This document shows, in pieces, positions 1-64,000 of a stretch of DNA of 64,000 nt. The position numbers and the translations under genes are program-made. The DNA is from Oscillospiraceae bacterium. GTDB taxonomy: Bacteria > Bacillota > Clostridia > Oscillospirales > Acutalibacteraceae. The notes beneath the pieces were generated by a model. The model saw only the letters and a list, made by a program, of their open reading frames with translations, was not told where the DNA came from and did not search any database. Numbering within the stretch: the first letter of the stretch is position 1; every line of letters starts with the position of its first letter. The stretch lies in contig SVOB01000001.1 in NCBI GenBank assembly GCA_015066565.1, positions 496,001 to 560,000 of the forward strand, in the 5' to 3' direction.

Positions 1-22
1 TAGCCTTATGCGTAAACGGCAT

Positions 23-51
23 TTTACTTTACGCTAATTTTAGCATATAAT
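23..51 (+). promoter_or_regulatory. Candidate sigma-A promoter of the flavodoxin operon
   Basis: TTTACT (23-28) and a perfect TATAAT (46-51) are separated by 17 bases, 42 bases ahead of the first flavodoxin start. The -10 is good and the -35 is two bases off consensus. No operator could be recognised. Confidence 0.5.
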
Positions 52-93
52 CAAGATGTAATCAACATAAAGTTATAACTTCGAGGTAATAAA

Positions 94-579
94 ATGTCAA
101 AAAATCTTGTTTTATATTTTTCCGTTTACGGCTCCGCTAAGGCTGTTGCCGAAGAAATCGCAAGACAGACGGGCGCTGATATTGAAGAAATAATTCCCGT
201 TGTCCCCTACGACAGTAACAGGGCGAATTACAACGCTCTTGCTTCATACGCCAAAAAGGAACACGATGAAAACAGACGCCCCGAAATAAAAAATGAAATC
301 AGCATTGAGGAATACGATAATATTTTTATCGGCTACCCGATGTGGTGGTACACTTTCCCGATGATTATTTACACTCTTTTTGACAAGTACGATTTCAGCG
401 GTAAAACGCTTATTCCCTTTAATACTCACATGGGAAGCGGTGACGGCGGAACTTACGAAACCGTTTCGCAGTTAGAGCCGAATGCAAAGGTGTTAAAGGG
501 TTTACCCGTTGAAATGTCAAAAGCCGAAAAGGGCTGTAAAAAAGAAGTAACCGAGTGGCTTGAGTCATTAAATATATAG
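94..579 (+). CDS. Flavodoxin (flavodoxin_4-type), cytosolic
   Basis: This 161-residue protein has the single-domain flavodoxin fold. Strand 1 (NLVLYFSVYG) leads into the phosphate loop SVYGSAKAVAEEIA, which departs from the usual T/S-x-T-G-x-T. The second flavin loop is visible as YDNIFIGYPMWWYT, followed by DFSGKTLIPFNTHMGSGDGG, a signature shared with the next gene. It should bind FMN noncovalently and carry one or two electrons; the partner is unknown. It is the first gene of a tightly packed operon with two more flavodoxins, a membrane protein with paired histidines, a CMD-family protein and a cupin. The start follows a weak CGAGGT site. The family is secure; the physiological role is not. 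Confidence 0.88.
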   Translation: MSKNLVLYFSVYGSAKAVAEEIARQTGADIEEIIPVVPYDSNRANYNALASYAKKEHDENRRPEIKNEISIEEYDNIFIGYPMWWYTFPMIIYTLFDKYDFSGKTLIPFNTHMGSGDGGTYETVSQLEPNAKVLKGLPVEMSKAEKGCKKEVTEWLESLNI

Positions 580-592
580 GGAGGAAAAACAG

Positions 593-1285
593 ATGAAAAA
601 GATAATTTCAGTTTTGCTTTGTTTGGTATTGCTTTTCAGCCTTGCCGCCTGTTCGACAGAAACTCAAAACAATAACGTCGATAACGGCACAACCTCTTCA
701 ACGGAGGCTACGGCAGAAAATATAAGTGAAAACACAGCCGAAAATACAACCAACGACAAAAAAATACTTGTTATATATTTCAGCTCGACAAACACGAACG
801 ACGTTGACATTGTTTCAAGCGCTACTTCAAAGGTCGGCTCTGTTTCCTCGACCGAGTATCTCGCAAACTATATTCACGAAAAGGTCGGCGGAGATATTGA
901 AAAGCTCACGCCCGTAAAGGATTATCCCGAGGGCTATAACGAAACCGCTGATGTTGCAAAGGCGGAACGTGACCGTGACGACAGACCCGAGTTCAAGAAA
1001 TTATCGGTCAATCCCGAGGACTACGACGTTATTTTCATCGGCTATCCTATGTGGTGGTACACTCTTCCGATGATTTACTACACCTTCTTTGACGAATACG
1101 ATTTCAGCGGCAAAACGCTTATCCCCTTCAATACTCACGAGGGAAGCGCAGACGGCGGAACCTATGACGAAATAAGACAGTTTGAGCCGAACGCCACCGT
1201 TCCCGAGGGCTTTAACGTAAGAGGAAACAACGCAGGCAAAGCCGACGGCGACCTTGATAAATGGCTTGAGGGTCTCGGATATTAA
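593..1285 (+). CDS. Flavodoxin lipoprotein (exported, membrane-anchored)
   Basis: This 230-residue protein begins with a lipoprotein signal peptide (MKKIISVLLCLVLLFSLAAC) whose lipobox cysteine is residue 20. A Thr/Asn/Glu-rich linker of about 35 residues follows, then a full flavodoxin domain that shares GYPMWWYT and DFSGKTLIPFNTHEGS with the preceding protein. It should therefore be a flavodoxin tethered outside the membrane. That is unusual for an FMN electron carrier and suggests extracytoplasmic electron transfer. The membrane protein encoded immediately downstream is an obvious candidate partner. The Shine-Dalgarno is AGGGAGG. Cofactor loading outside the cell is an open question; FMN could be bound after export. 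Confidence 0.85.
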   Translation: MKKIISVLLCLVLLFSLAACSTETQNNNVDNGTTSSTEATAENISENTAENTTNDKKILVIYFSSTNTNDVDIVSSATSKVGSVSSTEYLANYIHEKVGGDIEKLTPVKDYPEGYNETADVAKAERDRDDRPEFKKLSVNPEDYDVIFIGYPMWWYTLPMIYYTFFDEYDFSGKTLIPFNTHEGSADGGTYDEIRQFEPNATVPEGFNVRGNNAGKADGDLDKWLEGLGY

Positions 1286-1286
1286 A

Positions 1287-1973
1287 ATGAAAATGAAGAG
1301 AAAACTGCAAATAACCGTTGACATTCTGATGACCTGTATTCTTTTAATTCAGATGTCATATTCAATTGCGGGAGAATTAATTCACGAAATACTCGGTATT
1401 TCAATGTTCCTGCTCCTTATTGCTCATCATATTCTCTCGTTTTCCTACACAAAAGCTCTGTTCAGAGGAAAGAAAAGCGCAGAAAAGGTTATGAAAATAA
1501 CGCTTGATATTCTTCTTTGCGTTTGTATGCTTATGATTATGCTCAGCGCAATTATTCTTTCAAAGCATATTTTCACCTTTTTGGGAATACACGTTCTTTC
1601 GGATATAAGTCGGAAGCTTCATTTACTCGGCGCCTACTGGGGCTTCGCTCTTATGAGCGCGCATATAGGTTTTCATCTTGACTTTATGTTCGCACGGTTA
1701 ATGAAGAACAAAAGCAAAAAAATTATTCTTTATTCCGTTATGGGCTGTCTTTCGGCTGCGGGCGTTGTATTCTTCATAACAGAGGGAATATACAGATATA
1801 TGCTTCTTATTAATCAGTTTGTATTTTTTGATATAAAGCGCGGACTTGTCGTCTTCCTTTTAAAATACATTCCGATAATGATAATGTACGCCTTTTCGAG
1901 CTTTCTTATTTTAAAAGCCGTTAAAGGTCGTAAATCAGAAATAAAAACACAATCCGAAGGGAGTAAAATATGA
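1287..1973 (+). CDS. DUF4405-like membrane protein, possible b-type cytochrome
   Basis: About 228 residues with four to five hydrophobic segments. Paired histidines lie in or beside the membrane helices: GELIHEI and IAHHIL near the N terminus, LHLLGAYWG and AHIGFH in the middle. This spacing is typical of DUF4405/cytochrome b561-like proteins and suggests heme b ligation. The ATG at 1287 is preferred over an in-frame upstream TTG because it sits one base after the preceding stop. The gene lies between an exported and a cytosolic flavodoxin, so an electron-conducting membrane role is reasonable inference. Heme binding is not proven by sequence. Confidence 0.7.
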   Translation: MKMKRKLQITVDILMTCILLIQMSYSIAGELIHEILGISMFLLLIAHHILSFSYTKALFRGKKSAEKVMKITLDILLCVCMLMIMLSAIILSKHIFTFLGIHVLSDISRKLHLLGAYWGFALMSAHIGFHLDFMFARLMKNKSKKIILYSVMGCLSAAGVVFFITEGIYRYMLLINQFVFFDIKRGLVVFLLKYIPIMIMYAFSSFLILKAVKGRKSEIKTQSEGSKI

Positions 1974-2485
1974 AAACACTTGTTATTTACTATTCAAGAA
2001 AAGGCGAAAACTACGTCAACGGCTCAATTAAGAGCATTTCAAAGGGCAACACCGAAACAGTTGCCGAATACATCCGTGACGCAGTAGGTGCAGATTTATT
2101 TGAGGTTGACACGGTTAAGGAATACGATAAATCCTATATGACCTGTATCGACGAAGCGAAAAAAGAGCTTCGCGAGAACGCCCGCCCCGAATTAAAGGCT
2201 TGCCTTGAAGATATCAGCGAATATGACAATATTGTCGTAGCGGGTCCCTGCTGGTGGGGAACTTACCCGATGGCAATTTTCACACAGCTTGAAAAGCTCG
2301 ATTTCACGGGCAAAAACGTATTTCCCGTAATGACTCACGAGGGAAGCGGACTTGCAGGCTCGGCGCAGGCGCTTAAAAAGTACTGTACGGGCGCTTTTGT
2401 CGGAAAAGGACTTGCAATTCAAGGCGGAAACGCAGTCAATTCAAAATCAACAGTTGAAAAATGGGCGAAGGAGAATCTTAAATGA
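1970..2485 (+). CDS. Flavodoxin, cytosolic (third of the cluster)
   Basis: This 171-residue flavodoxin opens with TLVIYYSRKGENYVNGSI, then SKGNTETVAEYI, a more canonical FMN phosphate-binding loop than in its two neighbours. The later loops read YDNIVVAGPCWWGTYPMA and LDFTGKNVFPVMTHEGSG. No signal peptide is present. The start overlaps the preceding stop by four bases (ATGA), and an AAGGGAG site precedes it, so translation is probably coupled to the membrane protein gene. Its divergence from the first two flavodoxins suggests a different partner, perhaps an electron donor in the cytosol. Confidence 0.87.
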   Translation: MKTLVIYYSRKGENYVNGSIKSISKGNTETVAEYIRDAVGADLFEVDTVKEYDKSYMTCIDEAKKELRENARPELKACLEDISEYDNIVVAGPCWWGTYPMAIFTQLEKLDFTGKNVFPVMTHEGSGLAGSAQALKKYCTGAFVGKGLAIQGGNAVNSKSTVEKWAKENLK

Positions 2486-2811
2486 AAAAGCAGACGGCAG
2501 GCAGAGATAATTTAGGCTCGCTCGCGCCTCAGTTCGCCGCGCTGAACGATGACGTGCTTTTTGGCGAGGTCTGGGCAAGAGAAAACGAATTATCCGCTAA
2601 AAACAGAAGTATGATAACAATCGCCGCTTTGTTTTCGGCAGGTCAGTTTCCTCAGTTAAAGGCGCATCTTGCCATAGGCAAGGAACACGGCATAACAAAA
2701 GAAGAAGCGGTTGAAATAGTAACCCAGCTCGCCTTTTACTGCGGCTGGCCAAAAGCGTGGAGTACATTCCCGTTAATCGAAGAAATATATGGAGAAAATA
2801 AAAATGACTAA
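2482..2811 (+). CDS. Carboxymuconolactone decarboxylase (CMD) family protein
   Basis: This 109-residue protein matches the CMD fold: a helical domain with NRSMITIAALFSAGQ in the middle and the conserved C-terminal block LAFYCGWPKAWST. It lacks the CxxC of AhpD peroxidase partners, so a thiol peroxidase role is unlikely. The start overlaps the upstream flavodoxin stop (ATGA). Genes of this kind are often found beside cupins and flavodoxins in anaerobes, possibly acting on small ring or lactone compounds. The substrate is unknown. Confidence 0.85.
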   Translation: MKKQTAGRDNLGSLAPQFAALNDDVLFGEVWARENELSAKNRSMITIAALFSAGQFPQLKAHLAIGKEHGITKEEAVEIVTQLAFYCGWPKAWSTFPLIEEIYGENKND

Positions 2812-3223
2812 AGAACAGTTTGATAAGGAAAACCTTTTCGGTCAGGGCGAGCCGAACGTCAATTACGCTCAGTATTTTATAGGCAATTCGTATCTCAATC
2901 CTATAGCAAAAACAGACAATATGCTTCTCGCAAACGTCACCTTTGAGCCGGGTTGCAGAAACAACTGGCATATTCATCATGCCGCTAAAAGCGGAGGTCA
3001 GATTCTTGTCTGTATCGCGGGCGAAGGCTGGTATCAGGAAGAGGGAAAAGAAGCGGTAAGTCTTATCCCCGGCTCCGTCATCACAATTCCCGCAAACGTA
3101 AAGCACTGGCACGGCGCCAAGAAGGACAGCTGGTTTTCGCATATCGCGGTTGAGGTTCCCGGCGAAGAGGCTTCAACCGAATGGTGCGAGGCGGTTTCGG
3201 ACGAAGAATACAACAAGCTTTAA
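2804..3223 (+). CDS. Cupin-domain protein
   Basis: About 139 residues forming a single small cupin barrel. The first cupin motif is visible as CRNNWHIHHAAKSGGQILVCIAGEGWY and the second as PGSVITIPANVKHWHGA, giving several histidines for one divalent metal. The ATG at 2804 overlaps the end of the CMD gene; an in-frame start 15 bases upstream is also possible. CMD and cupin proteins often occur as neighbours or fusions, so the pair probably acts on one small molecule. The reaction cannot be deduced. Confidence 0.85.
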   Translation: MTKEQFDKENLFGQGEPNVNYAQYFIGNSYLNPIAKTDNMLLANVTFEPGCRNNWHIHHAAKSGGQILVCIAGEGWYQEEGKEAVSLIPGSVITIPANVKHWHGAKKDSWFSHIAVEVPGEEASTEWCEAVSDEEYNKL

Positions 3224-3236
3224 TAAAAGAACAACA

Positions 3237-3266
3237 GGCAAGGAATGACTTTTTTCGTTTCTTGCC
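3237..3266 (+). terminator. Weak hairpin after the redox operon
   Basis: GGCAAGGAA pairs with TTTCTTGCC around a 12-base loop containing six T. The downstream U tract is poor, so this may be a weak terminator or only a structured 3' end. The rest of the gap to 3347 holds the AAGGAAG ribosome binding site of the next gene. Confidence 0.4.
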
Positions 3267-3347
3267 GTTTGGATTGTTTACGGGTTTACTTTTCAAAGCA
3301 TTCATTATAGAATAAAGATAATATATTTCCAAAAAGGAAGTGAAAAG

Positions 3348-4277
3348 ATGAACGAAAGAATTGAGCTAATAGTTAATAACATTGAAAAAATTATCGTCGG
3401 CAAACGCGAGCCGATTATCAAGGTTATCTGCGCCCTGCTTTCGGAGGGTCATATTCTCGTTGAGGACGTTCCGGGTGTCGGCAAGACAAGGCTTATTTCC
3501 GCGCTCGCTTCCTCTGTTGACGGAAAATTCAACCGTATTCAGCTCACTCCCGATATTATGCCCTCGGACATAGTCGGCTTTTCCATGATTAACGCCCAGA
3601 CAAGAGAGCTTGAATACAAGGCGGGAGTTGCTATGTGCAACTTCCTTCTCGCCGACGAAATCAACAGAGCTTCACCTAAGGCGCAGTCCTCGCTTCTCGA
3701 AATAATGGAGGAACACCAGATTTCGCTTGACTCGGTTACAATGCCGTTACCCAAGCCCTTTATGGTTATGGCTACGGAAAACCCCGTCGAAACCTACGGA
3801 ACATACCATCTTCCCGAAGCTCAGATGGACAGATTTCTTATGAGAATTTCAATGGGATACCCGTCATACAACGACGAATTTGACATTGTAAGGCGTTCCG
3901 AACAGCAGTCCTTTAACGAAAAACTAAGCCCCGTTATGACTTCGGATGAGCTTATCGAACACATTGAGAACGTTAAAAAGGTCACCTGTACGGACAGTAT
4001 TGTCGATTATATTTTAAGGCTTGTTACCGCAACAAGAAAAAGCGAGCTCGTTTCTCTCGGCGCTTCGCCCAGAGCGAGCATAGCTCTTCTAAAGGCGGCT
4101 AAGGCTTACGCCTATATTCAGGACAGAAGCTATGTCGTCCCCGACGACGTTAAGGAAATGATGACTTCGGTGCTTGCACACAGGCTTATTCTCTCTGCAA
4201 AGGGAAAATCAGCCTACGAAAACGCCGAAAAGGTAATGAAACAGATTTCACTTTCTGTTGACGCACCGACAAGATAA
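3348..4277 (+). CDS. MoxR-family AAA+ ATPase
   Basis: This 309-residue AAA+ protein shows Walker A as EDVPGVGKT (about residues 38-46), Walker B as LLADEINRASPKAQS and the sensor region VMATENPVETYGTYHLPEAQMDRF. These are typical of MoxR chaperone-like ATPases. MoxR proteins usually act with a DUF58 protein and sometimes with VWA or transglutaminase partners, as in this three-gene cluster. A GGAAGTG site precedes the ATG. Its role is probably to remodel or activate an envelope-associated complex encoded by the next two genes; the actual client is unknown. Confidence 0.92.
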   Translation: MNERIELIVNNIEKIIVGKREPIIKVICALLSEGHILVEDVPGVGKTRLISALASSVDGKFNRIQLTPDIMPSDIVGFSMINAQTRELEYKAGVAMCNFLLADEINRASPKAQSSLLEIMEEHQISLDSVTMPLPKPFMVMATENPVETYGTYHLPEAQMDRFLMRISMGYPSYNDEFDIVRRSEQQSFNEKLSPVMTSDELIEHIENVKKVTCTDSIVDYILRLVTATRKSELVSLGASPRASIALLKAAKAYAYIQDRSYVVPDDVKEMMTSVLAHRLILSAKGKSAYENAEKVMKQISLSVDAPTR

Positions 4278-4284
4278 GAAAAAA

Positions 4285-5454
4285 ATGCGTAAAACGGTTT
4301 CATCACTAATAAGCTACATAGGCTGTATCGGTGTTGCGCTTTTCGTTACGTTCATAGTTGACGGAACGATAGGCATGATGCTGACCTACGCTCTTATTAT
4401 CGCACTGGTTGTATCGCTGATAATGACTCTTTCGGTCATTCGTTTTATCGGCGTTCAATCGGTGTTAAGTCATTCTGCCGTTTCAAAGGGCGACAGACTT
4501 TTCTGTGAAATCAGACTTACGAACACTTCCTTTTTACCCGCGCCGATAATCGAGGTTGAAATTGAACCCTCGGCGCATTTTTCACTTGAGAGCGAAAGCG
4601 TTTTAAAAGGCTCGGTTTCGGGCAAAGGTATTAACACGCTCAAGTTCCCTCTTACCGCAATTCATTCGGGAAAATCAAGCGTCAAAATCAAAAGCGTTAA
4701 GCTTACCGATTATCTCGGAATCTTTTCTTTCAGGCTTAAGAACGCTGTCGGAGATGAAGTGTTAAGCGCCGCCGTTTATCCCGATATTCCGCCCGTTTCG
4801 GTACAGACTAACCTCATTAAAACCTCGGCGCAGTTTATGGCGAACGATGACGAGGAGGAAGAATCCGACGAATCCTCGTCAGTTCCGACGGGTCTTGCAG
4901 GCTATGACCACCGAGAATATATAGCAGGCGACCCGATAAAGAGAATCAACTGGAAGGCTTCGTCAAAAAGGGACGTTCTCTTAGTCCGCCTTGACGAAAA
5001 AATCAAGGGCTCGGGAAGAACCTTCCTTCTCGACTGTCCCGTCACGAATGAGGATGAGGTTTCGCTTACGGTCAGGGACAACATTATCGAAGGCTCTCTC
5101 GCCTTACTCAATTCGCTTCTCGTTGAGGGAAGAGACGCCGTTTTTCATTTCTGCAAACAAGGCTTATGGATGACGGCAGAAATCCGAACAGACGCCGACG
5201 TTTTCATTCTTCAGGAGGAATTGGCGGATTTTGAGCCGTGCGAATCGGTTCAGGTTATTCCCGAAGAGCTGAGGGGCAGTTCAAAATCGCTTATCTGCTT
5301 CACCTCGGCTATGAACGGAAATCTCGCTTCGGCAGAGCAAATTATTTCGCAGTATCCGAACACAATGATAATATCCTCATACGCCTCGTCTTTACCCGTT
5401 ATTACGTCTAATCAATGGGTTTTGTCCGAAGGCTTTGAGCTGAACAAGGCTTAA
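4285..5454 (+). CDS. DUF58-domain membrane protein
   Basis: About 389 residues. Two hydrophobic segments lie at the N terminus, followed by a beta-rich region. The DUF58 signature appears at mid-length as GYDHREYIAGDPIKRINWKASSKR, with an acidic stretch (DDEEEESDE) just before it. The chosen ATG at 4285 lies eight bases after the MoxR stop; an in-frame TTG at 4258 would overlap moxR but has no better ribosome binding site. DUF58 proteins carry a von Willebrand-like fold and accompany MoxR ATPases. Function beyond that is not established. Confidence 0.87.
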   Translation: MRKTVSSLISYIGCIGVALFVTFIVDGTIGMMLTYALIIALVVSLIMTLSVIRFIGVQSVLSHSAVSKGDRLFCEIRLTNTSFLPAPIIEVEIEPSAHFSLESESVLKGSVSGKGINTLKFPLTAIHSGKSSVKIKSVKLTDYLGIFSFRLKNAVGDEVLSAAVYPDIPPVSVQTNLIKTSAQFMANDDEEEESDESSSVPTGLAGYDHREYIAGDPIKRINWKASSKRDVLLVRLDEKIKGSGRTFLLDCPVTNEDEVSLTVRDNIIEGSLALLNSLLVEGRDAVFHFCKQGLWMTAEIRTDADVFILQEELADFEPCESVQVIPEELRGSSKSLICFTSAMNGNLASAEQIISQYPNTMIISSYASSLPVITSNQWVLSEGFELNKA

Positions 5455-5465
5455 GGAGGGCTTTT

Positions 5466-7646
5466 ATGAACACGTTTTTCAGAAAAGGCTTTCTCGGTCT
5501 TAATAAGGAACAGATAAACAAATATGCTTTTCCGATTCTTCTTGCGGTTTCGGTTGCTTTTGCCTGCCTTTATACATTTCATAAGCCGTCGGCATACGTT
5601 CTTTCTGTTGTATTTTTCTTCGCTTCGGCGCTTCTTTTCCGCCTTTTTGATAAGCTGAAAAGCAAAAAGAACGGGGCGCTTATATATGCGCTTATTCTTG
5701 CGGTAATATTCTTCATTTCATTTTCGCTCGTTGTTATTCACGTCGCTTCCTTCGGGCCGTTTTCGTTTATGCGCTGGTTTTATGCCCAGGACGACGTTGA
5801 CAGCTTTCAGCCCGATTTAATTGCGGCGCTGTTCCTCGGCGGCGGGTTCTTTCTGATTTCGGTTATCTATTATTTCTCGTCAATCCGCTACCGCACCTTA
5901 GGCGTAATGCTTTGCACACTGTTCCCGTTTTTCATTTTTGCAAAGCGTTCGGACACAATGCCCAATATTTTAACTACGCTTATAATGTTACTGTTTTTAG
6001 CGGTAATAATTCACAATAAACGAATACGCCGACCCGAAAAGAACGAACGCCCCTCGCTTCTTCAGATTGACAGGGCGTATATTATCTGCATTTCGGTTTT
6101 CATTCTGATTGTAGGCGCTCTGACTATGGCTGTTGAAAAGCCTTATTATCAGGCGTTTCTTGAAAAGAACTCAAGGCTTTTCACCCCGTTCGGCGTCAGC
6201 GTTCAGGGGTCGGCAAACTATGAGGAATTAAGCGACCGGTCCTCGCCGAGAAACGGTCAACCGAGCTATACCTACGAGCCTATGTTCTATTTTGAAACAG
6301 ACTCGGACAGCGACGAAATCTTTCTTCGCACAAAGGCTTTTTCTCATTTTGACGGCGACTACTGGACAAGCCCCGAATCGGGAGGATATATCTATTACAG
6401 TCAACAGCTTCCCGAATATTCAACCGACGATATTGTTTCGGATATGGCTGTTCTTACGGGTCGGAATTCCGAGGGACTTTATTCCGTTCACAACGGCTAT
6501 CTTTCGGACGAGGATTTTTCGCCGTTCTATCTCCCCTCGCCTTACGGAATAATAACCGACGATATGCCGACTAATCTTTTAAAATATCTCAAGCTCAGTT
6601 CGGACACGTCAGTCTGGCGAAGAGGCTCGTATTACTACGCCTATCCTCTTGACGACAGGTTCACCTTTACCGAAGCGGACTTTGCTCTTTATAAAAAAGC
6701 CGAAGAATATAATTTTAATTCGGACGAATACATTGAATTTCTTAATTCAAAAGATAACAGCGAAGAAGCGAAACGGCTTTCGGACGATTATTCAAACGCT
6801 CTTCGCGATTACACAGACCTGACGGGTATCAGCGAAAGGCTTAAGGCTCTCTCGCTTGAAATAACGAAAGACTGTCACAGCGATATGGAAAAAGCTGAAA
6901 AGTTAGAAGGATATTTCAGTTCGAACGGCTTTATGTATTCGCTCGAATATGTACCCGACGACGCCTCGATTGACTATTTCGTTTTTGAAAGCAAAACGGG
7001 ATATTGCGTAGGCTACGCAACGGCTATGACGCTTATGGCAAGGGCAGCGGGTCTTCCCGCAAGATATGTTGAGGGCTTCGCGGCGTTTGAGAAAAACGAA
7101 AGCAGTCAGTTTGTCATAAGGGACGGCTACGCCCACGCCTTTGTTGAAATATATATTCCCGGCGCAGGCTGGCTGACCTTTGACCCGACGGTTTCTCAAT
7201 ACCGTGAGATACCGAATACAAATCAATCGCAGGCAAACTTTGGCTTTTTAACAAGAATTTTCAGCCTTTTCAACAGGATTTCGGTTGTAATAGTTATAGC
7301 GGTAATTGTTCTTTTCTTCTCACTGCTCGACAGAATCAAGGAGTTGTTTTTAAGGATTTCGCTTCTGTTCAAGCCGATTAATGAAAGAATAATCCGCCTT
7401 TATTCTAACGTAATAAAGGTAGTCGGCAATTCGGTAAACGAAGACTTTTCGGCATACACGCCCGATATGTTAAGGGAATATCTTCTCTCGGAACGCGGCG
7501 CTGTTCCCGAACAGCTGATTTCACTTTTTGAAAAGACGGCGTTCGGCGGTTATAACTGTTCAAAGCAGGAGTTTAAGAGCGCATATAAGGAATACAGAAA
7601 ATGCTATAAACTGCTTCGCCGACCGTTGAGAAAAAATAAAAAATAA
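5466..7646 (+). CDS. Membrane-anchored transglutaminase-like protein (TgpA type)
   Basis: This 726-residue protein has five or more N-terminal transmembrane segments (residues about 15-220). A large extracytoplasmic region carries the transglutaminase core TGYCVGYATAMTLMARAAG (Cys near 512), GYAHAFVEIYIPGAGW (His near 557) and LTFDPT (Asp near 573). A further membrane helix and a short C-terminal cytoplasmic domain follow. The Cys-His-Asp triad is complete, so it may be an active protease or crosslinking enzyme at the outer face of the membrane. It is the last gene of the MoxR-DUF58-TgpA set, with an AAGGAGG site and 11 bases after the DUF58 stop. Substrate unknown. Confidence 0.88.
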   Translation: MNTFFRKGFLGLNKEQINKYAFPILLAVSVAFACLYTFHKPSAYVLSVVFFFASALLFRLFDKLKSKKNGALIYALILAVIFFISFSLVVIHVASFGPFSFMRWFYAQDDVDSFQPDLIAALFLGGGFFLISVIYYFSSIRYRTLGVMLCTLFPFFIFAKRSDTMPNILTTLIMLLFLAVIIHNKRIRRPEKNERPSLLQIDRAYIICISVFILIVGALTMAVEKPYYQAFLEKNSRLFTPFGVSVQGSANYEELSDRSSPRNGQPSYTYEPMFYFETDSDSDEIFLRTKAFSHFDGDYWTSPESGGYIYYSQQLPEYSTDDIVSDMAVLTGRNSEGLYSVHNGYLSDEDFSPFYLPSPYGIITDDMPTNLLKYLKLSSDTSVWRRGSYYYAYPLDDRFTFTEADFALYKKAEEYNFNSDEYIEFLNSKDNSEEAKRLSDDYSNALRDYTDLTGISERLKALSLEITKDCHSDMEKAEKLEGYFSSNGFMYSLEYVPDDASIDYFVFESKTGYCVGYATAMTLMARAAGLPARYVEGFAAFEKNESSQFVIRDGYAHAFVEIYIPGAGWLTFDPTVSQYREIPNTNQSQANFGFLTRIFSLFNRISVVIVIAVIVLFFSLLDRIKELFLRISLLFKPINERIIRLYSNVIKVVGNSVNEDFSAYTPDMLREYLLSERGAVPEQLISLFEKTAFGGYNCSKQEFKSAYKEYRKCYKLLRRPLRKNKK

Positions 7647-7652
7647 TGAATA

Positions 7653-7684
7653 AACGGCGCACCGTTTGGTGCGCCGTTCTTTTA
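7653..7684. terminator. Strong terminator, identical to that at 19647-19677
   Basis: AACGGCGCACC pairs perfectly with GGTGCGCCGTT around GTTT and is followed by CTTTT. The same hairpin and tail recur letter for letter beside the tRNA-Leu gene at 19.65 kb. Both copies are directly followed by the tRNA 3'-end sequence. It ends the transglutaminase transcript and may also have been the terminator of a minus-strand tRNA. Confidence 0.85.
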
Positions 7685-7685
7685 A

Positions 7686-7704
7686 TGCGAATAACAGGAC
7701 TTGA
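7686..7704 (-). repeat. tRNA-Leu 3'-end fragment, copy 1
   Basis: Nineteen bases, TGCGAATAACAGGACTTGA, match the 3' acceptor and T-arm of the tRNA-Leu at 19680-19763 with one mismatch, directly after the shared terminator hairpin. It is too short to be a tRNA. It is best read as an attachment-site-like scar. Confidence 0.65.
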
Positions 7705-7737
7705 AAAGGCAACTAATTGTATGTTGCTAAATCATAA

Positions 7738-7766
7738 TTGATAAAAAACACAAAGCGTGGTATAAT
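7738..7766 (+). promoter_or_regulatory. Sigma-A promoter of the orphan membrane gene
   Basis: TTGATA (7738-7743) and TATAAT (7761-7766) are separated by 17 bases and sit about 30 bases ahead of the ATG at 7797. One mismatch to consensus in total; a convincing promoter. Confidence 0.72.
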
Positions 7767-7796
7767 CAAACAGATGTGAAATAAAGTGGTGATAAA

Positions 7797-8189
7797 ATGA
7801 ATAACCTGTCTGAAGAAAAATGCCTGAAAAAATATAAAAGATTAAAACAAACAATTAAGGCAATGATTACATTCATAAGTTTTTGTTCAATTTTTATTAT
7901 AATAATGGCAGTTTTATTAAGAGTAGGATTTGCCGTTGGTATAGTAGTCTTCTTATTTTTTTCTTATGTGGCAGCTTTTTTAATCATTTTTTATAGGGTA
8001 TTCTGTAATGCTGCGTATTATATGGAAGAAACGGGAAAATCATTTATCTTTTTTAAAGATTCTGGAAAAATAGAATTCATTAAAAGCGATATTGAAACAA
8101 TTAAAATACGTTATATAGCTTTTTATAAAATATATTCTTTTGACAATAAAAAGGTGCTTTTAGTTAGAGTTGATCCCTTTAATGATTAA
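7797..8189 (+). CDS. Small membrane protein of unknown function
   Basis: This 130-residue protein is not recognised. Residues about 20-44 and 48-66 form two hydrophobic helices joined by a very short turn. A basic N terminus precedes them, and a cytosolic tail of about 60 residues (FIFFKDSGKIEF, IKIRYIAFYKIYSFDN) follows and could form beta strands. Base composition is clearly more AT-rich than in the flanking operons. The gene stands alone with its own promoter between two tRNA-Leu 3'-end scars (7686 and 8276). That placement suggests it arrived as a small insertion. It could be an immunity, accessory or decayed protein; nothing in the sequence decides. Confidence 0.6.
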   Translation: MNNLSEEKCLKKYKRLKQTIKAMITFISFCSIFIIIMAVLLRVGFAVGIVVFLFFSYVAAFLIIFYRVFCNAAYYMEETGKSFIFFKDSGKIEFIKSDIETIKIRYIAFYKIYSFDNKKVLLVRVDPFND

Positions 8190-8237
8190 GTAACATTTTT
8201 ATAATGTTATAGAACACATAGAAAAGACTATAATGAT

Positions 8238-8271
8238 AAAGACCTGATATCTTTTTGGATATCAGGTCTTT
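8238..8271. terminator. Perfect 14-bp palindrome, probable bidirectional terminator
   Basis: AAAGACCTGATATC pairs without mismatch with GATATCAGGTCTTT around TTTTTG. The outer A/T pairs supply a short U tract on either strand. It ends the orphan gene at 8189 and, like the other two hairpins of this kind, is immediately followed by a tRNA-Leu 3'-end fragment. Confidence 0.65.
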
Positions 8272-8275
8272 GTTA

Positions 8276-8294
8276 TGCGGATAACAGGACTTGA
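8276..8294 (-). repeat. tRNA-Leu 3'-end fragment, copy 2
   Basis: TGCGGATAACAGGACTTGA is a perfect 19-base match to the 3' end of the tRNA-Leu at 19680-19763, in the same orientation. It follows a terminator hairpin, as copies 1 and 3 do. Confidence 0.7.
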
Positions 8295-8454
8295 CAAAGA
8301 ATTGCTTGAACAATTCTTTGGGTGTTCGGCGACCGAAATCCTTACGGATTTCAGTACCCGCCTTGCACATTCTCGCTAAAAACAATTCACTGAATTGTTT
8401 TCTTAACGCTCGAATTCTTCGGTTCAAGTCCTGAATTATAACTTGGTTAAAAGA
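8295..8454. repeat. Hairpin-rich intergenic element without a gene
   Basis: No plausible gene is seen here. At least three short stem-loops occur in a row: AAAGAATTG with CAATTCTTT, GAAATCC with GGATTTC, and AAACAATTC with GAATTGTTT. Near 8420 the plus strand reads GGTTCAAGTCCTG, the inverted complement of the tRNA T-arm sequence that starts at 8496. That makes an inverted repeat around the hairpin at 8455. The density of stems suggests a mobile palindromic element or a decayed structured RNA. Confidence 0.5.
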
Positions 8455-8485
8455 AAAGGCACACCGTCTGGTATGCCGTTCTTTT
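8455..8485. terminator. Decayed copy of the tRNA-linked terminator
   Basis: AAAGGCACACCGTCTGGTATGCCGTT is recognisably the 7653/19647 hairpin with several substitutions, one of which breaks a stem pair, and keeps the CTTTT tail. It lies directly before the tRNA-Leu fragment at 8488. Confidence 0.55.
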
Positions 8486-8487
8486 AA

Positions 8488-8553
8488 TGCGGATAACAGG
8501 ACTTGAACCTGCACGATATTGCTACCACTAGAACCTGATGGTAACGCAACCTC
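8488..8553 (-). pseudogene. Truncated, decayed tRNA-Leu (3' portion)
   Basis: The first 29 bases (8488-8516) are identical to the 3' end of the tRNA-Leu at 19680-19763. Similarity continues without gaps through the variable arm and the CAG anticodon loop to about 8553, with scattered changes. The anticodon stem has lost pairs, and the D-arm and 5' acceptor strand are replaced by unrelated sequence, so it cannot fold as a tRNA. It marks the left border of the tungsten gene island; the intact tRNA marks the right border. Confidence 0.65.
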
Positions 8554-8581
8554 GGTGAAAGCTTACATATCGGTTATCAAC

Positions 8582-8962
8582 TTATTCATACTCAACTTCA
8601 ATTGCGTCGAACTTGCATTTTGATGCGCAGAGTCCGCATTTGAAGCATTTGCTCTGGTCGATTTCAAAGGGCTCCTTGATTACGCCGTGTGAGGCGGATG
8701 CCTTGCAGACTCTTGAACAGAGCGAACAGCCCTTGCACTTTTCGGGAATAATCGTAACTTTTTTAATCTTACGATAACCGTTAGGTGTAATTATTGCGTC
8801 ATTCGGGCAAACGTGCGAGCACTGTGAACATTCAACACATTTTGTTTCGTCAACGGTGTAAAGAGATGCATCGCTGTTTGCCGCGCTTATAGCGTCAAAA
8901 AGGCAGGTGAAAGCGCATCCGCCGCAGCCGACGCATTTGTTTTCGTCAATTCTGAAAGCCAT
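8582..8962 (-). CDS. Polyferredoxin with four 4Fe-4S motifs
   Basis: This 126-residue protein is almost entirely Fe-S binding. The cluster motifs are CVGCGGCAFTC, CVECSQCSHVCP, CKGCSLCSRVCK and CFKCGLCASKC, each with the CxxCxxC spacing and further cysteines that cross-ligate. Four 4Fe-4S clusters can be expected, more than a simple two-cluster ferredoxin holds. It is the last gene of the minus-strand aldehyde oxidoreductase operon, three bases after the MoaD-like gene. It is probably the electron-transfer subunit taking electrons from the tungsten enzyme. Whether it is free or tightly bound is inference. Confidence 0.9.
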   Translation of the reverse strand: MAFRIDENKCVGCGGCAFTCLFDAISAANSDASLYTVDETKCVECSQCSHVCPNDAIITPNGYRKIKKVTIIPEKCKGCSLCSRVCKASASHGVIKEPFEIDQSKCFKCGLCASKCKFDAIEVEYE

Positions 8963-8965
8963 ATC

Positions 8966-9217
8966 TTAACCTCCCGATGCGGGTGAAAGAAGCCATATCT
9001 CATCACCGTCATTAAGCTTTTGCTTTTTCTTTTTGCAGTGCTCGCCGTTAATAAACACGGTTGCATCTGCAAAAGCAATACTGCTCTTGTTTTCACCGAC
9101 AGCCATTTTATTAAGCTCGTCAAGCACGTCGGAGAGCTTTTCGGCTTCAATTTCGGTATGGGCGATATGAGTATCAATTCTGTAAACGCCGAAGAGCTTA
9201 ACACTAACCTTTGCCAT
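8966..9217 (-). CDS. MoaD/ThiS-like sulfur-carrier protein
   Basis: This 83-residue protein has the ubiquitin-like fold of MoaD and ThiS. It starts AKVSVKLFG, ends LNDGDEIWLLSPASGG and carries the C-terminal Gly-Gly that is adenylated and thiocarboxylated. The ATG at 9217 is chosen over an in-frame TTG two codons upstream because a GAGGAGG site lies seven bases before it. It sits between the oxidoreductase and the polyferredoxin, and a matching ThiF-like E1 is encoded in the same operon. It may serve as MoaD for molybdopterin synthase, although no MoaE is found in the window. It could instead be a dedicated carrier for the tungsten enzyme. Confidence 0.85.
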   Translation of the reverse strand: MAKVSVKLFGVYRIDTHIAHTEIEAEKLSDVLDELNKMAVGENKSSIAFADATVFINGEHCKKKKQKLNDGDEIWLLSPASGG

Positions 9218-9219
9218 AT

Positions 9220-11166
9220 TCAAGCCTCCTCTTTATTCTCAAAAGCCTTTGCAACAGCCTTGTCATATACGGATTTATCTATCTTAATGCCGAGCGTTTT
9301 AAGCCTGTGCCACGTCGGAACACCGTCTTTCCATCCGCGCGCTCTGTAAAAGACCTTCTTCATTTTTTCAAGCGGAACCTTGGTTTTGGGATTGTTCGGA
9401 TCCTGAAGCTCGTCTGTAAGGCGTTTCGGGAGTTTATCTGCCCCTGCCTTCTGACCGAGAATTACGTTTGACATTCTTTCCGCATTCCAGCCGTATGCAC
9501 CCCACGTGAGAAATTTCGCCATGTTCGATTTCATACCGGTTGCGAGTTTAACTGCAATTGCGTGAGGCAAAAGCGGAATATTAATCTGCGGAACCTTTGT
9601 GAAGTGGCTCAGAAGATTAACAACAGGGCCGACATACGGGAAGCAGGCAAGGATTATCTTTGTCAGAAGCATATTAGGTTTTGCAATAAGAAAACCGGGA
9701 AGAACAGCGTAGCTTGTGAACATACAGCTGCCCGCAGCAGAAATGGATTCCATAAGATTCTGGAACATAATGCCTATTGCCGCCTTGCCGTGAGGCGTGA
9801 GAGAATTGACATCAAGTCCGAGCCCCTCAACAACGACCATATAACCTGCGTTGAGGTGACAACCGCCGCGGTTTGCAGTGGCGTAACCGAGTCCCTGACC
9901 GACTGCGTGGCGCGGTTCGTATGCCGCAAGCTCCATGCCCTTGGCATTGATGGCGTATTCCTTGCCACCGAAAATGTCGCTCATACGCTTTGAGCCGTCG
10001 GCGATATAATTACCCTCGCCTCTGCGATAGGCGATGTCCTCAAACATCTGTGAAATATTATCCGTTTCGCCGAAATGAACACCGAAATCGTGAACTCCCC
10101 TTTCGGCAAGTTCCATAGCGAATGCTATCGAGCCCGCACAGGAAATCGCATCCATGCCGAGTTCGTCAAGCTCATAATTCCATTTGAGGATTTTTTCAAT
10201 GTCATCGTTTAAAATATTTGGTCCGAACAGACCGAGAGTTTCAAGCTCGGGCCCTTTTACTACCTTATCATTAACCATAACACGCCTTGCGCAACGGATT
10301 ACACAGCCCGTGCATGCACCGTTTGAAACGAGGTGGTTTTCCGCAAGTTCCTCACCCGATACCTTTTCAAAGCCGTCAAATCTACCTGCCGAGAAATTCT
10401 TTGTAGCAAGAATTGAATGCGCTTGCATGGGAGCGATAAGTCCTGCGCTGCCGAGCTTGGGAAGCTGTCTGCCCGTCAGAGGATGTGTTTTTAATAGCTT
10501 TGTCCATTTGACATTGAATTCCTTGAGCTTTTCTTCTTTAGCAATTTCCGGTAACTTTGTTCCCTCGGCTGTAACTGCTTTAAGCTTTTTATCACCGAAA
10601 ACTGCTCCGACTCCGCCCCTTCCTGCAGTTCTTTCATTACTGAAAACGCAGGCATAAAGAACTTTATTCTCGCCGGCAGGGCCGATAACAAGACGTCCCT
10701 TGTAATTGCTGAGCTTTTCCTGCGCTTCGCCCGTGGTAAGTCCCCAGAGCTCTTCTGCGCTTTCAAATGTTACTCCGTCGCATGTAATATGAGCCGTTAC
10801 GGGTTCTTCACTTCTTCCGCTGAAAATAACCGCATCAAAGCCCGCTCTTTTAAGTGACAAACCAAAATCACCGCCACAGTTTGAGGAGGTTACGATATTC
10901 GTCAGCGGTGAAATTGTTGAAATATTGAAACGCGATGTGTTAGGGCAGCCGCAACCCGTCAGCGGGCCCGTTGTAACAACAAGCCAGTTGTCCTCATCAA
11001 ACGCCTTCATACCCGGCTTTATGTGATGAAGAAGAATGTCGGCGGCCATAACCTTACCGCCCAGTGTTCTCTGTCTGTCCTCATCTGTCCAGGGAAAATC
11101 GCTGAAGGTCTTTTCGGTAAGGTCAACAAAGAGTACCCTGCCCATATAACCTTTGAAATCGGTCAA
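9220..11166 (-). CDS. Aldehyde:ferredoxin oxidoreductase, tungsten-bispterin family
   Basis: This 648-residue enzyme should oxidise aldehydes to acids in the cytosol, passing electrons to ferredoxin. The AOR fold is recognised from GRVLFVDLTEKTF at the N terminus, the 4Fe-4S ligands CTGCVIRC near residue 285, the fourth ligand in GSCMFTSY near 480 and the pterin-contacting ANRGGCHLNAGYM. The start is a TTG at 11166, chosen because AAAGGAG lies eight bases upstream; the longer reading overlaps the ThiF-like gene with no ribosome binding site. It is about 40 residues longer than the classic archaeal AOR, mostly at the C terminus. Neighbouring TupABC and the cofactor genes argue for tungsten rather than molybdenum. 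The aldehyde substrate cannot be told. Confidence 0.92.
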   Translation of the reverse strand: MTDFKGYMGRVLFVDLTEKTFSDFPWTDEDRQRTLGGKVMAADILLHHIKPGMKAFDEDNWLVVTTGPLTGCGCPNTSRFNISTISPLTNIVTSSNCGGDFGLSLKRAGFDAVIFSGRSEEPVTAHITCDGVTFESAEELWGLTTGEAQEKLSNYKGRLVIGPAGENKVLYACVFSNERTAGRGGVGAVFGDKKLKAVTAEGTKLPEIAKEEKLKEFNVKWTKLLKTHPLTGRQLPKLGSAGLIAPMQAHSILATKNFSAGRFDGFEKVSGEELAENHLVSNGACTGCVIRCARRVMVNDKVVKGPELETLGLFGPNILNDDIEKILKWNYELDELGMDAISCAGSIAFAMELAERGVHDFGVHFGETDNISQMFEDIAYRRGEGNYIADGSKRMSDIFGGKEYAINAKGMELAAYEPRHAVGQGLGYATANRGGCHLNAGYMVVVEGLGLDVNSLTPHGKAAIGIMFQNLMESISAAGSCMFTSYAVLPGFLIAKPNMLLTKIILACFPYVGPVVNLLSHFTKVPQINIPLLPHAIAVKLATGMKSNMAKFLTWGAYGWNAERMSNVILGQKAGADKLPKRLTDELQDPNNPKTKVPLEKMKKVFYRARGWKDGVPTWHRLKTLGIKIDKSVYDKAVAKAFENKEEA

Positions 11167-11171
11167 GTGAA

Positions 11172-11810
11172 TCACTCCTTTACACAAAGTGAATGAATTT
11201 CGTTATTGTCGAATATATAGAGCTTGCCTGCACTGTCGGTGTTACCCAAAAAGTAATCTATGGCAAGCTTTGCTTCAAACGTGCCGATAAGTCCTGCCGT
11301 AACGCTCGGGGACTGATTCTTCACATCCGTTTCATTAAGACAGCCCGCCTTTTCAAGGTTAGCCGTCTTTTCGGGAATGAAAAGATAGGCAAACCCTAAA
11401 AAGCCGTTGATACTTCCGTTAATGCACGGCTTTTTATTCTTTACGCACCAGTCATTAACATTTTTTCTCGTATCGATATTGTCAACTGCAATGATTATTA
11501 TATCGTAGTTATCTGCAAATGAAAACTCGTTAACCTTTTTGTTAAGCCATTCGATTTCACAGTCGGGAGCATACGAAGAAAGTCGGATTTTGAGTAACTC
11601 GCATTTCGCTTTGCCGATGTCTTCGGGAGTGTAGAAATACTGACGGTTGAGATTTCTTTCTTCAACCGTATCAAAATCGACAAGCAGAAGTTTGCCGATT
11701 CCCGCACCTGCAAGGTGAACGGCAACATTCGTGCCAAGCCCTCCGCAACCGATAACGACTGCGCTGTTTTTTGAAATATCAAAGCCCTGAACTTCGGATT
11801 TAATACTCAT
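11172..11810 (-). CDS. ThiF/MoeB/HesA-family E1-like adenylyltransferase
   Basis: This 212-residue protein has the ATP-binding loop VVIGCGGLGTNVAVHLAG, the LVDFDTVEERNLNRQ motif with the conserved arginine, GKAKCELLKIRL and IAVDNIDTRKNVND. It should adenylate the C-terminal glycine of the MoaD/ThiS-like protein encoded two genes downstream. It is shorter than typical MoeB (about 250 residues), and I see no pair of CxxC zinc motifs. Its start overlaps the end of the mogA-type gene by four bases and its stop is five bases before the oxidoreductase start. It is probably dedicated to this cluster. Confidence 0.85.
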   Translation of the reverse strand: MSIKSEVQGFDISKNSAVVIGCGGLGTNVAVHLAGAGIGKLLLVDFDTVEERNLNRQYFYTPEDIGKAKCELLKIRLSSYAPDCEIEWLNKKVNEFSFADNYDIIIIAVDNIDTRKNVNDWCVKNKKPCINGSINGFLGFAYLFIPEKTANLEKAGCLNETDVKNQSPSVTAGLIGTFEAKLAIDYFLGNTDSAGKLYIFDNNEIHSLCVKE

Positions 11811-12301
11811 TTTCCGTAATTTCCTCCGCAGTTTTGTGTGTTCCCCGATAAGGTTTCAACGGCATGTTCAAGTACGGGAAGAACAACCTCAATGCTCTCC
11901 CTGACGGCTTTCGGACTACCGGGGAGATTGATAATCAAGGTCTTTCCTCTTATACCGCTGACGGCGCGTGAAAGCATAGCACGGGAAGTGATTTCAAGTG
12001 ATTTTGCCCTGATGGCTTCGCTGATACCCGGAACTTCTTTTTCAATAACGGACTTCGTCGCTTCGGGAGTGATATCCCTCGGCGCAAATCCCGTACCGCC
12101 CGTTGTGAAAACAACGTCCGCACCAAATGTGTCGCAAAGCTCCATAATGGCGTTTGAAATCATATCCTTTTCGTCGGGAACAAGGCGGTATTCGTTTCCG
12201 GTTGAAAGCTCTTTTACGCATTCGGCAATTGCCTTACCGCTTTGGTCCTCGCACTCGCCTTTATAACACCTGTCGCTTACGCAGATTATTCCAAATCTCA
12301 T
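11807..12301 (-). CDS. MogA/MoaB-type molybdopterin adenylyltransferase
   Basis: This 164-residue protein starts MRFGIICVSDRCYKGE and shows the MoCF_biosynth signature VVFTTGGTGFAPRDITPEA and LINLPGSPKAVRESI. Enzymes of this family activate molybdopterin by adenylation before MoeA inserts the metal. In tungsten users the MoaB/Mog protein does the same for tungstate. The ATG at 12301 has an AGGTGA site; an in-frame GTG three codons upstream does not. It is the first gene of the minus-strand arm and diverges from tupA. Confidence 0.88.
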   Translation of the reverse strand: MRFGIICVSDRCYKGECEDQSGKAIAECVKELSTGNEYRLVPDEKDMISNAIMELCDTFGADVVFTTGGTGFAPRDITPEATKSVIEKEVPGISEAIRAKSLEITSRAMLSRAVSGIRGKTLIINLPGSPKAVRESIEVVLPVLEHAVETLSGNTQNCGGNYGK

Positions 12302-12318
12302 AATAATCACCTAAGATA

Positions 12319-12347
12319 ATATTACCACAGCGCACGGGACTTTTCAA
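12319..12347 (-). promoter_or_regulatory. Candidate promoter of the oxidoreductase operon
   Basis: On the minus strand TTGAAA (12347-12342) and TAATAT (12324-12319) are 17 bases apart. Transcription would start near 12312, leaving a leader of only about ten bases before the ATG at 12301. No riboswitch could fit on this side. Confidence 0.4.
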
Positions 12348-12394
12348 CAAATAAAAAAGTTCTTTATTTATTGCACCTTATATGATAATATAAA

Positions 12395-12525
12395 GATGTG
12401 ATATTGCCCGACCTTTCGTTGCTAAGTACCTTGTATATGCAACCTGAGGCGAAGTCGAAATTTTCTTCACATCGGCTTAAGGGTATTGCGGGAAACGGCA
12501 ATGCCTTCCGTGTTTGAAAAGGAGC
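12395..12525 (+). promoter_or_regulatory. Moco/Tuco-type riboswitch leader of tupA
   Basis: The leader shows ordered pairing and motifs that resemble the moaA molybdenum-cofactor RNA as I remember it. GGTATTGC (12482-12489) pairs with GCAATGCC (12498-12505) around a GGGAAACG loop, followed by GCCTTCCGTGTTTGAAAAGG in place of the E. coli GCCTCCCGTATCTGGAAAGG. CAACCTGA near 12441 matches the conserved CAACTGA. ACCTT (12428-12432) can pair with AAGG (12519-12522), which overlaps the tupA Shine-Dalgarno GGAG, so translational control is likely. GATGTGA (12395) with TCACATC (12467) is a possible alternative stem. Its place ahead of a tungstate transporter favours a tungsten-cofactor-sensing variant; class and ligand remain inference. 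Confidence 0.7.
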
Positions 12526-12532
12526 AGCTATC

Positions 12533-13399
12533 ATGAAAAAAGTATTAGCAATTCTACTTGCAGTTGTATTCGTACTGTCGCTTGCGGCTTGCGGTGCAAA
12601 GACAGAGAATCCGACAACAACCGAAGCTCCCTCAACGGTCCCCACACCGGAGAATCCGACAATCCGTCTTTCGACCACAACATCGGTCAATGACTCGGGA
12701 CTTCTTCCCTACCTTCTTCCGACATTTGAAGCTGAAACGGGCTACAAGGTTGAAGTTCAGTCGGCAGGTACGGGCGCAGCCATTCAGAAGGCAATCGACG
12801 GTAACGCAGACGTAATTCTTGTTCATGCCAAGGCATCGGAGGAAGAATTTATCGAAGGCGGTTACGGCGTTGAACGGCTTCCCTTTATGTACAATTATTT
12901 CGTAATTGTCGGCCCGAAGGATGACCCCGCAAAAGTTAACGGCAGTGCAGATGCAAAAGAAGCATTTGGCAAGATCAGAGACGCCAAAGCTAAGTTCGTT
13001 TCCCGCGGTGACGAAAGCGGCACTCACAAGGCAGAGCTTAAAATCTGGGGCGACGACGCTCCCGACGCTCAAAAGGATTCCTGGTACATCAGCGCAGGTC
13101 AGGGCATGGGTGCATGTCTTACAATGGCAAGCGAGCAGCAGGCATACTGCCTGACAGACAAGGCAACCTTCCTTTCAATGAAGGACGAACTTAATCTTGA
13201 TATCGTTCTCGCAGAAGGCGACGATATGAAGAACACCTATTCTCTTATCGCAGTTAACCCCGACAAGATTGATGGGCTTAATACAGAAGGTGCTCAGGCA
13301 TTCATCGATTGGATGCTTTCCGATGAGGCAAGCGCACTTATCGCTAAATACGGCGAAAAAGAATACGGCGTTGCGCTTTTCACACTTATTGAAAAATAA
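12533..13399 (+). CDS. tupA: Tungstate ABC transporter, substrate-binding lipoprotein TupA
   Basis: This 288-residue lipoprotein carries the signal MKKVLAILLAVVFVLSLAAC and a Thr/Pro-rich linker. The binding domain starts with IRLSTTTSVNDSGLL, the TupA signature whose Thr/Ser residues bind the tungstate oxyanion. Further blocks are DVILVHAKASEEEFI and FVSRGDESGTHKAE, both conserved in TupA/PstS-like proteins. It should capture tungstate outside the membrane with very high affinity and hand it to TupB. The GGAG site lies within the riboswitch-like leader. The stop overlaps the tupB start by one base (TAATG). Confidence 0.93.
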   Translation: MKKVLAILLAVVFVLSLAACGAKTENPTTTEAPSTVPTPENPTIRLSTTTSVNDSGLLPYLLPTFEAETGYKVEVQSAGTGAAIQKAIDGNADVILVHAKASEEEFIEGGYGVERLPFMYNYFVIVGPKDDPAKVNGSADAKEAFGKIRDAKAKFVSRGDESGTHKAELKIWGDDAPDAQKDSWYISAGQGMGACLTMASEQQAYCLTDKATFLSMKDELNLDIVLAEGDDMKNTYSLIAVNPDKIDGLNTEGAQAFIDWMLSDEASALIAKYGEKEYGVALFTLIEK

Positions 13400-14085
13400 T
13401 GGACAGTTTCCGACAGGCATTTGAGCTTTTGTTTTCACTTGACAAGGAGCTAATGCAAATAATCGGCGTTACCTTACGGATGTCTTTTTTCAGCACAACA
13501 ATTTCGTGTATTTTAGGACTTCCCATCGGTGCGCTTATCGGAACAAAAAGCTTTAAGGGGAAATCGTTTCTCAAAAAGCTTATACACACACTTATGGGCT
13601 TGCCGCCGGTGGTGGCAGGTCTGTTCGTGTATATGCTGTTCACACACTACGGACCTTTCGGTTCTTTAAACCTGCTTTTCACCGTTAAGGTTATGGTAAT
13701 TGCTCAGGTTATTTTAATTACGCCTATTGTCATAGGTCTTTCGTCCTCATTTATCGAAAGCACATCAAAGCCGATAATTGAAACTGCGAGGGGCATTGGT
13801 CTTAAAAACGGAAAAATCGTAAAGCTTTGTCTGTCCGAAGGACGCACTTCGCTTGTTTCGATAGTTTTAAGCGCATTCGGCCGTTCAATTGCGGAGGTCG
13901 GTGCGGTAAGCATTGTAGGCGGTAATATTCAGTGGAAAACCCGTGTTATGACAACCGCCATTATGCTTGAAACAAACAAGGGTAAATTCTCGTTTGCGTT
14001 AGCACTCGGAATTATTCTTCTGATAATTGCATTTATCGTAAATGCAGTTGCCTCGTTCATAGTAAAGGAGGCAAAAGATGATTAA
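13399..14085 (+). CDS. tupB: Tungstate ABC transporter, permease TupB
   Basis: This 228-residue membrane protein has five to six hydrophobic helices and the EAA loop of binding-protein-dependent permeases, seen as ETARGIGLKNGKIVKLCL and followed by SAFGRSIAEVGAVSIVGG. LMGLPPVVAGLFVYMLF is characteristic of TupB/ModB-like permeases. It forms the channel between TupA and TupC. The start is coupled to the tupA stop and its end overlaps tupC by eight bases. Confidence 0.92.
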   Translation: MDSFRQAFELLFSLDKELMQIIGVTLRMSFFSTTISCILGLPIGALIGTKSFKGKSFLKKLIHTLMGLPPVVAGLFVYMLFTHYGPFGSLNLLFTVKVMVIAQVILITPIVIGLSSSFIESTSKPIIETARGIGLKNGKIVKLCLSEGRTSLVSIVLSAFGRSIAEVGAVSIVGGNIQWKTRVMTTAIMLETNKGKFSFALALGIILLIIAFIVNAVASFIVKEAKDD

Positions 14086-14731
14086 CATAACAAAACTTAA
14101 AAAAGAATACAGGGAACGAACTGTTCTTGACATAGATAAGCTCGAAATAAAAGACGGTGAAATGCTTGCCGTCGCAGGCGCAAACGGAAGCGGAAAAACA
14201 ACGCTTCTGAAGATTCTTGCAGGTCAGCTGAAAAAAACCGACGGTGAACTGTCCCTGCCCGAAAATGTATTGTATATGCCTCAGCAGTCTTACGCTTTCA
14301 GGGGCAATCTTCTTGAAAACATCACACTCGGAAAGGCAGATAAGGAAAAGGGAGAAAAACTGCTTGAAAAGCTTGAACTTTCTCATTTAAAAGATAAAAA
14401 GGCGGTTTCTCTTTCAGGCGGTGAACTGCAACGTCTTTCGCTTTGCAGAATACTTGTAAGAAAAGCAGAGCTTTTGCTTCTTGACGAGCCGACAAGCGCA
14501 TGCGATGCAAAGGGTGCAGAGCTTGTTGTTGAGGCAATAAAGGAATACCGAAAAGAAACGGGCTGTACGGTGATAATGACAACGCACTCGCCGGCGTTAG
14601 CCATCAATGCCGCCGACAGACTGATTATTCTAAATAACGGAAAAATCGAGGCGGACGGTGAGCCGCTTAAAATACTTAACGAGCCCAAAACCGACTGGGC
14701 AAAAAGCTTTATTGCAGGGTGGAAAATCTAA
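14078..14731 (+). CDS. tupC: Tungstate ABC transporter, ATPase TupC
   Basis: This 217-residue ABC ATPase has Walker A VAGANGSGKTT, the Q-loop in LYMPQQSYAFRG, the signature LSGGELQR, Walker B LLLLDEPTSA and the switch histidine in TTHSP. It powers uptake through TupB. It lacks the C-terminal TOBE/Mop domain of ModC, consistent with a TupC-type half protein. The gene overlaps tupB and its stop overlaps the next start (TAATG), so the transporter is translated as a unit with moeA. Confidence 0.92.
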   Translation: MINITKLKKEYRERTVLDIDKLEIKDGEMLAVAGANGSGKTTLLKILAGQLKKTDGELSLPENVLYMPQQSYAFRGNLLENITLGKADKEKGEKLLEKLELSHLKDKKAVSLSGGELQRLSLCRILVRKAELLLLDEPTSACDAKGAELVVEAIKEYRKETGCTVIMTTHSPALAINAADRLIILNNGKIEADGEPLKILNEPKTDWAKSFIAGWKI

Positions 14732-15924
14732 TGCTCAACGTCGTAACAAAGGATGAAGCGGTTGAGATTGTAAAAAGCAATTCTCTTACTGATTTGAAAA
14801 CCGAAAAAGTGAATATTGACAATGCGCTTTTCCGCATTCTTGCAGAAGACATTGTGTCGGTGGAAGACATTCCGTCCTTCGACAGAAGCACAGTTGACGG
14901 CTTTGCGGTAAAGGCGGCGGATACCTTCGGTGCGGGAAATGCAATTCCCGCACAGCTCGAGATTGTCGGCGAAATACTTATGGGCGAAAAGGCAGGTTTT
15001 ACTCTTGAAAACGGTCAGTGCGCAAAGATTTCAACCGGAGGCATGCTCCCGAAAGGCGCGGATGCGGCGGTAATGGTTGAGCACACCGACTGTGATAATT
15101 CGCTCTGCCTTGTGTATAAGGCCGTGTCGCCCAATGAAAACGTTACAAAAAAGGGCGACGATATTTCGGTCGGCGAAACCGCACTGAAAAAAGGAACGAA
15201 AATAACCTCAGCCGAGATCGGAGTTCTTTCGGCTCTGGGCATTTATGAAGTCCCTGTTTTTAAAAAGCCCGTTATTGCTGTCATTTCAACGGGTGACGAA
15301 ATTACAGACGGTACGCCTGAGGACGGTCAGATAAGAGATGTTAATACAAATCTGCTCTCGTCCGCAATAACAGAATACGGCTGCGAGGTTTATAAATACG
15401 GTGCAGTCAGGGACAACAAAGATGAAATAAAAAATGCCCTTGTTACCTGCCTTGAAAAGGCGGATGCCGTTATTGTTTCGGGCGGCTCGTCTGCGGGTGC
15501 AAGAGATATGACGGTCGATATAATTGACGAACTCGGCACGGCATACTTTCACGGAATCGCAATGAAACCCGGTAAGCCGACTATCTTCGGTACAGTTTTA
15601 AACAAACCCGTTTTCGGTTTGCCCGGCCATCCGTTGGCGGCATATTTCGTTTTCCGACTTGTTGTGGCGGAGTATATAAGAAAAATGCTCAGTCTGCCCG
15701 CCGATAAACCGATAAGTCATGGCGTGCTTAAAGAGAATATCCCCTCAAATCACGGCAGAGAGGAATATATATGCATAAAGCAAACCGATAACGGAGAAAC
15801 CGTACCCGTACACACAAAGTCGGGAATAATATCCGTTCTCGGCGAGGCAGACGGCTTTATAAAAATCACCAGAAACACAGAGGGACTGCCGAAGGGTACA
15901 ACCGTGGAGATATTTGAACTATGA
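14731..15924 (+). CDS. moeA: MoeA-type molybdopterin molybdenum/tungsten transferase
   Basis: This 397-residue protein has the four-domain MoeA layout. The N-terminal SVEDIPSFDRSTVDGFAVKA block comes first, then GCAKISTGGMLPKGADAAVMVEH-like residues (about 90-115). The MoCF_biosynth domain has VISTGDEITDG and VSGGSSAGARDMT, and the chain ends with KPGKPTIFG and VFGLPGHPLAAYFVF. It should insert the oxyanion into adenylated molybdopterin. The ATG overlapping the tupC stop is preferred to an upstream GTG. It lies directly after the tungstate transporter and directly before a second, fused MoeA, so the two may differ in metal or in the cofactor step served. Confidence 0.92.
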   Translation: MLNVVTKDEAVEIVKSNSLTDLKTEKVNIDNALFRILAEDIVSVEDIPSFDRSTVDGFAVKAADTFGAGNAIPAQLEIVGEILMGEKAGFTLENGQCAKISTGGMLPKGADAAVMVEHTDCDNSLCLVYKAVSPNENVTKKGDDISVGETALKKGTKITSAEIGVLSALGIYEVPVFKKPVIAVISTGDEITDGTPEDGQIRDVNTNLLSSAITEYGCEVYKYGAVRDNKDEIKNALVTCLEKADAVIVSGGSSAGARDMTVDIIDELGTAYFHGIAMKPGKPTIFGTVLNKPVFGLPGHPLAAYFVFRLVVAEYIRKMLSLPADKPISHGVLKENIPSNHGREEYICIKQTDNGETVPVHTKSGIISVLGEADGFIKITRNTEGLPKGTTVEIFEL

Positions 15925-17795
15925 AACACAATTATCTGAATAATCTTCCTCTTGACGAGGCAAAAAGAATATATAAAGAGCATCTTTCGTCTGTCGGTTT
16001 TGAGGGCGAAACAGAAACAGTTAGGGTAACGGACGCCTGCGGAAGAGTTATTAAAAATGCCGCTTATGCAGTTATCTGCTCACCGCACTATAACGCGAGT
16101 GCGATGGACGGCATTGCGGTTAATTCCGAAATTACCTATTCTGCAAGTGAAAGGACGCCCGTCACGCTTACACCCGATAAATATGTTGTTGTTGATACAG
16201 GCGACCCGATTCCGGAAAACTGCGATGCGGTCATTATGGTTGAGGATTTAATCGACCGTGAGAACGGGAATTACGATATTATCACTGCTCACCACCCGTG
16301 GCAGAATGTCCGTCAGGTCGGAGAGGATATATGCATGGGTGATATGATTGCGCCGTCGGGAACAACTCTCACCCCGTCGCTGTGCGGTGCGCTTCTTGCA
16401 GGCGGAATTACCGAAATTGAGGTTTATAAGAAACCTCTTGTCGGCATTATTCCGACGGGCGACGAAATAGTTGAGCCGACCTCGAATCCCGAAAAGGGCC
16501 ATATAATTGAATTCAACTCAACCGTTTTCAAGGGTATGCTCGATGATTTTTCGGCAGAATCAAAAGTCTATCCCATAACTCCCGATAAAAAAGATTTGAT
16601 TAAACAAGCAGTTGAAAGGGCGCTCGAAGAATGCGATATTGTCCTCGTTTCCGCCGGCTCATCCGCAGGTAGGGATGACTACACAAGTGAGATTATTTCT
16701 TCGCTTGGCACAGTACTCGTTCACGGTATTGCAATAAAGCCCGGCAAGCCCGCCGTTATCGGCGAAGCTAAAGGCAAACCCGTCATAGGGCTTCCCGGAT
16801 ATCCCGTTTCGGCTATAGTAATTATGGACGAAATTGTCAGCGAAGTCTGTTCTGTGTACTATTCAAAATCCGAACCTAAAAGAGAAACGGTTAAGGCGGT
16901 TCTTTCAAAGAAAATCGTGTCCTCGCTTAAATACAGCGAATATGTGCGTGTTTCACTCGGCAGAATAAACGGCACGCTTATCGCTTCTCCTTTAGCTCGC
17001 GGTGCGGGCGTAATCACAAGCTTTACGAAGTCCGACGGCGTTCTCGTTGTTCCGCAGAACTGTGAGGGAATTGAGTCGGGTGAAGAGGTTGAAATCCGCC
17101 TTCACAAATCGCTTTGTGAGATTGAAAACACACTCATTATCACGGGCAGTCACGATCCGCTTATCGACGAGGTTTCGGATTTTCTTGCAAAAAGCGGTGC
17201 GCCTTTCAGAGTCTGTTCCACTCATGTCGGCAGTATGGGTGCGATATATGCAGTAAGAGACGGACTTGCTCACATGGGCGGAATTCACCTGCTTGACACC
17301 GAAAGCGGAGAATACAACAAAAGCTATGTTGAAAAATATCTGCCCGACGGCAAAGGTGTAACAGTAAAGGGTGTAGGACGTGTTCAGGGGCTTATGGTAA
17401 AAAAGGGAAATCCGCTCGGAATAAAGGAGTTCATGGATACTCAGTCCGTCCGTTATGTTAACCGTCAACGGGGCGCAGGTACTCGGATTCTATGCGACTA
17501 CCTTATTGACAAATACGGACTTGATAAAGATAGAATCAACGGCTATACAAACGAGGAATTTACGCATACCGCCGTTGCGGCTCTCATAGCGGCAGGCAAT
17601 GCGGACGCAGGGCTCGGCATCTATTCGGCAGCGAAAATGTATGACCTCGATTTTATCCCGATTTGTAACGAAACCTACGAGTTTCTTGTTGCGAAGGACG
17701 AGCTTGAAAACCCGATGGTAAAGGCATTCCTTGATGTTCTCTATTCGGAAGAATTCAAAAACCGCCTTAAAAAAATGGGCGGATATACGGAGTGA
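15921..17795 (+). CDS. MoeA fused to a periplasmic-binding-like domain
   Basis: This 624-residue protein is a two-part fusion. Residues about 1-395 form a complete MoeA with SPHYNASAMDGIAV, VIMVEDLI, IIPTGDEIV, VSAGSSAGRDDYT and VIGLPGYPVSAIV. Residues about 400-624 form a PBP-like (COG1910) domain with LIITGSHDPLIDEVSDFL, RGAGTRILCDYLIDKYG and a C-terminal helix pair. No signal peptide or helix-turn-helix is seen, so the second domain probably binds molybdate, tungstate or cofactor in the cytosol. Such MoeA-PBP fusions are known in Clostridia and archaea. The start overlaps the moeA stop by four bases. Confidence 0.9.
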   Translation: MKHNYLNNLPLDEAKRIYKEHLSSVGFEGETETVRVTDACGRVIKNAAYAVICSPHYNASAMDGIAVNSEITYSASERTPVTLTPDKYVVVDTGDPIPENCDAVIMVEDLIDRENGNYDIITAHHPWQNVRQVGEDICMGDMIAPSGTTLTPSLCGALLAGGITEIEVYKKPLVGIIPTGDEIVEPTSNPEKGHIIEFNSTVFKGMLDDFSAESKVYPITPDKKDLIKQAVERALEECDIVLVSAGSSAGRDDYTSEIISSLGTVLVHGIAIKPGKPAVIGEAKGKPVIGLPGYPVSAIVIMDEIVSEVCSVYYSKSEPKRETVKAVLSKKIVSSLKYSEYVRVSLGRINGTLIASPLARGAGVITSFTKSDGVLVVPQNCEGIESGEEVEIRLHKSLCEIENTLIITGSHDPLIDEVSDFLAKSGAPFRVCSTHVGSMGAIYAVRDGLAHMGGIHLLDTESGEYNKSYVEKYLPDGKGVTVKGVGRVQGLMVKKGNPLGIKEFMDTQSVRYVNRQRGAGTRILCDYLIDKYGLDKDRINGYTNEEFTHTAVAALIAAGNADAGLGIYSAAKMYDLDFIPICNETYEFLVAKDELENPMVKAFLDVLYSEEFKNRLKKMGGYTE

Positions 17796-17799
17796 TAAT

Positions 17800-18267
17800 A
17801 TGCTTACTCATCTCAATAAAGACGGCGAAGCGGTAATGGTTGACGTTGGCGAAAAGAATGTTACAACCCGTACCGCCAGAGCGTATGCAAGAATAAAAAT
17901 GAAAAAAGAAACGCTCGAAATGCTTCTGTCCGCTGACCTTAAAAAGGGCGACGGGCTCGGCACAGCTCGTGTTGCGGGTATTATGGGCGGAAAAAAGACA
18001 AGTGAGCTTATTCCTCTGTGCCATAACATCCCGATTGACAAAATTGCAGTTGATTTTGAAAAGGAAGACGACGCACATCTCGCTGTTTATTCGTTTACAA
18101 AATGCACCTATAAAACGGGCATCGAAATGGAAGCACTCACTGCCGTTTCGGTTGCAGCGCTGACAATTTACGATATGTGCAAGGCCGTTGACAGAGGTAT
18201 GGTTATCGAGGAAATCAAACTGCTCGAAAAAACGGGCGGAAAGAGTGATTACAAGAATGAAGGATAA
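17800..18267 (+). CDS. moaC: Cyclic pyranopterin monophosphate synthase MoaC
   Basis: This 155-residue protein catalyses the second half of step 1 of molybdopterin synthesis, making cPMP after MoaA. MVDVGEKNVTTRTARA, ARVAGIMGGKKTSELIPLCH and TGIEMEALTAVSVAALTIYD are the family signatures; the catalytic Lys lies in KAVDRGMVIEEIKLL. The ATG at 17800 follows the previous stop by four bases with GGAGTGATA before it; the upstream in-frame reading is a shadow of the preceding gene. It ends within the moaA start region. Confidence 0.95.
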   Translation: MLTHLNKDGEAVMVDVGEKNVTTRTARAYARIKMKKETLEMLLSADLKKGDGLGTARVAGIMGGKKTSELIPLCHNIPIDKIAVDFEKEDDAHLAVYSFTKCTYKTGIEMEALTAVSVAALTIYDMCKAVDRGMVIEEIKLLEKTGGKSDYKNEG

Positions 18268-19192
18268 TTTCGGCCGTGAAATAGAATATCTTCGAGTTTC
18301 CGTGACACAGCGCTGTAACCTTAACTGCGTTTATTGCGGAAAAACCGACTGCGCCAAAAAGGAAACCGAGCTGTCCCCCGAAATTATTGAAAAATTAGTC
18401 AGGGCGTTTGTGAAATGCGGTATTACCAAAGTCCGTGTCACGGGCGGTGAGCCGCTTGTGAGAAACGATATCTGCGAAACCGTTAAAAGAATCCGCGGTA
18501 TTGACGGCGTTAAAACCGTTGCGCTCACAACAAACGGAGTTTACCTCAAACAGTATGCGAAAGAACTTAAAAAAGCAGGTCTTGATTCTGTCAATATTTC
18601 ACTCGACAGCACCGACGGCAGCACCTACCGTCACCTGACAGGCGCAGACGTGCTTGAAAAGGTAATGGAAGGTATTGACGAAGCCGAAAATGTCGGGTTA
18701 AGTCCCGTGAAGGTCAACGCCGTACTAATGAAAGGCGTCAACTCAGACGGTGCACAGGAGCTTGTCAATCTTGCAAAGGAAAAGGAAATCGACGTCCGCT
18801 TTATTGAGCTTATGCCGTTTTCCGAAAGCGGAATTGACAAACGGCTTATTGTCACGGGCGGCGATATTCTCAGGCAGTTTCCCTTCTTAAAGCCGATGAA
18901 TTACTTTGAAGGCACCGCCGAATACTACACCGCAGACGGATTCAATGGCAAGGTAGGGCTGATTAATCCGATTACCAAAAAATTCTGCTCGACGTGTAAC
19001 AGAATCCGTCTTTTGTCAGACGGCAAGGTCAAGCCGTGCCTGGGCTATGACGAAACCTATGACCTGATACCGTATATAAATGACGAAAATGAACTCGAAA
19101 ATGAGGTAAAAAATATAATCCTTAAAAAGCCCGCAGGACACAGCTTTGAAAGCGAAATGCCGTCCAAGGGACTCAACAGAACGGGAGGTTAA
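18257..19192 (+). CDS. moaA: GTP 3',8-cyclase MoaA (radical SAM)
   Basis: This 311-residue radical SAM enzyme opens molybdopterin synthesis from GTP. The SAM-binding cluster motif is CNLNCVYC (residues about 19-26). VRVTGGEPLVRNDI and LTTNGVYL follow, and the second 4Fe-4S site is CSTCNRIRLLSDGKVKPCL near residues 244-262. The C terminus ends in Gly-Gly, which is required in MoaA for activating the radical chemistry. The ATG at 18257 overlaps moaC by 11 bases; the upstream reading is a moaC shadow. Confidence 0.95.
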   Translation: MKDNFGREIEYLRVSVTQRCNLNCVYCGKTDCAKKETELSPEIIEKLVRAFVKCGITKVRVTGGEPLVRNDICETVKRIRGIDGVKTVALTTNGVYLKQYAKELKKAGLDSVNISLDSTDGSTYRHLTGADVLEKVMEGIDEAENVGLSPVKVNAVLMKGVNSDGAQELVNLAKEKEIDVRFIELMPFSESGIDKRLIVTGGDILRQFPFLKPMNYFEGTAEYYTADGFNGKVGLINPITKKFCSTCNRIRLLSDGKVKPCLGYDETYDLIPYINDENELENEVKNIILKKPAGHSFESEMPSKGLNRTGG

Positions 19193-19193
19193 T

Positions 19194-19637
19194 ATGGCAA
19201 AGGTAGTTGCAATTAATATAAGCGAAAAAAAGAAAACCCCGAAGAAATCAATCCCCGAGGGAAAACTGATTGAAAACTTCGGTTTTGAGGGTGATGCGCA
19301 CGCAGGCAACTGGCACAGGCAGGTCAGTCTTCTCGCAAAAGAAAGCATTGAAAGAGCCCAAGGTATGCGCACTGACGGACTTTGCCACGGTATGTTTGCC
19401 GAGAATATCACAACCGAGGGAATCGTTCTTCACACTCTGCCCGTAGGCACAAAGCTTAAAATCGGCGACACGGCGGTCATCGAGATTACGCAAATCGGCA
19501 AAGAATGCCACGACGGCTGCGCAATAAGAGAACTCGTCGGCCAGTGCATAATGCCCAAAGAAGGGATTTTCGGCAAGGTGCTCATCGGCGGCATGGTTAA
19601 AGCAAACGACGAAATAAAGATTATAAAAGAGGATTAA
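19194..19637 (+). CDS. MOSC-domain protein
   Basis: This 147-residue protein is a stand-alone MOSC domain. It shows GFEGDAHAGNWHRQVSLL, GMFAENITTEG, LPVGTKLKIGDTAVIEITQIG and the C-terminal block GKECHDGCAIRELVGQC. The conserved cysteine in this block is thought to carry sulfur in MOSC proteins. In cofactor clusters of this type such proteins are considered sulfur- or cofactor-transfer factors. The ATG lies one base after the moaA stop, with GGGAGG upstream. It is the last gene of the plus-strand arm before the terminator. Confidence 0.9.
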   Translation: MAKVVAINISEKKKTPKKSIPEGKLIENFGFEGDAHAGNWHRQVSLLAKESIERAQGMRTDGLCHGMFAENITTEGIVLHTLPVGTKLKIGDTAVIEITQIGKECHDGCAIRELVGQCIMPKEGIFGKVLIGGMVKANDEIKIIKED

Positions 19638-19646
19638 TCAAAAGAA

Positions 19647-19677
19647 AACGGCGCACCGTTTGGTGCGCCGTTCTTTT
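19647..19677. terminator. Bidirectional terminator between the island and tRNA-Leu
   Basis: AACGGCGCACC and GGTGCGCCGTT form an 11-bp GC-rich stem around GTTT, followed by CTTTT. On the minus strand it is the terminator of the tRNA-Leu. It is identical to the hairpin at 7653-7684. Confidence 0.88.
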
Positions 19678-19679
19678 GG

Positions 19680-19763
19680 TGCGGATAACAGGACTTGAAC
19701 CTGCACGAACTTGCATTCATTAGAACCTGAATCTAACGCGTCTGCCAATTCCGCCATATCCGC
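19680..19763 (-). tRNA. tRNA-Leu (anticodon CAG)
   Basis: Read on the minus strand, the 84-base gene has the acceptor stem GCGGATA/TATCCGC and a D-arm with GGCGGAATTGGCAGACGC. The anticodon stem TTAGA/TCTAA carries the loop TTCAGGT (anticodon CAG), a class II variable arm follows, and the T-arm is GCAGG-TTCAAGT-CCTGT. The long variable arm fits leucine. CCA is not encoded. Its 3' end is repeated in part at 7686, 8276 and 8488, and its first 15 bases recur at 20081. Confidence 0.93.
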
Positions 19764-19864
19764 AAATGTTAGATTATTATATTTAAATCTTATTGGGTGA
19801 TGTCACAGAAAAAGTTTCAACTTTATCATCCAACCATACAACACAATAACATCTAACTCTAAAA

Positions 19865-20020
19865 CTATTTCTTCTTTTTTTCGGCTTCCTTGCGTAATGT
19901 TTTTAATAGTTTATCACTTCTTGTATCTCGACCATTTGAATTACGAAAGGTTCCAGGAGAAACACCTAATTTTTTCTCTAGGTTGCCTACTTTTATATCT
20001 CCTCGTACTTTTCTTGCCAT
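19865..20020 (-). CDS. Small basic protein of unknown function (51 residues)
   Basis: A 51-codon frame starts MARKVRGDIKVG and contains LEKKLGVSPGTF and NGRDTRSDKLLKTL before a lysine-rich tail. A very good AAGGGAGA site lies eight bases before the ATG, so translation is likely. The codon use is AT-rich, unlike the neighbours. I do not recognise a domain with certainty. The sequence is reminiscent of very small proteins carried by phages and conjugative elements, and the high charge would suit a nucleic-acid or partner-binding role. It lies between the tRNA-Leu and a repeat of that tRNA's 5' end, suggesting an inserted fragment. The 100 bases between it and the tRNA hold no gene. Confidence 0.6.
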   Translation of the reverse strand: MARKVRGDIKVGNLEKKLGVSPGTFRNSNGRDTRSDKLLKTLRKEAEKKKK

Positions 20021-20080
20021 AATTATTCTCCCTTAATCGTTTGCAGAGATGGTGCTATATAAAATATGCAAGTCAACTAT

Positions 20081-20095
20081 TTCCGCCATATCCGC
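20081..20095 (-). repeat. Repeat of the tRNA-Leu 5' end
   Basis: TTCCGCCATATCCGC is identical to 19749-19763, the first 15 bases of the tRNA-Leu read on the minus strand. The two copies bracket about 330 bases that contain the 51-residue gene. The stretch from here to 20255 otherwise holds only short inverted repeats and the next promoter. Confidence 0.6.
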
Positions 20096-20188
20096 GAATG
20101 CAGTTTGTCCACTGACTTTTCTTCGGTCAGCCCGTATATAATACCACCAACGGCAAGCCGTTGTCAATACAAATTTACCTCTTTCATA

Positions 20189-20217
20189 TTGCCTTTTCGG
20201 TAATTAAATGATAAAAT
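20189..20217 (+). promoter_or_regulatory. Weak promoter candidate of the flavin reductase gene
   Basis: TTGCCT (20189-20194) and TAAAAT (20212-20217) are 17 bases apart, about 40 bases before the ATG. Each element has one or more mismatches, so this is only a candidate. Confidence 0.3.
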
Positions 20218-20255
20218 AATTTTAAGTTGTTCCTTAATTGAATTGAGGTGAAAAA

Positions 20256-22325
20256 ATGGGTTACGATATGCTTTTCTCTCCGATGAAAATCGGTTCGTGC
20301 GAAATTAAAAACCGAGTTGTTATGGCGCCTATGCTTATGGGCTTCGGTCAGCTTGACGGCAAAGCCACTAAACAGATGATGGATTATTATGAAGAACGCG
20401 CCAAGGGCGGAACCGGTCTGATTATTACCGAAATCACCCGTATTGACGACAAAACGGGCGCCGCCGCCTTTAAGCAATTAGGCATCAGCCACGACTATCA
20501 GATTAAGCCCCTTTCTCAGATGGCTGACAGGATTCATTCTCACGGCGCAAAGCTTTTTGTTGAGCTTCACCATCCCGGAAGACAGAATCTCGGCTTGCTT
20601 GTAAACACCGTTCCCCTTTCAATCGGCTGTAACAGGGTAATGCCGTTTTTTGAAAGCCTTCTCTATAAGTTCGTACCTATGGGCGTTAAGCTTATGAAAA
20701 AAGACCTTGTTCCGAAGGTCGTTTGTCCGTCGGCTGTTGAGAGAAGTTATTTCGCAAACAGTAAAACCCGTGAACTCAAGAAAAGCGAAATAAAAAGAAT
20801 TATCGACGAGTTTGTCGCAGGCGCAGTAAGAGTTAAAACGGCGGGCTGTGACGGCGTTGAGCTTCACGGTACCCACGGCTATCTCATTCAGCAGTTTTTG
20901 AGTCCTAACACCAACAGAAGAACCGACGAATACGGCGGCTCCTTTGAAAACAGAATGAGGTTTCTTCTCGAAATCGTTGAGGGCATAAGAAGAGAATGCG
21001 GTAAGGATTTTCCGCTTATAGTCCGTTTGAGCCTTGACGAGTTTTATGATAAGATCGGTGAAAAAGGCAAGGGCTACGGTCTTGACGAAGGAATTGAAAT
21101 GGCTAAAGCTCTTGAAAAAGCAGGGGTTGACGCTATTGACGTTTCCTCCGCTTCTTACGACACCTTCAACTACTGGCTTGAGCCGACCTCGTTTGAGCTT
21201 GGCTGGAGAAAGCATCTCGCTCAGGCGGTTAAAAACGCAGTTAATATTCCCGTAATTGCGGCGAACCTTATCCGTTCGCCCGAGCAGGCGGAACAACAGC
21301 TTCAGGACGGCGTTCAGGATTTCATTTCACTCGGCAGGCCACAGATTGCCGACCCGTATTGGGCCAACAAGGCTATGGAGGGCAGAGAAAAGGAAATAAA
21401 GCGTTGTATCTGTTGTCTTTACTGTATTGAAAGCATGCAGGAAAACGCCTATAAAGGAACTCACGGTCACTGTTCGGTAAACCCGTTTGTCGGCAGGGAA
21501 ACCTTTGAATTTGAGAAAAACGGTAACGGCAAAACCGTTGTTATTATCGGCGCAGGCGTTGCAGGACTTACCGCCGCCGAGCTTATGGCGAAGAGAGGCT
21601 TCCGCACGGTAGTTCTTGAAAAGGGCAGTCGGGTCGGCGGTCAGATGCTTTTAGCCACTGCCCCGCCCCATAAGGAAAAGCTCAACTGGTGCGTTGAGGA
21701 TTTATATTACGCAGCCGTAAATGCAGGCGCGGATATCCGCCTTAATACTACCGCTGACGTTGACCTCGTTCTTAGCTTTAACCCCTACGCCGTATTTGTT
21801 GCGACGGGCGCAAACGCCGTTAGACCAAGGAATATCAAGGGCTCTGACAGAGAAAATGTTTTCACCTCAACCGATATTCTCAACGGCTCGGCTGATATTA
21901 AAAACAGTAAGGTCGCCGTTATCGGAAGCGGTATGACGGGACTTGAAACAGCCGAATACCTTTGTGAAAAGGGCAATAAGGTCACTGTAGTTGAAATGGC
22001 GGACGAAATTGCGCCAGGCACCTGGATGCAACACCGTGACGATATTTTACCCCGTCTTAATGCATTTGACGTTAAATTTTACACATCATATAAGTTGACG
22101 GCTATTCACGACGACGGAATTCATATCGAAAGCACAAAAAGCAAGGAAATCAAGGGCGTTGAAGCCGACTTCACCGTTCTCGCGCTCGGAAGCAGAAGCG
22201 ACAAATCAATTTACGATAAGCTTCTGACAAGAACAAAGCGTGTTTTCCTTATAGGCGACAGTTCTCACGTCGGAAGAATCGCTGACGCTACCGAAAGCGC
22301 TTTTGAAGCGGTTAAAAAGGTTTAA
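20256..22325 (+). CDS. NADH:flavin oxidoreductase, old-yellow-enzyme / 2,4-dienoyl-CoA reductase family
   Basis: This 689-residue protein has three parts. Residues 1-380 form an FMN-binding TIM barrel (IKNRVVMAPM, VELHHPGRQN, DGVELHGTHGYLIQQFLSP, ISLGRPQIADP). A 4Fe-4S site follows at RCICCLYCIES plus HGHCSVNP. Residues about 425-689 form an FAD/NAD domain with VVIIGAGVAGLTAAELMA and VAVIGSGMTGLETAEYL. The layout is that of 2,4-dienoyl-CoA, cinnamate and bile-acid (BaiCD/BaiH) reductases, which reduce activated C=C bonds. Which substrate is used here cannot be told, since no bai or CoA genes adjoin. GAGGTG precedes the ATG. It probably shares a transcript with dut. Confidence 0.9.
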   Translation: MGYDMLFSPMKIGSCEIKNRVVMAPMLMGFGQLDGKATKQMMDYYEERAKGGTGLIITEITRIDDKTGAAAFKQLGISHDYQIKPLSQMADRIHSHGAKLFVELHHPGRQNLGLLVNTVPLSIGCNRVMPFFESLLYKFVPMGVKLMKKDLVPKVVCPSAVERSYFANSKTRELKKSEIKRIIDEFVAGAVRVKTAGCDGVELHGTHGYLIQQFLSPNTNRRTDEYGGSFENRMRFLLEIVEGIRRECGKDFPLIVRLSLDEFYDKIGEKGKGYGLDEGIEMAKALEKAGVDAIDVSSASYDTFNYWLEPTSFELGWRKHLAQAVKNAVNIPVIAANLIRSPEQAEQQLQDGVQDFISLGRPQIADPYWANKAMEGREKEIKRCICCLYCIESMQENAYKGTHGHCSVNPFVGRETFEFEKNGNGKTVVIIGAGVAGLTAAELMAKRGFRTVVLEKGSRVGGQMLLATAPPHKEKLNWCVEDLYYAAVNAGADIRLNTTADVDLVLSFNPYAVFVATGANAVRPRNIKGSDRENVFTSTDILNGSADIKNSKVAVIGSGMTGLETAEYLCEKGNKVTVVEMADEIAPGTWMQHRDDILPRLNAFDVKFYTSYKLTAIHDDGIHIESTKSKEIKGVEADFTVLALGSRSDKSIYDKLLTRTKRVFLIGDSSHVGRIADATESAFEAVKKV

Positions 22326-22334
22326 GGTGATAAT

Positions 22335-22775
22335 ATGAAATTAAGAATTAAAAAGTTAAACGAAAAAGCCGTTCTCCCCTCTTACGGCTCGGAATTTTCG
22401 GCGGGCGCGGATTTATATGCGGTACTCGATAAAAGCAAAATCGAAATCCCGCCTCACGAAACAGTTCTTGTTCACACCGGGCTTGCATTTGAAATACCCG
22501 AGGGATATGTCGGACTGGTTTATGCGAGAAGCAGTCTCGGAACAAAAAGAGGACTCGCCCCCGCTAACAAAGTCGGCGTTATAGACTCGGATTACAGAGG
22601 CGAGGTTATGGTTTCGCTTCACAATCATTCAAACATCTTGCAGGAAATTGACAACGGCGAAAGAATAGCGCAGATTGTTATTGCGCCGTTCTTAAAGGTC
22701 GAATACGAGGAAGCCGAGGAGCTGTCGGATACGGTAAGGGGCGAAGGCGGTTTCGGCTCGACGGGTAAAAAATAA
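22335..22775 (+). CDS. dut: dUTP diphosphatase
   Basis: This 146-residue trimeric dUTPase carries the five family motifs in order: SAGADLYA, ARSSLGTK, NKVGVIDSDYRGEVMV, GERIAQIVI and the glycine-rich tail GEGGFGSTGK. It hydrolyses dUTP to dUMP and pyrophosphate, keeping uracil out of DNA and feeding thymidylate synthesis. It lies nine bases after the oxidoreductase stop with an AAGGTGATA site and is followed by a strong terminator. Confidence 0.95.
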   Translation: MKLRIKKLNEKAVLPSYGSEFSAGADLYAVLDKSKIEIPPHETVLVHTGLAFEIPEGYVGLVYARSSLGTKRGLAPANKVGVIDSDYRGEVMVSLHNHSNILQEIDNGERIAQIVIAPFLKVEYEEAEELSDTVRGEGGFGSTGKK

Positions 22776-22792
22776 TCGGTTTTTATTATTCT

Positions 22793-22821
22793 GAGCAGGC
22801 GCTGAGCCTGCTCTTTTTTTG
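22793..22821 (+). terminator. Rho-independent terminator after dut
   Basis: GAGCAGGC and GCCTGCTC pair around GCTGA, followed by a seven-T tract. Confidence 0.92.
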
Positions 22822-22878
22822 CATACTTGCGTTTTATTTTTAATAAATATTAATAAAAAAACGGAAAAGGTGAACAGT

Positions 22879-23799
22879 GTGAATATTTTTTTACCCGAGG
22901 GCAGACTCTTTAGCACAGCCGAGAATGCCGAAAACATTGAATTTCTGAAAAGAGGCGACAAAAATTACCCGCCCGAAGCTATTATGGAAGCGAGGGCGGT
23001 GCTCTGTGACAGGGAACACAATCTTCATATAGATTTAAACGGAATGAAAGGAATTATTCCCCGTGAGGAATGTCTGCTCGGCGACACGAACGGCAACAAG
23101 GAAATAGCCGTAATTTCAAGAGTGAACAAGCCCGTTATGTTTATGCCGAAAGAATACGTAACCCTTGAAAACGGCGAAAGAGGTGTTCTTCTTTCAAGAA
23201 AGGACGCCCAGAAATTCGTAAAGGAAAACTACCTTGATTTTCTTTCGGCAGGCGACGTTATTGAAGCGACGGTCACGAGGCTTGAACAGTTCGGCGCATT
23301 CTGCGATATAGGCGCGGGAATAAGCGCTCTTCTGCCTATTGACAATATATCCGTTTCAAGAATCCCGCATCCGCAGGCGAGACTTAAAACGGGTGAAAAA
23401 ATCAAGGTTGCCGTAAAACAGAGGGATGAATTCGGAAGAATTGTTCTCACTCATAAGGAGTTGTTGGGCACCTGGGAGGAAAACGCAGGGCTTTTTGAAG
23501 CAGGCGAAACAGTCCCCGGAATAGTCCGTTCAGTTGAGGAATACGGAATATTTGTCGAACTGACCCCTAACCTTGCGGGGCTTGCTGAATTTGAAGACGG
23601 GATAAGTAACGGCGACTGCGCAAGCGTTTACATAAAGAGTATGAACCCTAAAAAAATGAAAATAAAGCTTATAATAGTCGATAATTTCCCTGCTTTTGAT
23701 ACTGTCAGCGAGCCTAAATACTTTATTGAAAACGGACATATTGACCGCTGGGTATATTCACCCGACGAGTGTGACAAAAAAATTGAAACTATATTTTGA
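22879..23799 (+). CDS. S1 RNA-binding-domain protein
   Basis: About 306 residues, starting at a GTG with a GGAAAAGG site eight bases upstream; an earlier in-frame TTG falls inside the terminator. Residues about 120-190 (GDVIEATVTRLEQFGAFCDI, GISALLPIDNIS, KIKVAVKQRD) and 200-275 (GETVPGIVRSVEEYGIFVEL) are two S1 folds. A less clear N-terminal region may be a degenerate one. Such ribosomal-S1-like proteins bind single-stranded RNA and affect translation or decay. Most Firmicutes lack a full-length S1, so this may partly substitute, but the role is inference. Confidence 0.82.
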   Translation: MNIFLPEGRLFSTAENAENIEFLKRGDKNYPPEAIMEARAVLCDREHNLHIDLNGMKGIIPREECLLGDTNGNKEIAVISRVNKPVMFMPKEYVTLENGERGVLLSRKDAQKFVKENYLDFLSAGDVIEATVTRLEQFGAFCDIGAGISALLPIDNISVSRIPHPQARLKTGEKIKVAVKQRDEFGRIVLTHKELLGTWEENAGLFEAGETVPGIVRSVEEYGIFVELTPNLAGLAEFEDGISNGDCASVYIKSMNPKKMKIKLIIVDNFPAFDTVSEPKYFIENGHIDRWVYSPDECDKKIETIF

Positions 23800-23811
23800 T
23801 TTTTGTTGCAT

Positions 23812-23840
23812 TTGACAAAAGAATGTGTTACATTAATAAT
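23812..23840 (+). promoter_or_regulatory. Candidate promoter of the dockerin hydrolase gene
   Basis: A perfect TTGACA (23812-23817) lies about 17 bases before a TAATAAT stretch (23834-23840) that can act as a weak -10, ahead of the ATG at 23876. Confidence 0.45.
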
Positions 23841-23875
23841 GTATGATAATAATCTTCCAAAGGGGGAGAAAGAAA

Positions 23876-25651
23876 ATGAAACATTCTTTGTCAAGAAAAA
23901 TACTCAGCGTTATGCTCTGCGTTGTTCTTGTTGCGCTGTGCGTTGTTCCCGCTTTTGCAAAGGACAGCAAGGCTAACCACCCCATCCTTTATGTTGAGGG
24001 TTTCAACGGCGCTCCGCTTTATAAGGACGGCACCGAAAAGCTCTTTATGCCCGATATGGATGACCTTACGGGAACAATTACAAGTCTTATTACTACTCTT
24101 GCAAAGTTCGCCGCTAAGAAAAATCTGGCTAAGCTTCAGGGCGATATTAACGGTCAGGCTGCGGCTTATGACGAATTCATAGACGCTGTTATTGACGCGG
24201 CGGCAGGTGTTTTCGGCACCTTTGCCTGCGACGAGCACGGTAATTCAATCGACGCCGGCATTGACGTTCTCGATATTGACCGTTTCGGCAACTGCAACCA
24301 GATTGACCAGTCCAATATCAAGGAAGCCGTTATAGCCGAAACAGGTAACGCCTTAGGCAAGGATATGGTCTATTATTTCACATACGACTGGCGTATGAGC
24401 CTTATTGACACGGCGGCTAAGCTCGCTGACGCTATTGAGCAGATTAAGGCTGACACAGGCTACGATAAGGTTTCGCTTGTAGGCATGAGTATGGGCGGCG
24501 CGCTCATCAACACATACACAACAATTTACGGCACGGGAAGCGTTTGCAACCTCACAATGTCGTCCTCTGCTTTCCAGGGGCTTCAGTACATCGGTGAAAT
24601 CTTCAACGGCCAGATGGAAATCGACGGCGACCTTTTAGGCGAACTTATTGACGATTTCCTTTCTGAAAATGTTCAGTTGTCAAGCATTCTCGGTTATTCA
24701 AATGTCTATAAAACTCTTCTTAACGATATGAACACCGCCTTCAAATACGATATGGAAGGCACCTCGGCTCTCGGCGCCGCTGACGGCGAAGGAACAGAGC
24801 CGAAAAACAAGATTAAAAACAATCTTCTTATCCCCTATTTTGCATATCTTCCGGGAATGTGGACCTTCGTTCCCGACAAATACTATGAGAGCGCTATTGA
24901 CTATGTATTCGGTCCGACGGCGAGAATCGGCGAAAGCGCCGACCTTGTTGCAAAGCTCGATATGTATCATCTTGTTCAGGCTAACACAAAGAACAATCTT
25001 ACAAACGCTCTTAAAAACGGCGTTACGCTTTCAATCGTTTCTCATTACAACACCCATATCGCACCCGTAACTCCCGTTTCAAAGAATCTTACCGGCGACG
25101 TTACTATTGAAACCGTAGGAACCTCGGCGGGCGCTACAACGGCTCCCATAGGCGAATGCTTTGAATTCGACTATGAGCAGGCGCTCTACCCCGAAAAGAA
25201 CTATATTTCACCTGACTTTATGATTGACGCTTCAACCTGTATGTTCCCCGATTACACCTGGTTCATAAAGGATATGAAGCACATGGAGTTTGACCCGAAG
25301 GAAGAGGGCAACAACTGTGACCTGTTTATATGGCTTTCAAACACAACCGAGCAGTTGACGATTGACAGCGACGAGCTTTATCCCCAGTTCCTTATGTATG
25401 ACAGAGAGTTAAAGCGTCTTTCCTGCTTCTATACGCCGGGCGACGTAAACTATGATGATGACTGGACGCTTGTTGACGTAAGACACGCTATGAGACTTGC
25501 AGAGGGTCTTGACGAAATGAACGTAAACCTTGAAGCGGCGGCGGATATGAACCGCGACAAGGCGGTTACGGACGATGACGCAAACAACATTCTCAATATG
25601 ATTGTGGCTTTCCAGTCGTTAGACTATTTACCCGACGAAGAAATTGATTAA
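23876..25651 (+). CDS. Secreted alpha/beta-hydrolase (lipase-like) with C-terminal dockerin
   Basis: This 591-residue protein starts at the ATG preceded by AAAGGGGGAG. A signal peptide (residues 1-27, ending VVPAFA) leads into a lipase/acyltransferase-like domain with ILYVEGFNGAPLY, YYFTYDWRMSLIDTA and the nucleophile elbow VGMSMGG (Ser near 205). A late His lies in the KDMKHMEF region. Residues about 525-585 are a type I dockerin with two calcium-binding repeats: GDVNYDDDWTLVDVRHAM and ADMNRDKAVTDDDANNIL. It should be exported and dock onto a cohesin. No cohesin or scaffoldin is in the window. The substrate may be lipid or an acyl ester. Confidence 0.87.
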   Translation: MKHSLSRKILSVMLCVVLVALCVVPAFAKDSKANHPILYVEGFNGAPLYKDGTEKLFMPDMDDLTGTITSLITTLAKFAAKKNLAKLQGDINGQAAAYDEFIDAVIDAAAGVFGTFACDEHGNSIDAGIDVLDIDRFGNCNQIDQSNIKEAVIAETGNALGKDMVYYFTYDWRMSLIDTAAKLADAIEQIKADTGYDKVSLVGMSMGGALINTYTTIYGTGSVCNLTMSSSAFQGLQYIGEIFNGQMEIDGDLLGELIDDFLSENVQLSSILGYSNVYKTLLNDMNTAFKYDMEGTSALGAADGEGTEPKNKIKNNLLIPYFAYLPGMWTFVPDKYYESAIDYVFGPTARIGESADLVAKLDMYHLVQANTKNNLTNALKNGVTLSIVSHYNTHIAPVTPVSKNLTGDVTIETVGTSAGATTAPIGECFEFDYEQALYPEKNYISPDFMIDASTCMFPDYTWFIKDMKHMEFDPKEEGNNCDLFIWLSNTTEQLTIDSDELYPQFLMYDRELKRLSCFYTPGDVNYDDDWTLVDVRHAMRLAEGLDEMNVNLEAAADMNRDKAVTDDDANNILNMIVAFQSLDYLPDEEID

Positions 25652-25667
25652 TAATTAAAAATGATTT

Positions 25668-25698
25668 AAAGCCGACTTTTTACGTCGGCTTTATTTTT
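25668..25698 (+). terminator. Rho-independent terminator after the hydrolase
   Basis: AAAGCCGAC and GTCGGCTTT pair around a short T-rich loop, followed by ATTTTTTT. Confidence 0.9.
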
Positions 25699-25768
25699 TT
25701 AATAAAAGGGTTTATTTTTTCTTCTGTTTGCACTATAATATTACGGTATCTTTTCGGAGGAAAAACTT

Positions 25769-27139
25769 ATGTACGAACTTGACGAATTATTAAAGACGAA
25801 AAAAAGAATTCATTTTATAGGTATCGGCGGAAGCGGTATGTGCCCTCTTGCCGAAATTCTTCACACCTGGGGCTATGAGCTTTCAGGCTCCGACAACAAC
25901 GAGGGCGACACCTTAAACAGAATTAAGGCGCTCGGAATACCCGTAACAATGGGTCAGAAAGCCGAAAATATAGGCGACGCCGAAATCGTTATTCACACGG
26001 CGGCAATTTTGCCCGATAATCCCGAGCTTGTTGAAGCTAAAAAAAGAGTTCCGACCTTTGAAAGACGTTACCTTTTGGGCGCTATTTCAAGAATGTATAA
26101 AAACTGTATCGGCGTTTGCGGAACTCACGGCAAGACCACTACAACCTCAATGCTCACGCAGATTATGGTTATGGCGGGCAAGGACCCGTCGGCTGTTATC
26201 GGCGGAAAGCTGCCGTTAATAAACGCAAACGGGATTGCGGGAAAAAGCGAGGATTTTGTTCTTGAGGCGTGTGAATTCAAGGACACCTTTCTTCAGACCT
26301 CCCCTGCCGTTACCGTACTTTTAAACGTTGACGACGACCATCTTGATTATTTCAAGACAATGGAAAACCTCATAGCGAGCTTTCATAAATACTGTGAAAT
26401 GGCTACGAGGGCGGTTATTTATAACGGTGACGACGAAAACACCCTCAAGGCGGTCAGCGGAATAGAAAACAAGAAAATGCTGTCCTTCGGTATGACTGAT
26501 AAAAATGACTTTTACGCCAAAGACCTCGTTATGAACGAAAGAGCGTGCGCCGAATTTGACGTTTATCACAAGGGCGAGCGTTTAGGCAGGGTTTCGCTTT
26601 CAATCCCGGGAAAGCACAACGCGCTTAACGCTTTAGCGGCTATTACGGCGGCTATGGAAAGCGGCGTTCCGTTTGAGGACTGCGTTAACGGGGTTGAGGC
26701 TTTCGGCGGCGCAGGGAGACGTTTTGAGGTTTACGGAACGTTTAAGGGAATAACAATCGCCGACGACTACGCTCACCACCCGACCGAGCTTGAAGCGACC
26801 TTAAAAACCGCTATGCAGATGAATTACAATTCGGTCTGGGCAGTATTTCAGCCGTTCACGTTCTCAAGAACCTATGAGCATATGGACGATTTCGCAAGGG
26901 TGCTTAAAATTCCACAGCACGTTGTAATGACCGAAATTATGGGCTCGAGAGAGATTAACACCTACGGCGTTTACACTTCGCAATTAGCCGAAAAAATACC
27001 CGGCTCAGTCTGGTTTAACACCTTTGACGAGGTTGTGGATTACGTTCTCGCCAACGCAAAGGAGGGCGACCTGGTAATCACCCTCGGCTGCGGCGACATA
27101 TACAAAGCCGCAAAGAAAATGGTTGAAAAACTTAAATAA
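25769..27139 (+). CDS. murC: UDP-N-acetylmuramate--L-alanine ligase
   Basis: This 456-residue Mur ligase adds L-alanine to UDP-MurNAc in peptidoglycan precursor synthesis. The N-terminal UDP-binding glycine motif is FIGIGGSGMCPLAEIL. The ATP loop is GVCGTHGKTTTTSML, the metal/carbamate region is VLLNVDDDHLDYF, and the C-terminal domain has ADDYAHHPTELEATL and FQPFTFSRTYEH, typical of MurC rather than MurD/E/F. It stands alone with GGAGG before the ATG and a TATAAT at 25734 as a possible -10. It converges on glnA. Confidence 0.95.
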   Translation: MYELDELLKTKKRIHFIGIGGSGMCPLAEILHTWGYELSGSDNNEGDTLNRIKALGIPVTMGQKAENIGDAEIVIHTAAILPDNPELVEAKKRVPTFERRYLLGAISRMYKNCIGVCGTHGKTTTTSMLTQIMVMAGKDPSAVIGGKLPLINANGIAGKSEDFVLEACEFKDTFLQTSPAVTVLLNVDDDHLDYFKTMENLIASFHKYCEMATRAVIYNGDDENTLKAVSGIENKKMLSFGMTDKNDFYAKDLVMNERACAEFDVYHKGERLGRVSLSIPGKHNALNALAAITAAMESGVPFEDCVNGVEAFGGAGRRFEVYGTFKGITIADDYAHHPTELEATLKTAMQMNYNSVWAVFQPFTFSRTYEHMDDFARVLKIPQHVVMTEIMGSREINTYGVYTSQLAEKIPGSVWFNTFDEVVDYVLANAKEGDLVITLGCGDIYKAAKKMVEKLK

Positions 27140-27142
27140 GCA

Positions 27143-27183
27143 AAAAAAGACCGCCTGATTCTTAAAATCAGGCGGTCTTTTTT
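27143..27183. terminator. Bidirectional terminator between murC and glnA
   Basis: AAAGACCGCCTGATT and AATCAGGCGGTCTTT form a 15-bp stem with A and T tracts on both sides, serving both convergent genes. Confidence 0.93.
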
Positions 27184-27189
27184 ATTGAA

Positions 27190-28512
27190 TCAATACTTTG
27201 TGAGATATCTGTTGATTTCCCAATCGGTAACTGCGGTGCGGTATTTATCCCACTCCCTCTTCTTACCTGCGACATACTTTTCAAAAATATGCTCACCGAG
27301 AACGTTTTTAAGGAATTCGTCCTTTTCAAGCTCGATAATCGCTTCTTCAAGAGACGCGGGCAGACAGTCGATATGATTCTTTTCAAAATCGTCAAAGCTC
27401 ATTTCGTAGATATTACCCTCTACCTGCTCGGGAGGAGTAAGACCTTTTTTTATACCGTCAAGTCCTGCGGCAAGGCAGAGCGCCATTTCAAGATAGGGGT
27501 TACAGGACGGGTCGGGTGAACGAAGCTCGATTCTCGTACCCTCTCCCCTTGCGGTAGGAACACGAATAAGCGCCGAACGGTTTGAAGCTGACCACGAAAT
27601 ATAAACGGGAGCTTCATAACCCGAAACCAGACGCTTATATGAGTTTACAAGCGGGTTAGCGACCGCCGTAATGCCTTTAATATGTTCAAGCACGCCTGCG
27701 ATAAACTGATAGGCGATTTTACTCAAGCCCAGCTCGTCGCTTTCATCACAGAAGGCGTTTTTGCCGTCCTTTGTGAGCGACATATTTGTATGCATACCGC
27801 TTCCGCATACGCCGAAAATCGGCTTGGGCATAAAGGTTGCGTGAAGACCGTGACGGCGGGCGTAGGTTCTTACAACGTGTTTAAAGGTAATAACGTTATC
27901 GGCTGTTGCAAGAGCCTTATCGAAACGGAAATCAATTTCGTGCTGGCCCTGTGCGTTTTCGTGGTGAGAAGCCTCGATTTCAAAGCCCATGCTTTCAAGC
28001 GCGCGACAGATTCCCCTGCGGCACTGTTCGCCCGTGTCAGACGGGCCTATATCGAAATAGCTCGCAACGTCGTTCGTCTTGGTTGTGGGGTTGCCCTCTT
28101 CGTCAACCTGGAAGAGAAAGAACTCGCACTCGGGTCCGACATTAAGCTCGAAGCCCATTTCCTCAGCTTCCTTAACAACCTTTTTAAGAAGGTTTCTCGG
28201 GTCGCCCATAAACGGAGTTCCGTCGGTGCAATATACGTCGCAGATAATTCTCGCCATTTTTTCTTTCCACGGAAGAACGGCGAACGTATCGAAATCGGGC
28301 TTTAAGTACATATCGGATTCGTTTATACGAACAAAGCCTTCAATTGACGAGCCGTCAAACATAATACCGTTATCAAGTATTTTTTCAAGCTGTCGGGAGG
28401 TAATTGCAACATTTTTAATCTGACCGAAAATATCGGTAAACTGGAGTCTTATAAACTCAACTTCATTTTCCTCTGCAATTCTCAAAATATCCTCTTTGGT
28501 GTATTTTCCCAT
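27190..28512 (-). CDS. glnA: Glutamine synthetase, type I
   Basis: This 440-residue enzyme makes glutamine from glutamate, ammonia and ATP. Landmarks are [64 protein letters not shown] and the glutamate-site block [20 protein letters not shown]. The length fits the GSI-alpha form of Firmicutes, and I see no adenylylation-tyrosine motif, so feedback inhibition or GlnR-like control is likely. GGAGG precedes the ATG. It lies 36 bases after the phosphorylase gene and may be co-transcribed with it. Confidence 0.95.
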
Positions 28513-28548
28513 CGGACATCCTCCTTCTTTTAAATAATTTTTTCTATT

Positions 28549-29352
28549 TTACAGCCTTTCGACTGTTTTTGCAATAATTTTCTGCATTTGCTCGCCCTTT
28601 AAAGCGCCGATTTCAAGAACTTCTTCCTCGGTCAGCTTCTTGTCAAGCACGCCCGCCGCCATATTTGTAACAAGCGAAAAAGCGAGAATATTCATTTTAC
28701 AGTGAGCCGCAGCTATAACCTCGAACACGGTTGACATACCGACCGTATCTGCGCCGAGAGTTCTGAAGGCTCTTATTTCAGCGGGAGTTTCGTATGAAGG
28801 ACCCGTAAGTCCGAGATAAACGCCCTTTTTAATATCAACGCCGAGTTCGTTCGCCGTTTTTTCGGCAAGCGAAACGAGCGACGGAGTATAGGTATAGGAC
28901 ATATCGGTAAACCTTTCGCCGAAACGCTCGTCATTTTTACCGATAAGCGGGTTTGTTCCCGTAAGGTTAATATGGTCGGTAATAATCATAATATCGCCGA
29001 CATTGAAATCGAGGTTTATTCCACCTGCGGCATTTGTGAGAATAAGCGTTTTTACGCCGAGAAGCTTCATTACCCGAATCGGCATAATAATTTCATCCGT
29101 CGACCAGCCCTCGTAATAATGAAACCTGCCCTGCATACAGACTACCCTTTTACCCGAAAGAGAGCCGAGTATCAGTCTTCCCTTATGACCGGGGGCTGTT
29201 GAAACGGGAAAGGACGGAATATCCTTATAATCAATGATTATCGGATTTTCAATTTTTTCGCCGAGTCCGTTGAGTCCCGAACCGAGAATAATTCCGATTT
29301 CGGGAGTAAAATCAATTTTCGATTTTATATATTCAGCCGCCTTAAAGACCAT
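28549..29352 (-). CDS. punA: Purine-nucleoside phosphorylase (trimeric, inosine/guanosine type)
   Basis: This 267-residue protein cleaves purine (deoxy)nucleosides with phosphate to base and ribose 1-phosphate. Landmarks are IGIILGSGLNGLG, PGHKGRLILG, MQGRFHYYEGW, LILTNAAGGIN and LGADTVGMSTVFEVIAA, the PNP/MTAP family 2 signature. The start overlaps the deaminase stop by one base (TAATG). With the deaminase it forms a salvage pair: deaminated nucleoside made by one is cleaved by the other. Confidence 0.93.
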   Translation of the reverse strand: MVFKAAEYIKSKIDFTPEIGIILGSGLNGLGEKIENPIIIDYKDIPSFPVSTAPGHKGRLILGSLSGKRVVCMQGRFHYYEGWSTDEIIMPIRVMKLLGVKTLILTNAAGGINLDFNVGDIMIITDHINLTGTNPLIGKNDERFGERFTDMSYTYTPSLVSLAEKTANELGVDIKKGVYLGLTGPSYETPAEIRAFRTLGADTVGMSTVFEVIAAAHCKMNILAFSLVTNMAAGVLDKKLTEEEVLEIGALKGEQMQKIIAKTVERL

Positions 29353-30635
29353 TAAAACTCACCTGCTATTCTGTAAGCGCTTTTTTCAGCGTTGAATTTT
29401 ACCTTTTCTATATCGAGCGTAAGATATTCGCCGTTCTTATAGAGTACCTTGCCGTCAACCATTGTAAGAACGACGTCAGCGCCCTCGGAGGCATAAAGCA
29501 GATTTGCCTTTTCGTTATGAACGGGAACAGTATGCTCTGTATTAAGGTCAAGAATTATAATATCGGCTCTGTAGCCCTCTTTAACAAGTCCGCAATCTTT
29601 TCTGCCCTGTGACAGAGCGCCGTTAAGCGTTGCGATTTTCAAACATTCTTCAACGGGAAGAAGCATCGGGTCATTATTTACGCCCTTCTGGAGAAGCGGA
29701 AGAAGGAACAAATCCTTAAACATATTAAGGTTGTTGTTTGAAGCGCTTCCGTCAGTTCCGAGCGCGACGTTAACGCCTTTTTTAAGCATAGCGTCAACTC
29801 TTGCTACCCCGCTTCCGAGCTTCAGGTTGCTGACAGGACAGGAAGCGACAGTAACGCCCTTTTCTTTGAATATTTCAAGGTCGCTGTCAGTCGCCCAAAC
29901 GCAATGAGCCGCTGTTGCAGGATTATCGAAAACGCCGCATTCGTTCAGAAACGCCGCGGGAGTTCTTCCGTAACGCGCCCTGCATTCGTCGTGTTCTTTC
30001 TTGGTTTCGGAAACATGGACCTGAATATTCGCGCCGTGCTCCTTAGCGTGCTCGGCTAAAGCGCGGATTGTGGCTTCCTTATTGGTGTATTCGGCGTGAA
30101 CGCCGATGTCAAAGATAAACCTTCCGCTTTTATCGGAATACTCGTTAAGCATTCTCTCGTTTTCAAGATACCTTGGCAACTGCTTATAAGGCGTATCGTC
30201 AAAGCTCGTCGTTCCGCTGCTGAAATTACACTTAATTCCGCTTTCAAGAACAGCCTTCGCTTCCATCTCGGGAATAAAATACATATCGGTAAACGAAACA
30301 GTGCCGAAACGAATCATCTCGGCTATTGAAAGCATAGTTCCGTTATAAATATCTTCAGGCATCAACTTATCTTCAAACGGAAATATTTTCGTTGTAAGCC
30401 AGTCGGATAGCGCCAAATCCTCTCCCCAGCCTCGGAGAAGGCTCATAGCGGCGTGAGAATGGGCGTTGTAAAGTCCGCTCATAAGAAGCTTTCCGCTTCC
30501 GTCATATTCCTCGCCGAAATCCTTTTCGGGCTTTTCGGACGAAATGTATGTGATTTTTTCATTTTCCGTGCCGACAAACATATTTTTCTTTATTGAAAAG
30601 TTTTCGTCAAGCACACTGATATTCTTAAAAAGCAT
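29352..30635 (-). CDS. mtaD: Amidohydrolase, 5'-methylthioadenosine/S-adenosylhomocysteine deaminase family
   Basis: This 427-residue amidohydrolase has the metal ligands YNAHSHAAMSLLRGWGEDL, HVSETKKEHDE, AHCVWATDSD and LGTDGSASNNNLNMF. That is the order of MtaD/SsnA-like deaminases, which convert MTA, SAH or adenosine to the inosine derivative. The ATG at 30635 lies one base after the cyclophilin stop, with TGAGGA before it. Coupling to a nucleoside phosphorylase supports a role in recycling nucleoside by-products of SAM use. The exact substrate preference is inference. Confidence 0.87.
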   Translation of the reverse strand: MLFKNISVLDENFSIKKNMFVGTENEKITYISSEKPEKDFGEEYDGSGKLLMSGLYNAHSHAAMSLLRGWGEDLALSDWLTTKIFPFEDKLMPEDIYNGTMLSIAEMIRFGTVSFTDMYFIPEMEAKAVLESGIKCNFSSGTTSFDDTPYKQLPRYLENERMLNEYSDKSGRFIFDIGVHAEYTNKEATIRALAEHAKEHGANIQVHVSETKKEHDECRARYGRTPAAFLNECGVFDNPATAAHCVWATDSDLEIFKEKGVTVASCPVSNLKLGSGVARVDAMLKKGVNVALGTDGSASNNNLNMFKDLFLLPLLQKGVNNDPMLLPVEECLKIATLNGALSQGRKDCGLVKEGYRADIIILDLNTEHTVPVHNEKANLLYASEGADVVLTMVDGKVLYKNGEYLTLDIEKVKFNAEKSAYRIAGEF

Positions 30636-30636
30636 A

Positions 30637-31233
30637 TTATTCCTCAACTGTTACAGAATCAATTATTACATCATTAAACGGCTTGTTTGAAAAATAGTCG
30701 ACCTTGACCTTCGCTATATCGTCAACTACGTCCATTCCCTCATAAACCTGACCGAAAACGGTATGGCGAAAATCGAGCCAAGGAGTTCCGCCGTTTTCTT
30801 TATAGGCTTGAATTACTTCAGTCGGAAATACCTCTTCACTCGCCATTTCCATCTGGTCAAGCAATTCGTCGCTGACGGACGAAGCCTGAACTATAAAAAA
30901 CTGACTGCCGTTAGTATTCGGGCCTGCGTTAGCCATTGAAAGAGCGCCTCTGAAATTATGAAGCTCGGGAGTGAATTCATCCTCAAAAGGTTCGCCCCAG
31001 ATGCTCTCGCCGCCGGTACCGTTACCCAGCGGGTCGCCGCCCTGAATCATAAACTCGTTTATAACACGGTGGAAAACAAGGCCGTCATAATAACCCTCTT
31101 TAGCGTGAGTTACGAAGTTTTCAACCGCCTTGGGAGCTTTATCCTTAAAAAGACGGATTTTAATATCTCCCATATTCGTATGCATTGTGATTTTTGTTTC
31201 ACCCTGTTCGGGTAAACCGAGTTGATTAAACAT
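30637..31233 (-). CDS. Cyclophilin-type peptidyl-prolyl cis-trans isomerase
   Basis: This 198-residue cytosolic protein carries the cyclophilin core [52 protein letters not shown] and [17 protein letters not shown]. It catalyses proline isomerisation in protein folding. No signal peptide. An AAGGAG site precedes the ATG. It is placed between the ABC exporter and the purine salvage genes in a long same-strand run, probably by operon growth rather than functional linkage. Confidence 0.93.
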
Positions 31234-31244
31234 AGCTTTTCTCC

Positions 31245-34200
31245 TTATTCAACACTCTTAAGTGATTCAACCATATCAATTTTCTTAAACTTTCTGTACA
31301 TAAACATATTAACAAGGAACGCAAAGAACGCCGAAAGGGCAATACTTATAACGAAGCTTTGCCAGTTAAGCTGTCTACCGAGCATTATCATATCGCTTTC
31401 GGCGGTGTACATAATAAACCTGTGAAGGAAAATTCCGCCGACAGTTCCTATGCCTATACCTATAAGCGACAGCCAGACATTCTCACGGTAAATATAGGAA
31501 GCAAGCTCCCTTGTATAGAAGCCGAGAAGCTTAATTGTAGCAAGCTCGCGTCTGCGCTCGTTGATGTTGATATTATTGAGATTATAAAGAACTATGAATG
31601 CAAGCAACGCCGCAGCCGCAATAAGAATATAGACTACGGAATTGAGGTTCGTTGACATTGACTCGATAAGCTCTTTTTCGGTAGCGATTGTTGAAGCGGA
31701 GCTTACGCCCTTAAGCGTCATAAGCTGGGCTACGAAAAGAGTTTCGTTATCGGTATTAGCCTTAACAAGCATTCCGTTATAGGGAACCGAAATATTAAAG
31801 GTCTTTTCGTAAAGCTCGGGCGACATATAGACGTAGTGAAGAACATAGTTTTCGGTAATTCCCGCTATGGGAACAGTTTTCGGGTCAGCGTCGTTTTCAC
31901 TCGCTTTTATTGTAATGCTGTCGCCTACGTCAACGTTAAGAAGCTCGGCTAATTTTTCGGTGATAATTACGCCGTCGTTACCGAGGGTCAGCTCCTGACC
32001 GGTAGCTCGGTTTCTCAGGTGAACAAAGGACGGGAATTTCTGTAAATCCTCGGGAACTACGAAATAGCCGTTAACGCTTTCTTCGCCCGAACTGAAATAG
32101 TTGATTGTGCGAAGCACCTGAGCCTTATCTTCGATAGTGTCGATATAGCCGAGGAACTCCATAATATCTCGTCTTTCGGTTCTTCCGACGTCGGATTCGT
32201 AACCGAGAGTAAAGTCGTAATTAAATACCTCTTTATACTGCTTTTCGCTCATAGCTCTTACGCTGTCGCCAATACCGAAGGCAACGAGCAAAAGCGCCAT
32301 ACATCCGCCTACGCCGAGAACGGTCATAAAGAAACGCTTTTTATATCTGAAAAGGTTTCGCATAGCGGCTTTCTGGTTGAAATTGAGCCTTGTCCAGATT
32401 GACGGAATTCTTTCAAGAAGAATTCGTTTTCCGCCTCTGGGAGCGGCAGGGCGCATAAGCTCGGCTGCCGAAGCCGAAAGTGACCTGCGGCAAGCGAAAT
32501 AGGTTGCAAGACTTATACAGAGAACTGCAACCGCGCACGGAACAACGGCGAAAAGAACGTTAAACGGAATAACCGGAGCGCCCAAGCCGTAATAGCTTAC
32601 GCTGTACGCCTGAAGAACTACCCTCGGAACAAGCTTTTCGCCGAGCATAAAGCCCGCGACCGAACCGACAGCGCTTGCGAGAAAAGCGTACATAATATAT
32701 TTTAAAGCAATAGCCGAATTTGAATAACCGAGCGCCTTATAGGTTCCTATGAGCGTTCTCTCCTCTTCGACCATTCTCGTCATTGTCGTAAGCGCAACAA
32801 GAGTTGCAATTACAAAGAAGAAAATCGGGAAGAAGGTGGCTATTGACTTTAAGTTACTTATATTTTCGTCAAGACTTGCGCACGACGGAATTGAACTTCT
32901 GTCAAACACATACCACTCGGGCGCGGAAAGATTATTAATATATTCCCTTGCGTTTTCAAGCTGTTTTTCGGCGTCCTCAAGCTCCTGCTCAATATCCTTT
33001 CTGATAAGCGAATACTCCTGCTTGCCGTATTCAAGCTCGGTTTCAGCCTCTTCAAGCCTTGTCTTAGCAATTTCAATCTGCGACTTGGCTTCGATAACGG
33101 CGGTTTTAGCAAGCTCATACTGGGCTTCATAATCGGCAAGCTGTTTTTCACCCTTTGAAATCTGCTTCTTGCCGTCTTCAAGCTTTTTCTTAGCGTCCTT
33201 TAACTCTTTTTCAATTTCGTCGGCAGTTCCTTCGGCAAGGGCAATCGAAAGAGCCTTCGACCTCGCTTCGTCGGTATTGCCCATCTTTTCAAGCTCTTTT
33301 TTCTGCTGTTCAATATTCTCACGAAGCGTTTTGAGATTCTTAACATACTCGTCATAGGCTTTCTGTCCGTCCTCAACCTGCTTTTTGGAATTCTGAAGAT
33401 AAACCTTTGCCTCAGCCATCGGGCCCTGAAGCTTTTCAATCATTTCCTCAGCCTTGATAATCTGCTCGTCCTTATCGGCAAGCTCGTTTCTGCCGTCGAC
33501 TATAACCTGATTGGCGTCCTTTAATTTTTTATAAGCGTCGTCAAGCTTCTTCTGCGCAGTGGATTTGCCCTTGGCATATTCCTCGTCGGCGCGCTTTAAA
33601 TAATCGTCAGTCTTTGTTTTAACCTCTGAAAACCTTATCTGGCTTCTCTCGTCGGCAATAGCCTTAATTCCCTCAATTACGCCGTCGACCTTTTCCCTAT
33701 AGGCTTTTGAATAGGAATTAAGCTCCTTAGCGCCGTCAACCGAAACGTAAATCGCCGAATAGGAATCCATATCGAAGGCTTCCTCGGGAAGCATAACAAA
33801 CGAGCTTACACTGCCGTCGCCGACGCTGCTTGTGCCGCGCTCGTTATTGATATACATAGCGCTTGTAACCGTTCCGACAATCGTGAACTTATCGTTTTTA
33901 AGCTTATTGAATATTTCAAAATTACTTCCGTTCTGAAGCTGAATCGTCGCGCCTACGTCATAACCCGTGGCGTTTATAAACTCAACGTCAACAAGACACT
34001 CGTCCTCGGCTTTAGGCGCTCTTCCGTCGATAATGGTGTATTTATTGATTTTCTTGGGGATAGAAATCGCCCTTACGATATATTCCCTGCCGTTCTGAAG
34101 GCAAATCATATCCATCTGGTATGACGGCTCGGCGGCGGCAACGCCGTCAACGCGAAGTATAGCCGCCAGGTCATCCTCGGTAACGCCGAGAGTACCGAGA

Positions 34201-34385
34201 ACCTGAATATCCATCAGATTTGCCTTGTCAAAGGTGGCGTCGGCGGTAAGCTCCATATCGGGTCCCGCCGAGCCTACGCCCGCAAAGATAAGGACGCCCA
34301 GAAGGCTTATTATAAGAATTGACAGAAATCTTCCGAGGCTGTTCTGAACAGACCTGAAAAAATCTCTTCTTGCACTTTTAGTCAT
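31245..34385 (-). CDS. Large FtsX-family ABC transporter permease with coiled coil
   Basis: This 1046-residue membrane protein has one N-terminal helix (residues 19-40) and an extracytoplasmic MacB-like domain. A long charged coiled coil follows (about 235-510, rich in Lys/Glu heptads such as [17 protein letters not shown]). An FtsX membrane module (about 530-690), a second extracytoplasmic domain and a second FtsX module (about 930-1040) complete it. Permeases of this design are mechanotransmission exporters or envelope-stress machines rather than importers. The coiled coil would reach well into the wall. It lies 24 bases after its ATPase gene. Substrate unknown. Confidence 0.88.
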
Positions 34386-34409
34386 TACGCTTTACTCCTA
34401 AAATAAAAC

Positions 34410-35111
34410 TTACCACTCAATCTGTTCAACGGAAACGGGTGTGCTGTTTTCAATTATCTTACTGACGTGACCGTTTTTGATTTTAATAACTCTGTCAGCC
34501 ATAGGCGCAATTGCGGAGTTATGGGTAATAACGAGTACGGTCATACCTTTTTTACGGCACATATCCTGCAAAAGCTTTAAAATCTGTTTGCCGGTAATAT
34601 AGTCAAGGGCGCCCGTAGGCTCGTCACAGAGAAGTAATTTCGGGTTTTTCGCAAGCGCTCTTGCGATTGAAACGCGCTGCTGCTCACCGCCCGAAAGCTG
34701 AGACGGGAAATTGTTTTTTCTGTCGGTAAGTCCGACCTCTTCTATAACAGCGTCGGCGCTCAAGGGATTTTTTGAAATCTGTAAAGCAAGCTCGACGTTT
34801 TCCTTAGCGGTAAGGTTCGGAACGAGATTATAGAACTGGAAAACGAAGCCGACGTCGTCGCGCCTGTATTGAGTACGCTGTTTTTCGTTGAACTCGGCTA
34901 TATTTTTACCGTCAACATTTATAACGCCCGCCGAAGCCGTATCCATACCGCCGAGTATATTAAGAACGGTAGTTTTACCTGCGCCCGACGGACCGACGAT
35001 TACAACGAATTCGCCCTTTTCAACGGTAAAGTTCATACCGTTGGCAGCCTTTATAATGACCTCGCCCATTCGGTAGGTCTTGTCAACATTTTTTAATTCG
35101 ATAAATGACAT
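34410..35111 (-). CDS. ABC transporter ATP-binding protein (MacB/LolD type)
   Basis: This 233-residue ATPase has Walker [11 protein letters not shown], the Q-loop [17 protein letters not shown], the signature LSGGEQQR, Walker [13 protein letters not shown] and the switch VITHNSA. These are typical of ATPases paired with FtsX-like permeases such as the one encoded next. The ATG at 35111 has AAGGAAG upstream; the longer in-frame reading has no ribosome binding site and non-coding character. The pair forms one transporter. Confidence 0.93.
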
Positions 35112-35210
35112 ATCGGAAACTTCCTTTTTTATTATTTCGTTAATTTCTAACGCATTAAAATATATTATAACATATATATTATTAATTTTCCATACAAATT
35201 TAAATAAAAA

Positions 35211-35236
35211 AAGACACTTTTCAGTGTCTCTTTTCA
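35211..35236 (-). terminator. Rho-independent terminator after the lipoprotein gene
   Basis: AGACACT and AGTGTCT pair around TTTC; on the minus strand the stem is followed by seven T. Confidence 0.85.
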
Positions 35237-35237
35237 T

Positions 35238-36287
35238 TTATGCTTCAAATCTGTATTCAACGCTCAAAACACGGTTGTTTTTAAAGGCGAAAATAACGGA
35301 CGAGCCGTTATCGACATAAATTACCTCGGTAACAACCTCACGGGCGTCGTACTTGATATAGCCGTACTGACCTACGCCAAAGGTGCCGTAAAGAAGCTGA
35401 TAGATATAGCTTGCGCCCTCCTTCTGACCGAGACTTCCCTCCGCCTCGTCGTTGCCGTTATAAACGGCGGTATATCCGTCGTTTTCATTCGGGAAATTGA
35501 CAAGCACCATAGGCAGGCTGTCGCCGATTTTAACATCCCTTAAATGAGGAAGCTTATCGTCAAGCATTATTGCATGATAAATCTTATTGTCGATATTGCT
35601 TATTTCAAATACGGTATTGCCGAAGAACATTCTTGTAGCGGTTGAGCCGTTGCTTCTCTCAAAGGTTACCTCGTTAGTCGGCTGGCCGTAAATCTTTTTA
35701 AGGAATGAGCTGTCCCTGTATAAAAAGAATGAAATCTCATCAACCGTAAACGGCGTTGATTTTGAATAATGAACATTATTCGCCTTGACAAACTCAAAGC
35801 TTTCTTCGCCCTGCTGTCCGCTTACGGCGCCGAGAACGTATTTTGCAAATCTGTCTCTTGTTCTTATAACGAGTTCAAAAGCGGGTTTTTCCTTTGAGCG
35901 ACGCGCATAAACGTCAAGAACAAAGTTTTCGTTAACGCTTTCGTTAAGATAAACACGTTCGTCTTCAACGTAAACGCCGTTTTTCTCTTTAACGGTATAG
36001 ATTTCAACTACACTGTTCTTAATCTTGGGTATAACCAAAAACCTTTCGCCGTCGTCGGTAAGGGTAACGCTTTTATTTATCTCAACCTTTGAAATAACGT
36101 CTTCTTTAGGATTATTTACTATTAAAGCGAGCGCATTGTCAGGCTCGTCGTCAATTAAAAGCTCGTATGTCGTCTTGGGCTCGCCCTTGCAGGAAGCAAG
36201 GGAAAGAAGAATAAAGGTCAACGCCGTAAAAACGGCTATTACTTTATAAGCCGAAAAGGCGGACACATTTTTAAAATGACTGTCCAT
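35238..36287 (-). CDS. Lipoprotein of unknown function
   Basis: This 349-residue protein starts at the ATG with GGGAGGTGA upstream. Residues about 15-35 are a hydrophobic signal ending LLSLASC, a lipobox whose cysteine would be lipidated. The mature part is mixed alpha/beta, with blocks such as ELLIDDEPDNALALIVNN and YGTFGVGQYGYIKYDAREVV, and no domain I can name. It stands alone between terminators, upstream of an ABC exporter and downstream of sporulation genes. A surface-anchored, spore- or exporter-related role is possible but unsupported. Confidence 0.75.
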   Translation of the reverse strand: MDSHFKNVSAFSAYKVIAVFTALTFILLSLASCKGEPKTTYELLIDDEPDNALALIVNNPKEDVISKVEINKSVTLTDDGERFLVIPKIKNSVVEIYTVKEKNGVYVEDERVYLNESVNENFVLDVYARRSKEKPAFELVIRTRDRFAKYVLGAVSGQQGEESFEFVKANNVHYSKSTPFTVDEISFFLYRDSSFLKKIYGQPTNEVTFERSNGSTATRMFFGNTVFEISNIDNKIYHAIMLDDKLPHLRDVKIGDSLPMVLVNFPNENDGYTAVYNGNDEAEGSLGQKEGASYIYQLLYGTFGVGQYGYIKYDAREVVTEVIYVDNGSSVIFAFKNNRVLSVEYRFEA

Positions 36288-36341
36288 TTTCTCACCTCCC
36301 GACCATTTTACCAAAGTAAGCGGGTAAAGTCAATTCAAATA

Positions 36342-36368
36342 AAAAAATACCCCTGCCGAAAGGCAGGG
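36342..36368 (-). terminator. Rho-independent terminator after the SASP gene
   Basis: CCCTGCC and GGCAGGG pair around GAAA; on the minus strand a T-rich tract follows. Confidence 0.9.
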
Positions 36369-36390
36369 ATACCAAAGTCAGAGAAATGAC

Positions 36391-36579
36391 TTATTTCATG
36401 CCCTTTTCATAGGCATCAATCATCTTCTTGACCATCTGGCCGCCGATTGAACCGGCCTGCTTAGAAGTAAGGTCACCGTTGTAACCCTGCTTAAGGTTGA
36501 CGCCAACCTCAGAAGCGGCTTCCATCTTAAAACGGTTGAGAGCCTCTCTTGCCTCGGGTACAGAACTCTTATTAGACAT
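36391..36579 (-). CDS. Small acid-soluble spore protein, alpha/beta type
   Basis: This 62-residue protein coats spore DNA and protects it from UV and heat; it is degraded by Gpr at germination. The family signature is visible as EAASEVGVNLKQGYNGDLTS and SKQAGSIGGQMVKKMI. The Gpr cleavage region (E-A-A-S-E) is intact. Its presence shows the organism can sporulate. It lies near gpr and spoIIP on the same strand but has its own terminator. Upstream, 36597-36674 contains no other gene. Confidence 0.95.
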   Translation of the reverse strand: MSNKSSVPEAREALNRFKMEAASEVGVNLKQGYNGDLTSKQAGSIGGQMVKKMIDAYEKGMK

Positions 36580-36674
36580 TCTCGTTTACACTCCTATCTT
36601 TAAAAATTCTTTTGCGCCTGCAATACTATTCTCACCGAACTTTCTAATTTTATAATTGAAAAAATTTGACATTT

Positions 36675-36845
36675 TCAGTTAAAGAACGGCGCGGTTACAT
36701 ATTCGGGTTTTTTACCGTTCAGGGCGTATTCCGAGTTGGAATGTGCCTTGAAAAAGCCCATAAAGACAAGCATTAAAAACACGCAGATAAAAACGCACAT
36801 AAAGAATGTTTTAATTATTTTTGACGTCGGGTTTTTATTATTCAT
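36675..36845 (-). CDS. Small membrane protein coupled to spoIIP
   Basis: A 56-residue frame begins MNNKNPTSKIIKTFF and has one hydrophobic helix (about residues 12-33, MCVFICVFLMLVFMGFF). A short polar tail ends APFFN. Its ATG overlaps the spoIIP stop by four bases (ATGA), the usual sign of translational coupling. It has no recognised family. Position suggests a role in the sporulating cell, perhaps at the engulfing membrane with SpoIIP, but this is inference. It is short enough to be missed by automatic annotation. Confidence 0.65.
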   Translation of the reverse strand: MNNKNPTSKIIKTFFMCVFICVFLMLVFMGFFKAHSNSEYALNGKKPEYVTAPFFN

Positions 36846-37990
36846 TTTTCAACATATCCTTCCATTAACGAGGCAAGGCTTTTTCCTAAAAGAAAGCCCG
36901 AATACATAGCCTCTTCAAGCGTATTGCTGTCACTTCCGAACTCTAAAAGGAGCGAGCAGGGAGTGACGTCCATATTGTATTTTCTGTTACAGAACATAAC
37001 AGGTCTCATAAGACCCTCGAATTTATTTTCGGCTTCTCTCTGAAGATTAAGTGCAAACACAAGGTTTTCATTCCACCTCGGAAAATCCTCAACGTCGCCG
37101 TCTTCGCAACCGGTTATTATCATAACCTGAGCGCACTTTCTTCCGTCTATTTCGCAAACGGGCTTTACTCTCGTGCCGTCCTGCTGATAGATAGCGTCCC
37201 TGTGAACGTCAAGAACAACCTGAATTGTCGGGTTTTCCTTCAAAATCTTTTCAACGGTTTCCCTTGAGCGTGAGTAAGCTCCGTTATATTTCAAATCGTG
37301 AACGGTTCTGTCGTGAATGACAGAAAAGCCCGCGGCGGTCAGTTGCTTTTCGATTTCATCGCCTACTCTCACCATATTCCTGTCCTCATTTTTGCTTCTC
37401 GTTGCGTAGTCTGAGGTGTACCAGCCGTTATCCGCCATTTCGTAGCTCTCGGTAGTATGGGTATGAAAAATAAGCACGCTTGGCTTTGATTTATCGGCGA
37501 TTTTAAGCGTCGCTTTTTTATTCAGTTCTTTTTTTATATCAAGGTCGAACGAGGTTGTGTTTTTCACAAAAACGTTATCATATTTAACATTGGCATTTTG
37601 TGAGGAATAGTGAAGCTCGCTGATTTTTCCGTCCTTTGAGGAAGCGGGATATTTTTTGTTGTATTCCTCACGCATTTTCTCTACATCCTCGGGCGTGACA
37701 AATGTATCAGTATTTTCATTTTTGAGAACGGTTTTAACACTGTCGGCATCCGTTTTACTCTCGGGCGATAAAAAGGCGTTTGAATTCATATTGACAGTCG
37801 TTTTTTCTTTTTCCGAGAATAACTCCGAGGCGCCCTGAGGCATACAGATAACTGCGCCTACAGTTGCCGCTTTTGAAAAAACCGCTCCTATTTTCTGACC
37901 GTTGAAGAACACCCCGACAACAGTCAGAAACGATAACACAACAGCCGTCAAGGCGTGTTTTGAGCCTTTATCCTTTTTATTTTCAAGCAT
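36842..37990 (-). CDS. spoIIP: Stage II sporulation protein P
   Basis: This 382-residue protein is a peptidoglycan hydrolase of engulfment, acting with SpoIID and SpoIIM. One N-terminal transmembrane helix (about 12-35) anchors it. The amidase/endopeptidase domain starts KPSVLIFHTHTTESYE and includes YSRSRETVEKIL, VVLDVHRDAI and LLLEFGSDSNTLEEAM, with the metal-binding His/Glu residues present. It follows gpr, as is usual in spore formers. The ATG has AGGTGA upstream. The 56-residue membrane protein follows with overlap. Confidence 0.93.
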   Translation of the reverse strand: MLENKKDKGSKHALTAVVLSFLTVVGVFFNGQKIGAVFSKAATVGAVICMPQGASELFSEKEKTTVNMNSNAFLSPESKTDADSVKTVLKNENTDTFVTPEDVEKMREEYNKKYPASSKDGKISELHYSSQNANVKYDNVFVKNTTSFDLDIKKELNKKATLKIADKSKPSVLIFHTHTTESYEMADNGWYTSDYATRSKNEDRNMVRVGDEIEKQLTAAGFSVIHDRTVHDLKYNGAYSRSRETVEKILKENPTIQVVLDVHRDAIYQQDGTRVKPVCEIDGRKCAQVMIITGCEDGDVEDFPRWNENLVFALNLQREAENKFEGLMRPVMFCNRKYNMDVTPCSLLLEFGSDSNTLEEAMYSGFLLGKSLASLMEGYVEK

Positions 37991-38029
37991 AGAATCACCT
38001 GTATTATTTCTATGCTTTTCAAGGTCTGT

Positions 38030-38875
38030 TTAGACCAGAGCCATAATATCGCTCAAGCTGAGATTCTTCTGAAGCGCAAGGTTAATTGAGGAAGCGAGGA
38101 CAAGCGACATAGAGTTAATTACAGAGTCTATGTTTCTCGGCGTAACCATCATATTTTCTTCACCCGCTTCGCTCTTTTTCATATCCGGACAAAGCGTAAG
38201 AGCGTCAATTACAGTCGGAACTCCGACGGAGATTACCTTCGTTCCGAGAGTTGTTTCGTCAAGCCTTGAACGCGAATTATTAACGCCCGAGCCGGGAGAA
38301 ATACCCGTATCGCTTATCTGCACCGCCCTGCCGAGCCTTTTCGCGTTTCCGGTAGCGAGAGCGTCAACGGCTATTACGGCGGCGGGCTTTATTTTTTCGC
38401 AAATCGCTTTTATGATTTCGGCGGTTTCCATTCCCGTCTGACCGAGGACGCCCGTGGAAATTGCGACTACGTTTCTCAGTTCGGGCAAGCCGAAGCTATC
38501 GCTTTTATCTGATATATGACGGGTGGCGAGTATTTTTTCAACTGTCTTCGGTCCGAGGGCATCGGGCGTTATATTCTCGTTACCGAGACCTGCTACGAGA
38601 ACGGTTCCGCTCTCGGGCAAAAGCTTTTCAATCGACTCCTTAAGCGCGTTCAACCCCTCCGAATTTTCGTCGGCTTCAACGGGTAAAGCGCCGAATTCAA
38701 CCGTAATATATTCGCCGACAGGTTTTGAAAGCGCTTTTTCGCCGTTTTCATTCGTGATTTTTATTACGGTAGTTTTTACATCTCCGTCAATTATCTCTTC
38801 AAAACTCACCCCGTCAGGCACTCTTTCGCCTATCATTTCCCGTCTTTCGACGGCTAAATCGGTTCTGAAAAACAT
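38030..38875 (-). CDS. gpr: Spore germination protease Gpr
   Basis: This 281-residue aspartic-type protease digests SASPs when spores germinate. The N terminus MFFRTDLAVERREM contains the propeptide-like segment removed on activation. Inner landmarks are VAGLGNENITPDALGPKTV, VVAISTGVLGQTGMETAEI and VIAVDALATGNAKRLGRAVQ. The ATG at 38875 is chosen because AAGGGG lies just upstream; the longer in-frame reading lacks one. It is transcribed divergently from rpsT and probably in one unit with spoIIP. Its substrate is encoded about 1.4 kb downstream. Confidence 0.94.
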   Translation of the reverse strand: MFFRTDLAVERREMIGERVPDGVSFEEIIDGDVKTTVIKITNENGEKALSKPVGEYITVEFGALPVEADENSEGLNALKESIEKLLPESGTVLVAGLGNENITPDALGPKTVEKILATRHISDKSDSFGLPELRNVVAISTGVLGQTGMETAEIIKAICEKIKPAAVIAVDALATGNAKRLGRAVQISDTGISPGSGVNNSRSRLDETTLGTKVISVGVPTVIDALTLCPDMKKSEAGEENMMVTPRNIDSVINSMSLVLASSINLALQKNLSLSDIMALV

Positions 38876-38912
38876 ATTTTTTCCCCTTTCGTTCAACATT
38901 TTCAAAAAACTC

Positions 38913-38941
38913 TTGATTTTTATTTAAAAGAGTGGTAATAT
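38913..38941 (+). promoter_or_regulatory. Promoter of rpsT
   Basis: TTGATT (38913-38918) and TAATAT (38936-38941) are 17 bases apart, shortly before the AAAGGAGG site and the S20 start. Confidence 0.62.
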
Positions 38942-38968
38942 AAACTGCAAATCAAAGGAGGTGTGGAA

Positions 38969-39229
38969 ATGCCCAACATTAAATCAGCTAAAAAACGCGT
39001 ATTGGTTAATCAGACCAAGGCTCAGCGCAACAAATCCGCAAATTCCGCATTGAAGACAGCTATCAAAAAGGCAAACGCTGCTATTGAAGCGAATTCAGCC
39101 GACAAGGACGCTCTTGTTAACGCTGCTGTTAAGAAGATTGACCAGGCTCAGGCAAAAGGTCTTCTTCACAAGAACAATGCTGCCCGTAAAAAGTCTGCAC
39201 TTGTTTTGAGACTTAACAATTCTAAATAA
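38969..39229 (+). CDS. rpsT: 30S ribosomal protein S20
   Basis: This 86-residue basic helical protein binds 16S rRNA in the 30S subunit. It begins [20 protein letters not shown] and ends with the typical [13 protein letters not shown] region. The ATG at 38969 is used; AAAGGAGG lies upstream and an in-frame GTG two codons earlier overlaps it. The location next to gpr with opposite orientation matches many Firmicutes genomes. Confidence 0.97.
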
Positions 39230-39251
39230 GAATTAAGATTTAAGCGTTGAT

Positions 39252-39280
39252 GCCGTTGATGTTTAATCAACGGCTTTTGC
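39252..39280 (+). terminator. Terminator after rpsT
   Basis: GCCGTTGAT and ATCAACGGC pair around GTTTA, followed by TTTTGCTTTT. Confidence 0.88.
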
Positions 39281-39330
39281 TTTTGTCATTTTACATAATT
39301 TATTGTTCTGTTTTTGTAGCAAGGTATTCA

Positions 39331-39359
39331 TTGACATTTTATTTTTTTGATTGTATAAT
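39331..39359 (+). promoter_or_regulatory. Consensus sigma-A promoter of the CSCC small protein
   Basis: TTGACA (39331-39336) and TATAAT (39354-39359) are perfect consensus elements with 17-base spacing and an upstream TG. It is the strongest promoter I see in the window. Confidence 0.85.
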
Positions 39360-39392
39360 GATTTTATAAAAAAATTACGGAGGTTCTTATAT

Positions 39393-39572
39393 ATGAAAAA
39401 GGCTTTAAAGATTATTGCTATAATCGCTGCTGTTGCCGCTGCGGCATTTGCAGTATACGTTATCGTTAAAAAATATGTTGAAAGCAAGAAAGTTGTTATC
39501 GGCAACGACGCTGAGAACTATGTTTCCTGCTCCTGCTGTGATGAGGATTTTCTCTCTGAAACAGTTGCATAA
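39393..39572 (+). CDS. Small single-pass membrane protein with CSCC motif
   Basis: A 59-residue protein starts MKKALKIIAIIAAVAAAAFA and has one N-terminal transmembrane helix, a short basic segment (KKYVESKKVV) and the tail NYVSCSCCDEDFLSETVA with three closely spaced cysteines. GGAGG precedes the ATG and a perfect-consensus promoter drives it, so it is probably abundant. The cysteines could bind metal or become oxidised. The product is not assigned to a function I know. Confidence 0.78.
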   Translation: MKKALKIIAIIAAVAAAAFAVYVIVKKYVESKKVVIGNDAENYVSCSCCDEDFLSETVA

Positions 39573-39602
39573 TTAAGAAATCTGATTAGGTTAAAAAAAG
39601 AG

Positions 39603-39633
39603 GTCGCAGAAGTTATTTCTGCGGCTTCTTTTG
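39603..39633. terminator. Terminator between the CSCC gene and spoVAE
   Basis: GTCGCAGAA and TTCTGCGGC pair around GTTAT, followed by TTCTTTT. It lies between convergent genes. Confidence 0.75.
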
Positions 39634-39644
39634 CGTTTATTTCC

Positions 39645-40004
39645 TTATACCTTCGGCGCTTTCGGCTTCGCTAAAAACGAAATGATAATTCCCGAAAGCA
39701 TAGCCGTCATAATCCCCGCCGCCCCTGCGGTAAGAGGACCCGTAACTGCGCCTAAAAGTCCCTGCTCGGCTATCGCCTTTTTAGTTCCCTGAACGAGAAG
39801 ATTTCCGAAGCCTGTCAGCGGAACAGAGGCTCCCGCCCCCGCCCATTCGGCAAAGGGCTCGTAAACTCCGACTGCGCCGAGAACAACTCCGATAAGAACA
39901 AACGAAACAAGAATTCTTCCCGGAGTGAGCTTTGTAAGGTCAATAAGAAGCTGACCGACAACGCATATAAGACCGCCTACGACAAACGCTTTTAAAAAAA
40001 TCAT
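39645..40004 (-). CDS. spoVAE: Stage V sporulation protein AE
   Basis: This 119-residue membrane protein has three to four hydrophobic helices and the SpoVAE blocks FVVGGLICVVGQLLIDLTKL and LTGFGNLLVQGTKKAIAEQG. SpoVA proteins move dipicolinic acid into the forespore and out on germination. The usual partners SpoVAC and SpoVAD are not next to it; the gene stands alone between fumC and the CSCC gene. The Shine-Dalgarno GGAGG is present. Confidence 0.9.
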   Translation of the reverse strand: MIFLKAFVVGGLICVVGQLLIDLTKLTPGRILVSFVLIGVVLGAVGVYEPFAEWAGAGASVPLTGFGNLLVQGTKKAIAEQGLLGAVTGPLTAGAAGIMTAMLSGIIISFLAKPKAPKV

Positions 40005-40070
40005 TCATTTTCCCTCCGTGATTATTCTGTCCCGAAGGGTAATTATTATGTAAATAAATGAAAATGTTTA

Positions 40071-40099
40071 TTGATAAAAACATCTTATTAATGTATAAT
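40071..40099 (+). promoter_or_regulatory. Sigma-A promoter of fumC
   Basis: TTGATA (40071-40076) and TATAAT (40094-40099) are 17 bases apart with an upstream TG, 30 bases before the ATG at 40129. Confidence 0.78.
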
Positions 40100-40128
40100 T
40101 ATATAGATATATCGGTCGGAGGTGCATT

Positions 40129-41505
40129 ATGGACTACCGAATTGAACACGACTCAATGGGCGAAATCAAGGTTCCCACTGACAAATACTGGGGCGCTCAG
40201 ACGCAGAGAAGCCACGAAAATTTTGAAATCGGCGTCGGGAAAGAAACTATGCCCGACGAAATTATAAACGCTTTCGGAATTCTTAAAAAGGCGGCGGCAA
40301 GAGCGAACAGAAAGCTTGTTCCCGAAAGAATGACCGAAGAAAAGCTTTTTGCCGTTGAAAAAGCCTGCGACGAGGTTATTGACGAAAAGCTTAAAGAGCA
40401 TTTTCCGCTTGTCGTCTGGCAGACGGGGTCGGGAACTCAGTCAAATATGAACTCAAACGAGGTCATAGCTAACCGCGGCAACGAAATCGCAGGTAAAAAG
40501 CTGCTTCACCCGAATGACGATATTAATATGTCTCAAAGCTCAAACGACACTTTCCCGACGGCTATCAACATAGCCGCTGTTCTGAGTATAGAAAACCGAC
40601 TTTTACCTCCCCTTTCCGAGTTGATTGAAGCTTTCAAAAGGCTTGAAAAGGAAAACGAGGGAATTATTAAAAGCGGAAGAACTCATCTTCAGGACGCAAC
40701 GCCGATTAAATTTTCTCAGGAAATAAGCGGTTGGCGTTCGAGCCTTGAACGTGACAAAGAGTTAATTAAAAATTCCGTTGATTTTCTTAAAGAACTCGCT
40801 CTCGGCGGAACGGCTGTCGGCACGGGTCTTAACGCTCCCGAGGGCTTTGACGAAACGGTAGCCGCAGAGGTAAGTAAAATCACAGGCACCGGTTTCAAGA
40901 CCGCAGAAAACAAATTTCACGCCCTGACCTCAAAGGACGAAATTGTGTTCGCTCACGGCGCAATAAAGGCTCTTGCGGCGGACTTAATGAAAATCGCAAA
41001 CGACATTCGCTGGCTTTCAAGCGGCCCGAGACTGGGGCTTGGCGAAATTAAAATACCCGAAAACGAGCCCGGCTCTTCAATTATGCCCGGCAAAGTTAAT
41101 CCGACCCAGTGCGAAGCTGTTACGATGGTAGCCGTTCAGGTTATGGGAAACGACGCTGCTATCGGTTTTGCGGCAAGTCAGGGCAACTTTGAACTGAACG
41201 TCTTTATGCCCGTAATTGCGTATAATTTTCTTCAGTCTGTAAGGCTTCTCGGCGAGGCTATGACCTCGTTTAACAAAAACTGCGTTTCGGGAATTAAGGC
41301 TAATGAAGAAAAAATGAGAAACAACCTTAATAATTCGCTTATGAACGTGACGGCGCTCAACCCGTACATCGGTTATGAAAACGCCGCAAGGGTTGCTAAA
41401 AAGGCATACAGCGAAAACACAACTCTAAAAGAAGCCTGTATTTCGCTCGGACTTTTAAGCGAAGAAGAATTTGACAGGGTTTTCAAGCCCGACGAAATGG
41501 TTTAA
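40129..41505 (+). CDS. fumC: Class II fumarate hydratase
   Basis: This 458-residue enzyme interconverts fumarate and malate without an Fe-S cluster. Landmarks are DKYWGAQTQRS, VVWQTGSGTQSNMNSNEV, SGRTHLQDATPIKFSQE and the superfamily signature GSSIMPGKVNPTQCEA. The GTQSNMNSNEV block and the fumarase-like length favour fumarase over aspartase. CGGAGG precedes the start. In an anaerobe it probably works in the reductive branch toward succinate. Confidence 0.94.
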   Translation: MDYRIEHDSMGEIKVPTDKYWGAQTQRSHENFEIGVGKETMPDEIINAFGILKKAAARANRKLVPERMTEEKLFAVEKACDEVIDEKLKEHFPLVVWQTGSGTQSNMNSNEVIANRGNEIAGKKLLHPNDDINMSQSSNDTFPTAINIAAVLSIENRLLPPLSELIEAFKRLEKENEGIIKSGRTHLQDATPIKFSQEISGWRSSLERDKELIKNSVDFLKELALGGTAVGTGLNAPEGFDETVAAEVSKITGTGFKTAENKFHALTSKDEIVFAHGAIKALAADLMKIANDIRWLSSGPRLGLGEIKIPENEPGSSIMPGKVNPTQCEAVTMVAVQVMGNDAAIGFAASQGNFELNVFMPVIAYNFLQSVRLLGEAMTSFNKNCVSGIKANEEKMRNNLNNSLMNVTALNPYIGYENAARVAKKAYSENTTLKEACISLGLLSEEEFDRVFKPDEMV

Positions 41506-41538
41506 ACCATAGCTATTATTACATCACGGAGAAAAACA

Positions 41539-44073
41539 ATGAAAAAATCACTCAAAGCAATTCTTATATGCTTAACGGTACTCGTTCTGCTTTCGGCTTT
41601 TGCCGTTTGCTCATACGCAGTACCCGCATATAACGCAAACGGTGCAACCGGCACCTGCAAATCGCATACCAATAAGCTTGTGACGCTGGACGACATTCCC
41701 TCACGCATCCCCGAAAACACGGGCGCAAGGAAGCTTCAGAAGGTGAATATCACTAAGAATATTCCGCTGGTTGTTATTGTAATCGGCTTCAGGAATATTT
41801 CCTATAACGACTCGTATAACTGGGGCGACGTTATTTTTCAGAGCGAATCCTCGCTTAAGAAATACTATTCGGATATGTCGTTCGGTCAATTCACGTTTGA
41901 GCCCGTAAGCGAAACGAGCGCATATAAGGTCGGCGGCAACACAAATAAATATGACGTTGAAAACGATGGCATTATTCACGTCAAGCTTGACTCCGACCAC
42001 GATAACTGGGCTTTACAGCCGGGTCTGCTTATATGGAATCAGAGCGTAAACCTTACAAAATCAATTATCAACGCCATAAAAGCCGCTAACGCCTATATTG
42101 ACTTTTCACAGTATGACGATGACAAAGACGGCCTTATCGAAAACAATGAGATGGCTTTAAGCTTTGTTTTTGCGGGGTATGAAGCGGCATATCAGACATC
42201 CTACAACCTTTTCAGTTTCTGGTCACACGCTTTCAGCGTCAGCGAATCAATTGAAGCGTATAACCTCAACCTCAGCGTACCTAAGGTTGACGGAGTTAAG
42301 GTTGACTCGTACATAGGAATTGCCGAAAAGCTTGAAGAAAATACACAGGAACCCATCTGCGTTCTTGCTCACGAGCTTGGTCACTATCTCGGCCTCCCCG
42401 ATTTATATGATACGGTTTATTCAACCTCGCTTGAATGGTCGCCCTATGATGTTGCTCACCTGAGCGTTATGTGTTCGGGAGTATGGTGTGAGGATGAGGA
42501 AAACGGGACGTACAGCCCGGCTTCAATGGACGCCTGGTCAAGATATGAACTCGGCTGGATTAAACCGACCACGGTAAACAGGACAACCGATGTTGAGCTG
42601 ACAAGTCAGGATTATTCAAATCCGAGCGAAAAGATTAAAACCGCTTTAATTCCAACCCAGACGGCAAACGAATACTATTTAGTTGAAAACCGCCAGTTTA
42701 CGGGCTGGGACAGATTCCTCGGGGAATATTTTTCAAATGACCGCGGCGGCGTTGTAATTTGGCATATAGATAAAAATATCTATAACGAAAACTATGAATT
42801 GAATTCGGTCAATAACACCGACCACAGACCGTCGGTTATTCCTCTTTATCCCGAAAAGGTCGACTCAGTTTACACCTTTACCGGTAAGGGCGGAGTTGTC
42901 TATTCGCCGTTTTTTGACAGCGCTGTATGGGAGAGTAAATTTGCAACCGATATAGGAGATTCAATTAATCTTCCGCTTTACGGAAGCGGTAAAAATGCGA
43001 ACAGCCGTCTTGCGAGAACGCTTTCGGGAATCAAGGTCAGTTTTCTTGATGAAAGCGCAAGCACAATGCACATAAACGTTAATGTTGACAATCACGTCCA
43101 CAAAGCAACGCATTTGTCAAAGGCCCCAACCTGCTTAAAGTTCGGGTACAACGACTGCTATTACTGCTCATACTGTCGCAAATACTTCAGTGACAGTTCC
43201 TGTATAAATGAGATTTTCTATTCAGATGCAATAATCCTTGCAACAGGGCACAGTTATGTCTTCAGCAGGACAGTTAAGCCAATGGCAGACGCCGATGGCT
43301 ATGATTTACATATTTGTGAACGTTGCGGCGCAGAAAAAAAGGATAACTTTAAAAAGCTTGTCGGCTGGGGTCAGGATTCAAAGGGCAATTGGTATTTTGT
43401 AAAAGATGACGGCTCTTTCCTTAAGGGTTGGCAGACAATTGAAGGAAGAGACGGCAAAACAAATAAATTCTATTTCGGCTCGGACGGAATAATGTTCAAA
43501 AGCCGACTCGCCTCAATCAATTCAAAGAAATACTACTTCGGCTCGGACGGCGCTATGTATAAGAGCAGGCTTATTTCCGTAAGCGGTAAAAAGTATTATA
43601 TGGGCTCGGACGGAGCAGCCTATACAAAGCGACTGATTTCCGTAAACGGCAAAAAATACTATATGGGCGCCGACGGAGCAGCCTATACAAAACGGCTTAT
43701 TTCCGTAAACGGTAAAAAGTACTATATGGGCTCGGACGGAGTTGCCTATACGAAGCGACTTATTTCCGTAAACGGCAAAAAGTACTATATGGGCGCCGAC
43801 GGAGTTGCCTATACGAAACGGCTTATTTCCGTAAACGGTAAAAAGTACTATATGGGCTCGGACGGAGTAGCCTATAAATCAAGGCTCATTTCCGTCGAAG
43901 GCAAGAAATATTACATCGGTAAGGATTGCGTTGCATATAAAAGCAGGTTTGCTTCGCTCAGCGGAAAAAAATACTACTTCGGCTCTGACTGTGTAATGCT
44001 TAAAAATACCTCAAAGAAAATTGACGGTAAAACCTATTATTTCAATAAAAACGGCGTTTGCACAAACCCGTAA
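41539..44073 (+). CDS. Secreted M6-family metalloprotease with C-terminal binding repeats
   Basis: This 844-residue protein has a signal peptide (residues 1-30). An M6/immune-inhibitor-A-like catalytic domain carries zinc motif VLAHELGHYLGLPDLYD (near residue 277), preceded by a calcium-like loop DDDKDGLIENNEM. Residues about 520-615 contain cysteine-rich pairs (YYCSYCRK, ICERCGAEKK). From about residue 620 a tandem array of 20-residue repeats of the type LISVNGKKYYMGSDG follows, related to glucan/choline-binding repeats. It is probably secreted and held on the cell wall while digesting host or dietary protein. The repeats are nearly identical at DNA level. Confidence 0.88.
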   Translation: MKKSLKAILICLTVLVLLSAFAVCSYAVPAYNANGATGTCKSHTNKLVTLDDIPSRIPENTGARKLQKVNITKNIPLVVIVIGFRNISYNDSYNWGDVIFQSESSLKKYYSDMSFGQFTFEPVSETSAYKVGGNTNKYDVENDGIIHVKLDSDHDNWALQPGLLIWNQSVNLTKSIINAIKAANAYIDFSQYDDDKDGLIENNEMALSFVFAGYEAAYQTSYNLFSFWSHAFSVSESIEAYNLNLSVPKVDGVKVDSYIGIAEKLEENTQEPICVLAHELGHYLGLPDLYDTVYSTSLEWSPYDVAHLSVMCSGVWCEDEENGTYSPASMDAWSRYELGWIKPTTVNRTTDVELTSQDYSNPSEKIKTALIPTQTANEYYLVENRQFTGWDRFLGEYFSNDRGGVVIWHIDKNIYNENYELNSVNNTDHRPSVIPLYPEKVDSVYTFTGKGGVVYSPFFDSAVWESKFATDIGDSINLPLYGSGKNANSRLARTLSGIKVSFLDESASTMHINVNVDNHVHKATHLSKAPTCLKFGYNDCYYCSYCRKYFSDSSCINEIFYSDAIILATGHSYVFSRTVKPMADADGYDLHICERCGAEKKDNFKKLVGWGQDSKGNWYFVKDDGSFLKGWQTIEGRDGKTNKFYFGSDGIMFKSRLASINSKKYYFGSDGAMYKSRLISVSGKKYYMGSDGAAYTKRLISVNGKKYYMGADGAAYTKRLISVNGKKYYMGSDGVAYTKRLISVNGKKYYMGADGVAYTKRLISVNGKKYYMGSDGVAYKSRLISVEGKKYYIGKDCVAYKSRFASLSGKKYYFGSDCVMLKNTSKKIDGKTYYFNKNGVCTNP
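43540..43920 (+). repeat. Tandem 60-bp coding repeats in a 120-bp higher-order pattern
   Basis: Units coding for ISVNGKKYYMGSDG/GADG and AYTKRL follow one another with almost no drift. Codon choices alternate between successive units: GGCTCGGAC versus GGCGCCGAC, AAGCGA versus AAACGG, and GGTAAAAAG versus GGCAAAAA. Pairs of units therefore repeat every 120 bases. This suggests recent duplication of a two-unit block. Confidence 0.8.
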
Positions 44074-44083
44074 ATAAAGGCAG

Positions 44084-44695
44084 GTGGTAAATACGGCGTT
44101 CAATAAAAAAGAACTCCCCTATTTCAGAATAGGCTCTTCATACGGCGGAAATCAGGAATGGTTTGACGGCGTATGGATGAAAATGGGCGGTTGCGCCGCC
44201 GAAACAGCCTGTGAAACGAGTATTTACCTCGATTTATATAAGGGAACAAGTCTTTATCCGTTTGATATAAAAAGTCTTAACAAAGAGGACTACATCAAAT
44301 TCGGCTCGATTATGAAGCCCTATCTTCGCCCGAGGATGAGCGGTATTGACAAGCTTTCGATTTATATTGAAGGCTTCGGTCAGTTCCTCAAAGACAGAAA
44401 AAGCAATATAACGCTTTCGGGCGTTGAGGGAACGGAAAACGTTGAAAAAGCAAGAGAAGCGGTAAGAAAACAGCTTGAAAACGAAATCCCTGTCCCCTAC
44501 CTCTGTTTGAAGCACTCCGATAAAAGCTTTGACGATTACGAATGGCACTGGTTTATCCTTAACGGCTTTGAAACTGACGGCGAAGCTTTTATAGTTAAGG
44601 CAGTAACCTACAGCGAGTTTGAATGGCTTGACTTTAACCGTCTGTGGGACACGGGCTACGCTCAGAAGGGCGGGCTGATTATAGTAAATCTATAA
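44084..44695 (+). CDS. Uncharacterised protein, possible papain-like cysteine peptidase
   Basis: About 203 residues, starting at a GTG ten bases after the metalloprotease stop; the start is uncertain because no clear ATG or strong Shine-Dalgarno is present. There is no signal peptide. The N-terminal GGCAAETACETSIYLD and the C-terminal WHWFILNGFETDGEAFIVKA resemble the Cys-then-His order and spacing of papain- or C39-like folds. The family is not one I recognise. Its position suggests co-expression with the M6 protease, for example as a processing or immunity factor; this is inference. Confidence 0.6.
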   Translation: MVNTAFNKKELPYFRIGSSYGGNQEWFDGVWMKMGGCAAETACETSIYLDLYKGTSLYPFDIKSLNKEDYIKFGSIMKPYLRPRMSGIDKLSIYIEGFGQFLKDRKSNITLSGVEGTENVEKAREAVRKQLENEIPVPYLCLKHSDKSFDDYEWHWFILNGFETDGEAFIVKAVTYSEFEWLDFNRLWDTGYAQKGGLIIVNL

Positions 44696-44700
44696 AAATA

Positions 44701-44737
44701 AACCCTGAAAACCTTTTCGGCTTTCAGGGTTGTTTTT
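44701..44737. terminator. Bidirectional terminator
   Basis: AACCCTGAAA and TTTCAGGGTT pair around ACCTTTTCGGC and are followed by GTTTTTTGTT. It lies between convergent genes. Confidence 0.88.
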
Positions 44738-44745
44738 TGTTATTT

Positions 44746-45744
44746 TTATTTGAGAATTTCCTTATTTGAAATGATAAAGGTTATTCTCTCCTCCATTGAC
44801 GGACCGCCGTGGTTTCTTCTTATTCCGCCGTGGTCGGTGGTAATGAGGATAAGCCAATCCTCTGTGTCATAAGCAGGTCTTGACTTAATGGCGTCAATGA
44901 AATCCTTTCCCGTTGCGTCGGCGTCATAAAAGCCCTTTACATAGTTGGCGTTCTGAAGCGAAAAACCGGTTGCGTGACCGTTATGGTCGGTAAATTCAAG
45001 AGTAAGGAAAATGAAATCGGAGCAATCGGGAGTGTTAATATCGTTAAGTACGTTCTCAATCGTTCCCTCATCAGAGTCTGCGCGGAGGAATACGGAGTTG
45101 ATTTTATTTTTTTCAATATAATTCTTTTCATTTATATAGGTGGAATTGTGGTTTGAAAAATGACCGCCCCAGGAAATATAAAAAGCGCTCTTGTCAATGA
45201 CCTTATCTTCAACCAATTCAAGAAGAAGAGTTTTCGGCTCAATAGGCTTAGGCTGACCGTTACCCGTCACGCCGAATGTGTTTGCCCACTGTCCCGTAAG
45301 CATTGAGCTCCAGCCGGGTGCGGTTGAGGTAGCCTGAACATTCTTTTCGGGGTAATTAACGCCTCCGCAATAGCTGAACACAGCCTGTCCGCCGTCGGCA
45401 AGAAGAGTTTTAACCGCGCTCTTTTCACTGTTTTCAAGCAATCTGAAATTATCTGTCCTGCAGCCGTCATAACCGATAACTATAGCCTTTTTCTCGGTTT
45501 TGCCCTCGGGTAAGGGTGAAGCAAAATGCTCTTCAATAAGACGGTGAATTTCAGTCTGGGGAACAGCTGTTTCCCAGGTATTCGACATAAAATCAAAGGA
45601 CGTTATCGCCTGTTCAAAATCCATTTTTTCGGGTGTTGTAATGCCCTCAATCTTCTTTTTGGGAGAAAGAACTGTCGCTATAATAAACAAAGCGAGAGTT
45701 ATAATTCCCATACAGAACAATAATGCCTTAGACCATTTTTTCAT
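44746..45744 (-). CDS. Alkaline-phosphatase-superfamily hydrolase, membrane-anchored
   Basis: This 332-residue protein has one N-terminal transmembrane helix (about 10-28) and an extracytoplasmic AP-superfamily domain. Metal ligands and nucleophile are visible as AIVIGYDGCRTDNF, STAPGWSSMLTGQW, LEFTDHNGHATGF and LITTDHGGIRRNHGG. It could be a phosphodiesterase, phosphoglycerol transferase or sulfatase-like enzyme, though it has no FGly motif. The ATG with GAAGGGGGAT upstream sets the start. The C-terminal third is repeated as a fragment at 50.4-50.65 kb. Confidence 0.82.
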   Translation of the reverse strand: MKKWSKALLFCMGIITLALFIIATVLSPKKKIEGITTPEKMDFEQAITSFDFMSNTWETAVPQTEIHRLIEEHFASPLPEGKTEKKAIVIGYDGCRTDNFRLLENSEKSAVKTLLADGGQAVFSYCGGVNYPEKNVQATSTAPGWSSMLTGQWANTFGVTGNGQPKPIEPKTLLLELVEDKVIDKSAFYISWGGHFSNHNSTYINEKNYIEKNKINSVFLRADSDEGTIENVLNDINTPDCSDFIFLTLEFTDHNGHATGFSLQNANYVKGFYDADATGKDFIDAIKSRPAYDTEDWLILITTDHGGIRRNHGGPSMEERITFIISNKEILK

Positions 45745-45876
45745 ACTTAATCCCCCTTCGAGAAGTTTACAACGATATATTATCATATCTTCTTATTATT
45801 TTTCAATACCGAAAATAAAATAAGGCTTTAATTGACGGGCGCTTTATTGTATAATACATTTAAAGGGGGTATTATT

Positions 45877-47082
45877 TTGAAAACCAATGCAACCTATTTT
45901 GTAAACGACGAAAAAGAGCCGTTAAGATACGGCGAAATAAATATCATAAATCCTCCCCGTCAAAGACTTCGCGGAGAAGAAATAAAAGAGGGCGTTAAGG
46001 CTGTTCCCGTTTTCTGCGGCTTTTGCGGAACGGACTTTGAGCTTATGAAAATGGGCAGAAGGAACGCCTTGACTTCCAAGTTTCCCGAAAACGAAAAAAG
46101 GCTTATAAACGGTCACGAGGGCGTTGTATGGTACCCCGATGAAAACCGCTTCGCTATTGTTCTTATCAGAGGCGGTGACAGCTTTGACCCGACGCGTTTC
46201 ACCGAGGACGAAACATACTTTGAATACGGGTGCGATAAGGCTGACGGGCTTTTCAGCGACGAAAACTATTTTAACCCCGATATGCTTTTACGCTTGCCCG
46301 AAAAATACGGAAAATGCGAACGACTTCCCCTTTCGATTGCTAAAAGACTCGTGTTCTGCGACCCATACGCCTGCGCTATTTTTCAGCACGAAAGAATGTG
46401 CGATATAGGCTCTGCCCAGAATTTCAGAGTTGTTATGGCAAGGGATAAATGCGACGAAGCTACGGCGAGAAAAAAGGCTGAAAACGAAACGTTTCTTAAA
46501 ACTGTTATTTACGGGCTCGGCACAACGGGTCTTTTTATCGGCGACCAGATAAGGAGAAACCACCCCGACGCCGAAATCCTTTTTGTTGCGAGAAGCGGTG
46601 AGGACAGCGACAAGGTAAAGTTTGTAAGGGAAAATATCAAATCAGATTACCTCTCGGTTTCGGAGCTCACCGAAAAAGAAATAAGCGAAAAAATTATAGG
46701 CTGTTTCGGTTCTCCCTGTTCCTGCTTTGTCGGCACAAGCGGAACCGAAATTGAATCGAGAATAGCCTTTGAGCACGGAGTTCTCGGTTGCAACGGAATT
46801 TACGACAGCTTTTCGTTAGGTCCTAAGGTAACCTTTGACACTATGCCATTCGGCTTTAAAAATCACGTTATACTTTCTTCGATTAACTTTACTCAAAAGC
46901 ATATGGAACAGGCTATAAAAATTCTAAGTGAAAGCAGGTTTGACGAGCTTGTTGAGTTAATTGACAAAGACGAGTTTATTTCCGACCCTATCGGCGCATA
47001 CGAAAATAAGATTTACTGTAAGGGCGCGCCTGTTAAAACGGCGGTAATCTGGAATAAAAAATATATTGACGAGGACAAATAA
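45877..47082 (+). CDS. Zinc-dependent sugar dehydrogenase, glucose-dehydrogenase-like
   Basis: This 401-residue protein belongs to the medium-chain dehydrogenases: CGFCGTDFELMKMG and NGHEGVVWYPDENRF form the GroES-like catalytic domain, and VIYGLGTTGLFIGDQI is the Rossmann loop. The C-terminal part resembles the extra domain of archaeal-type glucose dehydrogenases. It starts at TTG, chosen because AAAGGGGG lies nine bases upstream; a TATAAT at 45850 with TTTAAT 17 bases before it is a possible promoter. It would oxidise a sugar to its lactone as the first step of the four-gene cluster. The sugar is unknown. Confidence 0.78.
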   Translation: MKTNATYFVNDEKEPLRYGEINIINPPRQRLRGEEIKEGVKAVPVFCGFCGTDFELMKMGRRNALTSKFPENEKRLINGHEGVVWYPDENRFAIVLIRGGDSFDPTRFTEDETYFEYGCDKADGLFSDENYFNPDMLLRLPEKYGKCERLPLSIAKRLVFCDPYACAIFQHERMCDIGSAQNFRVVMARDKCDEATARKKAENETFLKTVIYGLGTTGLFIGDQIRRNHPDAEILFVARSGEDSDKVKFVRENIKSDYLSVSELTEKEISEKIIGCFGSPCSCFVGTSGTEIESRIAFEHGVLGCNGIYDSFSLGPKVTFDTMPFGFKNHVILSSINFTQKHMEQAIKILSESRFDELVELIDKDEFISDPIGAYENKIYCKGAPVKTAVIWNKKYIDEDK

Positions 47083-48108
47083 ATGAAAGCTATTGAAATA
47101 ACAAAACCTTTTGAAATAAGAATTATTGAAAAAGAAAAGCCCGTAAGAAAGAAAGGCGAAGCGTTGCTCAGAGTGCTTTACTGCGGAATATGCGGAGCAG
47201 ACGTGGCTTCTTTTACGGGCAATCAGCCTTTCACCTCTTACCCGCGAATACCGGGTCACGAATTTTCGGCTCAGATAGTCGAAATTGACGAAAATGAAAA
47301 GGGCTTTAAGACAGGCGACATAATAACCTGCAACCCGTATTTTAACTGCGGCGAATGTTACGCCTGCAAAAGAGGGCTTGTAAACGCCTGTCACGACAAT
47401 CAGACAATGGGCGTTCAGCGTGACGGAAGCTTTCAGGAATATATTACTATGCCTGTTGAAAGAATTATTGACGGCAAAGGGCTTTCGGCTGACGAATTAG
47501 CGCTTATCGAGCCGTTTTCCATAAGTGCTCACGCCCTTTCGAGAGCCGAGGTCAGAGAGGGCGACAACCTGCTTATTATGGGCGCCGGTCCCATAGGTCT
47601 TTTCGCCCTTATAAAAGCGAAATCCATGGGCGCAAGAGTTGCCGTCGCCGACCTTCTTGAAAGCAGACTTTCGCTCGCAAAGGAATACGGCGCAGACCTT
47701 ATTATAAACAACAGAACAGATGACTTTGACAAAAAGTGTGAAGAGTTCACCTTTGGCAACGGCTTTGACGTCTGCGTTGAAGCCTGCGGAGCTCCGGTCA
47801 CATTTTTAAGCTGTATTGATAAGGCTGCCCACGGAGCGAACGTAATTCTTATAGGCAACGGCAAAAAGGAAACGACCTTTGTTCATTCGGTTATTCTTAA
47901 AAAGGAACTCAACATTTTCGGAAGCCGTAACGCCTATACGAAGGATTTTGTTTCGCTTATCAACCTTGTTTCAAGCGGAAAGGTAAATATCAAAAAGATG
48001 ATAAGCGCAGTTTATGATGTTGAAAACGCTGAAAGGGCTTTCGATTCACTTGCCAATAACGACGGCTCAATAAATAAGCTGGTCATTAAGTTTTCCGACC
48101 CGCAATAA
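47083..48108 (+). CDS. Zinc-type alcohol/polyol dehydrogenase
   Basis: This 341-residue medium-chain dehydrogenase has YCGICGADVASF and PGHEFSAQIVEI (catalytic zinc), the structural-zinc lobe NCGECYACKRGLVNAC and the NAD loop IMGAGPIGLFALIKAK. It starts immediately after the previous stop. In the cluster it may oxidise a hydroxyl of the keto-deoxy acid or of a related polyol. Sorbitol- or threonine-dehydrogenase-like proteins look the same, so substrate is open. Confidence 0.85.
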   Translation: MKAIEITKPFEIRIIEKEKPVRKKGEALLRVLYCGICGADVASFTGNQPFTSYPRIPGHEFSAQIVEIDENEKGFKTGDIITCNPYFNCGECYACKRGLVNACHDNQTMGVQRDGSFQEYITMPVERIIDGKGLSADELALIEPFSISAHALSRAEVREGDNLLIMGAGPIGLFALIKAKSMGARVAVADLLESRLSLAKEYGADLIINNRTDDFDKKCEEFTFGNGFDVCVEACGAPVTFLSCIDKAAHGANVILIGNGKKETTFVHSVILKKELNIFGSRNAYTKDFVSLINLVSSGKVNIKKMISAVYDVENAERAFDSLANNDGSINKLVIKFSDPQ

Positions 48109-48120
48109 AGAGGAAGAATT

Positions 48121-49482
48121 ATGGATTCAATCGTAATCAACCCGCTTGACAACGTATCGGTTTCGCTTGAAAACGGCCATAAATATGCCTTGACCGATAT
48201 AAAAGAGGGCGAACAAATAATGAAATACGGCTTCCCTATAGGCAAAGCGACAGCCGACATAAAAAAGGGCGAGCCTGTTCATTCCCACAACCTGAAAACT
48301 GAGCTTTCGGGGCTTTACGACTATGCCTATAAGCCTGTAAAAATCGAAAAAAAGGATATTTCTCCCCTGTTTATCAACGCTTTTGAAAGAAAAAGCGGCG
48401 AAATCGGAATAAGAAACGATATCTGGATTATTCCCTCTGTCGGCTGCGTAAACAAAATTGCCGAAGAGTTGAGCAAACGGACGGGCGCTTTCTGCTTTAC
48501 CCATCCGTACGGTTGCAGTCAGCTCGGCGGCGACGCTTTAAGAACCGTTCAGATTCTCTGTTCTCTTATAAAGCACCCTAACGCGGGCGGAGTTCTTGTT
48601 CTCGGCCTCGGGTGCGAAAACAACAACATTTCGGTTATCAAAAGTCACCTCGGAGAATATGACAGAGAGAGAATCCGTTTCCTGAATGTTCAGGCTGTCG
48701 ACGACGAGCTTAAAGAGGGAGAGAGAATAATAAATCTTCTTAAAGGAAGAGCTTCCGACGACAAAAGAACAAAGGTCAGTATTTCCAGACTTAAAATCGG
48801 ACTTAAATGCGGCGGAAGCGACGGCCTTTCGGGAATTACAGCGAACCCGTTGGTCGGAAAGATTACTGATAAAATCTGCGCCTTTGGAGGAATTGCCGTA
48901 CTCACGGAGGTTCCCGAAATGTTCGGCGCAGAGCAACTGCTTTTAAACCGCTGTGAAAACAAGACTGTTTTTGACAAAGCGGTAAAAATGATAAATAACT
49001 GTAAAACATACTTCATTTCGCACAACCAGCCCATAAGCGAAAACCCCTCCCCCGGCAATAAGGAGGGCGGTATAACCACGCTTGAGGAAAAGTCGCTCGG
49101 CTGTGTTCAGAAGGGCGGAAAGGCGGTCATCACCGACGTTCTTGACTACGGTGACACGGCTTCAAAAAGCGGACTTAATCTTCTTAACGGACCGGGTAAC
49201 GACATAGTGGCAATAACAAATCTTACCGCAGTCGGCTGTCATCTTATTCTATTCACAACCGGCAGAGGAACACCGCTCGGCGCACCCGTTCCGACAGTTA
49301 AAATCTCTTCAAATACCCGTCTTGCAAACGCAAAAGGACAATGGATTGATTTTGACGCTCAGACGGGAAACGACGAAGAATTGTTTGAACTTCTTATCAA
49401 TACCGCAAACGGCAATAAGACCAGAAATGAAGAAAACGGCTACCGTGAAATAGCCATTTTCAAGGACGGTGTTACATTATGA
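48121..49482 (+). CDS. UxaA/GarD-family sugar-acid dehydratase
   Basis: This 453-residue protein shows an N-terminal SAF domain (residues 1-90, with GEPVHSHNLKTEL) fused to the core. In the core HPYGCSQLGGDALRT, LVLGLGCENNNISV and AVGCHLILFTTGRGTPLGAP are the altronate/galactarate dehydratase signatures. It should remove water from an aldonic or aldaric acid to give a 2-keto-3-deoxy acid, using Fe2+ or an Fe-S-like site. GAGGAAG precedes the ATG. Altronate is the textbook substrate; absence of UxaB/UxaC neighbours makes another acid more likely here. Confidence 0.85.
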   Translation: MDSIVINPLDNVSVSLENGHKYALTDIKEGEQIMKYGFPIGKATADIKKGEPVHSHNLKTELSGLYDYAYKPVKIEKKDISPLFINAFERKSGEIGIRNDIWIIPSVGCVNKIAEELSKRTGAFCFTHPYGCSQLGGDALRTVQILCSLIKHPNAGGVLVLGLGCENNNISVIKSHLGEYDRERIRFLNVQAVDDELKEGERIINLLKGRASDDKRTKVSISRLKIGLKCGGSDGLSGITANPLVGKITDKICAFGGIAVLTEVPEMFGAEQLLLNRCENKTVFDKAVKMINNCKTYFISHNQPISENPSPGNKEGGITTLEEKSLGCVQKGGKAVITDVLDYGDTASKSGLNLLNGPGNDIVAITNLTAVGCHLILFTTGRGTPLGAPVPTVKISSNTRLANAKGQWIDFDAQTGNDEELFELLINTANGNKTRNEENGYREIAIFKDGVTL

Positions 49483-50351
49483 TTATTATTGACGCTCATA
49501 CTCACCTTTGGAAAAAGCAGGACGGGATAAATAACTCAAAAAGAGTTTTTGCGCTCGAAAACGGGAAAAGCGACTTTGGCGGCGAGATAAGACAGATGAT
49601 GCCGCCATATATGCTAAACGGCGAAAACAACGCCGAAATGCTTATTTCCAATATGGACTACGCCTGTGTTTACGGTGCGGTAATAACTCAGGAAGTGCTT
49701 GACGGAAATCAGGACGAATACCTGCTTTCGGTCAAGAAAAAATATCCCGAAAGAATAAAAATCTGTTCGCTTTATGAAGAGAGCAAGCCCTTTAACCTTG
49801 ACGGCTTTGACGGGATAAAGCTTTGTTCCTGTAAATTCAGGGAACGCGATTTATTAAAGCATTTCGACGTTTTCAAGGCGGCGAACGACAGGGGTAAATT
49901 CGTTTCAATCGACCTCGCTGACGGCGATGAGCAAGCCCCGGCTTTAAAAGAAATTGCAACAGAGCTTCCCGACCTTAAAATCGCAATCGGTCACTTCGGA
50001 ATGGTAACAAGAGAAAACTGGAAAGAACAGATTAAGCTTGCAAGAATGAAAAATGTTTTTATTGAAAGCGGCGGAATAACCTGGCTTTACAACTACGAAT
50101 TTTACCCCTACCCCTCCGCGGTAAAATCAATTCTCGAAGCGAGTGAAATCTGCGGGTTCGACAAGCTTATGTTCGGCAGCGACTACCCGAGAACAATGGT
50201 CGAAATAACCTATAAAATGAGCTTTGATTTCATTGTTAAGACGAATGAAATCTCTCTTGCGGACAAAGAAAAAATGTTAGGTCTTAACGCGGTAAATTTC
50301 TACGGCTTTGAAAATGCAAAAGAAATTGAACCGATTAAACATATGCTTTGA
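49479..50351 (+). CDS. TIM-barrel amidohydrolase / probable sugar lactonase
   Basis: This 290-residue amidohydrolase starts IIIDAHTHLW (metal ligands HxH) and has IAIGHFGMVTREN, VFIESGGITWLY and MFGSDYPRTMVEITY, the order of COG2159/COG3618-type enzymes. Members of that group include lactonases of non-phosphorylative sugar pathways. The start overlaps the dehydratase stop by four bases (ATGA). It would open the lactone made by the glucose-dehydrogenase-like enzyme. The last 65 codons are repeated as a fragment at 51.9-52.1 kb. Confidence 0.82.
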   Translation: MIIIDAHTHLWKKQDGINNSKRVFALENGKSDFGGEIRQMMPPYMLNGENNAEMLISNMDYACVYGAVITQEVLDGNQDEYLLSVKKKYPERIKICSLYEESKPFNLDGFDGIKLCSCKFRERDLLKHFDVFKAANDRGKFVSIDLADGDEQAPALKEIATELPDLKIAIGHFGMVTRENWKEQIKLARMKNVFIESGGITWLYNYEFYPYPSAVKSILEASEICGFDKLMFGSDYPRTMVEITYKMSFDFIVKTNEISLADKEKMLGLNAVNFYGFENAKEIEPIKHML

Positions 50352-50367
50352 TATTCACATAATCAAA

Positions 50368-50398
50368 GGGCATCCCGTACGGGATGCCCTCATTTTTT
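50368..50398 (+). terminator. Palindromic terminator after the sugar cluster
   Basis: AGGGCATCCCG and CGGGATGCCCT are perfectly complementary around a central TA, followed by CATTTTTTA. Confidence 0.9.
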
Positions 50399-50654
50399 AT
50401 TGAGCTATTTCCTTGTTTGAAACGATAAACGTCGTTCTTTCCTGAACCGAAGGTCCGCCGTGATTTCTTCTTATTCCGCCGTGGTCGGTTGTGATAAGAA
50501 TAAGCCAGTCCTCGTTTTCATAGGTTTTTCTTGATTTAATCGCTTCTATAAACTCGAGTCCCGTTTCATCCGCGCTGTAAAAGCCGTTTGTATAATTGGG
50601 ATTGTCAAGCGAAAAGCCCGTGGCGTGACCGTTGTGGTCGGTGTATTCGAGAGT
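50397..50654 (-). pseudogene. C-terminal fragment of an alkaline-phosphatase-superfamily gene
   Basis: On the minus strand an open frame of about 85 codons reads TLEYTDHNGHATGFSL to ITTDHGGIRRNHGG and ends SNKEIAQ. It is clearly homologous to the last third of the protein at 44746-45744 (TLEFTDHNGHATGFSL; SNKEILK). No matching N-terminal region precedes it, so the nucleophile is missing and it cannot be active. The fragment starts directly after the terminator of the sugar cluster. Confidence 0.85.
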
Positions 50655-50716
50655 GCGGATTTTTTCATAATGTGCCCTCCAAAAAATAATTCTAAATTAT
50701 ACTTGCCTGAATATTA

Positions 50717-51655
50717 TCAGTCTTTTACAGACTTAACACCGATTCTTTTGCGCAGAACGGTCAGAGTAACCGCAAATGCGCCGATAAAAGCAATAATAAC
50801 AGTATTCAAAGGACTTACGGCTTTTCCCGTATGGGGAATTTCGTTTTCGTTTTTGTCCGTCTTTTTATCAAAATCAGCCCTTTCGTCAGTCTTTTCTTCG
50901 GCTTTCTGGTCAACGGCAACGGCGCTGATACAAATCATCGGATTAATTGTATCAAGCTCGCTTTCATCCTTAACCCACTTGCCGTTTATGACGGTAACTT
51001 TAAGACTTGAAGAAAAGTAGTGTTCTTTATCCGTAGCAAGCCACAAAAGCGCCTGATATTCCTTTCCGCTTTCAAAGGTATCATTAAACGCGTTGGAGCC
51101 GCCTTCGGGGCCCTTCGCCCACCAATACCTCGCCGGGTCGTCCTTGCCGTTGTCATAACGTCTGAAATAATATGGCGCGCCGTCGGGAAGACTGACCTCG
51201 GGCAGATATGACTGTGAAGCCCAGTCGTTTTCGGGCGTTTCGACCTTTTTCCCGTCCTCGGGCGGAACAACCGTAATTATAACCTCGTCAATACGCTCCT
51301 CCCACTTTGCGTAAACGGTTATATCTTCGGTAACCGGATTCATTGAATTATAACTGTTTTTGCATTCTTTATCCGTATAATATCCCTTTACTCTGTAGTA
51401 GACTCCGTCTTCGTCAACCTCGGCGTACATTCCCGCGTGAACCTCATCGGACGCCTTGCGATCATCCGTAAGTTCCACAAGAATATCGTAAAGAGATTTG
51501 CCGTCTTCAATTTCAAGCTCATATTTATCGCCGTGACCGTTGTAGTCAAACGTAACGGTATGTTTCGCGTCATCCGCAAAAGCGACAACCGTAAACATAA
51601 AAAGCATCATCACAGCCGTAAGAATAATTGCAAATGTTTTTTTTACTGATTTCAT
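50717..51655 (-). CDS. Surface protein with LPXTG-like sorting signal
   Basis: This 312-residue exported protein has a signal peptide (about residues 1-27, ending VAFA). An InlB-like beta repeat (HTVTFDYNGHGDKYEL and TVYAKW) comes next, then a second domain with WWAKGPEGGSNAFND. A charged spacer leads to the sorting signal IPHTG plus a hydrophobic stretch and RKR. It is probably anchored to the wall by a sortase; the first position (Ile instead of Leu) is non-canonical. The ATG with a GGAG site is chosen over one five codons upstream. It sits between two gene fragments. Function unknown. Confidence 0.8.
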   Translation of the reverse strand: MKSVKKTFAIILTAVMMLFMFTVVAFADDAKHTVTFDYNGHGDKYELEIEDGKSLYDILVELTDDRKASDEVHAGMYAEVDEDGVYYRVKGYYTDKECKNSYNSMNPVTEDITVYAKWEERIDEVIITVVPPEDGKKVETPENDWASQSYLPEVSLPDGAPYYFRRYDNGKDDPARYWWAKGPEGGSNAFNDTFESGKEYQALLWLATDKEHYFSSSLKVTVINGKWVKDESELDTINPMICISAVAVDQKAEEKTDERADFDKKTDKNENEIPHTGKAVSPLNTVIIAFIGAFAVTLTVLRKRIGVKSVKD

Positions 51656-51833
51656 TGTTATCGGCTCCATAAAAAGAATGATTGCAACAAAAATATTATA
51701 ACATATTTTTTTAATAAGTGGTATAGATTTTTTTAATACCGCCTTTAAGATTTTTTCCTTTTAGGGTATACTTTTATAATTCAATATGATACAATTATCA
51801 AAGAAAAATGAAATGAATAAAGAGCGTATAAGT

Positions 51834-51905
51834 ATGAGAATTGAAGATTTTTTCAAACTGCATAAAGAAGTTGCCGTCGCGTTTTCAGGCGGAGTGGACT
51901 CTGCG
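51834..51905 (+). pseudogene. 5' fragment of larE
   Basis: After an ATG, 24 codons read MRIEDFFKLHKEVAVAFSGG then VDSA. This is nearly the same as the first 24 residues of the intact LarE at 53953 (DIKEFFKLHKAVAVAFSGG). The match stops abruptly after GACTCTGCG, and the frame runs into unrelated phase and a stop at 51957-51959. It is the left half of a deletion junction. Upstream, 51656-51833 is AT-rich and holds no gene. Confidence 0.8.
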
Positions 51906-52102
51906 GATTTGATAAGCTTATGTTCGGGAGCGACTACCCGAGAACAATGGTCGAAATAACCTATAAAATGAGCTTTGATTTCATTCTTAAATCAAGCGAA
52001 ATTTCGCCTGAAAACAAAGAAAAGTTTTTAGGGAAAAATGCAAAGGCGTTTTACGGATTTAAAAACGCAAAAGAAATTGAACCGATAAAAAATATGCTTT
52101 AA
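51906..52102 (+). pseudogene. 3' fragment of the amidohydrolase gene
   Basis: From GATAAGCTTATGTTCGG on, the DNA follows the end of the amidohydrolase at 49479 (residues FGSDYPRTMVEITYKMSFDF to EIEPIKNML and stop), with the first 60 bases almost identical. It is out of frame with the larE fragment ahead of it, so no fusion protein is made. About 65 codons remain of 290. The 200 bases after it hold only AT-rich sequence. Confidence 0.82.
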
Positions 52103-52307
52103 TATTAATTAAAAAATGCGGGTTAAGGCTTTACGCTTTGACCCGTTATTTTTTTCGGCTTTTAAAAAGAAAGCCCATCGGATTATTTTGCCAATTGGCT
52201 ATTTCTTATATTTTTTTCCGATTATTTTATACATTCTTTCAATTGATTTATAATTGTATAAATGATAATATTAATATAATTATACTTTAAAGGCGAGTGA
52301 ACAGCTT

Positions 52308-52385
52308 ATGCACGAACATCACGTCGGAAATATTAATGAGGACGAGGTTGAGGCGTTAAGGGACAGGGATTTTTCAAACAGTTAG
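52308..52385 (+). other. Possible 25-residue peptide or gene remnant
   Basis: A short frame MHEHHVGNINEDEVEALRDR ends DFSNS. AAAGGCGAG precedes its ATG and it lies 13 bases before the azoreductase-like gene. It may be a real small peptide with His residues, a leader, or the start of a decayed gene. I cannot decide, and the codon count is too small to test by eye. Confidence 0.3.
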
Positions 52386-52398
52386 AAACGGAGAAATT

Positions 52399-52944
52399 AT
52401 GACTTTATATATAAACTGTTGCGTTCGTGAAGGCTCGCGAACCGATAAAATTGCAAAAGCAGTATTAAAAAAGCTCGGAAACGGTTATACCGAGCTGTAT
52501 TTACCCGACGAAAAGCTACAGCCCCTTTCAGCAGAGCGCCTTGAAAAAAGGACCCGATTGATTGAAAAGGGCGACTATTCGGACGAAATGTTTTTTTATG
52601 CAAAGCAGTTTGCCTCGGCTGACAAAATTGTTATTTCCGCGCCTTTCTGGGATTTGTCGTTCCCTTCAATTCTTAAAATATATATTGAAAACATTTATGT
52701 TACGGGGCTTGTTTCAAAATATGACGAAAACGGCGTTCCGAGAGGGCTTTGTAAAGCGAGCGAACTGGTTTATGTAACAACTGCGGGCGGGCCTTTCGTC
52801 CCCGACTACAGCTTCGGCTATATAAAAGACCTTGCCGAAAACTGTCTCGGAATAAAAAAGGCGACGCTTATTAAAGCCGAAATGCTTGACGTTGACGGCT
52901 TTAACCCCGAAGAAATAATTGAAAACGTAATTTCAGGTCTATAA
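52399..52944 (+). CDS. Flavodoxin-fold NAD(P)H quinone/azo reductase (AzoR-like)
   Basis: This 181-residue protein resembles FMN-dependent azoreductases: NCCVREGSRTDKIAKAVLKK is the N-terminal flavin loop, KIVISAPFWDLSFPSILKIYIEN the dimer/flavin block and TTAGGPF the third loop. It should reduce quinones, azo dyes or similar with NAD(P)H in the cytosol. GGAG precedes the ATG. It begins a run with a small monooxygenase-fold protein and an Fe-S-flavoprotein-like reductase. Confidence 0.85.
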   Translation: MTLYINCCVREGSRTDKIAKAVLKKLGNGYTELYLPDEKLQPLSAERLEKRTRLIEKGDYSDEMFFYAKQFASADKIVISAPFWDLSFPSILKIYIENIYVTGLVSKYDENGVPRGLCKASELVYVTTAGGPFVPDYSFGYIKDLAENCLGIKKATLIKAEMLDVDGFNPEEIIENVISGL

Positions 52945-52958
52945 AGGATGTATTTTAA

Positions 52959-53282
52959 ATGAGCATAACAATTAATATTTATTACACAGGCGAAAACGGT
53001 AACGCCGTAAAATTTGCAGAAGAGATGGAAGAAAGCGGAATTGCCGACAGAATCCGAAACGAAAAAGGGAACCTAAGGTATGACTACTTTTTCCCTATGA
53101 ACGACGGCGAAACCGTTTTATTAATAGACAGTTGGGAGAACAGAGAAGCGATTGATATTCATCACGCTTCGCCAATGATGGCTGAAATAGCCCGACTCCG
53201 TGAAAAATATGACCTTCATATGAGGGTTGAAAGCTACACTGATTATGATAACAGCAGTGACGAAAAATTTATAAGAAAATAA
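52959..53282 (+). CDS. Antibiotic biosynthesis monooxygenase (ABM)-domain protein
   Basis: This 107-residue protein has the dimeric ferredoxin-like ABM fold, seen in the sequence order SITINIYYTGE, LRYDYFFPMNDGETVLLIDSW and IDIHHASPMMAEI. Members act as cofactor-free oxygenases, heme-degrading enzymes or simply small-molecule binding proteins. In a strict anaerobe a true oxygenase is unlikely. It lies 15 bases after the azoreductase-like gene and probably helps the flavin enzymes on either side. Confidence 0.82.
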   Translation: MSITINIYYTGENGNAVKFAEEMEESGIADRIRNEKGNLRYDYFFPMNDGETVLLIDSWENREAIDIHHASPMMAEIARLREKYDLHMRVESYTDYDNSSDEKFIRK

Positions 53283-53299
53283 TAAACGGAGGATAAAAA

Positions 53300-53935
53300 A
53301 TGAGCAAAAGAATTATTGCGGTAAACGCCGGTCCGAGAAAGGGCTGGAATACCGATACACTTATAAACGAAGCGATTGAGGGCGCAAAAGCGGCAGGAGC
53401 AGAGGTTGAAAAATTCGACCTGTTCAACCTTGAAAAATACACCGGTTGCATTTCCTGCTTCGGCTGTAAAAAAGAAAAGTTTAAAGGACACTGTATCCGC
53501 CGCGACGCGCTGACTCCCGTGCTTGACGCAATACGCGAAGCAGACGGACTTATTATCGGCTCGCCCAATTACTTAAGCGAAGCGACCGCCTCCTTCAGAG
53601 CTCTCTACGAGCGTCTTATTTTCCAGAATTTAACCTATAACGTTGAAAAGCCCTGCTGCAACGAGCGTTTCATACCTGTTCTGATGATAATGACAAGTAA
53701 TGCGCCCGACACGGCTTATGCGGCTTTATGTAAGAATTATCAGAACACTCTTTCCCGCTTTATAGGTCCGACAGAGGTTCTTTTAAGCGGGAACACGCTT
53801 CAGTTAAAGGACTACAGTAAAACCGACTGGGAATGGACCCTGTTTGACGTTGAAGCAAAGATAAAACGCCACGAAACCGTATTTCCCGAGGAATGTAAAA
53901 AAGCCTTTGAAGCAGGCTTAGCTCTTGCAAAATAA
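53300..53935 (+). CDS. NADPH-dependent FMN reductase / iron-sulfur flavoprotein-like
   Basis: This 211-residue flavodoxin-fold protein opens RIIAVNAGPRKGWNTDTLIN (FMN loop) and carries a cysteine cluster, YTGCISCFGCKKEKFKGHC, in the position where iron-sulfur flavoproteins bind a 4Fe-4S cluster. GLIIGSPNYLSEATASFRAL is the second flavin loop. It likely moves electrons from NADPH or ferredoxin to an unknown acceptor. Whether the four cysteines truly hold a cluster needs testing. GGAGG precedes the ATG. Confidence 0.85.
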   Translation: MSKRIIAVNAGPRKGWNTDTLINEAIEGAKAAGAEVEKFDLFNLEKYTGCISCFGCKKEKFKGHCIRRDALTPVLDAIREADGLIIGSPNYLSEATASFRALYERLIFQNLTYNVEKPCCNERFIPVLMIMTSNAPDTAYAALCKNYQNTLSRFIGPTEVLLSGNTLQLKDYSKTDWEWTLFDVEAKIKRHETVFPEECKKAFEAGLALAK

Positions 53936-53952
53936 AGAAAAGAATAAAAGAA

Positions 53953-54705
53953 ATGGATATCAAAGAGTTTTTTAAACTTCACAAAGCAGTTGCCGTTGCT
54001 TTTTCGGGCGGCGTTGACTCTGCGGTGCTATTGCTTCTCGCTAAACAATATGCCGACAGGGTCAAGGCGTATTTTGTCCTCTCCCCTTTTCAACCCCGAT
54101 TTGAGCTTGAGGACGCAAGAAAAATCGCCGATATGCTTAACGTCAGATTTGAATCCGTTTCGGTTGACGTTTTAAACGACGAAAATATCGTTAAAAACCC
54201 GCCTAATCGCTGTTATTACTGTAAGAGGCATATCTTCGAGGCAATAGCCGAAAAAAGCGAAAAAGACGGCTTTCCCTTAATAATTGAGGGAACAAATGCT
54301 TCGGACGATATAAGCGACAGACCGGGCTTCAGAGCGTTAAAGGAGTTGGGCGTTCTTTCACCGCTAAGAGAAGCGGGTTATACGAAAAAAATGATTCGTC
54401 AGATTGCCTCCCAAAACTCTCTTCCCGTTGCCGATAAGCCGTCATACGCCTGCCTTGCAACAAGAATTCCAAGTGAAACAAAAATCACAAAGGAGCTTCT
54501 CGAAAAAACCGAAAAGGCGGAGGATTATCTTCGTCAAACGGGATTAAGGAATTTCCGTGTAAGGTATCTTGACGGTTCGTGTAAGCTTGAATTAGGTAAA
54601 AACGAAAAAGAGCTTTATAAAAATAACAAAAACGAAATTGATACATTCCTGAAAAATCATTACGAAAATATATATCTTGATTCAAAGGAGAGAACCGATG
54701 AATAA
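53953..54705 (+). CDS. larE: LarE, sacrificial sulfur transferase of nickel-pincer cofactor synthesis
   Basis: This 250-residue protein has the PP-loop ATPase motif VAFSGGVDSAVLLL, the block NRCYYCKRHIFE and the conserved KPSYACLATRIPSE (Cys near 165). In the well-studied LarE the last cysteine gives its own sulfur to the pyridinium cofactor precursor. It adenylates and sulfurates the product of LarB. It overlaps larB by eight bases. A fragment of a second larE start occurs at 51834. Confidence 0.92.
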   Translation: MDIKEFFKLHKAVAVAFSGGVDSAVLLLLAKQYADRVKAYFVLSPFQPRFELEDARKIADMLNVRFESVSVDVLNDENIVKNPPNRCYYCKRHIFEAIAEKSEKDGFPLIIEGTNASDDISDRPGFRALKELGVLSPLREAGYTKKMIRQIASQNSLPVADKPSYACLATRIPSETKITKELLEKTEKAEDYLRQTGLRNFRVRYLDGSCKLELGKNEKELYKNNKNEIDTFLKNHYENIYLDSKERTDE

Positions 54706-55444
54706 GGATGAACTGACAACGATGCTCAAAAAAGTTGCCGACGGAAGTCTTTCGGTTGACGAGGCGGCGAAAAAAATAAAGCTTTCTCCCTATGATGACC
54801 TTGAATTCGCAAAAGTTGACACTCATCGCGGCATCCGCCAGGGCGCTGACGAGGTGATTTACGGCGAAGGAAAAACCGCTGAACAGATTATAAAAATCAC
54901 AGGGCATATTCTTGAAAATTCAGCCGAAAGCGTGCTGATTACCCGTATGTCACAGGAAAAGGCTGACGAGGTTTCAAAAGCAATTCCCCTTTTTTATGAC
55001 AGGGTTTCAAAAATCGGGATTGCGGGCAAAAGACCCGAAAACAAAAATATCGGTAATATTGTAATCGCCACCGGCGGAACAAGCGATATTCCCGTAGCCG
55101 AGGAGGCGGCTCAGACTGCCGAATACTACGGAAACAAGGTCACAAGGCTTTACGACGTCGGCGTTTCGGGTATCCACAGGCTTATTGACAACGCCGAAAT
55201 TCTTGTAAACGCAAAGGTTGTTATTGCCGTTGCGGGTATGGAGGGTGCTTTGGCGAGCGTCGTCGGCGGTATGGTTGACTGTCCCGTTATTGCAGTTCCG
55301 ACAAGCGTAGGCTACGGCGCTAATTTCAAGGGGCTTTCGGCGCTTTTATCAATGCTCAATTCCTGCGCAAGCGGAGTCAGCGTTGTAAATATCGATAACG
55401 GCTTCGGCGCAGGTTATATGGCAAATATGATTAATAAAATGTAG
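54698..55444 (+). CDS. larB: LarB, NaAD carboxylase/hydrolase of nickel-pincer cofactor synthesis
   Basis: This 248-residue protein carboxylates the pyridinium ring of nicotinic acid adenine dinucleotide and cleaves the phosphoanhydride. The N-terminal ADGSLSVDEAAKKIKLSPYD and the AIR-carboxylase-like C-terminal half are typical: IVIATGGTSDIPVAEEAA, RLYDVGVSGIHRL, IAVAGMEGALASVVGGM and VPTSVGYGANFKGLSALL. The ATG at 54698 has AAAGGAGAG upstream. It lies between larE and larC. Confidence 0.93.
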   Translation: MNKDELTTMLKKVADGSLSVDEAAKKIKLSPYDDLEFAKVDTHRGIRQGADEVIYGEGKTAEQIIKITGHILENSAESVLITRMSQEKADEVSKAIPLFYDRVSKIGIAGKRPENKNIGNIVIATGGTSDIPVAEEAAQTAEYYGNKVTRLYDVGVSGIHRLIDNAEILVNAKVVIAVAGMEGALASVVGGMVDCPVIAVPTSVGYGANFKGLSALLSMLNSCASGVSVVNIDNGFGAGYMANMINKM

Positions 55445-55452
55445 GTGAAAAA

Positions 55453-56622
55453 ATGAATCTGTATTTCGAATGTAATATGGGCGCTTCGGGCGATATGCTC
55501 GGCTCCGCCCTGCTGGATTTATTCGACGACAGACAGGCAGTTGTTGACGAGCTTAACAGCCTGTCGCTTCCCCACACGCAGATTTCCTATGAAACAAAAG
55601 AAAAGCACGGCGTAAACGGCGCTCACCTGAATATTGTAATCAACGGTGAAACCGAAACGCCCGAAGAGCATCACCATCATCACCATCACCACGCACCGCA
55701 CAGAAAGTTAGAGGATATTTTTGAAATAATCGACTCGCTTTCAGTTGACAGCAAAATAAAGCAGGATATTAAAGAAATCTATTTGATTGTTGCGAAAGCC
55801 GAGGCGAAAGCCCATAACGCCGAGGTCGGCGAGGTTCATTTTCACGAGCTCGGTATGCTTGACGCTATTGCGGATATAACGATTTGTTCGTTTTTGATTA
55901 ATAAGCTTTCGCCCGAGAGAATAATCTGTTCGCCGGTTAATGTCGGGAACGGAACAGTTAACTGCGCTCACGGAGTTTTAAGCGTCCCCGCCCCTGCGAC
56001 AGCCGAAATTCTTAAGGGCGTTCCTTTCTATAAAAGCGAAATTCAGACAGAGCTTTGCACCCCTACAGGTGCTGCTCTCCTTAAATATTTTACCGATGAA
56101 TTTACCGAAAGCCCGAATTTTAATATTGTTAAGAAAATCGGAACGGGTTGCGGAACAAAGGACCTTGAAAGAGCTAATATTCTTCGTGTATTTGAATTTG
56201 AGGACAACGCCGTAACGGAGCTTGCGTGTAATATTGACGATATGACGGGTGAAGAAACCGCCTATGCCGCCGAAAAAATGATGAACGAGGGCGCAAGGGA
56301 CTGCTTCATTACGCCCGTATTTATGAAAAAAGGCAGACCCGCTTATCTTTTCACCGTTATCTGTGACAGCTCTCAGGCGGAAAAATTCGCTTCACTTATT
56401 TTCACCCATACCTCGACAATCGGCATAAGAAAATACACGCCGAGCCGTTACACGCTTGAAAGAACGGTTAAAGAGGAAAGCGGCGTAGTTATAAAACGCT
56501 CGGAGGGCTTTTCGGTAAAAAAGGAAAAGATTGAATTTGAAGAAATAAAAAAACTCGCTGAAGAAAAGGATATTTCCGTTTTTGAAGCAAGAAAAATACT
56601 TGAAAATAAAACTAAGAGGTGA
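55453..56622 (+). CDS. larC: LarC, nickel insertase of nickel-pincer cofactor synthesis
   Basis: This 389-residue protein inserts nickel into the sulfurated pincer nucleotide at the cost of CTP. It begins LYFECNMGASGDMLGSALLD and carries a His-rich metal store (eight consecutive His near residues 74-81). FHELGMLDAIADI and the C-terminal half with NIDDMTGEETAYAAEKM and KKGRPAYLFTV follow. In Lactiplantibacillus plantarum larC is split and joined by a ribosomal frameshift; here the frame is continuous. Start is nine bases after larB. Confidence 0.93.
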   Translation: MNLYFECNMGASGDMLGSALLDLFDDRQAVVDELNSLSLPHTQISYETKEKHGVNGAHLNIVINGETETPEEHHHHHHHHAPHRKLEDIFEIIDSLSVDSKIKQDIKEIYLIVAKAEAKAHNAEVGEVHFHELGMLDAIADITICSFLINKLSPERIICSPVNVGNGTVNCAHGVLSVPAPATAEILKGVPFYKSEIQTELCTPTGAALLKYFTDEFTESPNFNIVKKIGTGCGTKDLERANILRVFEFEDNAVTELACNIDDMTGEETAYAAEKMMNEGARDCFITPVFMKKGRPAYLFTVICDSSQAEKFASLIFTHTSTIGIRKYTPSRYTLERTVKEESGVVIKRSEGFSVKKEKIEFEEIKKLAEEKDISVFEARKILENKTKR

Positions 56623-56626
56623 TAAT

Positions 56627-57742
56627 ATGTCAGACTATTTCGGCAAAGACGTTCCAAAGCTCGGCTTCGGTCTTATGAGGCTTCCCAAGAAAGGAGTAAA
56701 AACCGACATTGAGCAGGTCAAAAAAATGGTTGATATGTTTATGGAAGCGGGTTTTACCTACTTCGACACCGCCTATGTTTATCTCGGAAGCGAGGCGGCA
56801 ACCAAGAAAGCCCTTGTTGACAGGTATCCCCGTGAAGCATTCACGCTCGCAAGCAAGATTAACGCAAGCGTAGCCCCGACAGAAAAATTCGCTAAAAAAG
56901 AGTTTTTCACAAGCCTTGAAAGGACGGGCGCAGAATATTTCGACTACTACCTGCTTCACGCCTTTATGGAAAACAACTACGAAAAATATGACAAATTCCA
57001 TCTCTGGGATTTCGTTAAGGAGCAAAAGGAAAAGGGCCTTATAAAGCATTACGGCTTTTCGTTCCACGGCGGCCCGCAGCTACTTGACAAGCTTTTAACC
57101 GAACATGACGACGTTGATTTCATTCAGTTACAGCTTAATTATGCCGACTGGGAAAACCCGAAAATCACGTCAAGGGCGAACTATGAGGTTGCCCGTAAGC
57201 ACGGCAAGTCAATCGTCGTTATGGAGCCCGTCAAGGGCGGCGCTCTTGCAAAGCCCGATAAAAAAATTGAAGAGCTTTTCAAGGCGTATGCGCCCGATAT
57301 GTCGGCGGCATCCTGGGCAATCCGCTTTGCCGCTTCGCTCGACGGAATTATAACCGTACTTTCGGGAATGTCGAACACCGAACAGATGCAGGACAACCTT
57401 TCATATATGAAAGAGTTCAAGCCCTTGAATGAAGAAGAACAGAAAATTATTCAGCAGGCGCAGAGAATTCTCGGTCAGTCCTCGACTGTCCCCTGCACCG
57501 CCTGTCACTACTGCACAGAGGGTTGCCCGATGCAGATTCCCATTCCCGACGTCTTTTCGTCACTTAATCTTCAGCTCGGCAACGGTCAGTTAGACGAAGC
57601 GAAAAAGGCGTATCTCAACGTTACCCAAGACGGTCACAGAGCGTCAGACTGTATTGAATGCGGTCAATGTGAAAACGCCTGTCCTCAGCACATTTCAATT
57701 ATCGAATGTCTGAAGCAGGCCAAGGAAACGCTTGAAAACTAA
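56627..57742 (+). CDS. Aldo/keto reductase with C-terminal 4Fe-4S domain
   Basis: This 371-residue protein has an AKR barrel: GFGLMRLPKKG, TYFDTAYVYLGSE, FDYYLLHAF and VMEPVKGGALAKP. After residue about 285 come two Fe-S motifs, CTACHYCTEGCPMQIP and CIECGQCENACPQHI. Such ferredoxin-like AKRs are common in anaerobes and may use ferredoxin instead of NAD(P)H. The ATG lies four bases after the larC stop with AGAGGTGA before it; co-transcription with the lar genes is likely, but a metabolic link is not shown. Confidence 0.9.
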   Translation: MSDYFGKDVPKLGFGLMRLPKKGVKTDIEQVKKMVDMFMEAGFTYFDTAYVYLGSEAATKKALVDRYPREAFTLASKINASVAPTEKFAKKEFFTSLERTGAEYFDYYLLHAFMENNYEKYDKFHLWDFVKEQKEKGLIKHYGFSFHGGPQLLDKLLTEHDDVDFIQLQLNYADWENPKITSRANYEVARKHGKSIVVMEPVKGGALAKPDKKIEELFKAYAPDMSAASWAIRFAASLDGIITVLSGMSNTEQMQDNLSYMKEFKPLNEEEQKIIQQAQRILGQSSTVPCTACHYCTEGCPMQIPIPDVFSSLNLQLGNGQLDEAKKAYLNVTQDGHRASDCIECGQCENACPQHISIIECLKQAKETLEN

Positions 57743-57747
57743 AAAAG

Positions 57748-57778
57748 AAGCAGGATTTTCAATCCTGCTTTTTATTTT
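57748..57778. terminator. Bidirectional terminator
   Basis: AAGCAGGATT and AATCCTGCTT pair around TTC with A and T tracts on each side, between convergent genes. Confidence 0.9.
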
Positions 57779-58837
57779 CTAAAGGGCTTTGGCAATTCCC
57801 AGCATTCTTTCAAGGGCGTAATCAAAAAACTCCTTATAAGCCGAACAGTATTTGTTTTCGGTCAGATTATTCACCCTGTCCCTGCGGCATCCTCCCCTGC
57901 AAAGCGGGTAATATTTGCATTTTTCACATTCCCTGTGAATAATAAACGACTGTTCAATAAACTGTTTTTGCTTTTCATTTTCATCAAACGGCTTGTCATC
58001 AAAGACAGAGCCGAGCCGAAGCTCATCTTTACAGTAAAAATCGCACGGGAAAATATCCCCGTTCGCTTCAACAACGAAATATTTTCCGCAAACACCGCAC
58101 ATGGCGCAGTTTTCGGGCGGATTACCGAGAAGAATACCGATATAATTATCGATATGGCGAATTGAGATATACTCGCCTTTTATGTAATCGTCATACCAGA
58201 GGTCAAACAATTCTTTAAGAAAATATGAATAGTTTTCCGCAGAAAGGATTAACCCGTTTTCTTCGTCAATCAAGGGAATGAACTGTAAAAAAGAAAAACC
58301 GTTTTCTTTAAAGAAAGAGTAATTTTTTTTAATATCCTTTGCGTTCTCGTTGTCAATAACCGAAAGAATATTAAAATCAACTCCGTATTCCTTAAGAATT
58401 GAAACTGAGTTTAAAACGGTTGAAAACGTGCTTTTGCCGTCTTTATTAAGTCTGTAGCGGTCATTGGTATCTTTATCTCCGTCAAGAGAAACGCCTATTA
58501 AAAACCCGTTTTCCTTAAAAAAGCGGGCATAGTCGCCGTCAATAAGAAACCCGTTAGTCTGAAGAGAAAAGCTGACACGGCAGCTTATGTTTTCCTTTAT
58601 TTTTTTAACCGTTCTTTCAAAAAAATCCAAGCCGCAAAGCAACGGCTCGCCGCCCTGAAACATAACCGACAAAACCGACGGCTGATATTCCTTAACCCTT
58701 TGAATAAGCGCGTCAACTGTTTTATCGTCGGTTATCCTGTTTTCCCTTTTACTGCTCGCCGAGGTGTAAAAGCAGTATCTGCAATTCATATTACAAAGTC
58801 CTGCGGCGGGCTTAAGAAGTAAAGTCAGAGGTTTCAT
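57779..58837 (-). CDS. Anaerobic sulfatase-maturating enzyme (radical SAM/SPASM)
   Basis: This 352-residue radical SAM protein has the cluster motif CNMNCRYCFYTSASSKRENR, MFQGGEPLLCG and SLQTNG. A SPASM domain with CAMCGVCGKYF, IFPCDFYC, CEKCKYYPLCRGGCRRD and YCSAY holds two auxiliary clusters. This is the layout of anSME, which oxidises Cys or Ser in a sulfatase active site to formylglycine without oxygen. It is transcribed divergently from a Cys-type sulfatase, its obvious client. Confidence 0.92.
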   Translation of the reverse strand: MKPLTLLLKPAAGLCNMNCRYCFYTSASSKRENRITDDKTVDALIQRVKEYQPSVLSVMFQGGEPLLCGLDFFERTVKKIKENISCRVSFSLQTNGFLIDGDYARFFKENGFLIGVSLDGDKDTNDRYRLNKDGKSTFSTVLNSVSILKEYGVDFNILSVIDNENAKDIKKNYSFFKENGFSFLQFIPLIDEENGLILSAENYSYFLKELFDLWYDDYIKGEYISIRHIDNYIGILLGNPPENCAMCGVCGKYFVVEANGDIFPCDFYCKDELRLGSVFDDKPFDENEKQKQFIEQSFIIHRECEKCKYYPLCRGGCRRDRVNNLTENKYCSAYKEFFDYALERMLGIAKAL

Positions 58838-58849
58838 AATGCCTCCCTA

Positions 58850-58877
58850 TTGACTTGATTTACAGGTTAAGTATAAT
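58850..58877 (+). promoter_or_regulatory. Promoter of the sulfatase gene
   Basis: TTGACT (58850-58855) and TATAAT (58872-58877) are 16 bases apart in the 77-base divergent gap. No operator is obvious. Confidence 0.65.
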
Positions 58878-58914
58878 ATAAACAGAAACAAAATTCAACG
58901 AAAAGAGGGATAAT

Positions 58915-60246
58915 ATGTCTAAGCCTAATGTAGTTATAATTCTCACTGACGACCAGGGCTACGGCGATTTGGGCTGTATGGGCTCAAACGACCTGAAAAC
59001 GCCAAACCTCGATTCACTCGCGGAAAACGGAATCCGCTTTTCTTCAATGTATTCCGCTTCGCCCGTCTGTTCGCCGTCAAGGGCGGCTCTTTTAACTGGA
59101 AGATACCCCGGGAACGCCGGCGTCAGGGCTATTCTTGCAGGTCACAGAAAAGCAAGCGGATTAACCGACGAGGCGCCGACGCTCGCCACTGCTCTGAAAA
59201 GAGAGGGCTATTCAACGGGAATATGCGGCAAGTGGCACCTCGGATTAAAGGAGGAGTGCCGTCCGAATGCAAACGGGTTTGACGAATTCAGCGGTTTTCT
59301 TGCAGGCTGTCTTGACTATTATTCTCATATTTTCTATTACGGTATGGCTGACGGCGGTTCCAACCCGACCCACGACCTTTGGGAAAACAACGACGAGGTT
59401 TACGCTAACGGAGAATACCTCACAGAGCGAATTACAAGAAAAAGCGTTGAATTTATAAACAGACACAGGGAAGAGCCTTTTTTCCTTTACGTTGCTTATA
59501 ACGCCCCGCACTATCCGATGCACGCACCCGAAAAATACCTTGAGCGTTTTCCCGATTTACCGTGGGACAGAAAAATAATGGCGGCTATGATAAGCGCGGT
59601 TGACGACGGCGTAGGTGAAATAACCGACACGCTTAAAAAGCTCGGTCTTTTTGAAAACACGATAATCTATTTTCAGTCGGACAACGGGCCGTCAAGAGAG
59701 AGCCGAAACTGGCTTGACGGAACCGAGGACCCTTATTACGGCGGTACAACGGGTCTTTTTAAGGGCCATAAATTCAGCCTTTTTGAAGGCGGAATAAGAA
59801 TACCCGCAATCCTCGCCTGGGGAAGCAAAATAACGCCTCAGACGGCTGACGAAGCGCACATAGCAACGGATATTTTCCCGACAATTCTTGAAGCCTGCGG
59901 CGGAAATGCTAAGGACTATGAAATCGACGGGATGAGCCTTTTGCCGATGATTACAAACAACGAAAACTGCGAGCACGAATATCTTTTCTGGGAAATGGAA
60001 GACCAGACCGCAGTCCGTTACGGGAATTACAAGCTTGTTATTAACGGCCGTCTGACTGAGGATGAGGGCGTTACGGCGCCCGTCTGGCTATCGGATTTAA
60101 GCAAAGACCCCAGCGAAAAAATAAACCTTGCAAACGAGCTTCCTGAGCTTTGTGAAAAGCTTACAACCGCCGCAAAGAAATGGCGTGAGGGCATTGAAAA
60201 CACCTGGGAAGAAAAGTTTGCAAAAAACTACAGTTTAACGCTTTAA
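58915..60246 (+). CDS. Cys-type sulfatase (arylsulfatase family)
   Basis: This 443-residue sulfatase hydrolyses a sulfate ester. The metal site begins VVIILTDDQGYGDLGCMGSN, and the FGly motif is CSPSRAALLTGRYPG (Cys near residue 51), which anSME would convert. GKWHLG, NAPHYPMHAPEKY, YFQSDNGPSRES and GHKFSLFEGGIRIP complete the signature. No signal peptide is seen, so it acts in the cytosol on an imported sugar sulfate, unless exported by another route. The substrate may be a mucin or glycosaminoglycan fragment; this is inference. Confidence 0.93.
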   Translation: MSKPNVVIILTDDQGYGDLGCMGSNDLKTPNLDSLAENGIRFSSMYSASPVCSPSRAALLTGRYPGNAGVRAILAGHRKASGLTDEAPTLATALKREGYSTGICGKWHLGLKEECRPNANGFDEFSGFLAGCLDYYSHIFYYGMADGGSNPTHDLWENNDEVYANGEYLTERITRKSVEFINRHREEPFFLYVAYNAPHYPMHAPEKYLERFPDLPWDRKIMAAMISAVDDGVGEITDTLKKLGLFENTIIYFQSDNGPSRESRNWLDGTEDPYYGGTTGLFKGHKFSLFEGGIRIPAILAWGSKITPQTADEAHIATDIFPTILEACGGNAKDYEIDGMSLLPMITNNENCEHEYLFWEMEDQTAVRYGNYKLVINGRLTEDEGVTAPVWLSDLSKDPSEKINLANELPELCEKLTTAAKKWREGIENTWEEKFAKNYSLTL

Positions 60247-60256
60247 TTTAAATTAA

Positions 60257-60306
60257 AACCCCGGGAAAGATTCGGATTCGCAAATCTTTCCCGGGGTGTT
60301 TTTTTA
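60257..60306. terminator. Bidirectional terminator
   Basis: AACCCCGGGAAAGATT and AATCTTTCCCGGGGT form a long stem around CGGATTCGC, followed by GTTTTTTT. It ends the sulfatase gene and overlaps the end of the sortase gene. Confidence 0.9.
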
Positions 60307-60918
60307 TTTTTTATCCATTGAATTTACATCAGTTCTTACGCAACGGAGAGTTATTCGCTGCCTTCCGCCGTAGTTACAGGTAAACAGGGTTAAATCCCAT
60401 CCGTTGTTCTCTTTCATTTCTTCGACGTTATAGCCGTTAATTAAATCAATTTCGGACACCGAATAGGTATAGGTCATACCCATCATATCGGTAAACCTTA
60501 TCTTATCGCCGACCTGAATGTATTTGAGTTTTCCGAAATGACTCTGGTAATTATGGGCGCAGATTATAAGCGAACCGCCGGTTACGCTCCCGCTGTAGCG
60601 ACAGGGAGAATTACGAAGCTTATCGAGACTCCAGTCCGACTGAACGGGAAGAACAATATTATAGGACGGAATAGAAATCACGCCTATATATTCAACTCCG
60701 TCAATCACAGCCACCCTTTCGGAATTTGAATTGATACGATAGCTTTCTTCGTCGGTGTTTTCCATAACCGACTTATAAATTCTGTCGGCGGTTTCCCCCG
60801 CCTTATTATCGATTATTCGGTTAAAAGCAAATAAGCCCCCGGCCGCTGAAATAAACAGCAGGCCGAGAGTCATTAGTATTATACCTGATTTAATTTTCTT
60901 CCTTTTTTCCGTTGGCAT
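60304..60918 (-). CDS. Sortase (class not assigned)
   Basis: This 204-residue protein has one N-terminal membrane helix (about 12-32). The sortase fold shows the catalytic His in LIICAHNYQSHFG, the Cys in LTLFTCNYGG and the Arg in RQRITLRCVR. It lacks the C-terminal membrane helix of class C enzymes. It may anchor the finished pilus or the other surface proteins of the locus to the wall. Its start overlaps the end of the minor pilin gene. Confidence 0.88.
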   Translation of the reverse strand: MPTEKRKKIKSGIILMTLGLLFISAAGGLFAFNRIIDNKAGETADRIYKSVMENTDEESYRINSNSERVAVIDGVEYIGVISIPSYNIVLPVQSDWSLDKLRNSPCRYSGSVTGGSLIICAHNYQSHFGKLKYIQVGDKIRFTDMMGMTYTYSVSEIDLINGYNVEEMKENNGWDLTLFTCNYGGRQRITLRCVRTDVNSMDKK

Positions 60919-61579
60919 ACATTATAAATCCTTTTGAGAACATAAGAACGCCGCAAAGACCGAGAAGCGGAACAGGATATTGAAGCATACCCGTCTGGGG
61001 AAGCTTCTCCCCGCCCGAGGGCTTTGAAGGCTGAGTTACCTTTGTGTCGTCGGAGGTAGTAGCGGGTTCGGTTGTATTAGTATCAATAACCGGATCGGGA
61101 ACAGTTTCTTCGGAAATATCGATTTTCGGTTCAGCCGTAATATCAAAGCTGATACCGTCATCCGTTACCATAGGAACGAAAACCAAAAACGGAGAAAATA
61201 TTTCATCCTGAGAATAGATAAGATATACTCCCAAATCGCACGACGCAATAATAATCATACCGTCACTGTCGCTTTTTACGTTCAATCCGCTTACTCCCTT
61301 TTCCTTAGCGGAGGCGTAAAGCGTTTCGGGCGCGTCAGTGCTGTTCAGGTCAACTCCGGTATCATAGAAATCGTAATTCAAAGAAAAGGTGATATCCGAC
61401 TCGGTATATGAACAGTCGGCAACCTTGACAACGGTTACATCTGCATTTTCAACCGGCTTTTTATTCGCTTTGTTTATCATAACGACAGTTATACTGCCGC
61501 TTGACGGATATGCGTTTACCGTAAGGCAGGGTAAAAGCACAATCAGTAAAGCAGCTAAAAGCGCAAATGCCTTTTTCAA
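60890..61579 (-). CDS. LPQTG surface protein, probable minor pilin
   Basis: This 229-residue exported protein has a signal peptide (about 1-23, ending VNA). A beta-rich domain follows with ITVVMINKANKKPVENADVT and a Thr/Pro-rich stalk (TTEPATTSDD). The sorting signal is KLPQTG plus a hydrophobic tail. SpaB-like minor pilins look like this. It lies between two sortase genes, overlapping both. Confidence 0.85.
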   Translation of the reverse strand: MKKAFALLAALLIVLLPCLTVNAYPSSGSITVVMINKANKKPVENADVTVVKVADCSYTESDITFSLNYDFYDTGVDLNSTDAPETLYASAKEKGVSGLNVKSDSDGMIIIASCDLGVYLIYSQDEIFSPFLVFVPMVTDDGISFDITAEPKIDISEETVPDPVIDTNTTEPATTSDDTKVTQPSKPSGGEKLPQTGMLQYPVPLLGLCGVLMFSKGFIMYANGKKEEN

Positions 61580-62421
61580 GCGTCATCTCTCCTTTTCTTA
61601 GGTTTTCTTGTGCTGATAAGAACTATTACGAAAAGTACAGTCAGCAACGGAGCGCCGATTATTAAAACGAGCTGTTCCATTGTAAGTCCTTTGCGAACTT
61701 CGGACTGTTTTTCGACTCTTTCTTCAATTTCAGCGCTGTAAGGGATTCTTGTGCCACGGATAAGAAGCCTGTGGGTGTTTACCCCGTAGGGCGTACAGGT
61801 AACAAGCGTGACATGGTCCTCGCCTTCAATTATCTGTAAATCCTGAGTCTGAGCAGGAAGTACGGTTTTAATCTGGTCAACCTCATAAGCAAGAATATCG
61901 TCAAGGACGTAAATAAAGAACACGTCGCCTTCTTTAAGCTTATCAAGGTCGGTAAACAGTCTTGCGGACGAAAGTCCTCTGTGCCCCGTTAAAACGGCGT
62001 GAGTGCTCTCCCCGCCGACGGGTAAGGAAGTAGTCGGGATATGACCTATCCCCGACTGAAGAACCGACTCTTTGGTTGTATGATAAACCGGCATTTTCAA
62101 ATTGATAGCGTCGATTTTAATATAACCCATCATACCGTTACCGGCGGGGTTCATGGCTTTCTGATATTCCTCATTACCGTCAAGGTCTTCGGAATTTCTT
62201 GGGAACTCGTTGGTAGTCAGAGCCGAATTATACTTTCTCGCCTCTTTGAGAATACCGCTGAAATCCTCGTTGGAAAGCTTTGAAACCTCTTCTTCATAGG
62301 AATCAATCGCAACAGTCTGGTGCGCCTTATTTATCATATCGCTTACGGTCGGATACATCATTAATCCAAGCCCGGCAAGAAAAACGATTATTAATATTAC
62401 AGTCGTAAGATTCTTTTTCAT
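61576..62421 (-). CDS. Class C (pilin-polymerising) sortase
   Basis: This 281-residue protein has membrane helices at both ends (about 5-25 and 245-268). The catalytic His lies in AVLTGHRGLSSARLF, the Cys in LVTCTPYGVNTHRLL and the Arg in the same block. A lid-like segment is plausible before the core (PAGNGMMGYIKI). It should link major pilin subunits through LPXTG. It lies downstream of the major pilin gene and overlaps the minor pilin by four bases. Confidence 0.92.
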   Translation of the reverse strand: MKKNLTTVILIIVFLAGLGLMMYPTVSDMINKAHQTVAIDSYEEEVSKLSNEDFSGILKEARKYNSALTTNEFPRNSEDLDGNEEYQKAMNPAGNGMMGYIKIDAINLKMPVYHTTKESVLQSGIGHIPTTSLPVGGESTHAVLTGHRGLSSARLFTDLDKLKEGDVFFIYVLDDILAYEVDQIKTVLPAQTQDLQIIEGEDHVTLVTCTPYGVNTHRLLIRGTRIPYSAEIEERVEKQSEVRKGLTMEQLVLIIGAPLLTVLFVIVLISTRKPKKRRDDA

Positions 62422-62455
62422 AATCTCTCCGTGCTTAAGTTAATGACACATCCGA

Positions 62456-62485
62456 CCTTGCCCGAAGCCGAAACCTCGGGCAAGG
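62456..62485. promoter_or_regulatory. Intergenic hairpin between pilin and sortase genes
   Basis: CCTTGCCCGA and TCGGGCAAGG pair perfectly around AGCCGAAACC. On the minus strand no U tract follows, so it is not a classical terminator. It may stabilise the abundant pilin mRNA 3' end or limit read-through into the sortase gene. Confidence 0.6.
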
Positions 62486-62508
62486 GTTATTTTTCAGAAA
62501 GTGTTAAA

Positions 62509-64000
62509 TTATGCTGTTTCTTTTCTTCTCTTGGCAGCCAAGACAACAACTGCCGCAAGCATTACAACGATACCTGATACAACAAAGATAATTGTACCCA
62601 TACCGCCTGTTGAGGGAAGAAGACCGCCTGCCTTATTTACAACAGTTTTAGTATTACCTGTTACCGCTGTGCAATTTCCGTCAGCGTCATAAGTAGCCGC
62701 AATAGTAACTGTTACGGGGTCCTTAAGAAGGTTGTAAGTAGCGGGAGCTTCGGTCTCTGTAAGAGTGTATGTGCCTTCGGCAAGACCGTCGATATAAATC
62801 TTACCGTTAGCGTCTGAAATTACAGTTGCGTTTGCTTCTGTAGCAGCGAGCGTATCGGAAACCTTATATCTGCCCGAGGAAAGAACAACGGGGATATAGT
62901 TATTGCTGCTGTCCTTAAGAACGAACTTAGCGCCTGCAAGCTTTTCGTTCTTATCGTTTACCTTTGTAACGTCGATTGTGAAAAGGTAAATCTTAACCTC
63001 TGAGGGAGGAGTTGTTTCCTTAATTGTAAGGTCGTCAACGTTGTTGCTGTATTCAAGCTCAGCCTGGTTTGAGTTGCCTGTTGCATCGGGATAAATATTA
63101 GCGTCAGCGCTTACTCTTGCGGAATAAGTGATGGTAATAGGTGTATCCTTAGCGTATGTTTTAAGAACCGAGAACGGAACGGTGATTGTCATTGTCTGAC
63201 CGCTGTAAACGATTGTACTTGAAGCAGTAACGTTGTCAGTACCGATTGTAACCTTAGCGTTCTGGTCGGGAATAAGAGCGTCGCTCATTGTATCGCTTAC
63301 CTTATAGGTATAGTTTGTATAACCTGTAAGGTCGGGAACGATTGAGTCAATCTGGAAGCTTACATGCTGATTGATAGTAGCCGAAACTGCGTCTTCACCT
63401 GTTGCTGAAGCTGCGTTTGAAGCTGCATCAGAAACGCCTGTAATCTTCTTATCGATTGTGGGAACAGAAGCCTTAAGAACGATTGTAGCATCAGGATCTG
63501 TTGTTGTAAGAGCGATATTGGCGATTGCCTTTTCAGCGTTATTGCCGGGAGCAGCGTTACCCTCGTCATAAACGAGATAGTAACCGGTTTCAAGTCCCGA
63601 AATAACGGCGTTATTAGCATTATCAGCCGTTACCGAACCTGCAGCGGCACCCTTGTGACCGTAAATGTCCTTTGCAAAAGCCTGAAGAGCCGCATCGCCT
63701 GAAATGGAAGAAACATACGAATATGCTCTTGCATCAAGGTCCTCGCCGAGTGACGCGGCGAGATTAAGGTCTTCAAAGTAATCTACAAAAGCAGGGGCGA
63801 TTTTATAGTCATACACTGACTTATCGGCGTTATAAGTAACGTCAAAAATCTTATAAGCCTTATAAGTATGACCGTTCATGGAAACAGCGTCATTGCTGTT
63901 TGTTATGGTGATGGAACCTGTAGCGGCGAAGCCGGGAACAGCCATCGCAGTAAGTACAAGCACTGCAAGTACTACTGTAAGAAGGATTCTTGCTGTCTTT
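62509..64000 (-). CDS. Major pilin subunit (SpaA-type), 5' end outside the window
   Basis: At least 496 residues; the reading frame continues past position 63963 to the window edge (KTARILLTVVLAVLVLTAM is upstream signal-peptide sequence). The signal ends VPGFAATG. The mature chain shows HTYKAYKIFDVTYNADKS, a pilin-type lysine region near VPTIDKKITGV, a CNA-B-like C-terminal domain with the E-box LTETEAP and the sorting signal LLPSTGG. Internal isopeptide bonds are likely. The product is the shaft of the pilus made by the class C sortase next door. Confidence 0.9.
   Translation of the reverse strand, partial: KTARILLTVVLAVLVLTAMAVPGFAATGSITITNSNDAVSMNGHTYKAYKIFDVTYNADKSVYDYKIAPAFVDYFEDLNLAASLGEDLDARAYSYVSSISGDAALQAFAKDIYGHKGAAAGSVTADNANNAVISGLETGYYLVYDEGNAAPGNNAEKAIANIALTTTDPDATIVLKASVPTIDKKITGVSDAASNAASATGEDAVSATINQHVSFQIDSIVPDLTGYTNYTYKVSDTMSDALIPDQNAKVTIGTDNVTASSTIVYSGQTMTITVPFSVLKTYAKDTPITITYSARVSADANIYPDATGNSNQAELEYSNNVDDLTIKETTPPSEVKIYLFTIDVTKVNDKNEKLAGAKFVLKDSSNNYIPVVLSSGRYKVSDTLAATEANATVISDANGKIYIDGLAEGTYTLTETEAPATYNLLKDPVTVTIAATYDADGNCTAVTGNTKTVVNKAGGLLPSTGGMGTIIFVVSGIVVMLAAVVVLAAKRRKETA

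Follow-up and report, generated by a model that had tools for sequence, protein, structure and literature searches.

A horizontally mobile tungsten cassette flanked by a tRNA-Leu gene and a displaced tRNA-Leu half

In the window (the whole stretch of DNA analysed, 64 kb), 13 tungsten genes at 8582–19637, arranged in two divergent operons, lie between a tRNA-Leu(CAG) gene on one side and a tRNA-Leu 3' half on the other. Distribution and gene trees support the view that this cassette is a horizontally mobile block shared between gut Clostridia, and its present position is probably the outcome of recombination of the integrase type, with insertion into tRNA-Leu(CAG) at its anticodon loop, which left a displaced half of the gene behind. 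A pair of operons for tungsten uptake, cofactor and enzyme is seen to spread across deep lineages of gut Clostridia with its gene order largely kept, and in one genome a docking scar may still be readable. The features of the locus are listed below (strand as + or –; lines without a sign carry no strand).

7653–7705: terminator-like hairpin T_a with a 20-nt tRNA-Leu 3' piece (1 mismatch), right after a transglutaminase-like gene (DNA search)
8202–8275: terminator-like hairpin H, 97% identical across 73 bp to part of the right cassette flank of G027
8276–8448: palindromic mini-element without genes, closed off by a tRNA-Leu 3' piece of 19 nt (8276–8294), a layout repeated in the cassette-free G035
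8449–8485: terminator-like hairpin T_b, related, adjoining the displaced tRNA half (sequence comparison)
8488–8538, –: displaced 3' half of tRNA-Leu bounding the island on the left, nt 34–84, from the anticodon loop to the 3' end (BLAST)
8582–8962, –: WorS-like small subunit (PF00037, four stretches corresponding to four 4Fe-4S motifs)
8966–9223, –: MoaD/ThiS-like protein, WorX-like, with C-terminal GG (PF02597, above cut-off)
9220–11187, –: large subunit of the aldehyde:ferredoxin oxidoreductase (AOR) family, WorL-like (NF007354, E 7.6e-50, below its cut-off)
11172–11810, –: MoeB/ThiF-like E1 enzyme (PF00899, above cut-off)
11807–12310, –: MogA/MoaB-type molybdopterin adenylyltransferase (TIGR00177 above cut-off; NF006932 slightly below)
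12395–12541, +: aptamer of a Moco/Tuco riboswitch (RF01055, E 4.6e-16), located upstream of tupA
12533–14731, +: tungstate uptake by a TupA-like protein, a TupB-like protein and an ABC ATPase whose position makes it TupC (NF041772, NF041773, NF038017)
14719–17795, +: MoeA1 and MoeA2 (NF011068)
17731–19192, +: MoaC and MoaA (TIGR00581 and TIGR02666, above cut-off)
19146–19637, +: MOSC-domain protein (PF03473, above cut-off)
19641–19676: terminator-like hairpin T_c, between the MOSC stop codon and tRNA-Leu (sequence comparison)
19677–19763, –: intact tRNA-Leu(CAG) with an encoded CCA, bounding the island on the right (ARAGORN; RF00005)
19868–20020, –: 51-aa ORF upstream of tRNA-Leu, matching neither Pfam nor PHROG
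20081–20095, –: tRNA-Leu 5' piece with 15 exactly matching nt, located 332 bp upstream of the intact gene and preceded by a promoter-like sequence (TTGACA/TATTAT)

The proteins encoded by the cassette are those of a predicted class II WOR, with a WorL-like large subunit, assigned to the AOR family although the NCBIfam models for AOR scored below their cut-offs, and an adjacent small subunit with four putative 4Fe-4S clusters, for which the definition of WorS was taken from PMC13328260. The likeness to the class II WOR described there extends to the ThiS-like WorX and the Tup transporter, and neither WorN nor WorABC was found among the cassette proteins. The large subunit is 31–33% identical over 94–97% to annotated plasmid AORs. 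Of the specific models for the Tup proteins, NF041772 and NF041773 matched best, each below its cut-off, and NF038017 scored above its own, while MoeA2, which is longer than MoeA1 by a C-terminal part, reached 728 bits with NF011068 (cut-off 534) as compared with 430 for MoeA1. The aptamer RF01055, which exceeds its gathering score in six of the seven cassette loci tested, was absent from the sequence-only reading of this DNA. That reading had also proposed that the island could confer a complete new ability in one transfer, which is doubtful because MoaE (PF02391) was found in none of the 10 genomes searched, all five AOR carriers among these; the control of this search responded in 11 of 14. 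With a MoaD-like protein present and MoaE not found, only one subunit of a two-subunit molybdopterin synthase is accounted for, and the question is raised of how the cofactor pathway works in such carriers. Iyer et al. (2006, PMC1779556) suggested that a neighbourhood of AOR, MoaD and MoeB forms a mobile gene cluster, and this neighbourhood shares with the cassette an AOR gene beside MoaD, a MoeB gene close by and a patchy distribution, whereas the cassette comprises 13 genes, adds TupABC, two MoeA, MoaA, MoaC, MogA, MOSC and a riboswitch, and comes without a detectable MoaE in the five carrier genomes searched.

Horizontal movement of the cassette, as claimed from the sequence alone, agrees with its distribution and with its differing neighbours. 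AOR was found in 5 of 36 genomes of the genus, and among the flanks with enough DNA to be counted, 56 on the left fall into 43 families and 41 on the right into 36. Cassette identity is 82.9% between this genome (G000) and G023 and 82.3% between G000 and its sister species G027, versus 83% and 97%, respectively, for rpoB. In the concatenated cassette tree, built from the 49 of 82 cassettes (80 loci, the window and G023) in which all eight chosen proteins exceeded 60% of their length, the window groups with L133 and then with G023/G024 with support 1.0, and G027 is placed elsewhere (loci L189, L201 and L204 were equated with G027, G024 and G004). An ancestral operon that descended vertically and was lost in most species is very improbable, since the cassette tree splits the sister species, the AOR is 91–92% identical to those of G023/G024 at an rpoB identity of 83% to G023, and the flanks differ, even though the host-like composition and the fact that cassette GC follows flank GC across loci, with cassettes of 36–64% GC, are what such descent would leave. 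Codon use had been put forward as a check for foreign origin and gave no signal: mean GC3 in the cassette is 0.472 versus 0.479 ± 0.037, with TupB alone about 2.4 standard deviations off. A compositional proof of transfer was therefore rejected, and the host-like composition marks the arrival as old. DNA identity between G000 and G027, 78% in the cassette and 92% beside purF, was likewise dropped as proof of independent acquisition, because other long blocks of these two genomes range from 69 to 92%, and for this reason the tree is used as the argument. As to possible vehicles, no AOR match at E 1e-20 was obtained in 50,697 phage records and none was confirmed in viral contigs, while 83 plasmid records match, every one at less than 60% identity.

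The earlier description of the tungsten genes as lying between an intact tRNA-Leu and a 3' piece in the same orientation held up, with 8488–8516 forming a run of 29 nt identical to the tRNA-Leu 3' end, and so did that of a related terminator hairpin beside each tRNA copy, the two terminator-plus-tRNA copies (8449–8547 and 19641–19739) being 82% identical. The intact gene is the single tRNA detected by ARAGORN in the window, and a DNA search with tRNA plus terminator, within the limits of its sensitivity, brought up no second CAG copy; over the whole 1.96 Mb genome it returned four matches, namely the query itself, 8449–8547, 7652–7705 and a separate tRNA-Leu(TAG) at C2:109985. A 20-mer from the tRNA 3' end, with up to three mismatches allowed, occurs four times in the genome, each time within the locus (reversed-pattern control: 0 in this genome, 1 in G029). 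The piece at 8488 aligns by BLAST at 96% over 51 nt to nt 34–84 of a tRNA-Leu of the G010 type, and it matches the tRNA-Leu of G010, G023, G024 and G034 at 48 of 50 positions as compared with 44 of 50 for the intact gene of its own genome (45 of 51 by the like-for-like measure applied to other displaced pieces). The arrangement has the orientation of the islands collected by Islander (PMC4383910), where a tRNA gene is accompanied by an end fragment, the crossover centred on the anticodon is one of two subsite groups and limits of 2–200 kb are set: here a 3' fragment in the same orientation lies downstream of the tRNA, cargo of a size within the limits lies between, and the fragment runs from nt 34, in the anticodon loop, to nt 84. 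Unlike those islands, the tungsten island has a host-like composition, is superimposed on a series of mini-element scars and yielded no integrase gene. The geometry of tRNA-site integration that the sequence-only reading had recognized is retained insofar as the fragment starts at a classic crossover point; the crossover itself would have been at the anticodon loop and not, as was thought, at the 3' end.

The three hairpins T_a, T_b and T_c are alike. A simple integrase event has no need of this likeness, which would be at home in another history: a local duplication of tRNA-Leu and its terminator, the decay of one of the two copies, and the later entry of the cassette between them by homologous or illegitimate recombination without an integrase. 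Cargo-free repeats of a terminator plus a tRNA 3' end, which G025 has at tRNA-Leu and G000 at tRNA-Arg, speak for such a course, but on the 5' side of the anticodon the homology of the decayed copy is not significant (an equally good score is reached by 700 of 2000 shuffles), and this copy is nearer to the tRNA-Leu type of G010, G023, G024 and G034 than to the gene of which it would be a duplicate; we consider this history unlikely. Half of T_c is also found after MOSC in G027 (L189), and the other 47 MOSC loci examined lack it; of the 80 loci, 47 extend as far as both MoaD and MOSC.

Displaced tRNA end pieces are common: they were found near 20 of 70 tRNA contexts, most of which span about 1.5 kb each way, so that remote long scars would escape, and nearly all of which lack a cassette (this locus and the tRNA-Arg of G027 are counted). 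Pieces of the 5' end lie upstream in 13 of the 70, the G027 tRNA-Arg being one of them, pieces of the 3' end occur in 8, and arrays of pieces are present in G035 and G025. The geometry of this locus is therefore weak evidence by itself, and the additional short pieces of the locus (7.7, 8.3 and 20.1 kb) resemble background of this kind. None of the pieces at 7653–7705, 8276–8295, 8420–8432 and 20081–20095 figured in the sequence-only reading. Those at 7.7 and 8.3 kb were considered as further island borders and rejected, similar pieces being found in the cassette-free G035 and G025; the piece at 20081–20095, whose score was equalled by none of the random pieces of the window (about 2000), was rejected as proof of a clean split of the whole gene in view of the 13 contexts mentioned above. 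The same background frequency favours a chance neighbourhood, in which the cassette entered a variable region in some other way (natural transformation with homologous recombination, for example) and mini-elements left the tRNA pieces as debris. The cassette of G023 would fit this, with no tRNA in the 60 kb examined around it and no empty site to be seen in G030, G001 and G002, from which about 60 kb differ there as a large variable block and not a clean island. Nine other displaced 3' pieces, however, measure only 15–26 nt by the like-for-like comparison, in which the piece at 8488 measures 51 nt and starts in the anticodon loop, and tRNAs are enriched at cassette ends, with five within 600 bp, a limit fixed after the tRNA data had been seen, versus 0.46 expected (124 ends of 80 loci, window excluded; binomial P 0.0017, rising to 0.0079 if sister loci count as one). 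Four of these five tRNAs turn their 3' end to the cassette; no displaced tRNA fragment was found in 105 other 600-bp cassette-end regions, in which the five matches are intact tRNAs. A chance neighbourhood is somewhat less probable still than the local duplication.

With regard to the insertion at the tRNA-Leu anticodon loop, the earlier statement that no integrase remains is borne out for the proteins scanned, which are the 13 of the cassette and the product of the 51-aa ORF. A regular expression for tyrosine recombinases gave no hit in the cassette flanks and, run without a positive control, is not counted as evidence. The cassette resembles ICEs and prophages in the choice of a tRNA as site but differs from them in having no integrase, conjugation, virion or other phage gene among its proteins. 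No empty site was found for the tRNA-Leu cassette: a tRNA-Leu(CAG), a transglutaminase gene and an S1 gene were all looked for in G027 without success, and along the right flank, followed to about 36.5 kb, every match was short.

At the level of sequence, four points are established, namely the scar with its start at nt 34, the similarity of the piece to the tRNA type of G010/G023/G024/G034, the disagreement of the cassette and rpoB trees and a scar of the same kind in the sister species; the action of an integrase in trans and the arrival of scar and cassette in a single event are inferred. The cassette would be a portable 13-gene block for WOR and the tungsten cofactor, in two divergent operons, that moves among gut Clostridia. 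In an ancestor it would have entered tRNA-Leu(CAG) by integrase-type recombination at the anticodon loop, so that the 3' half of the resident tRNA (8488–8538) was pushed to the far end and the gene was completed by a 3' half, or by a whole tRNA, from the incoming DNA; the integrase may never have been carried or may have been lost. Since the former tRNA gene of the host is not seen, it is a matter of inference which of the two halves is foreign, and since the 5' half matches every type in 30–34 of 34 positions, it does not discriminate between the arrival of a whole tRNA-Leu and that of a 3' half only.

The scar in the sister species is found at a tRNA-Arg of G027. The 3' piece is identical in 43 of 43 positions to the native gene of G000, the 5' half with its promoter lies at the opposite end, the two overlap by 7 nt (CTACGAA) and a different intact tRNA-Arg lies between them; the uninterrupted tRNA-Arg gene of G000 represents the empty site. 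It is conceivable, if rather unlikely, that tRNA genes of this lineage serve as docking sites for a trans-acting integrase, with interchangeable units each ending in a tRNA piece. Such units would be gene-less mini-elements of about 140–215 bp, small gene units and whole metabolic operons (such as the tungsten cassette or the oleate-hydratase-like MCRA block of G027), and the large ones would supply a working tRNA; if so, the only tRNA-Leu(CAG) detected in this genome would be borne by the island and would tie the island to its host. What inserts the gene-less mini-elements into tRNA genes is a further question; an RNA-family search of four mini-element loci returned only tRNAs above the gathering score. 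In the mini-element of the window, an inverted T-arm piece can be recognized by eye near 8420–8432.

The sole tRNA gene in the window, a tRNA-Leu(CAG) with an encoded CCA, closes one side of a cassette of 13 tungsten genes (8582–19637, on two strands), and the displaced 3' half of a tRNA-Leu (the long piece) lies on the other side at 8488. The sequence-only reading had described this pair as an intact gene and a same-orientation 3' piece sharing 29 exact bases, each with a related terminator alongside, and this arrangement was borne out; ARAGORN places the gene at 19677–19763.

Features of the tRNA-Leu locus in the window
8276–8448: palindromic gene-less mini-element with a copy of the tRNA-Leu 3' end (8276) at one end
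12395–12541: Moco/Tuco riboswitch RF01055 between the two cassette operons (E 4.6e-16)
19677–19763, minus strand: tRNA-Leu(CAG)
19868–20020: lysine-rich ORF of 51 aa, in the spacer that parts the 5' piece from the intact tRNA-Leu
20081–20095: 15-nt tRNA-Leu 5' piece, 332 bp upstream of the intact tRNA

Of the integration at a tRNA 3' end that had been proposed for this locus, the displaced 3' piece stands, and the crossover would lie at the anticodon loop rather than at the 3' end. In a BLAST comparison with the 53 tRNAs collected here, the long piece corresponds to nucleotides 34–84 of a tRNA-Leu (96% over 51 nt). Its start falls within the anticodon loop, and no significant homology extends 5' of that point (the score is equalled in 700 of 2000 shuffles). 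It agrees at 48 of 50 positions with the tRNA-Leu of four comparison genomes (G010, G023, G024 and G034) and at 44 of 50 with the adjoining intact gene, whose 3' half reaches at most 45 of 50 in any other genome compared. Since G010 and G023 sit in different rpoB clades, the tRNA-Leu type common to them may be the older one. Such differing halves are the remnant that would be expected of an insertion replacing the 3' half.

Short tRNA pieces form a background against which the long piece must be judged: its length is 51 nt, with 45 positions agreeing with the intact gene, and nine other displaced 3' pieces, measured alike, span 15–26 nt. Among 70 distinct tRNA contexts, a set biased to tRNA-Leu, including sister genomes and mostly covering only 1.5 kb each way, a 3' piece lies downstream in 8 and a 5' piece upstream in 13 (20 overall, the window being counted in both sets and the tRNA-Arg of the sister species G027 in the 5' set). 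The 20-mer of the tRNA-Leu 3' end has four copies in the window's genome (G000), all at this locus. The layout of the mini-element at 8276–8448, which one of these copies ends, recurs beside the tRNA-Leu of the cassette-free genome G035: the tRNA is followed by a terminator, an inverted T-arm, hairpins, a 3' piece of 19 nt and a second terminator. The window's other tRNA pieces are less telling than the long piece, and the 5' piece at 20081–20095 belongs to the background class; the 51-aa ORF beside it has no Pfam or PHROG match and no copy in the other loci compared.

Features in other loci and genomes
L095 1588–2016, L072 1588–1799, L082 1220–1451, L264 6156–6339 and L064 9309–9560: gene-less palindromic mini-elements at tRNA 3' ends, like that of the window
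L263 9817–9976, L079 1349–1501 and L074 1305–1501: a second gene-less mini-element, at tRNA-Leu 5' ends
G027:C16 68668–77905 (L057/L058): tRNA-Arg(ACG) block with a split native tRNA and a complete, different tRNA
L260 8064–8258 (G000:C2:676064–676258): 65-residue ORF tail beside purF, where G027 has its cassette

The 3'-end mini-elements (about 170–250 bp) consist of a terminator, an inverted tRNA piece, hairpins and a 15–26 nt tRNA 3' piece, and those at 5' ends, similar by eye, measure about 130–175 bp and follow a 22–23 nt tRNA 5' piece. The genome G025 has a tandem pair of such units, almost the same in sequence and each about 215 bp long. That gene-less mini-elements overlie tRNAs at both ends is a candidate novelty, on which a thin check of titles and abstract openings found nothing.

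The larger kind of scar is displayed in full in G027, the closest of 30 rpoB rows (97% to the window's genome). The 3' piece in the block at its tRNA-Arg is identical at 43 of 43 positions to the native tRNA-Arg of G000 from nucleotide 33, and the opposite end of the block carries the native 5' half together with its promoter; the halves overlap by 7 nt (CTACGAA), within the anticodon loop, between them stands a complete tRNA-Arg that differs in sequence, and G000 has an uninterrupted tRNA-Arg gene at the corresponding site. The genes scanned in the block, its four larger ones, encode two TetR regulators, an MCRA-family protein and an ABC-2/DUF3533 membrane protein, with no integrase among them. 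This species pair therefore has two blocks that bear an anticodon-loop scar and in which no integrase was found. GTGGTCA-type direct repeats were seen by eye beside the G027 3' piece.

Islands at tRNA genes are well known, and the anticodon loop is named as a main subsite (PMC4383910, PMC8371274). Islander-type islands (PMC4383910) have an integrase gene inside; none was found among the 13 cassette proteins and the 51-aa ORF, so the locus is not filed among them, and it looks like the fossil of such an island. AOR–MoaD neighbourhoods were already suggested as a possible mobile gene cluster by Iyer and co-workers (PMC1779556).

The distribution of the cassette also bears on transfer. Its aldehyde:ferredoxin oxidoreductase family gene (AOR) was found in 5 of the 36 genomes from the genus and in none of 23 from elsewhere in the order; G023, G024 and G027 carry the full set of 13 genes, arranged as in the window, and G004 carries 12, the ferredoxin-like gene being without a match. 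Among the best 80 of 156 loci retained from a genome scan, window gene order is kept in 44 of the 47 reaching MoaD and MOSC (26 have every gene, 9 give no match for the ferredoxin-like gene and 9 lack TupABC; the order differs in L166, L172 and L176), and flank genes fall into 43 families at 56 left ends and 36 families at 41 right ends. AORs further off have rearranged neighbourhoods. By our own count, 33 of these 80 record titles name the gut of goat, sheep, water buffalo, roe deer or horse. In an eight-protein tree of 49 cassettes, the window groups with L133 and then G023/G024 (support 1.0), and G027 joins L144, L147 and L152 (0.96). The window cassette is 82.9% identical to that of G023 and 82.3% to that of G027, the rpoB values being 83% and 97%, and its AOR is 92% identical to that of G023 and 91% to that of G024. 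This disagreement with rpoB argues against simple descent. Of the two signs of transfer to which the sequence-only reading had looked, the cassette tree does part the window from its sister, and codon use gives no signal of foreign origin: mean GC3 is 0.472 against 0.479 ± 0.037 and the mean codon score departs by less than one standard deviation (by 2.4 for TupB), a host-like composition which means that arrival was not recent.

Other insertion sites were compared at 124 cassette ends, again from the best 80 of 156 loci. Within 600 bp of them there are five tRNA clusters, where the density at greater distance (3 clusters) predicts 0.46 (binomial P 0.0017; with sister loci L150 and L157 as one, 0.0079), an enrichment that is suggestive only, because the 600-bp limit was chosen after the data were seen. 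The tRNA 3' end faces the cassette in four of the five (exception L179). Of 107 cassette-end regions, 7 contain a tRNA-like match, two being the window's and five intact tRNAs, versus 3 of 141 control regions. The G027 cassette adjoins purF; at G000 purF the only PHROG matches of the ORF tail are weak ones to two integrase families (E 0.0076 and 0.016), and its one hit in Pfam is weak and unrelated. After G027 MOSC stands half of the terminator that parts MOSC from tRNA-Leu in the window (1 of 48 MOSC loci examined), and a hairpin region (window 8202–8274; L057 4793–4865, the right flank of the G027 cassette) is 97% identical over 73 bp in different contexts. Both hint that the G027 cassette may once have occupied a similar site. 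Longer matching blocks between G000 and G027 show 69–92%, below that of the hairpin region. In G023:C40 (168–227 kb; L059–L061, L294) the cassette lies in a block of about 60 kb, with a tRNA-Leu(GAG) near its end and genes resembling restriction-modification genes by eye; G030, G001 and G002 show no long match to it at the equivalent position.

The minus-strand genes encode a ferredoxin-like protein with four cluster motifs, a MoaD/ThiS-like protein, the AOR-family enzyme, MoeB/ThiF and MogA, and the plus-strand genes TupA, TupB, an ABC ATPase, MoeA1, MoeA2, MoaC, MoaA and a MOSC protein. AOR, TupA and TupB are used as family names only, because matches to their NCBIfam equivalog models fall below cut-offs. 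An HMM search for MoaE, which forms the large subunit of molybdopterin synthase (PF02391; control positive in 11 of 14), gave no hit in any of 10 genomes (G000, G004, G021, G023, G024, G027, G029, G030, G034, G059), five of which carry the cassette with MoaD, MoaA and MoaC; the window's genome weighs most here, being 99% complete (other carriers 95, 90, 88 and 75%). The explanation is either a homologue that escaped the search or a different protein doing this step; no publication on such carriers was found by title. The cassette enzyme fits the Class II tungsten oxidoreductases, with WorL, a WorS with four clusters, a ThiS-like WorX and TupABC (PMC13328260), and by family its likeliest role would be aldehyde oxidation with ferredoxin as carrier. 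RF01055 scores above gathering in six of seven cassette loci searched, the exception being L145, which is without TupABC. A hairpin in the window riboswitch alignment is presumably P3. The form with P3 is tied to Moco rather than Tuco in a 2008 paper (PMC2408646); in the window, a riboswitch apparently of this molybdenum-linked form precedes a tungstate-type transporter operon.
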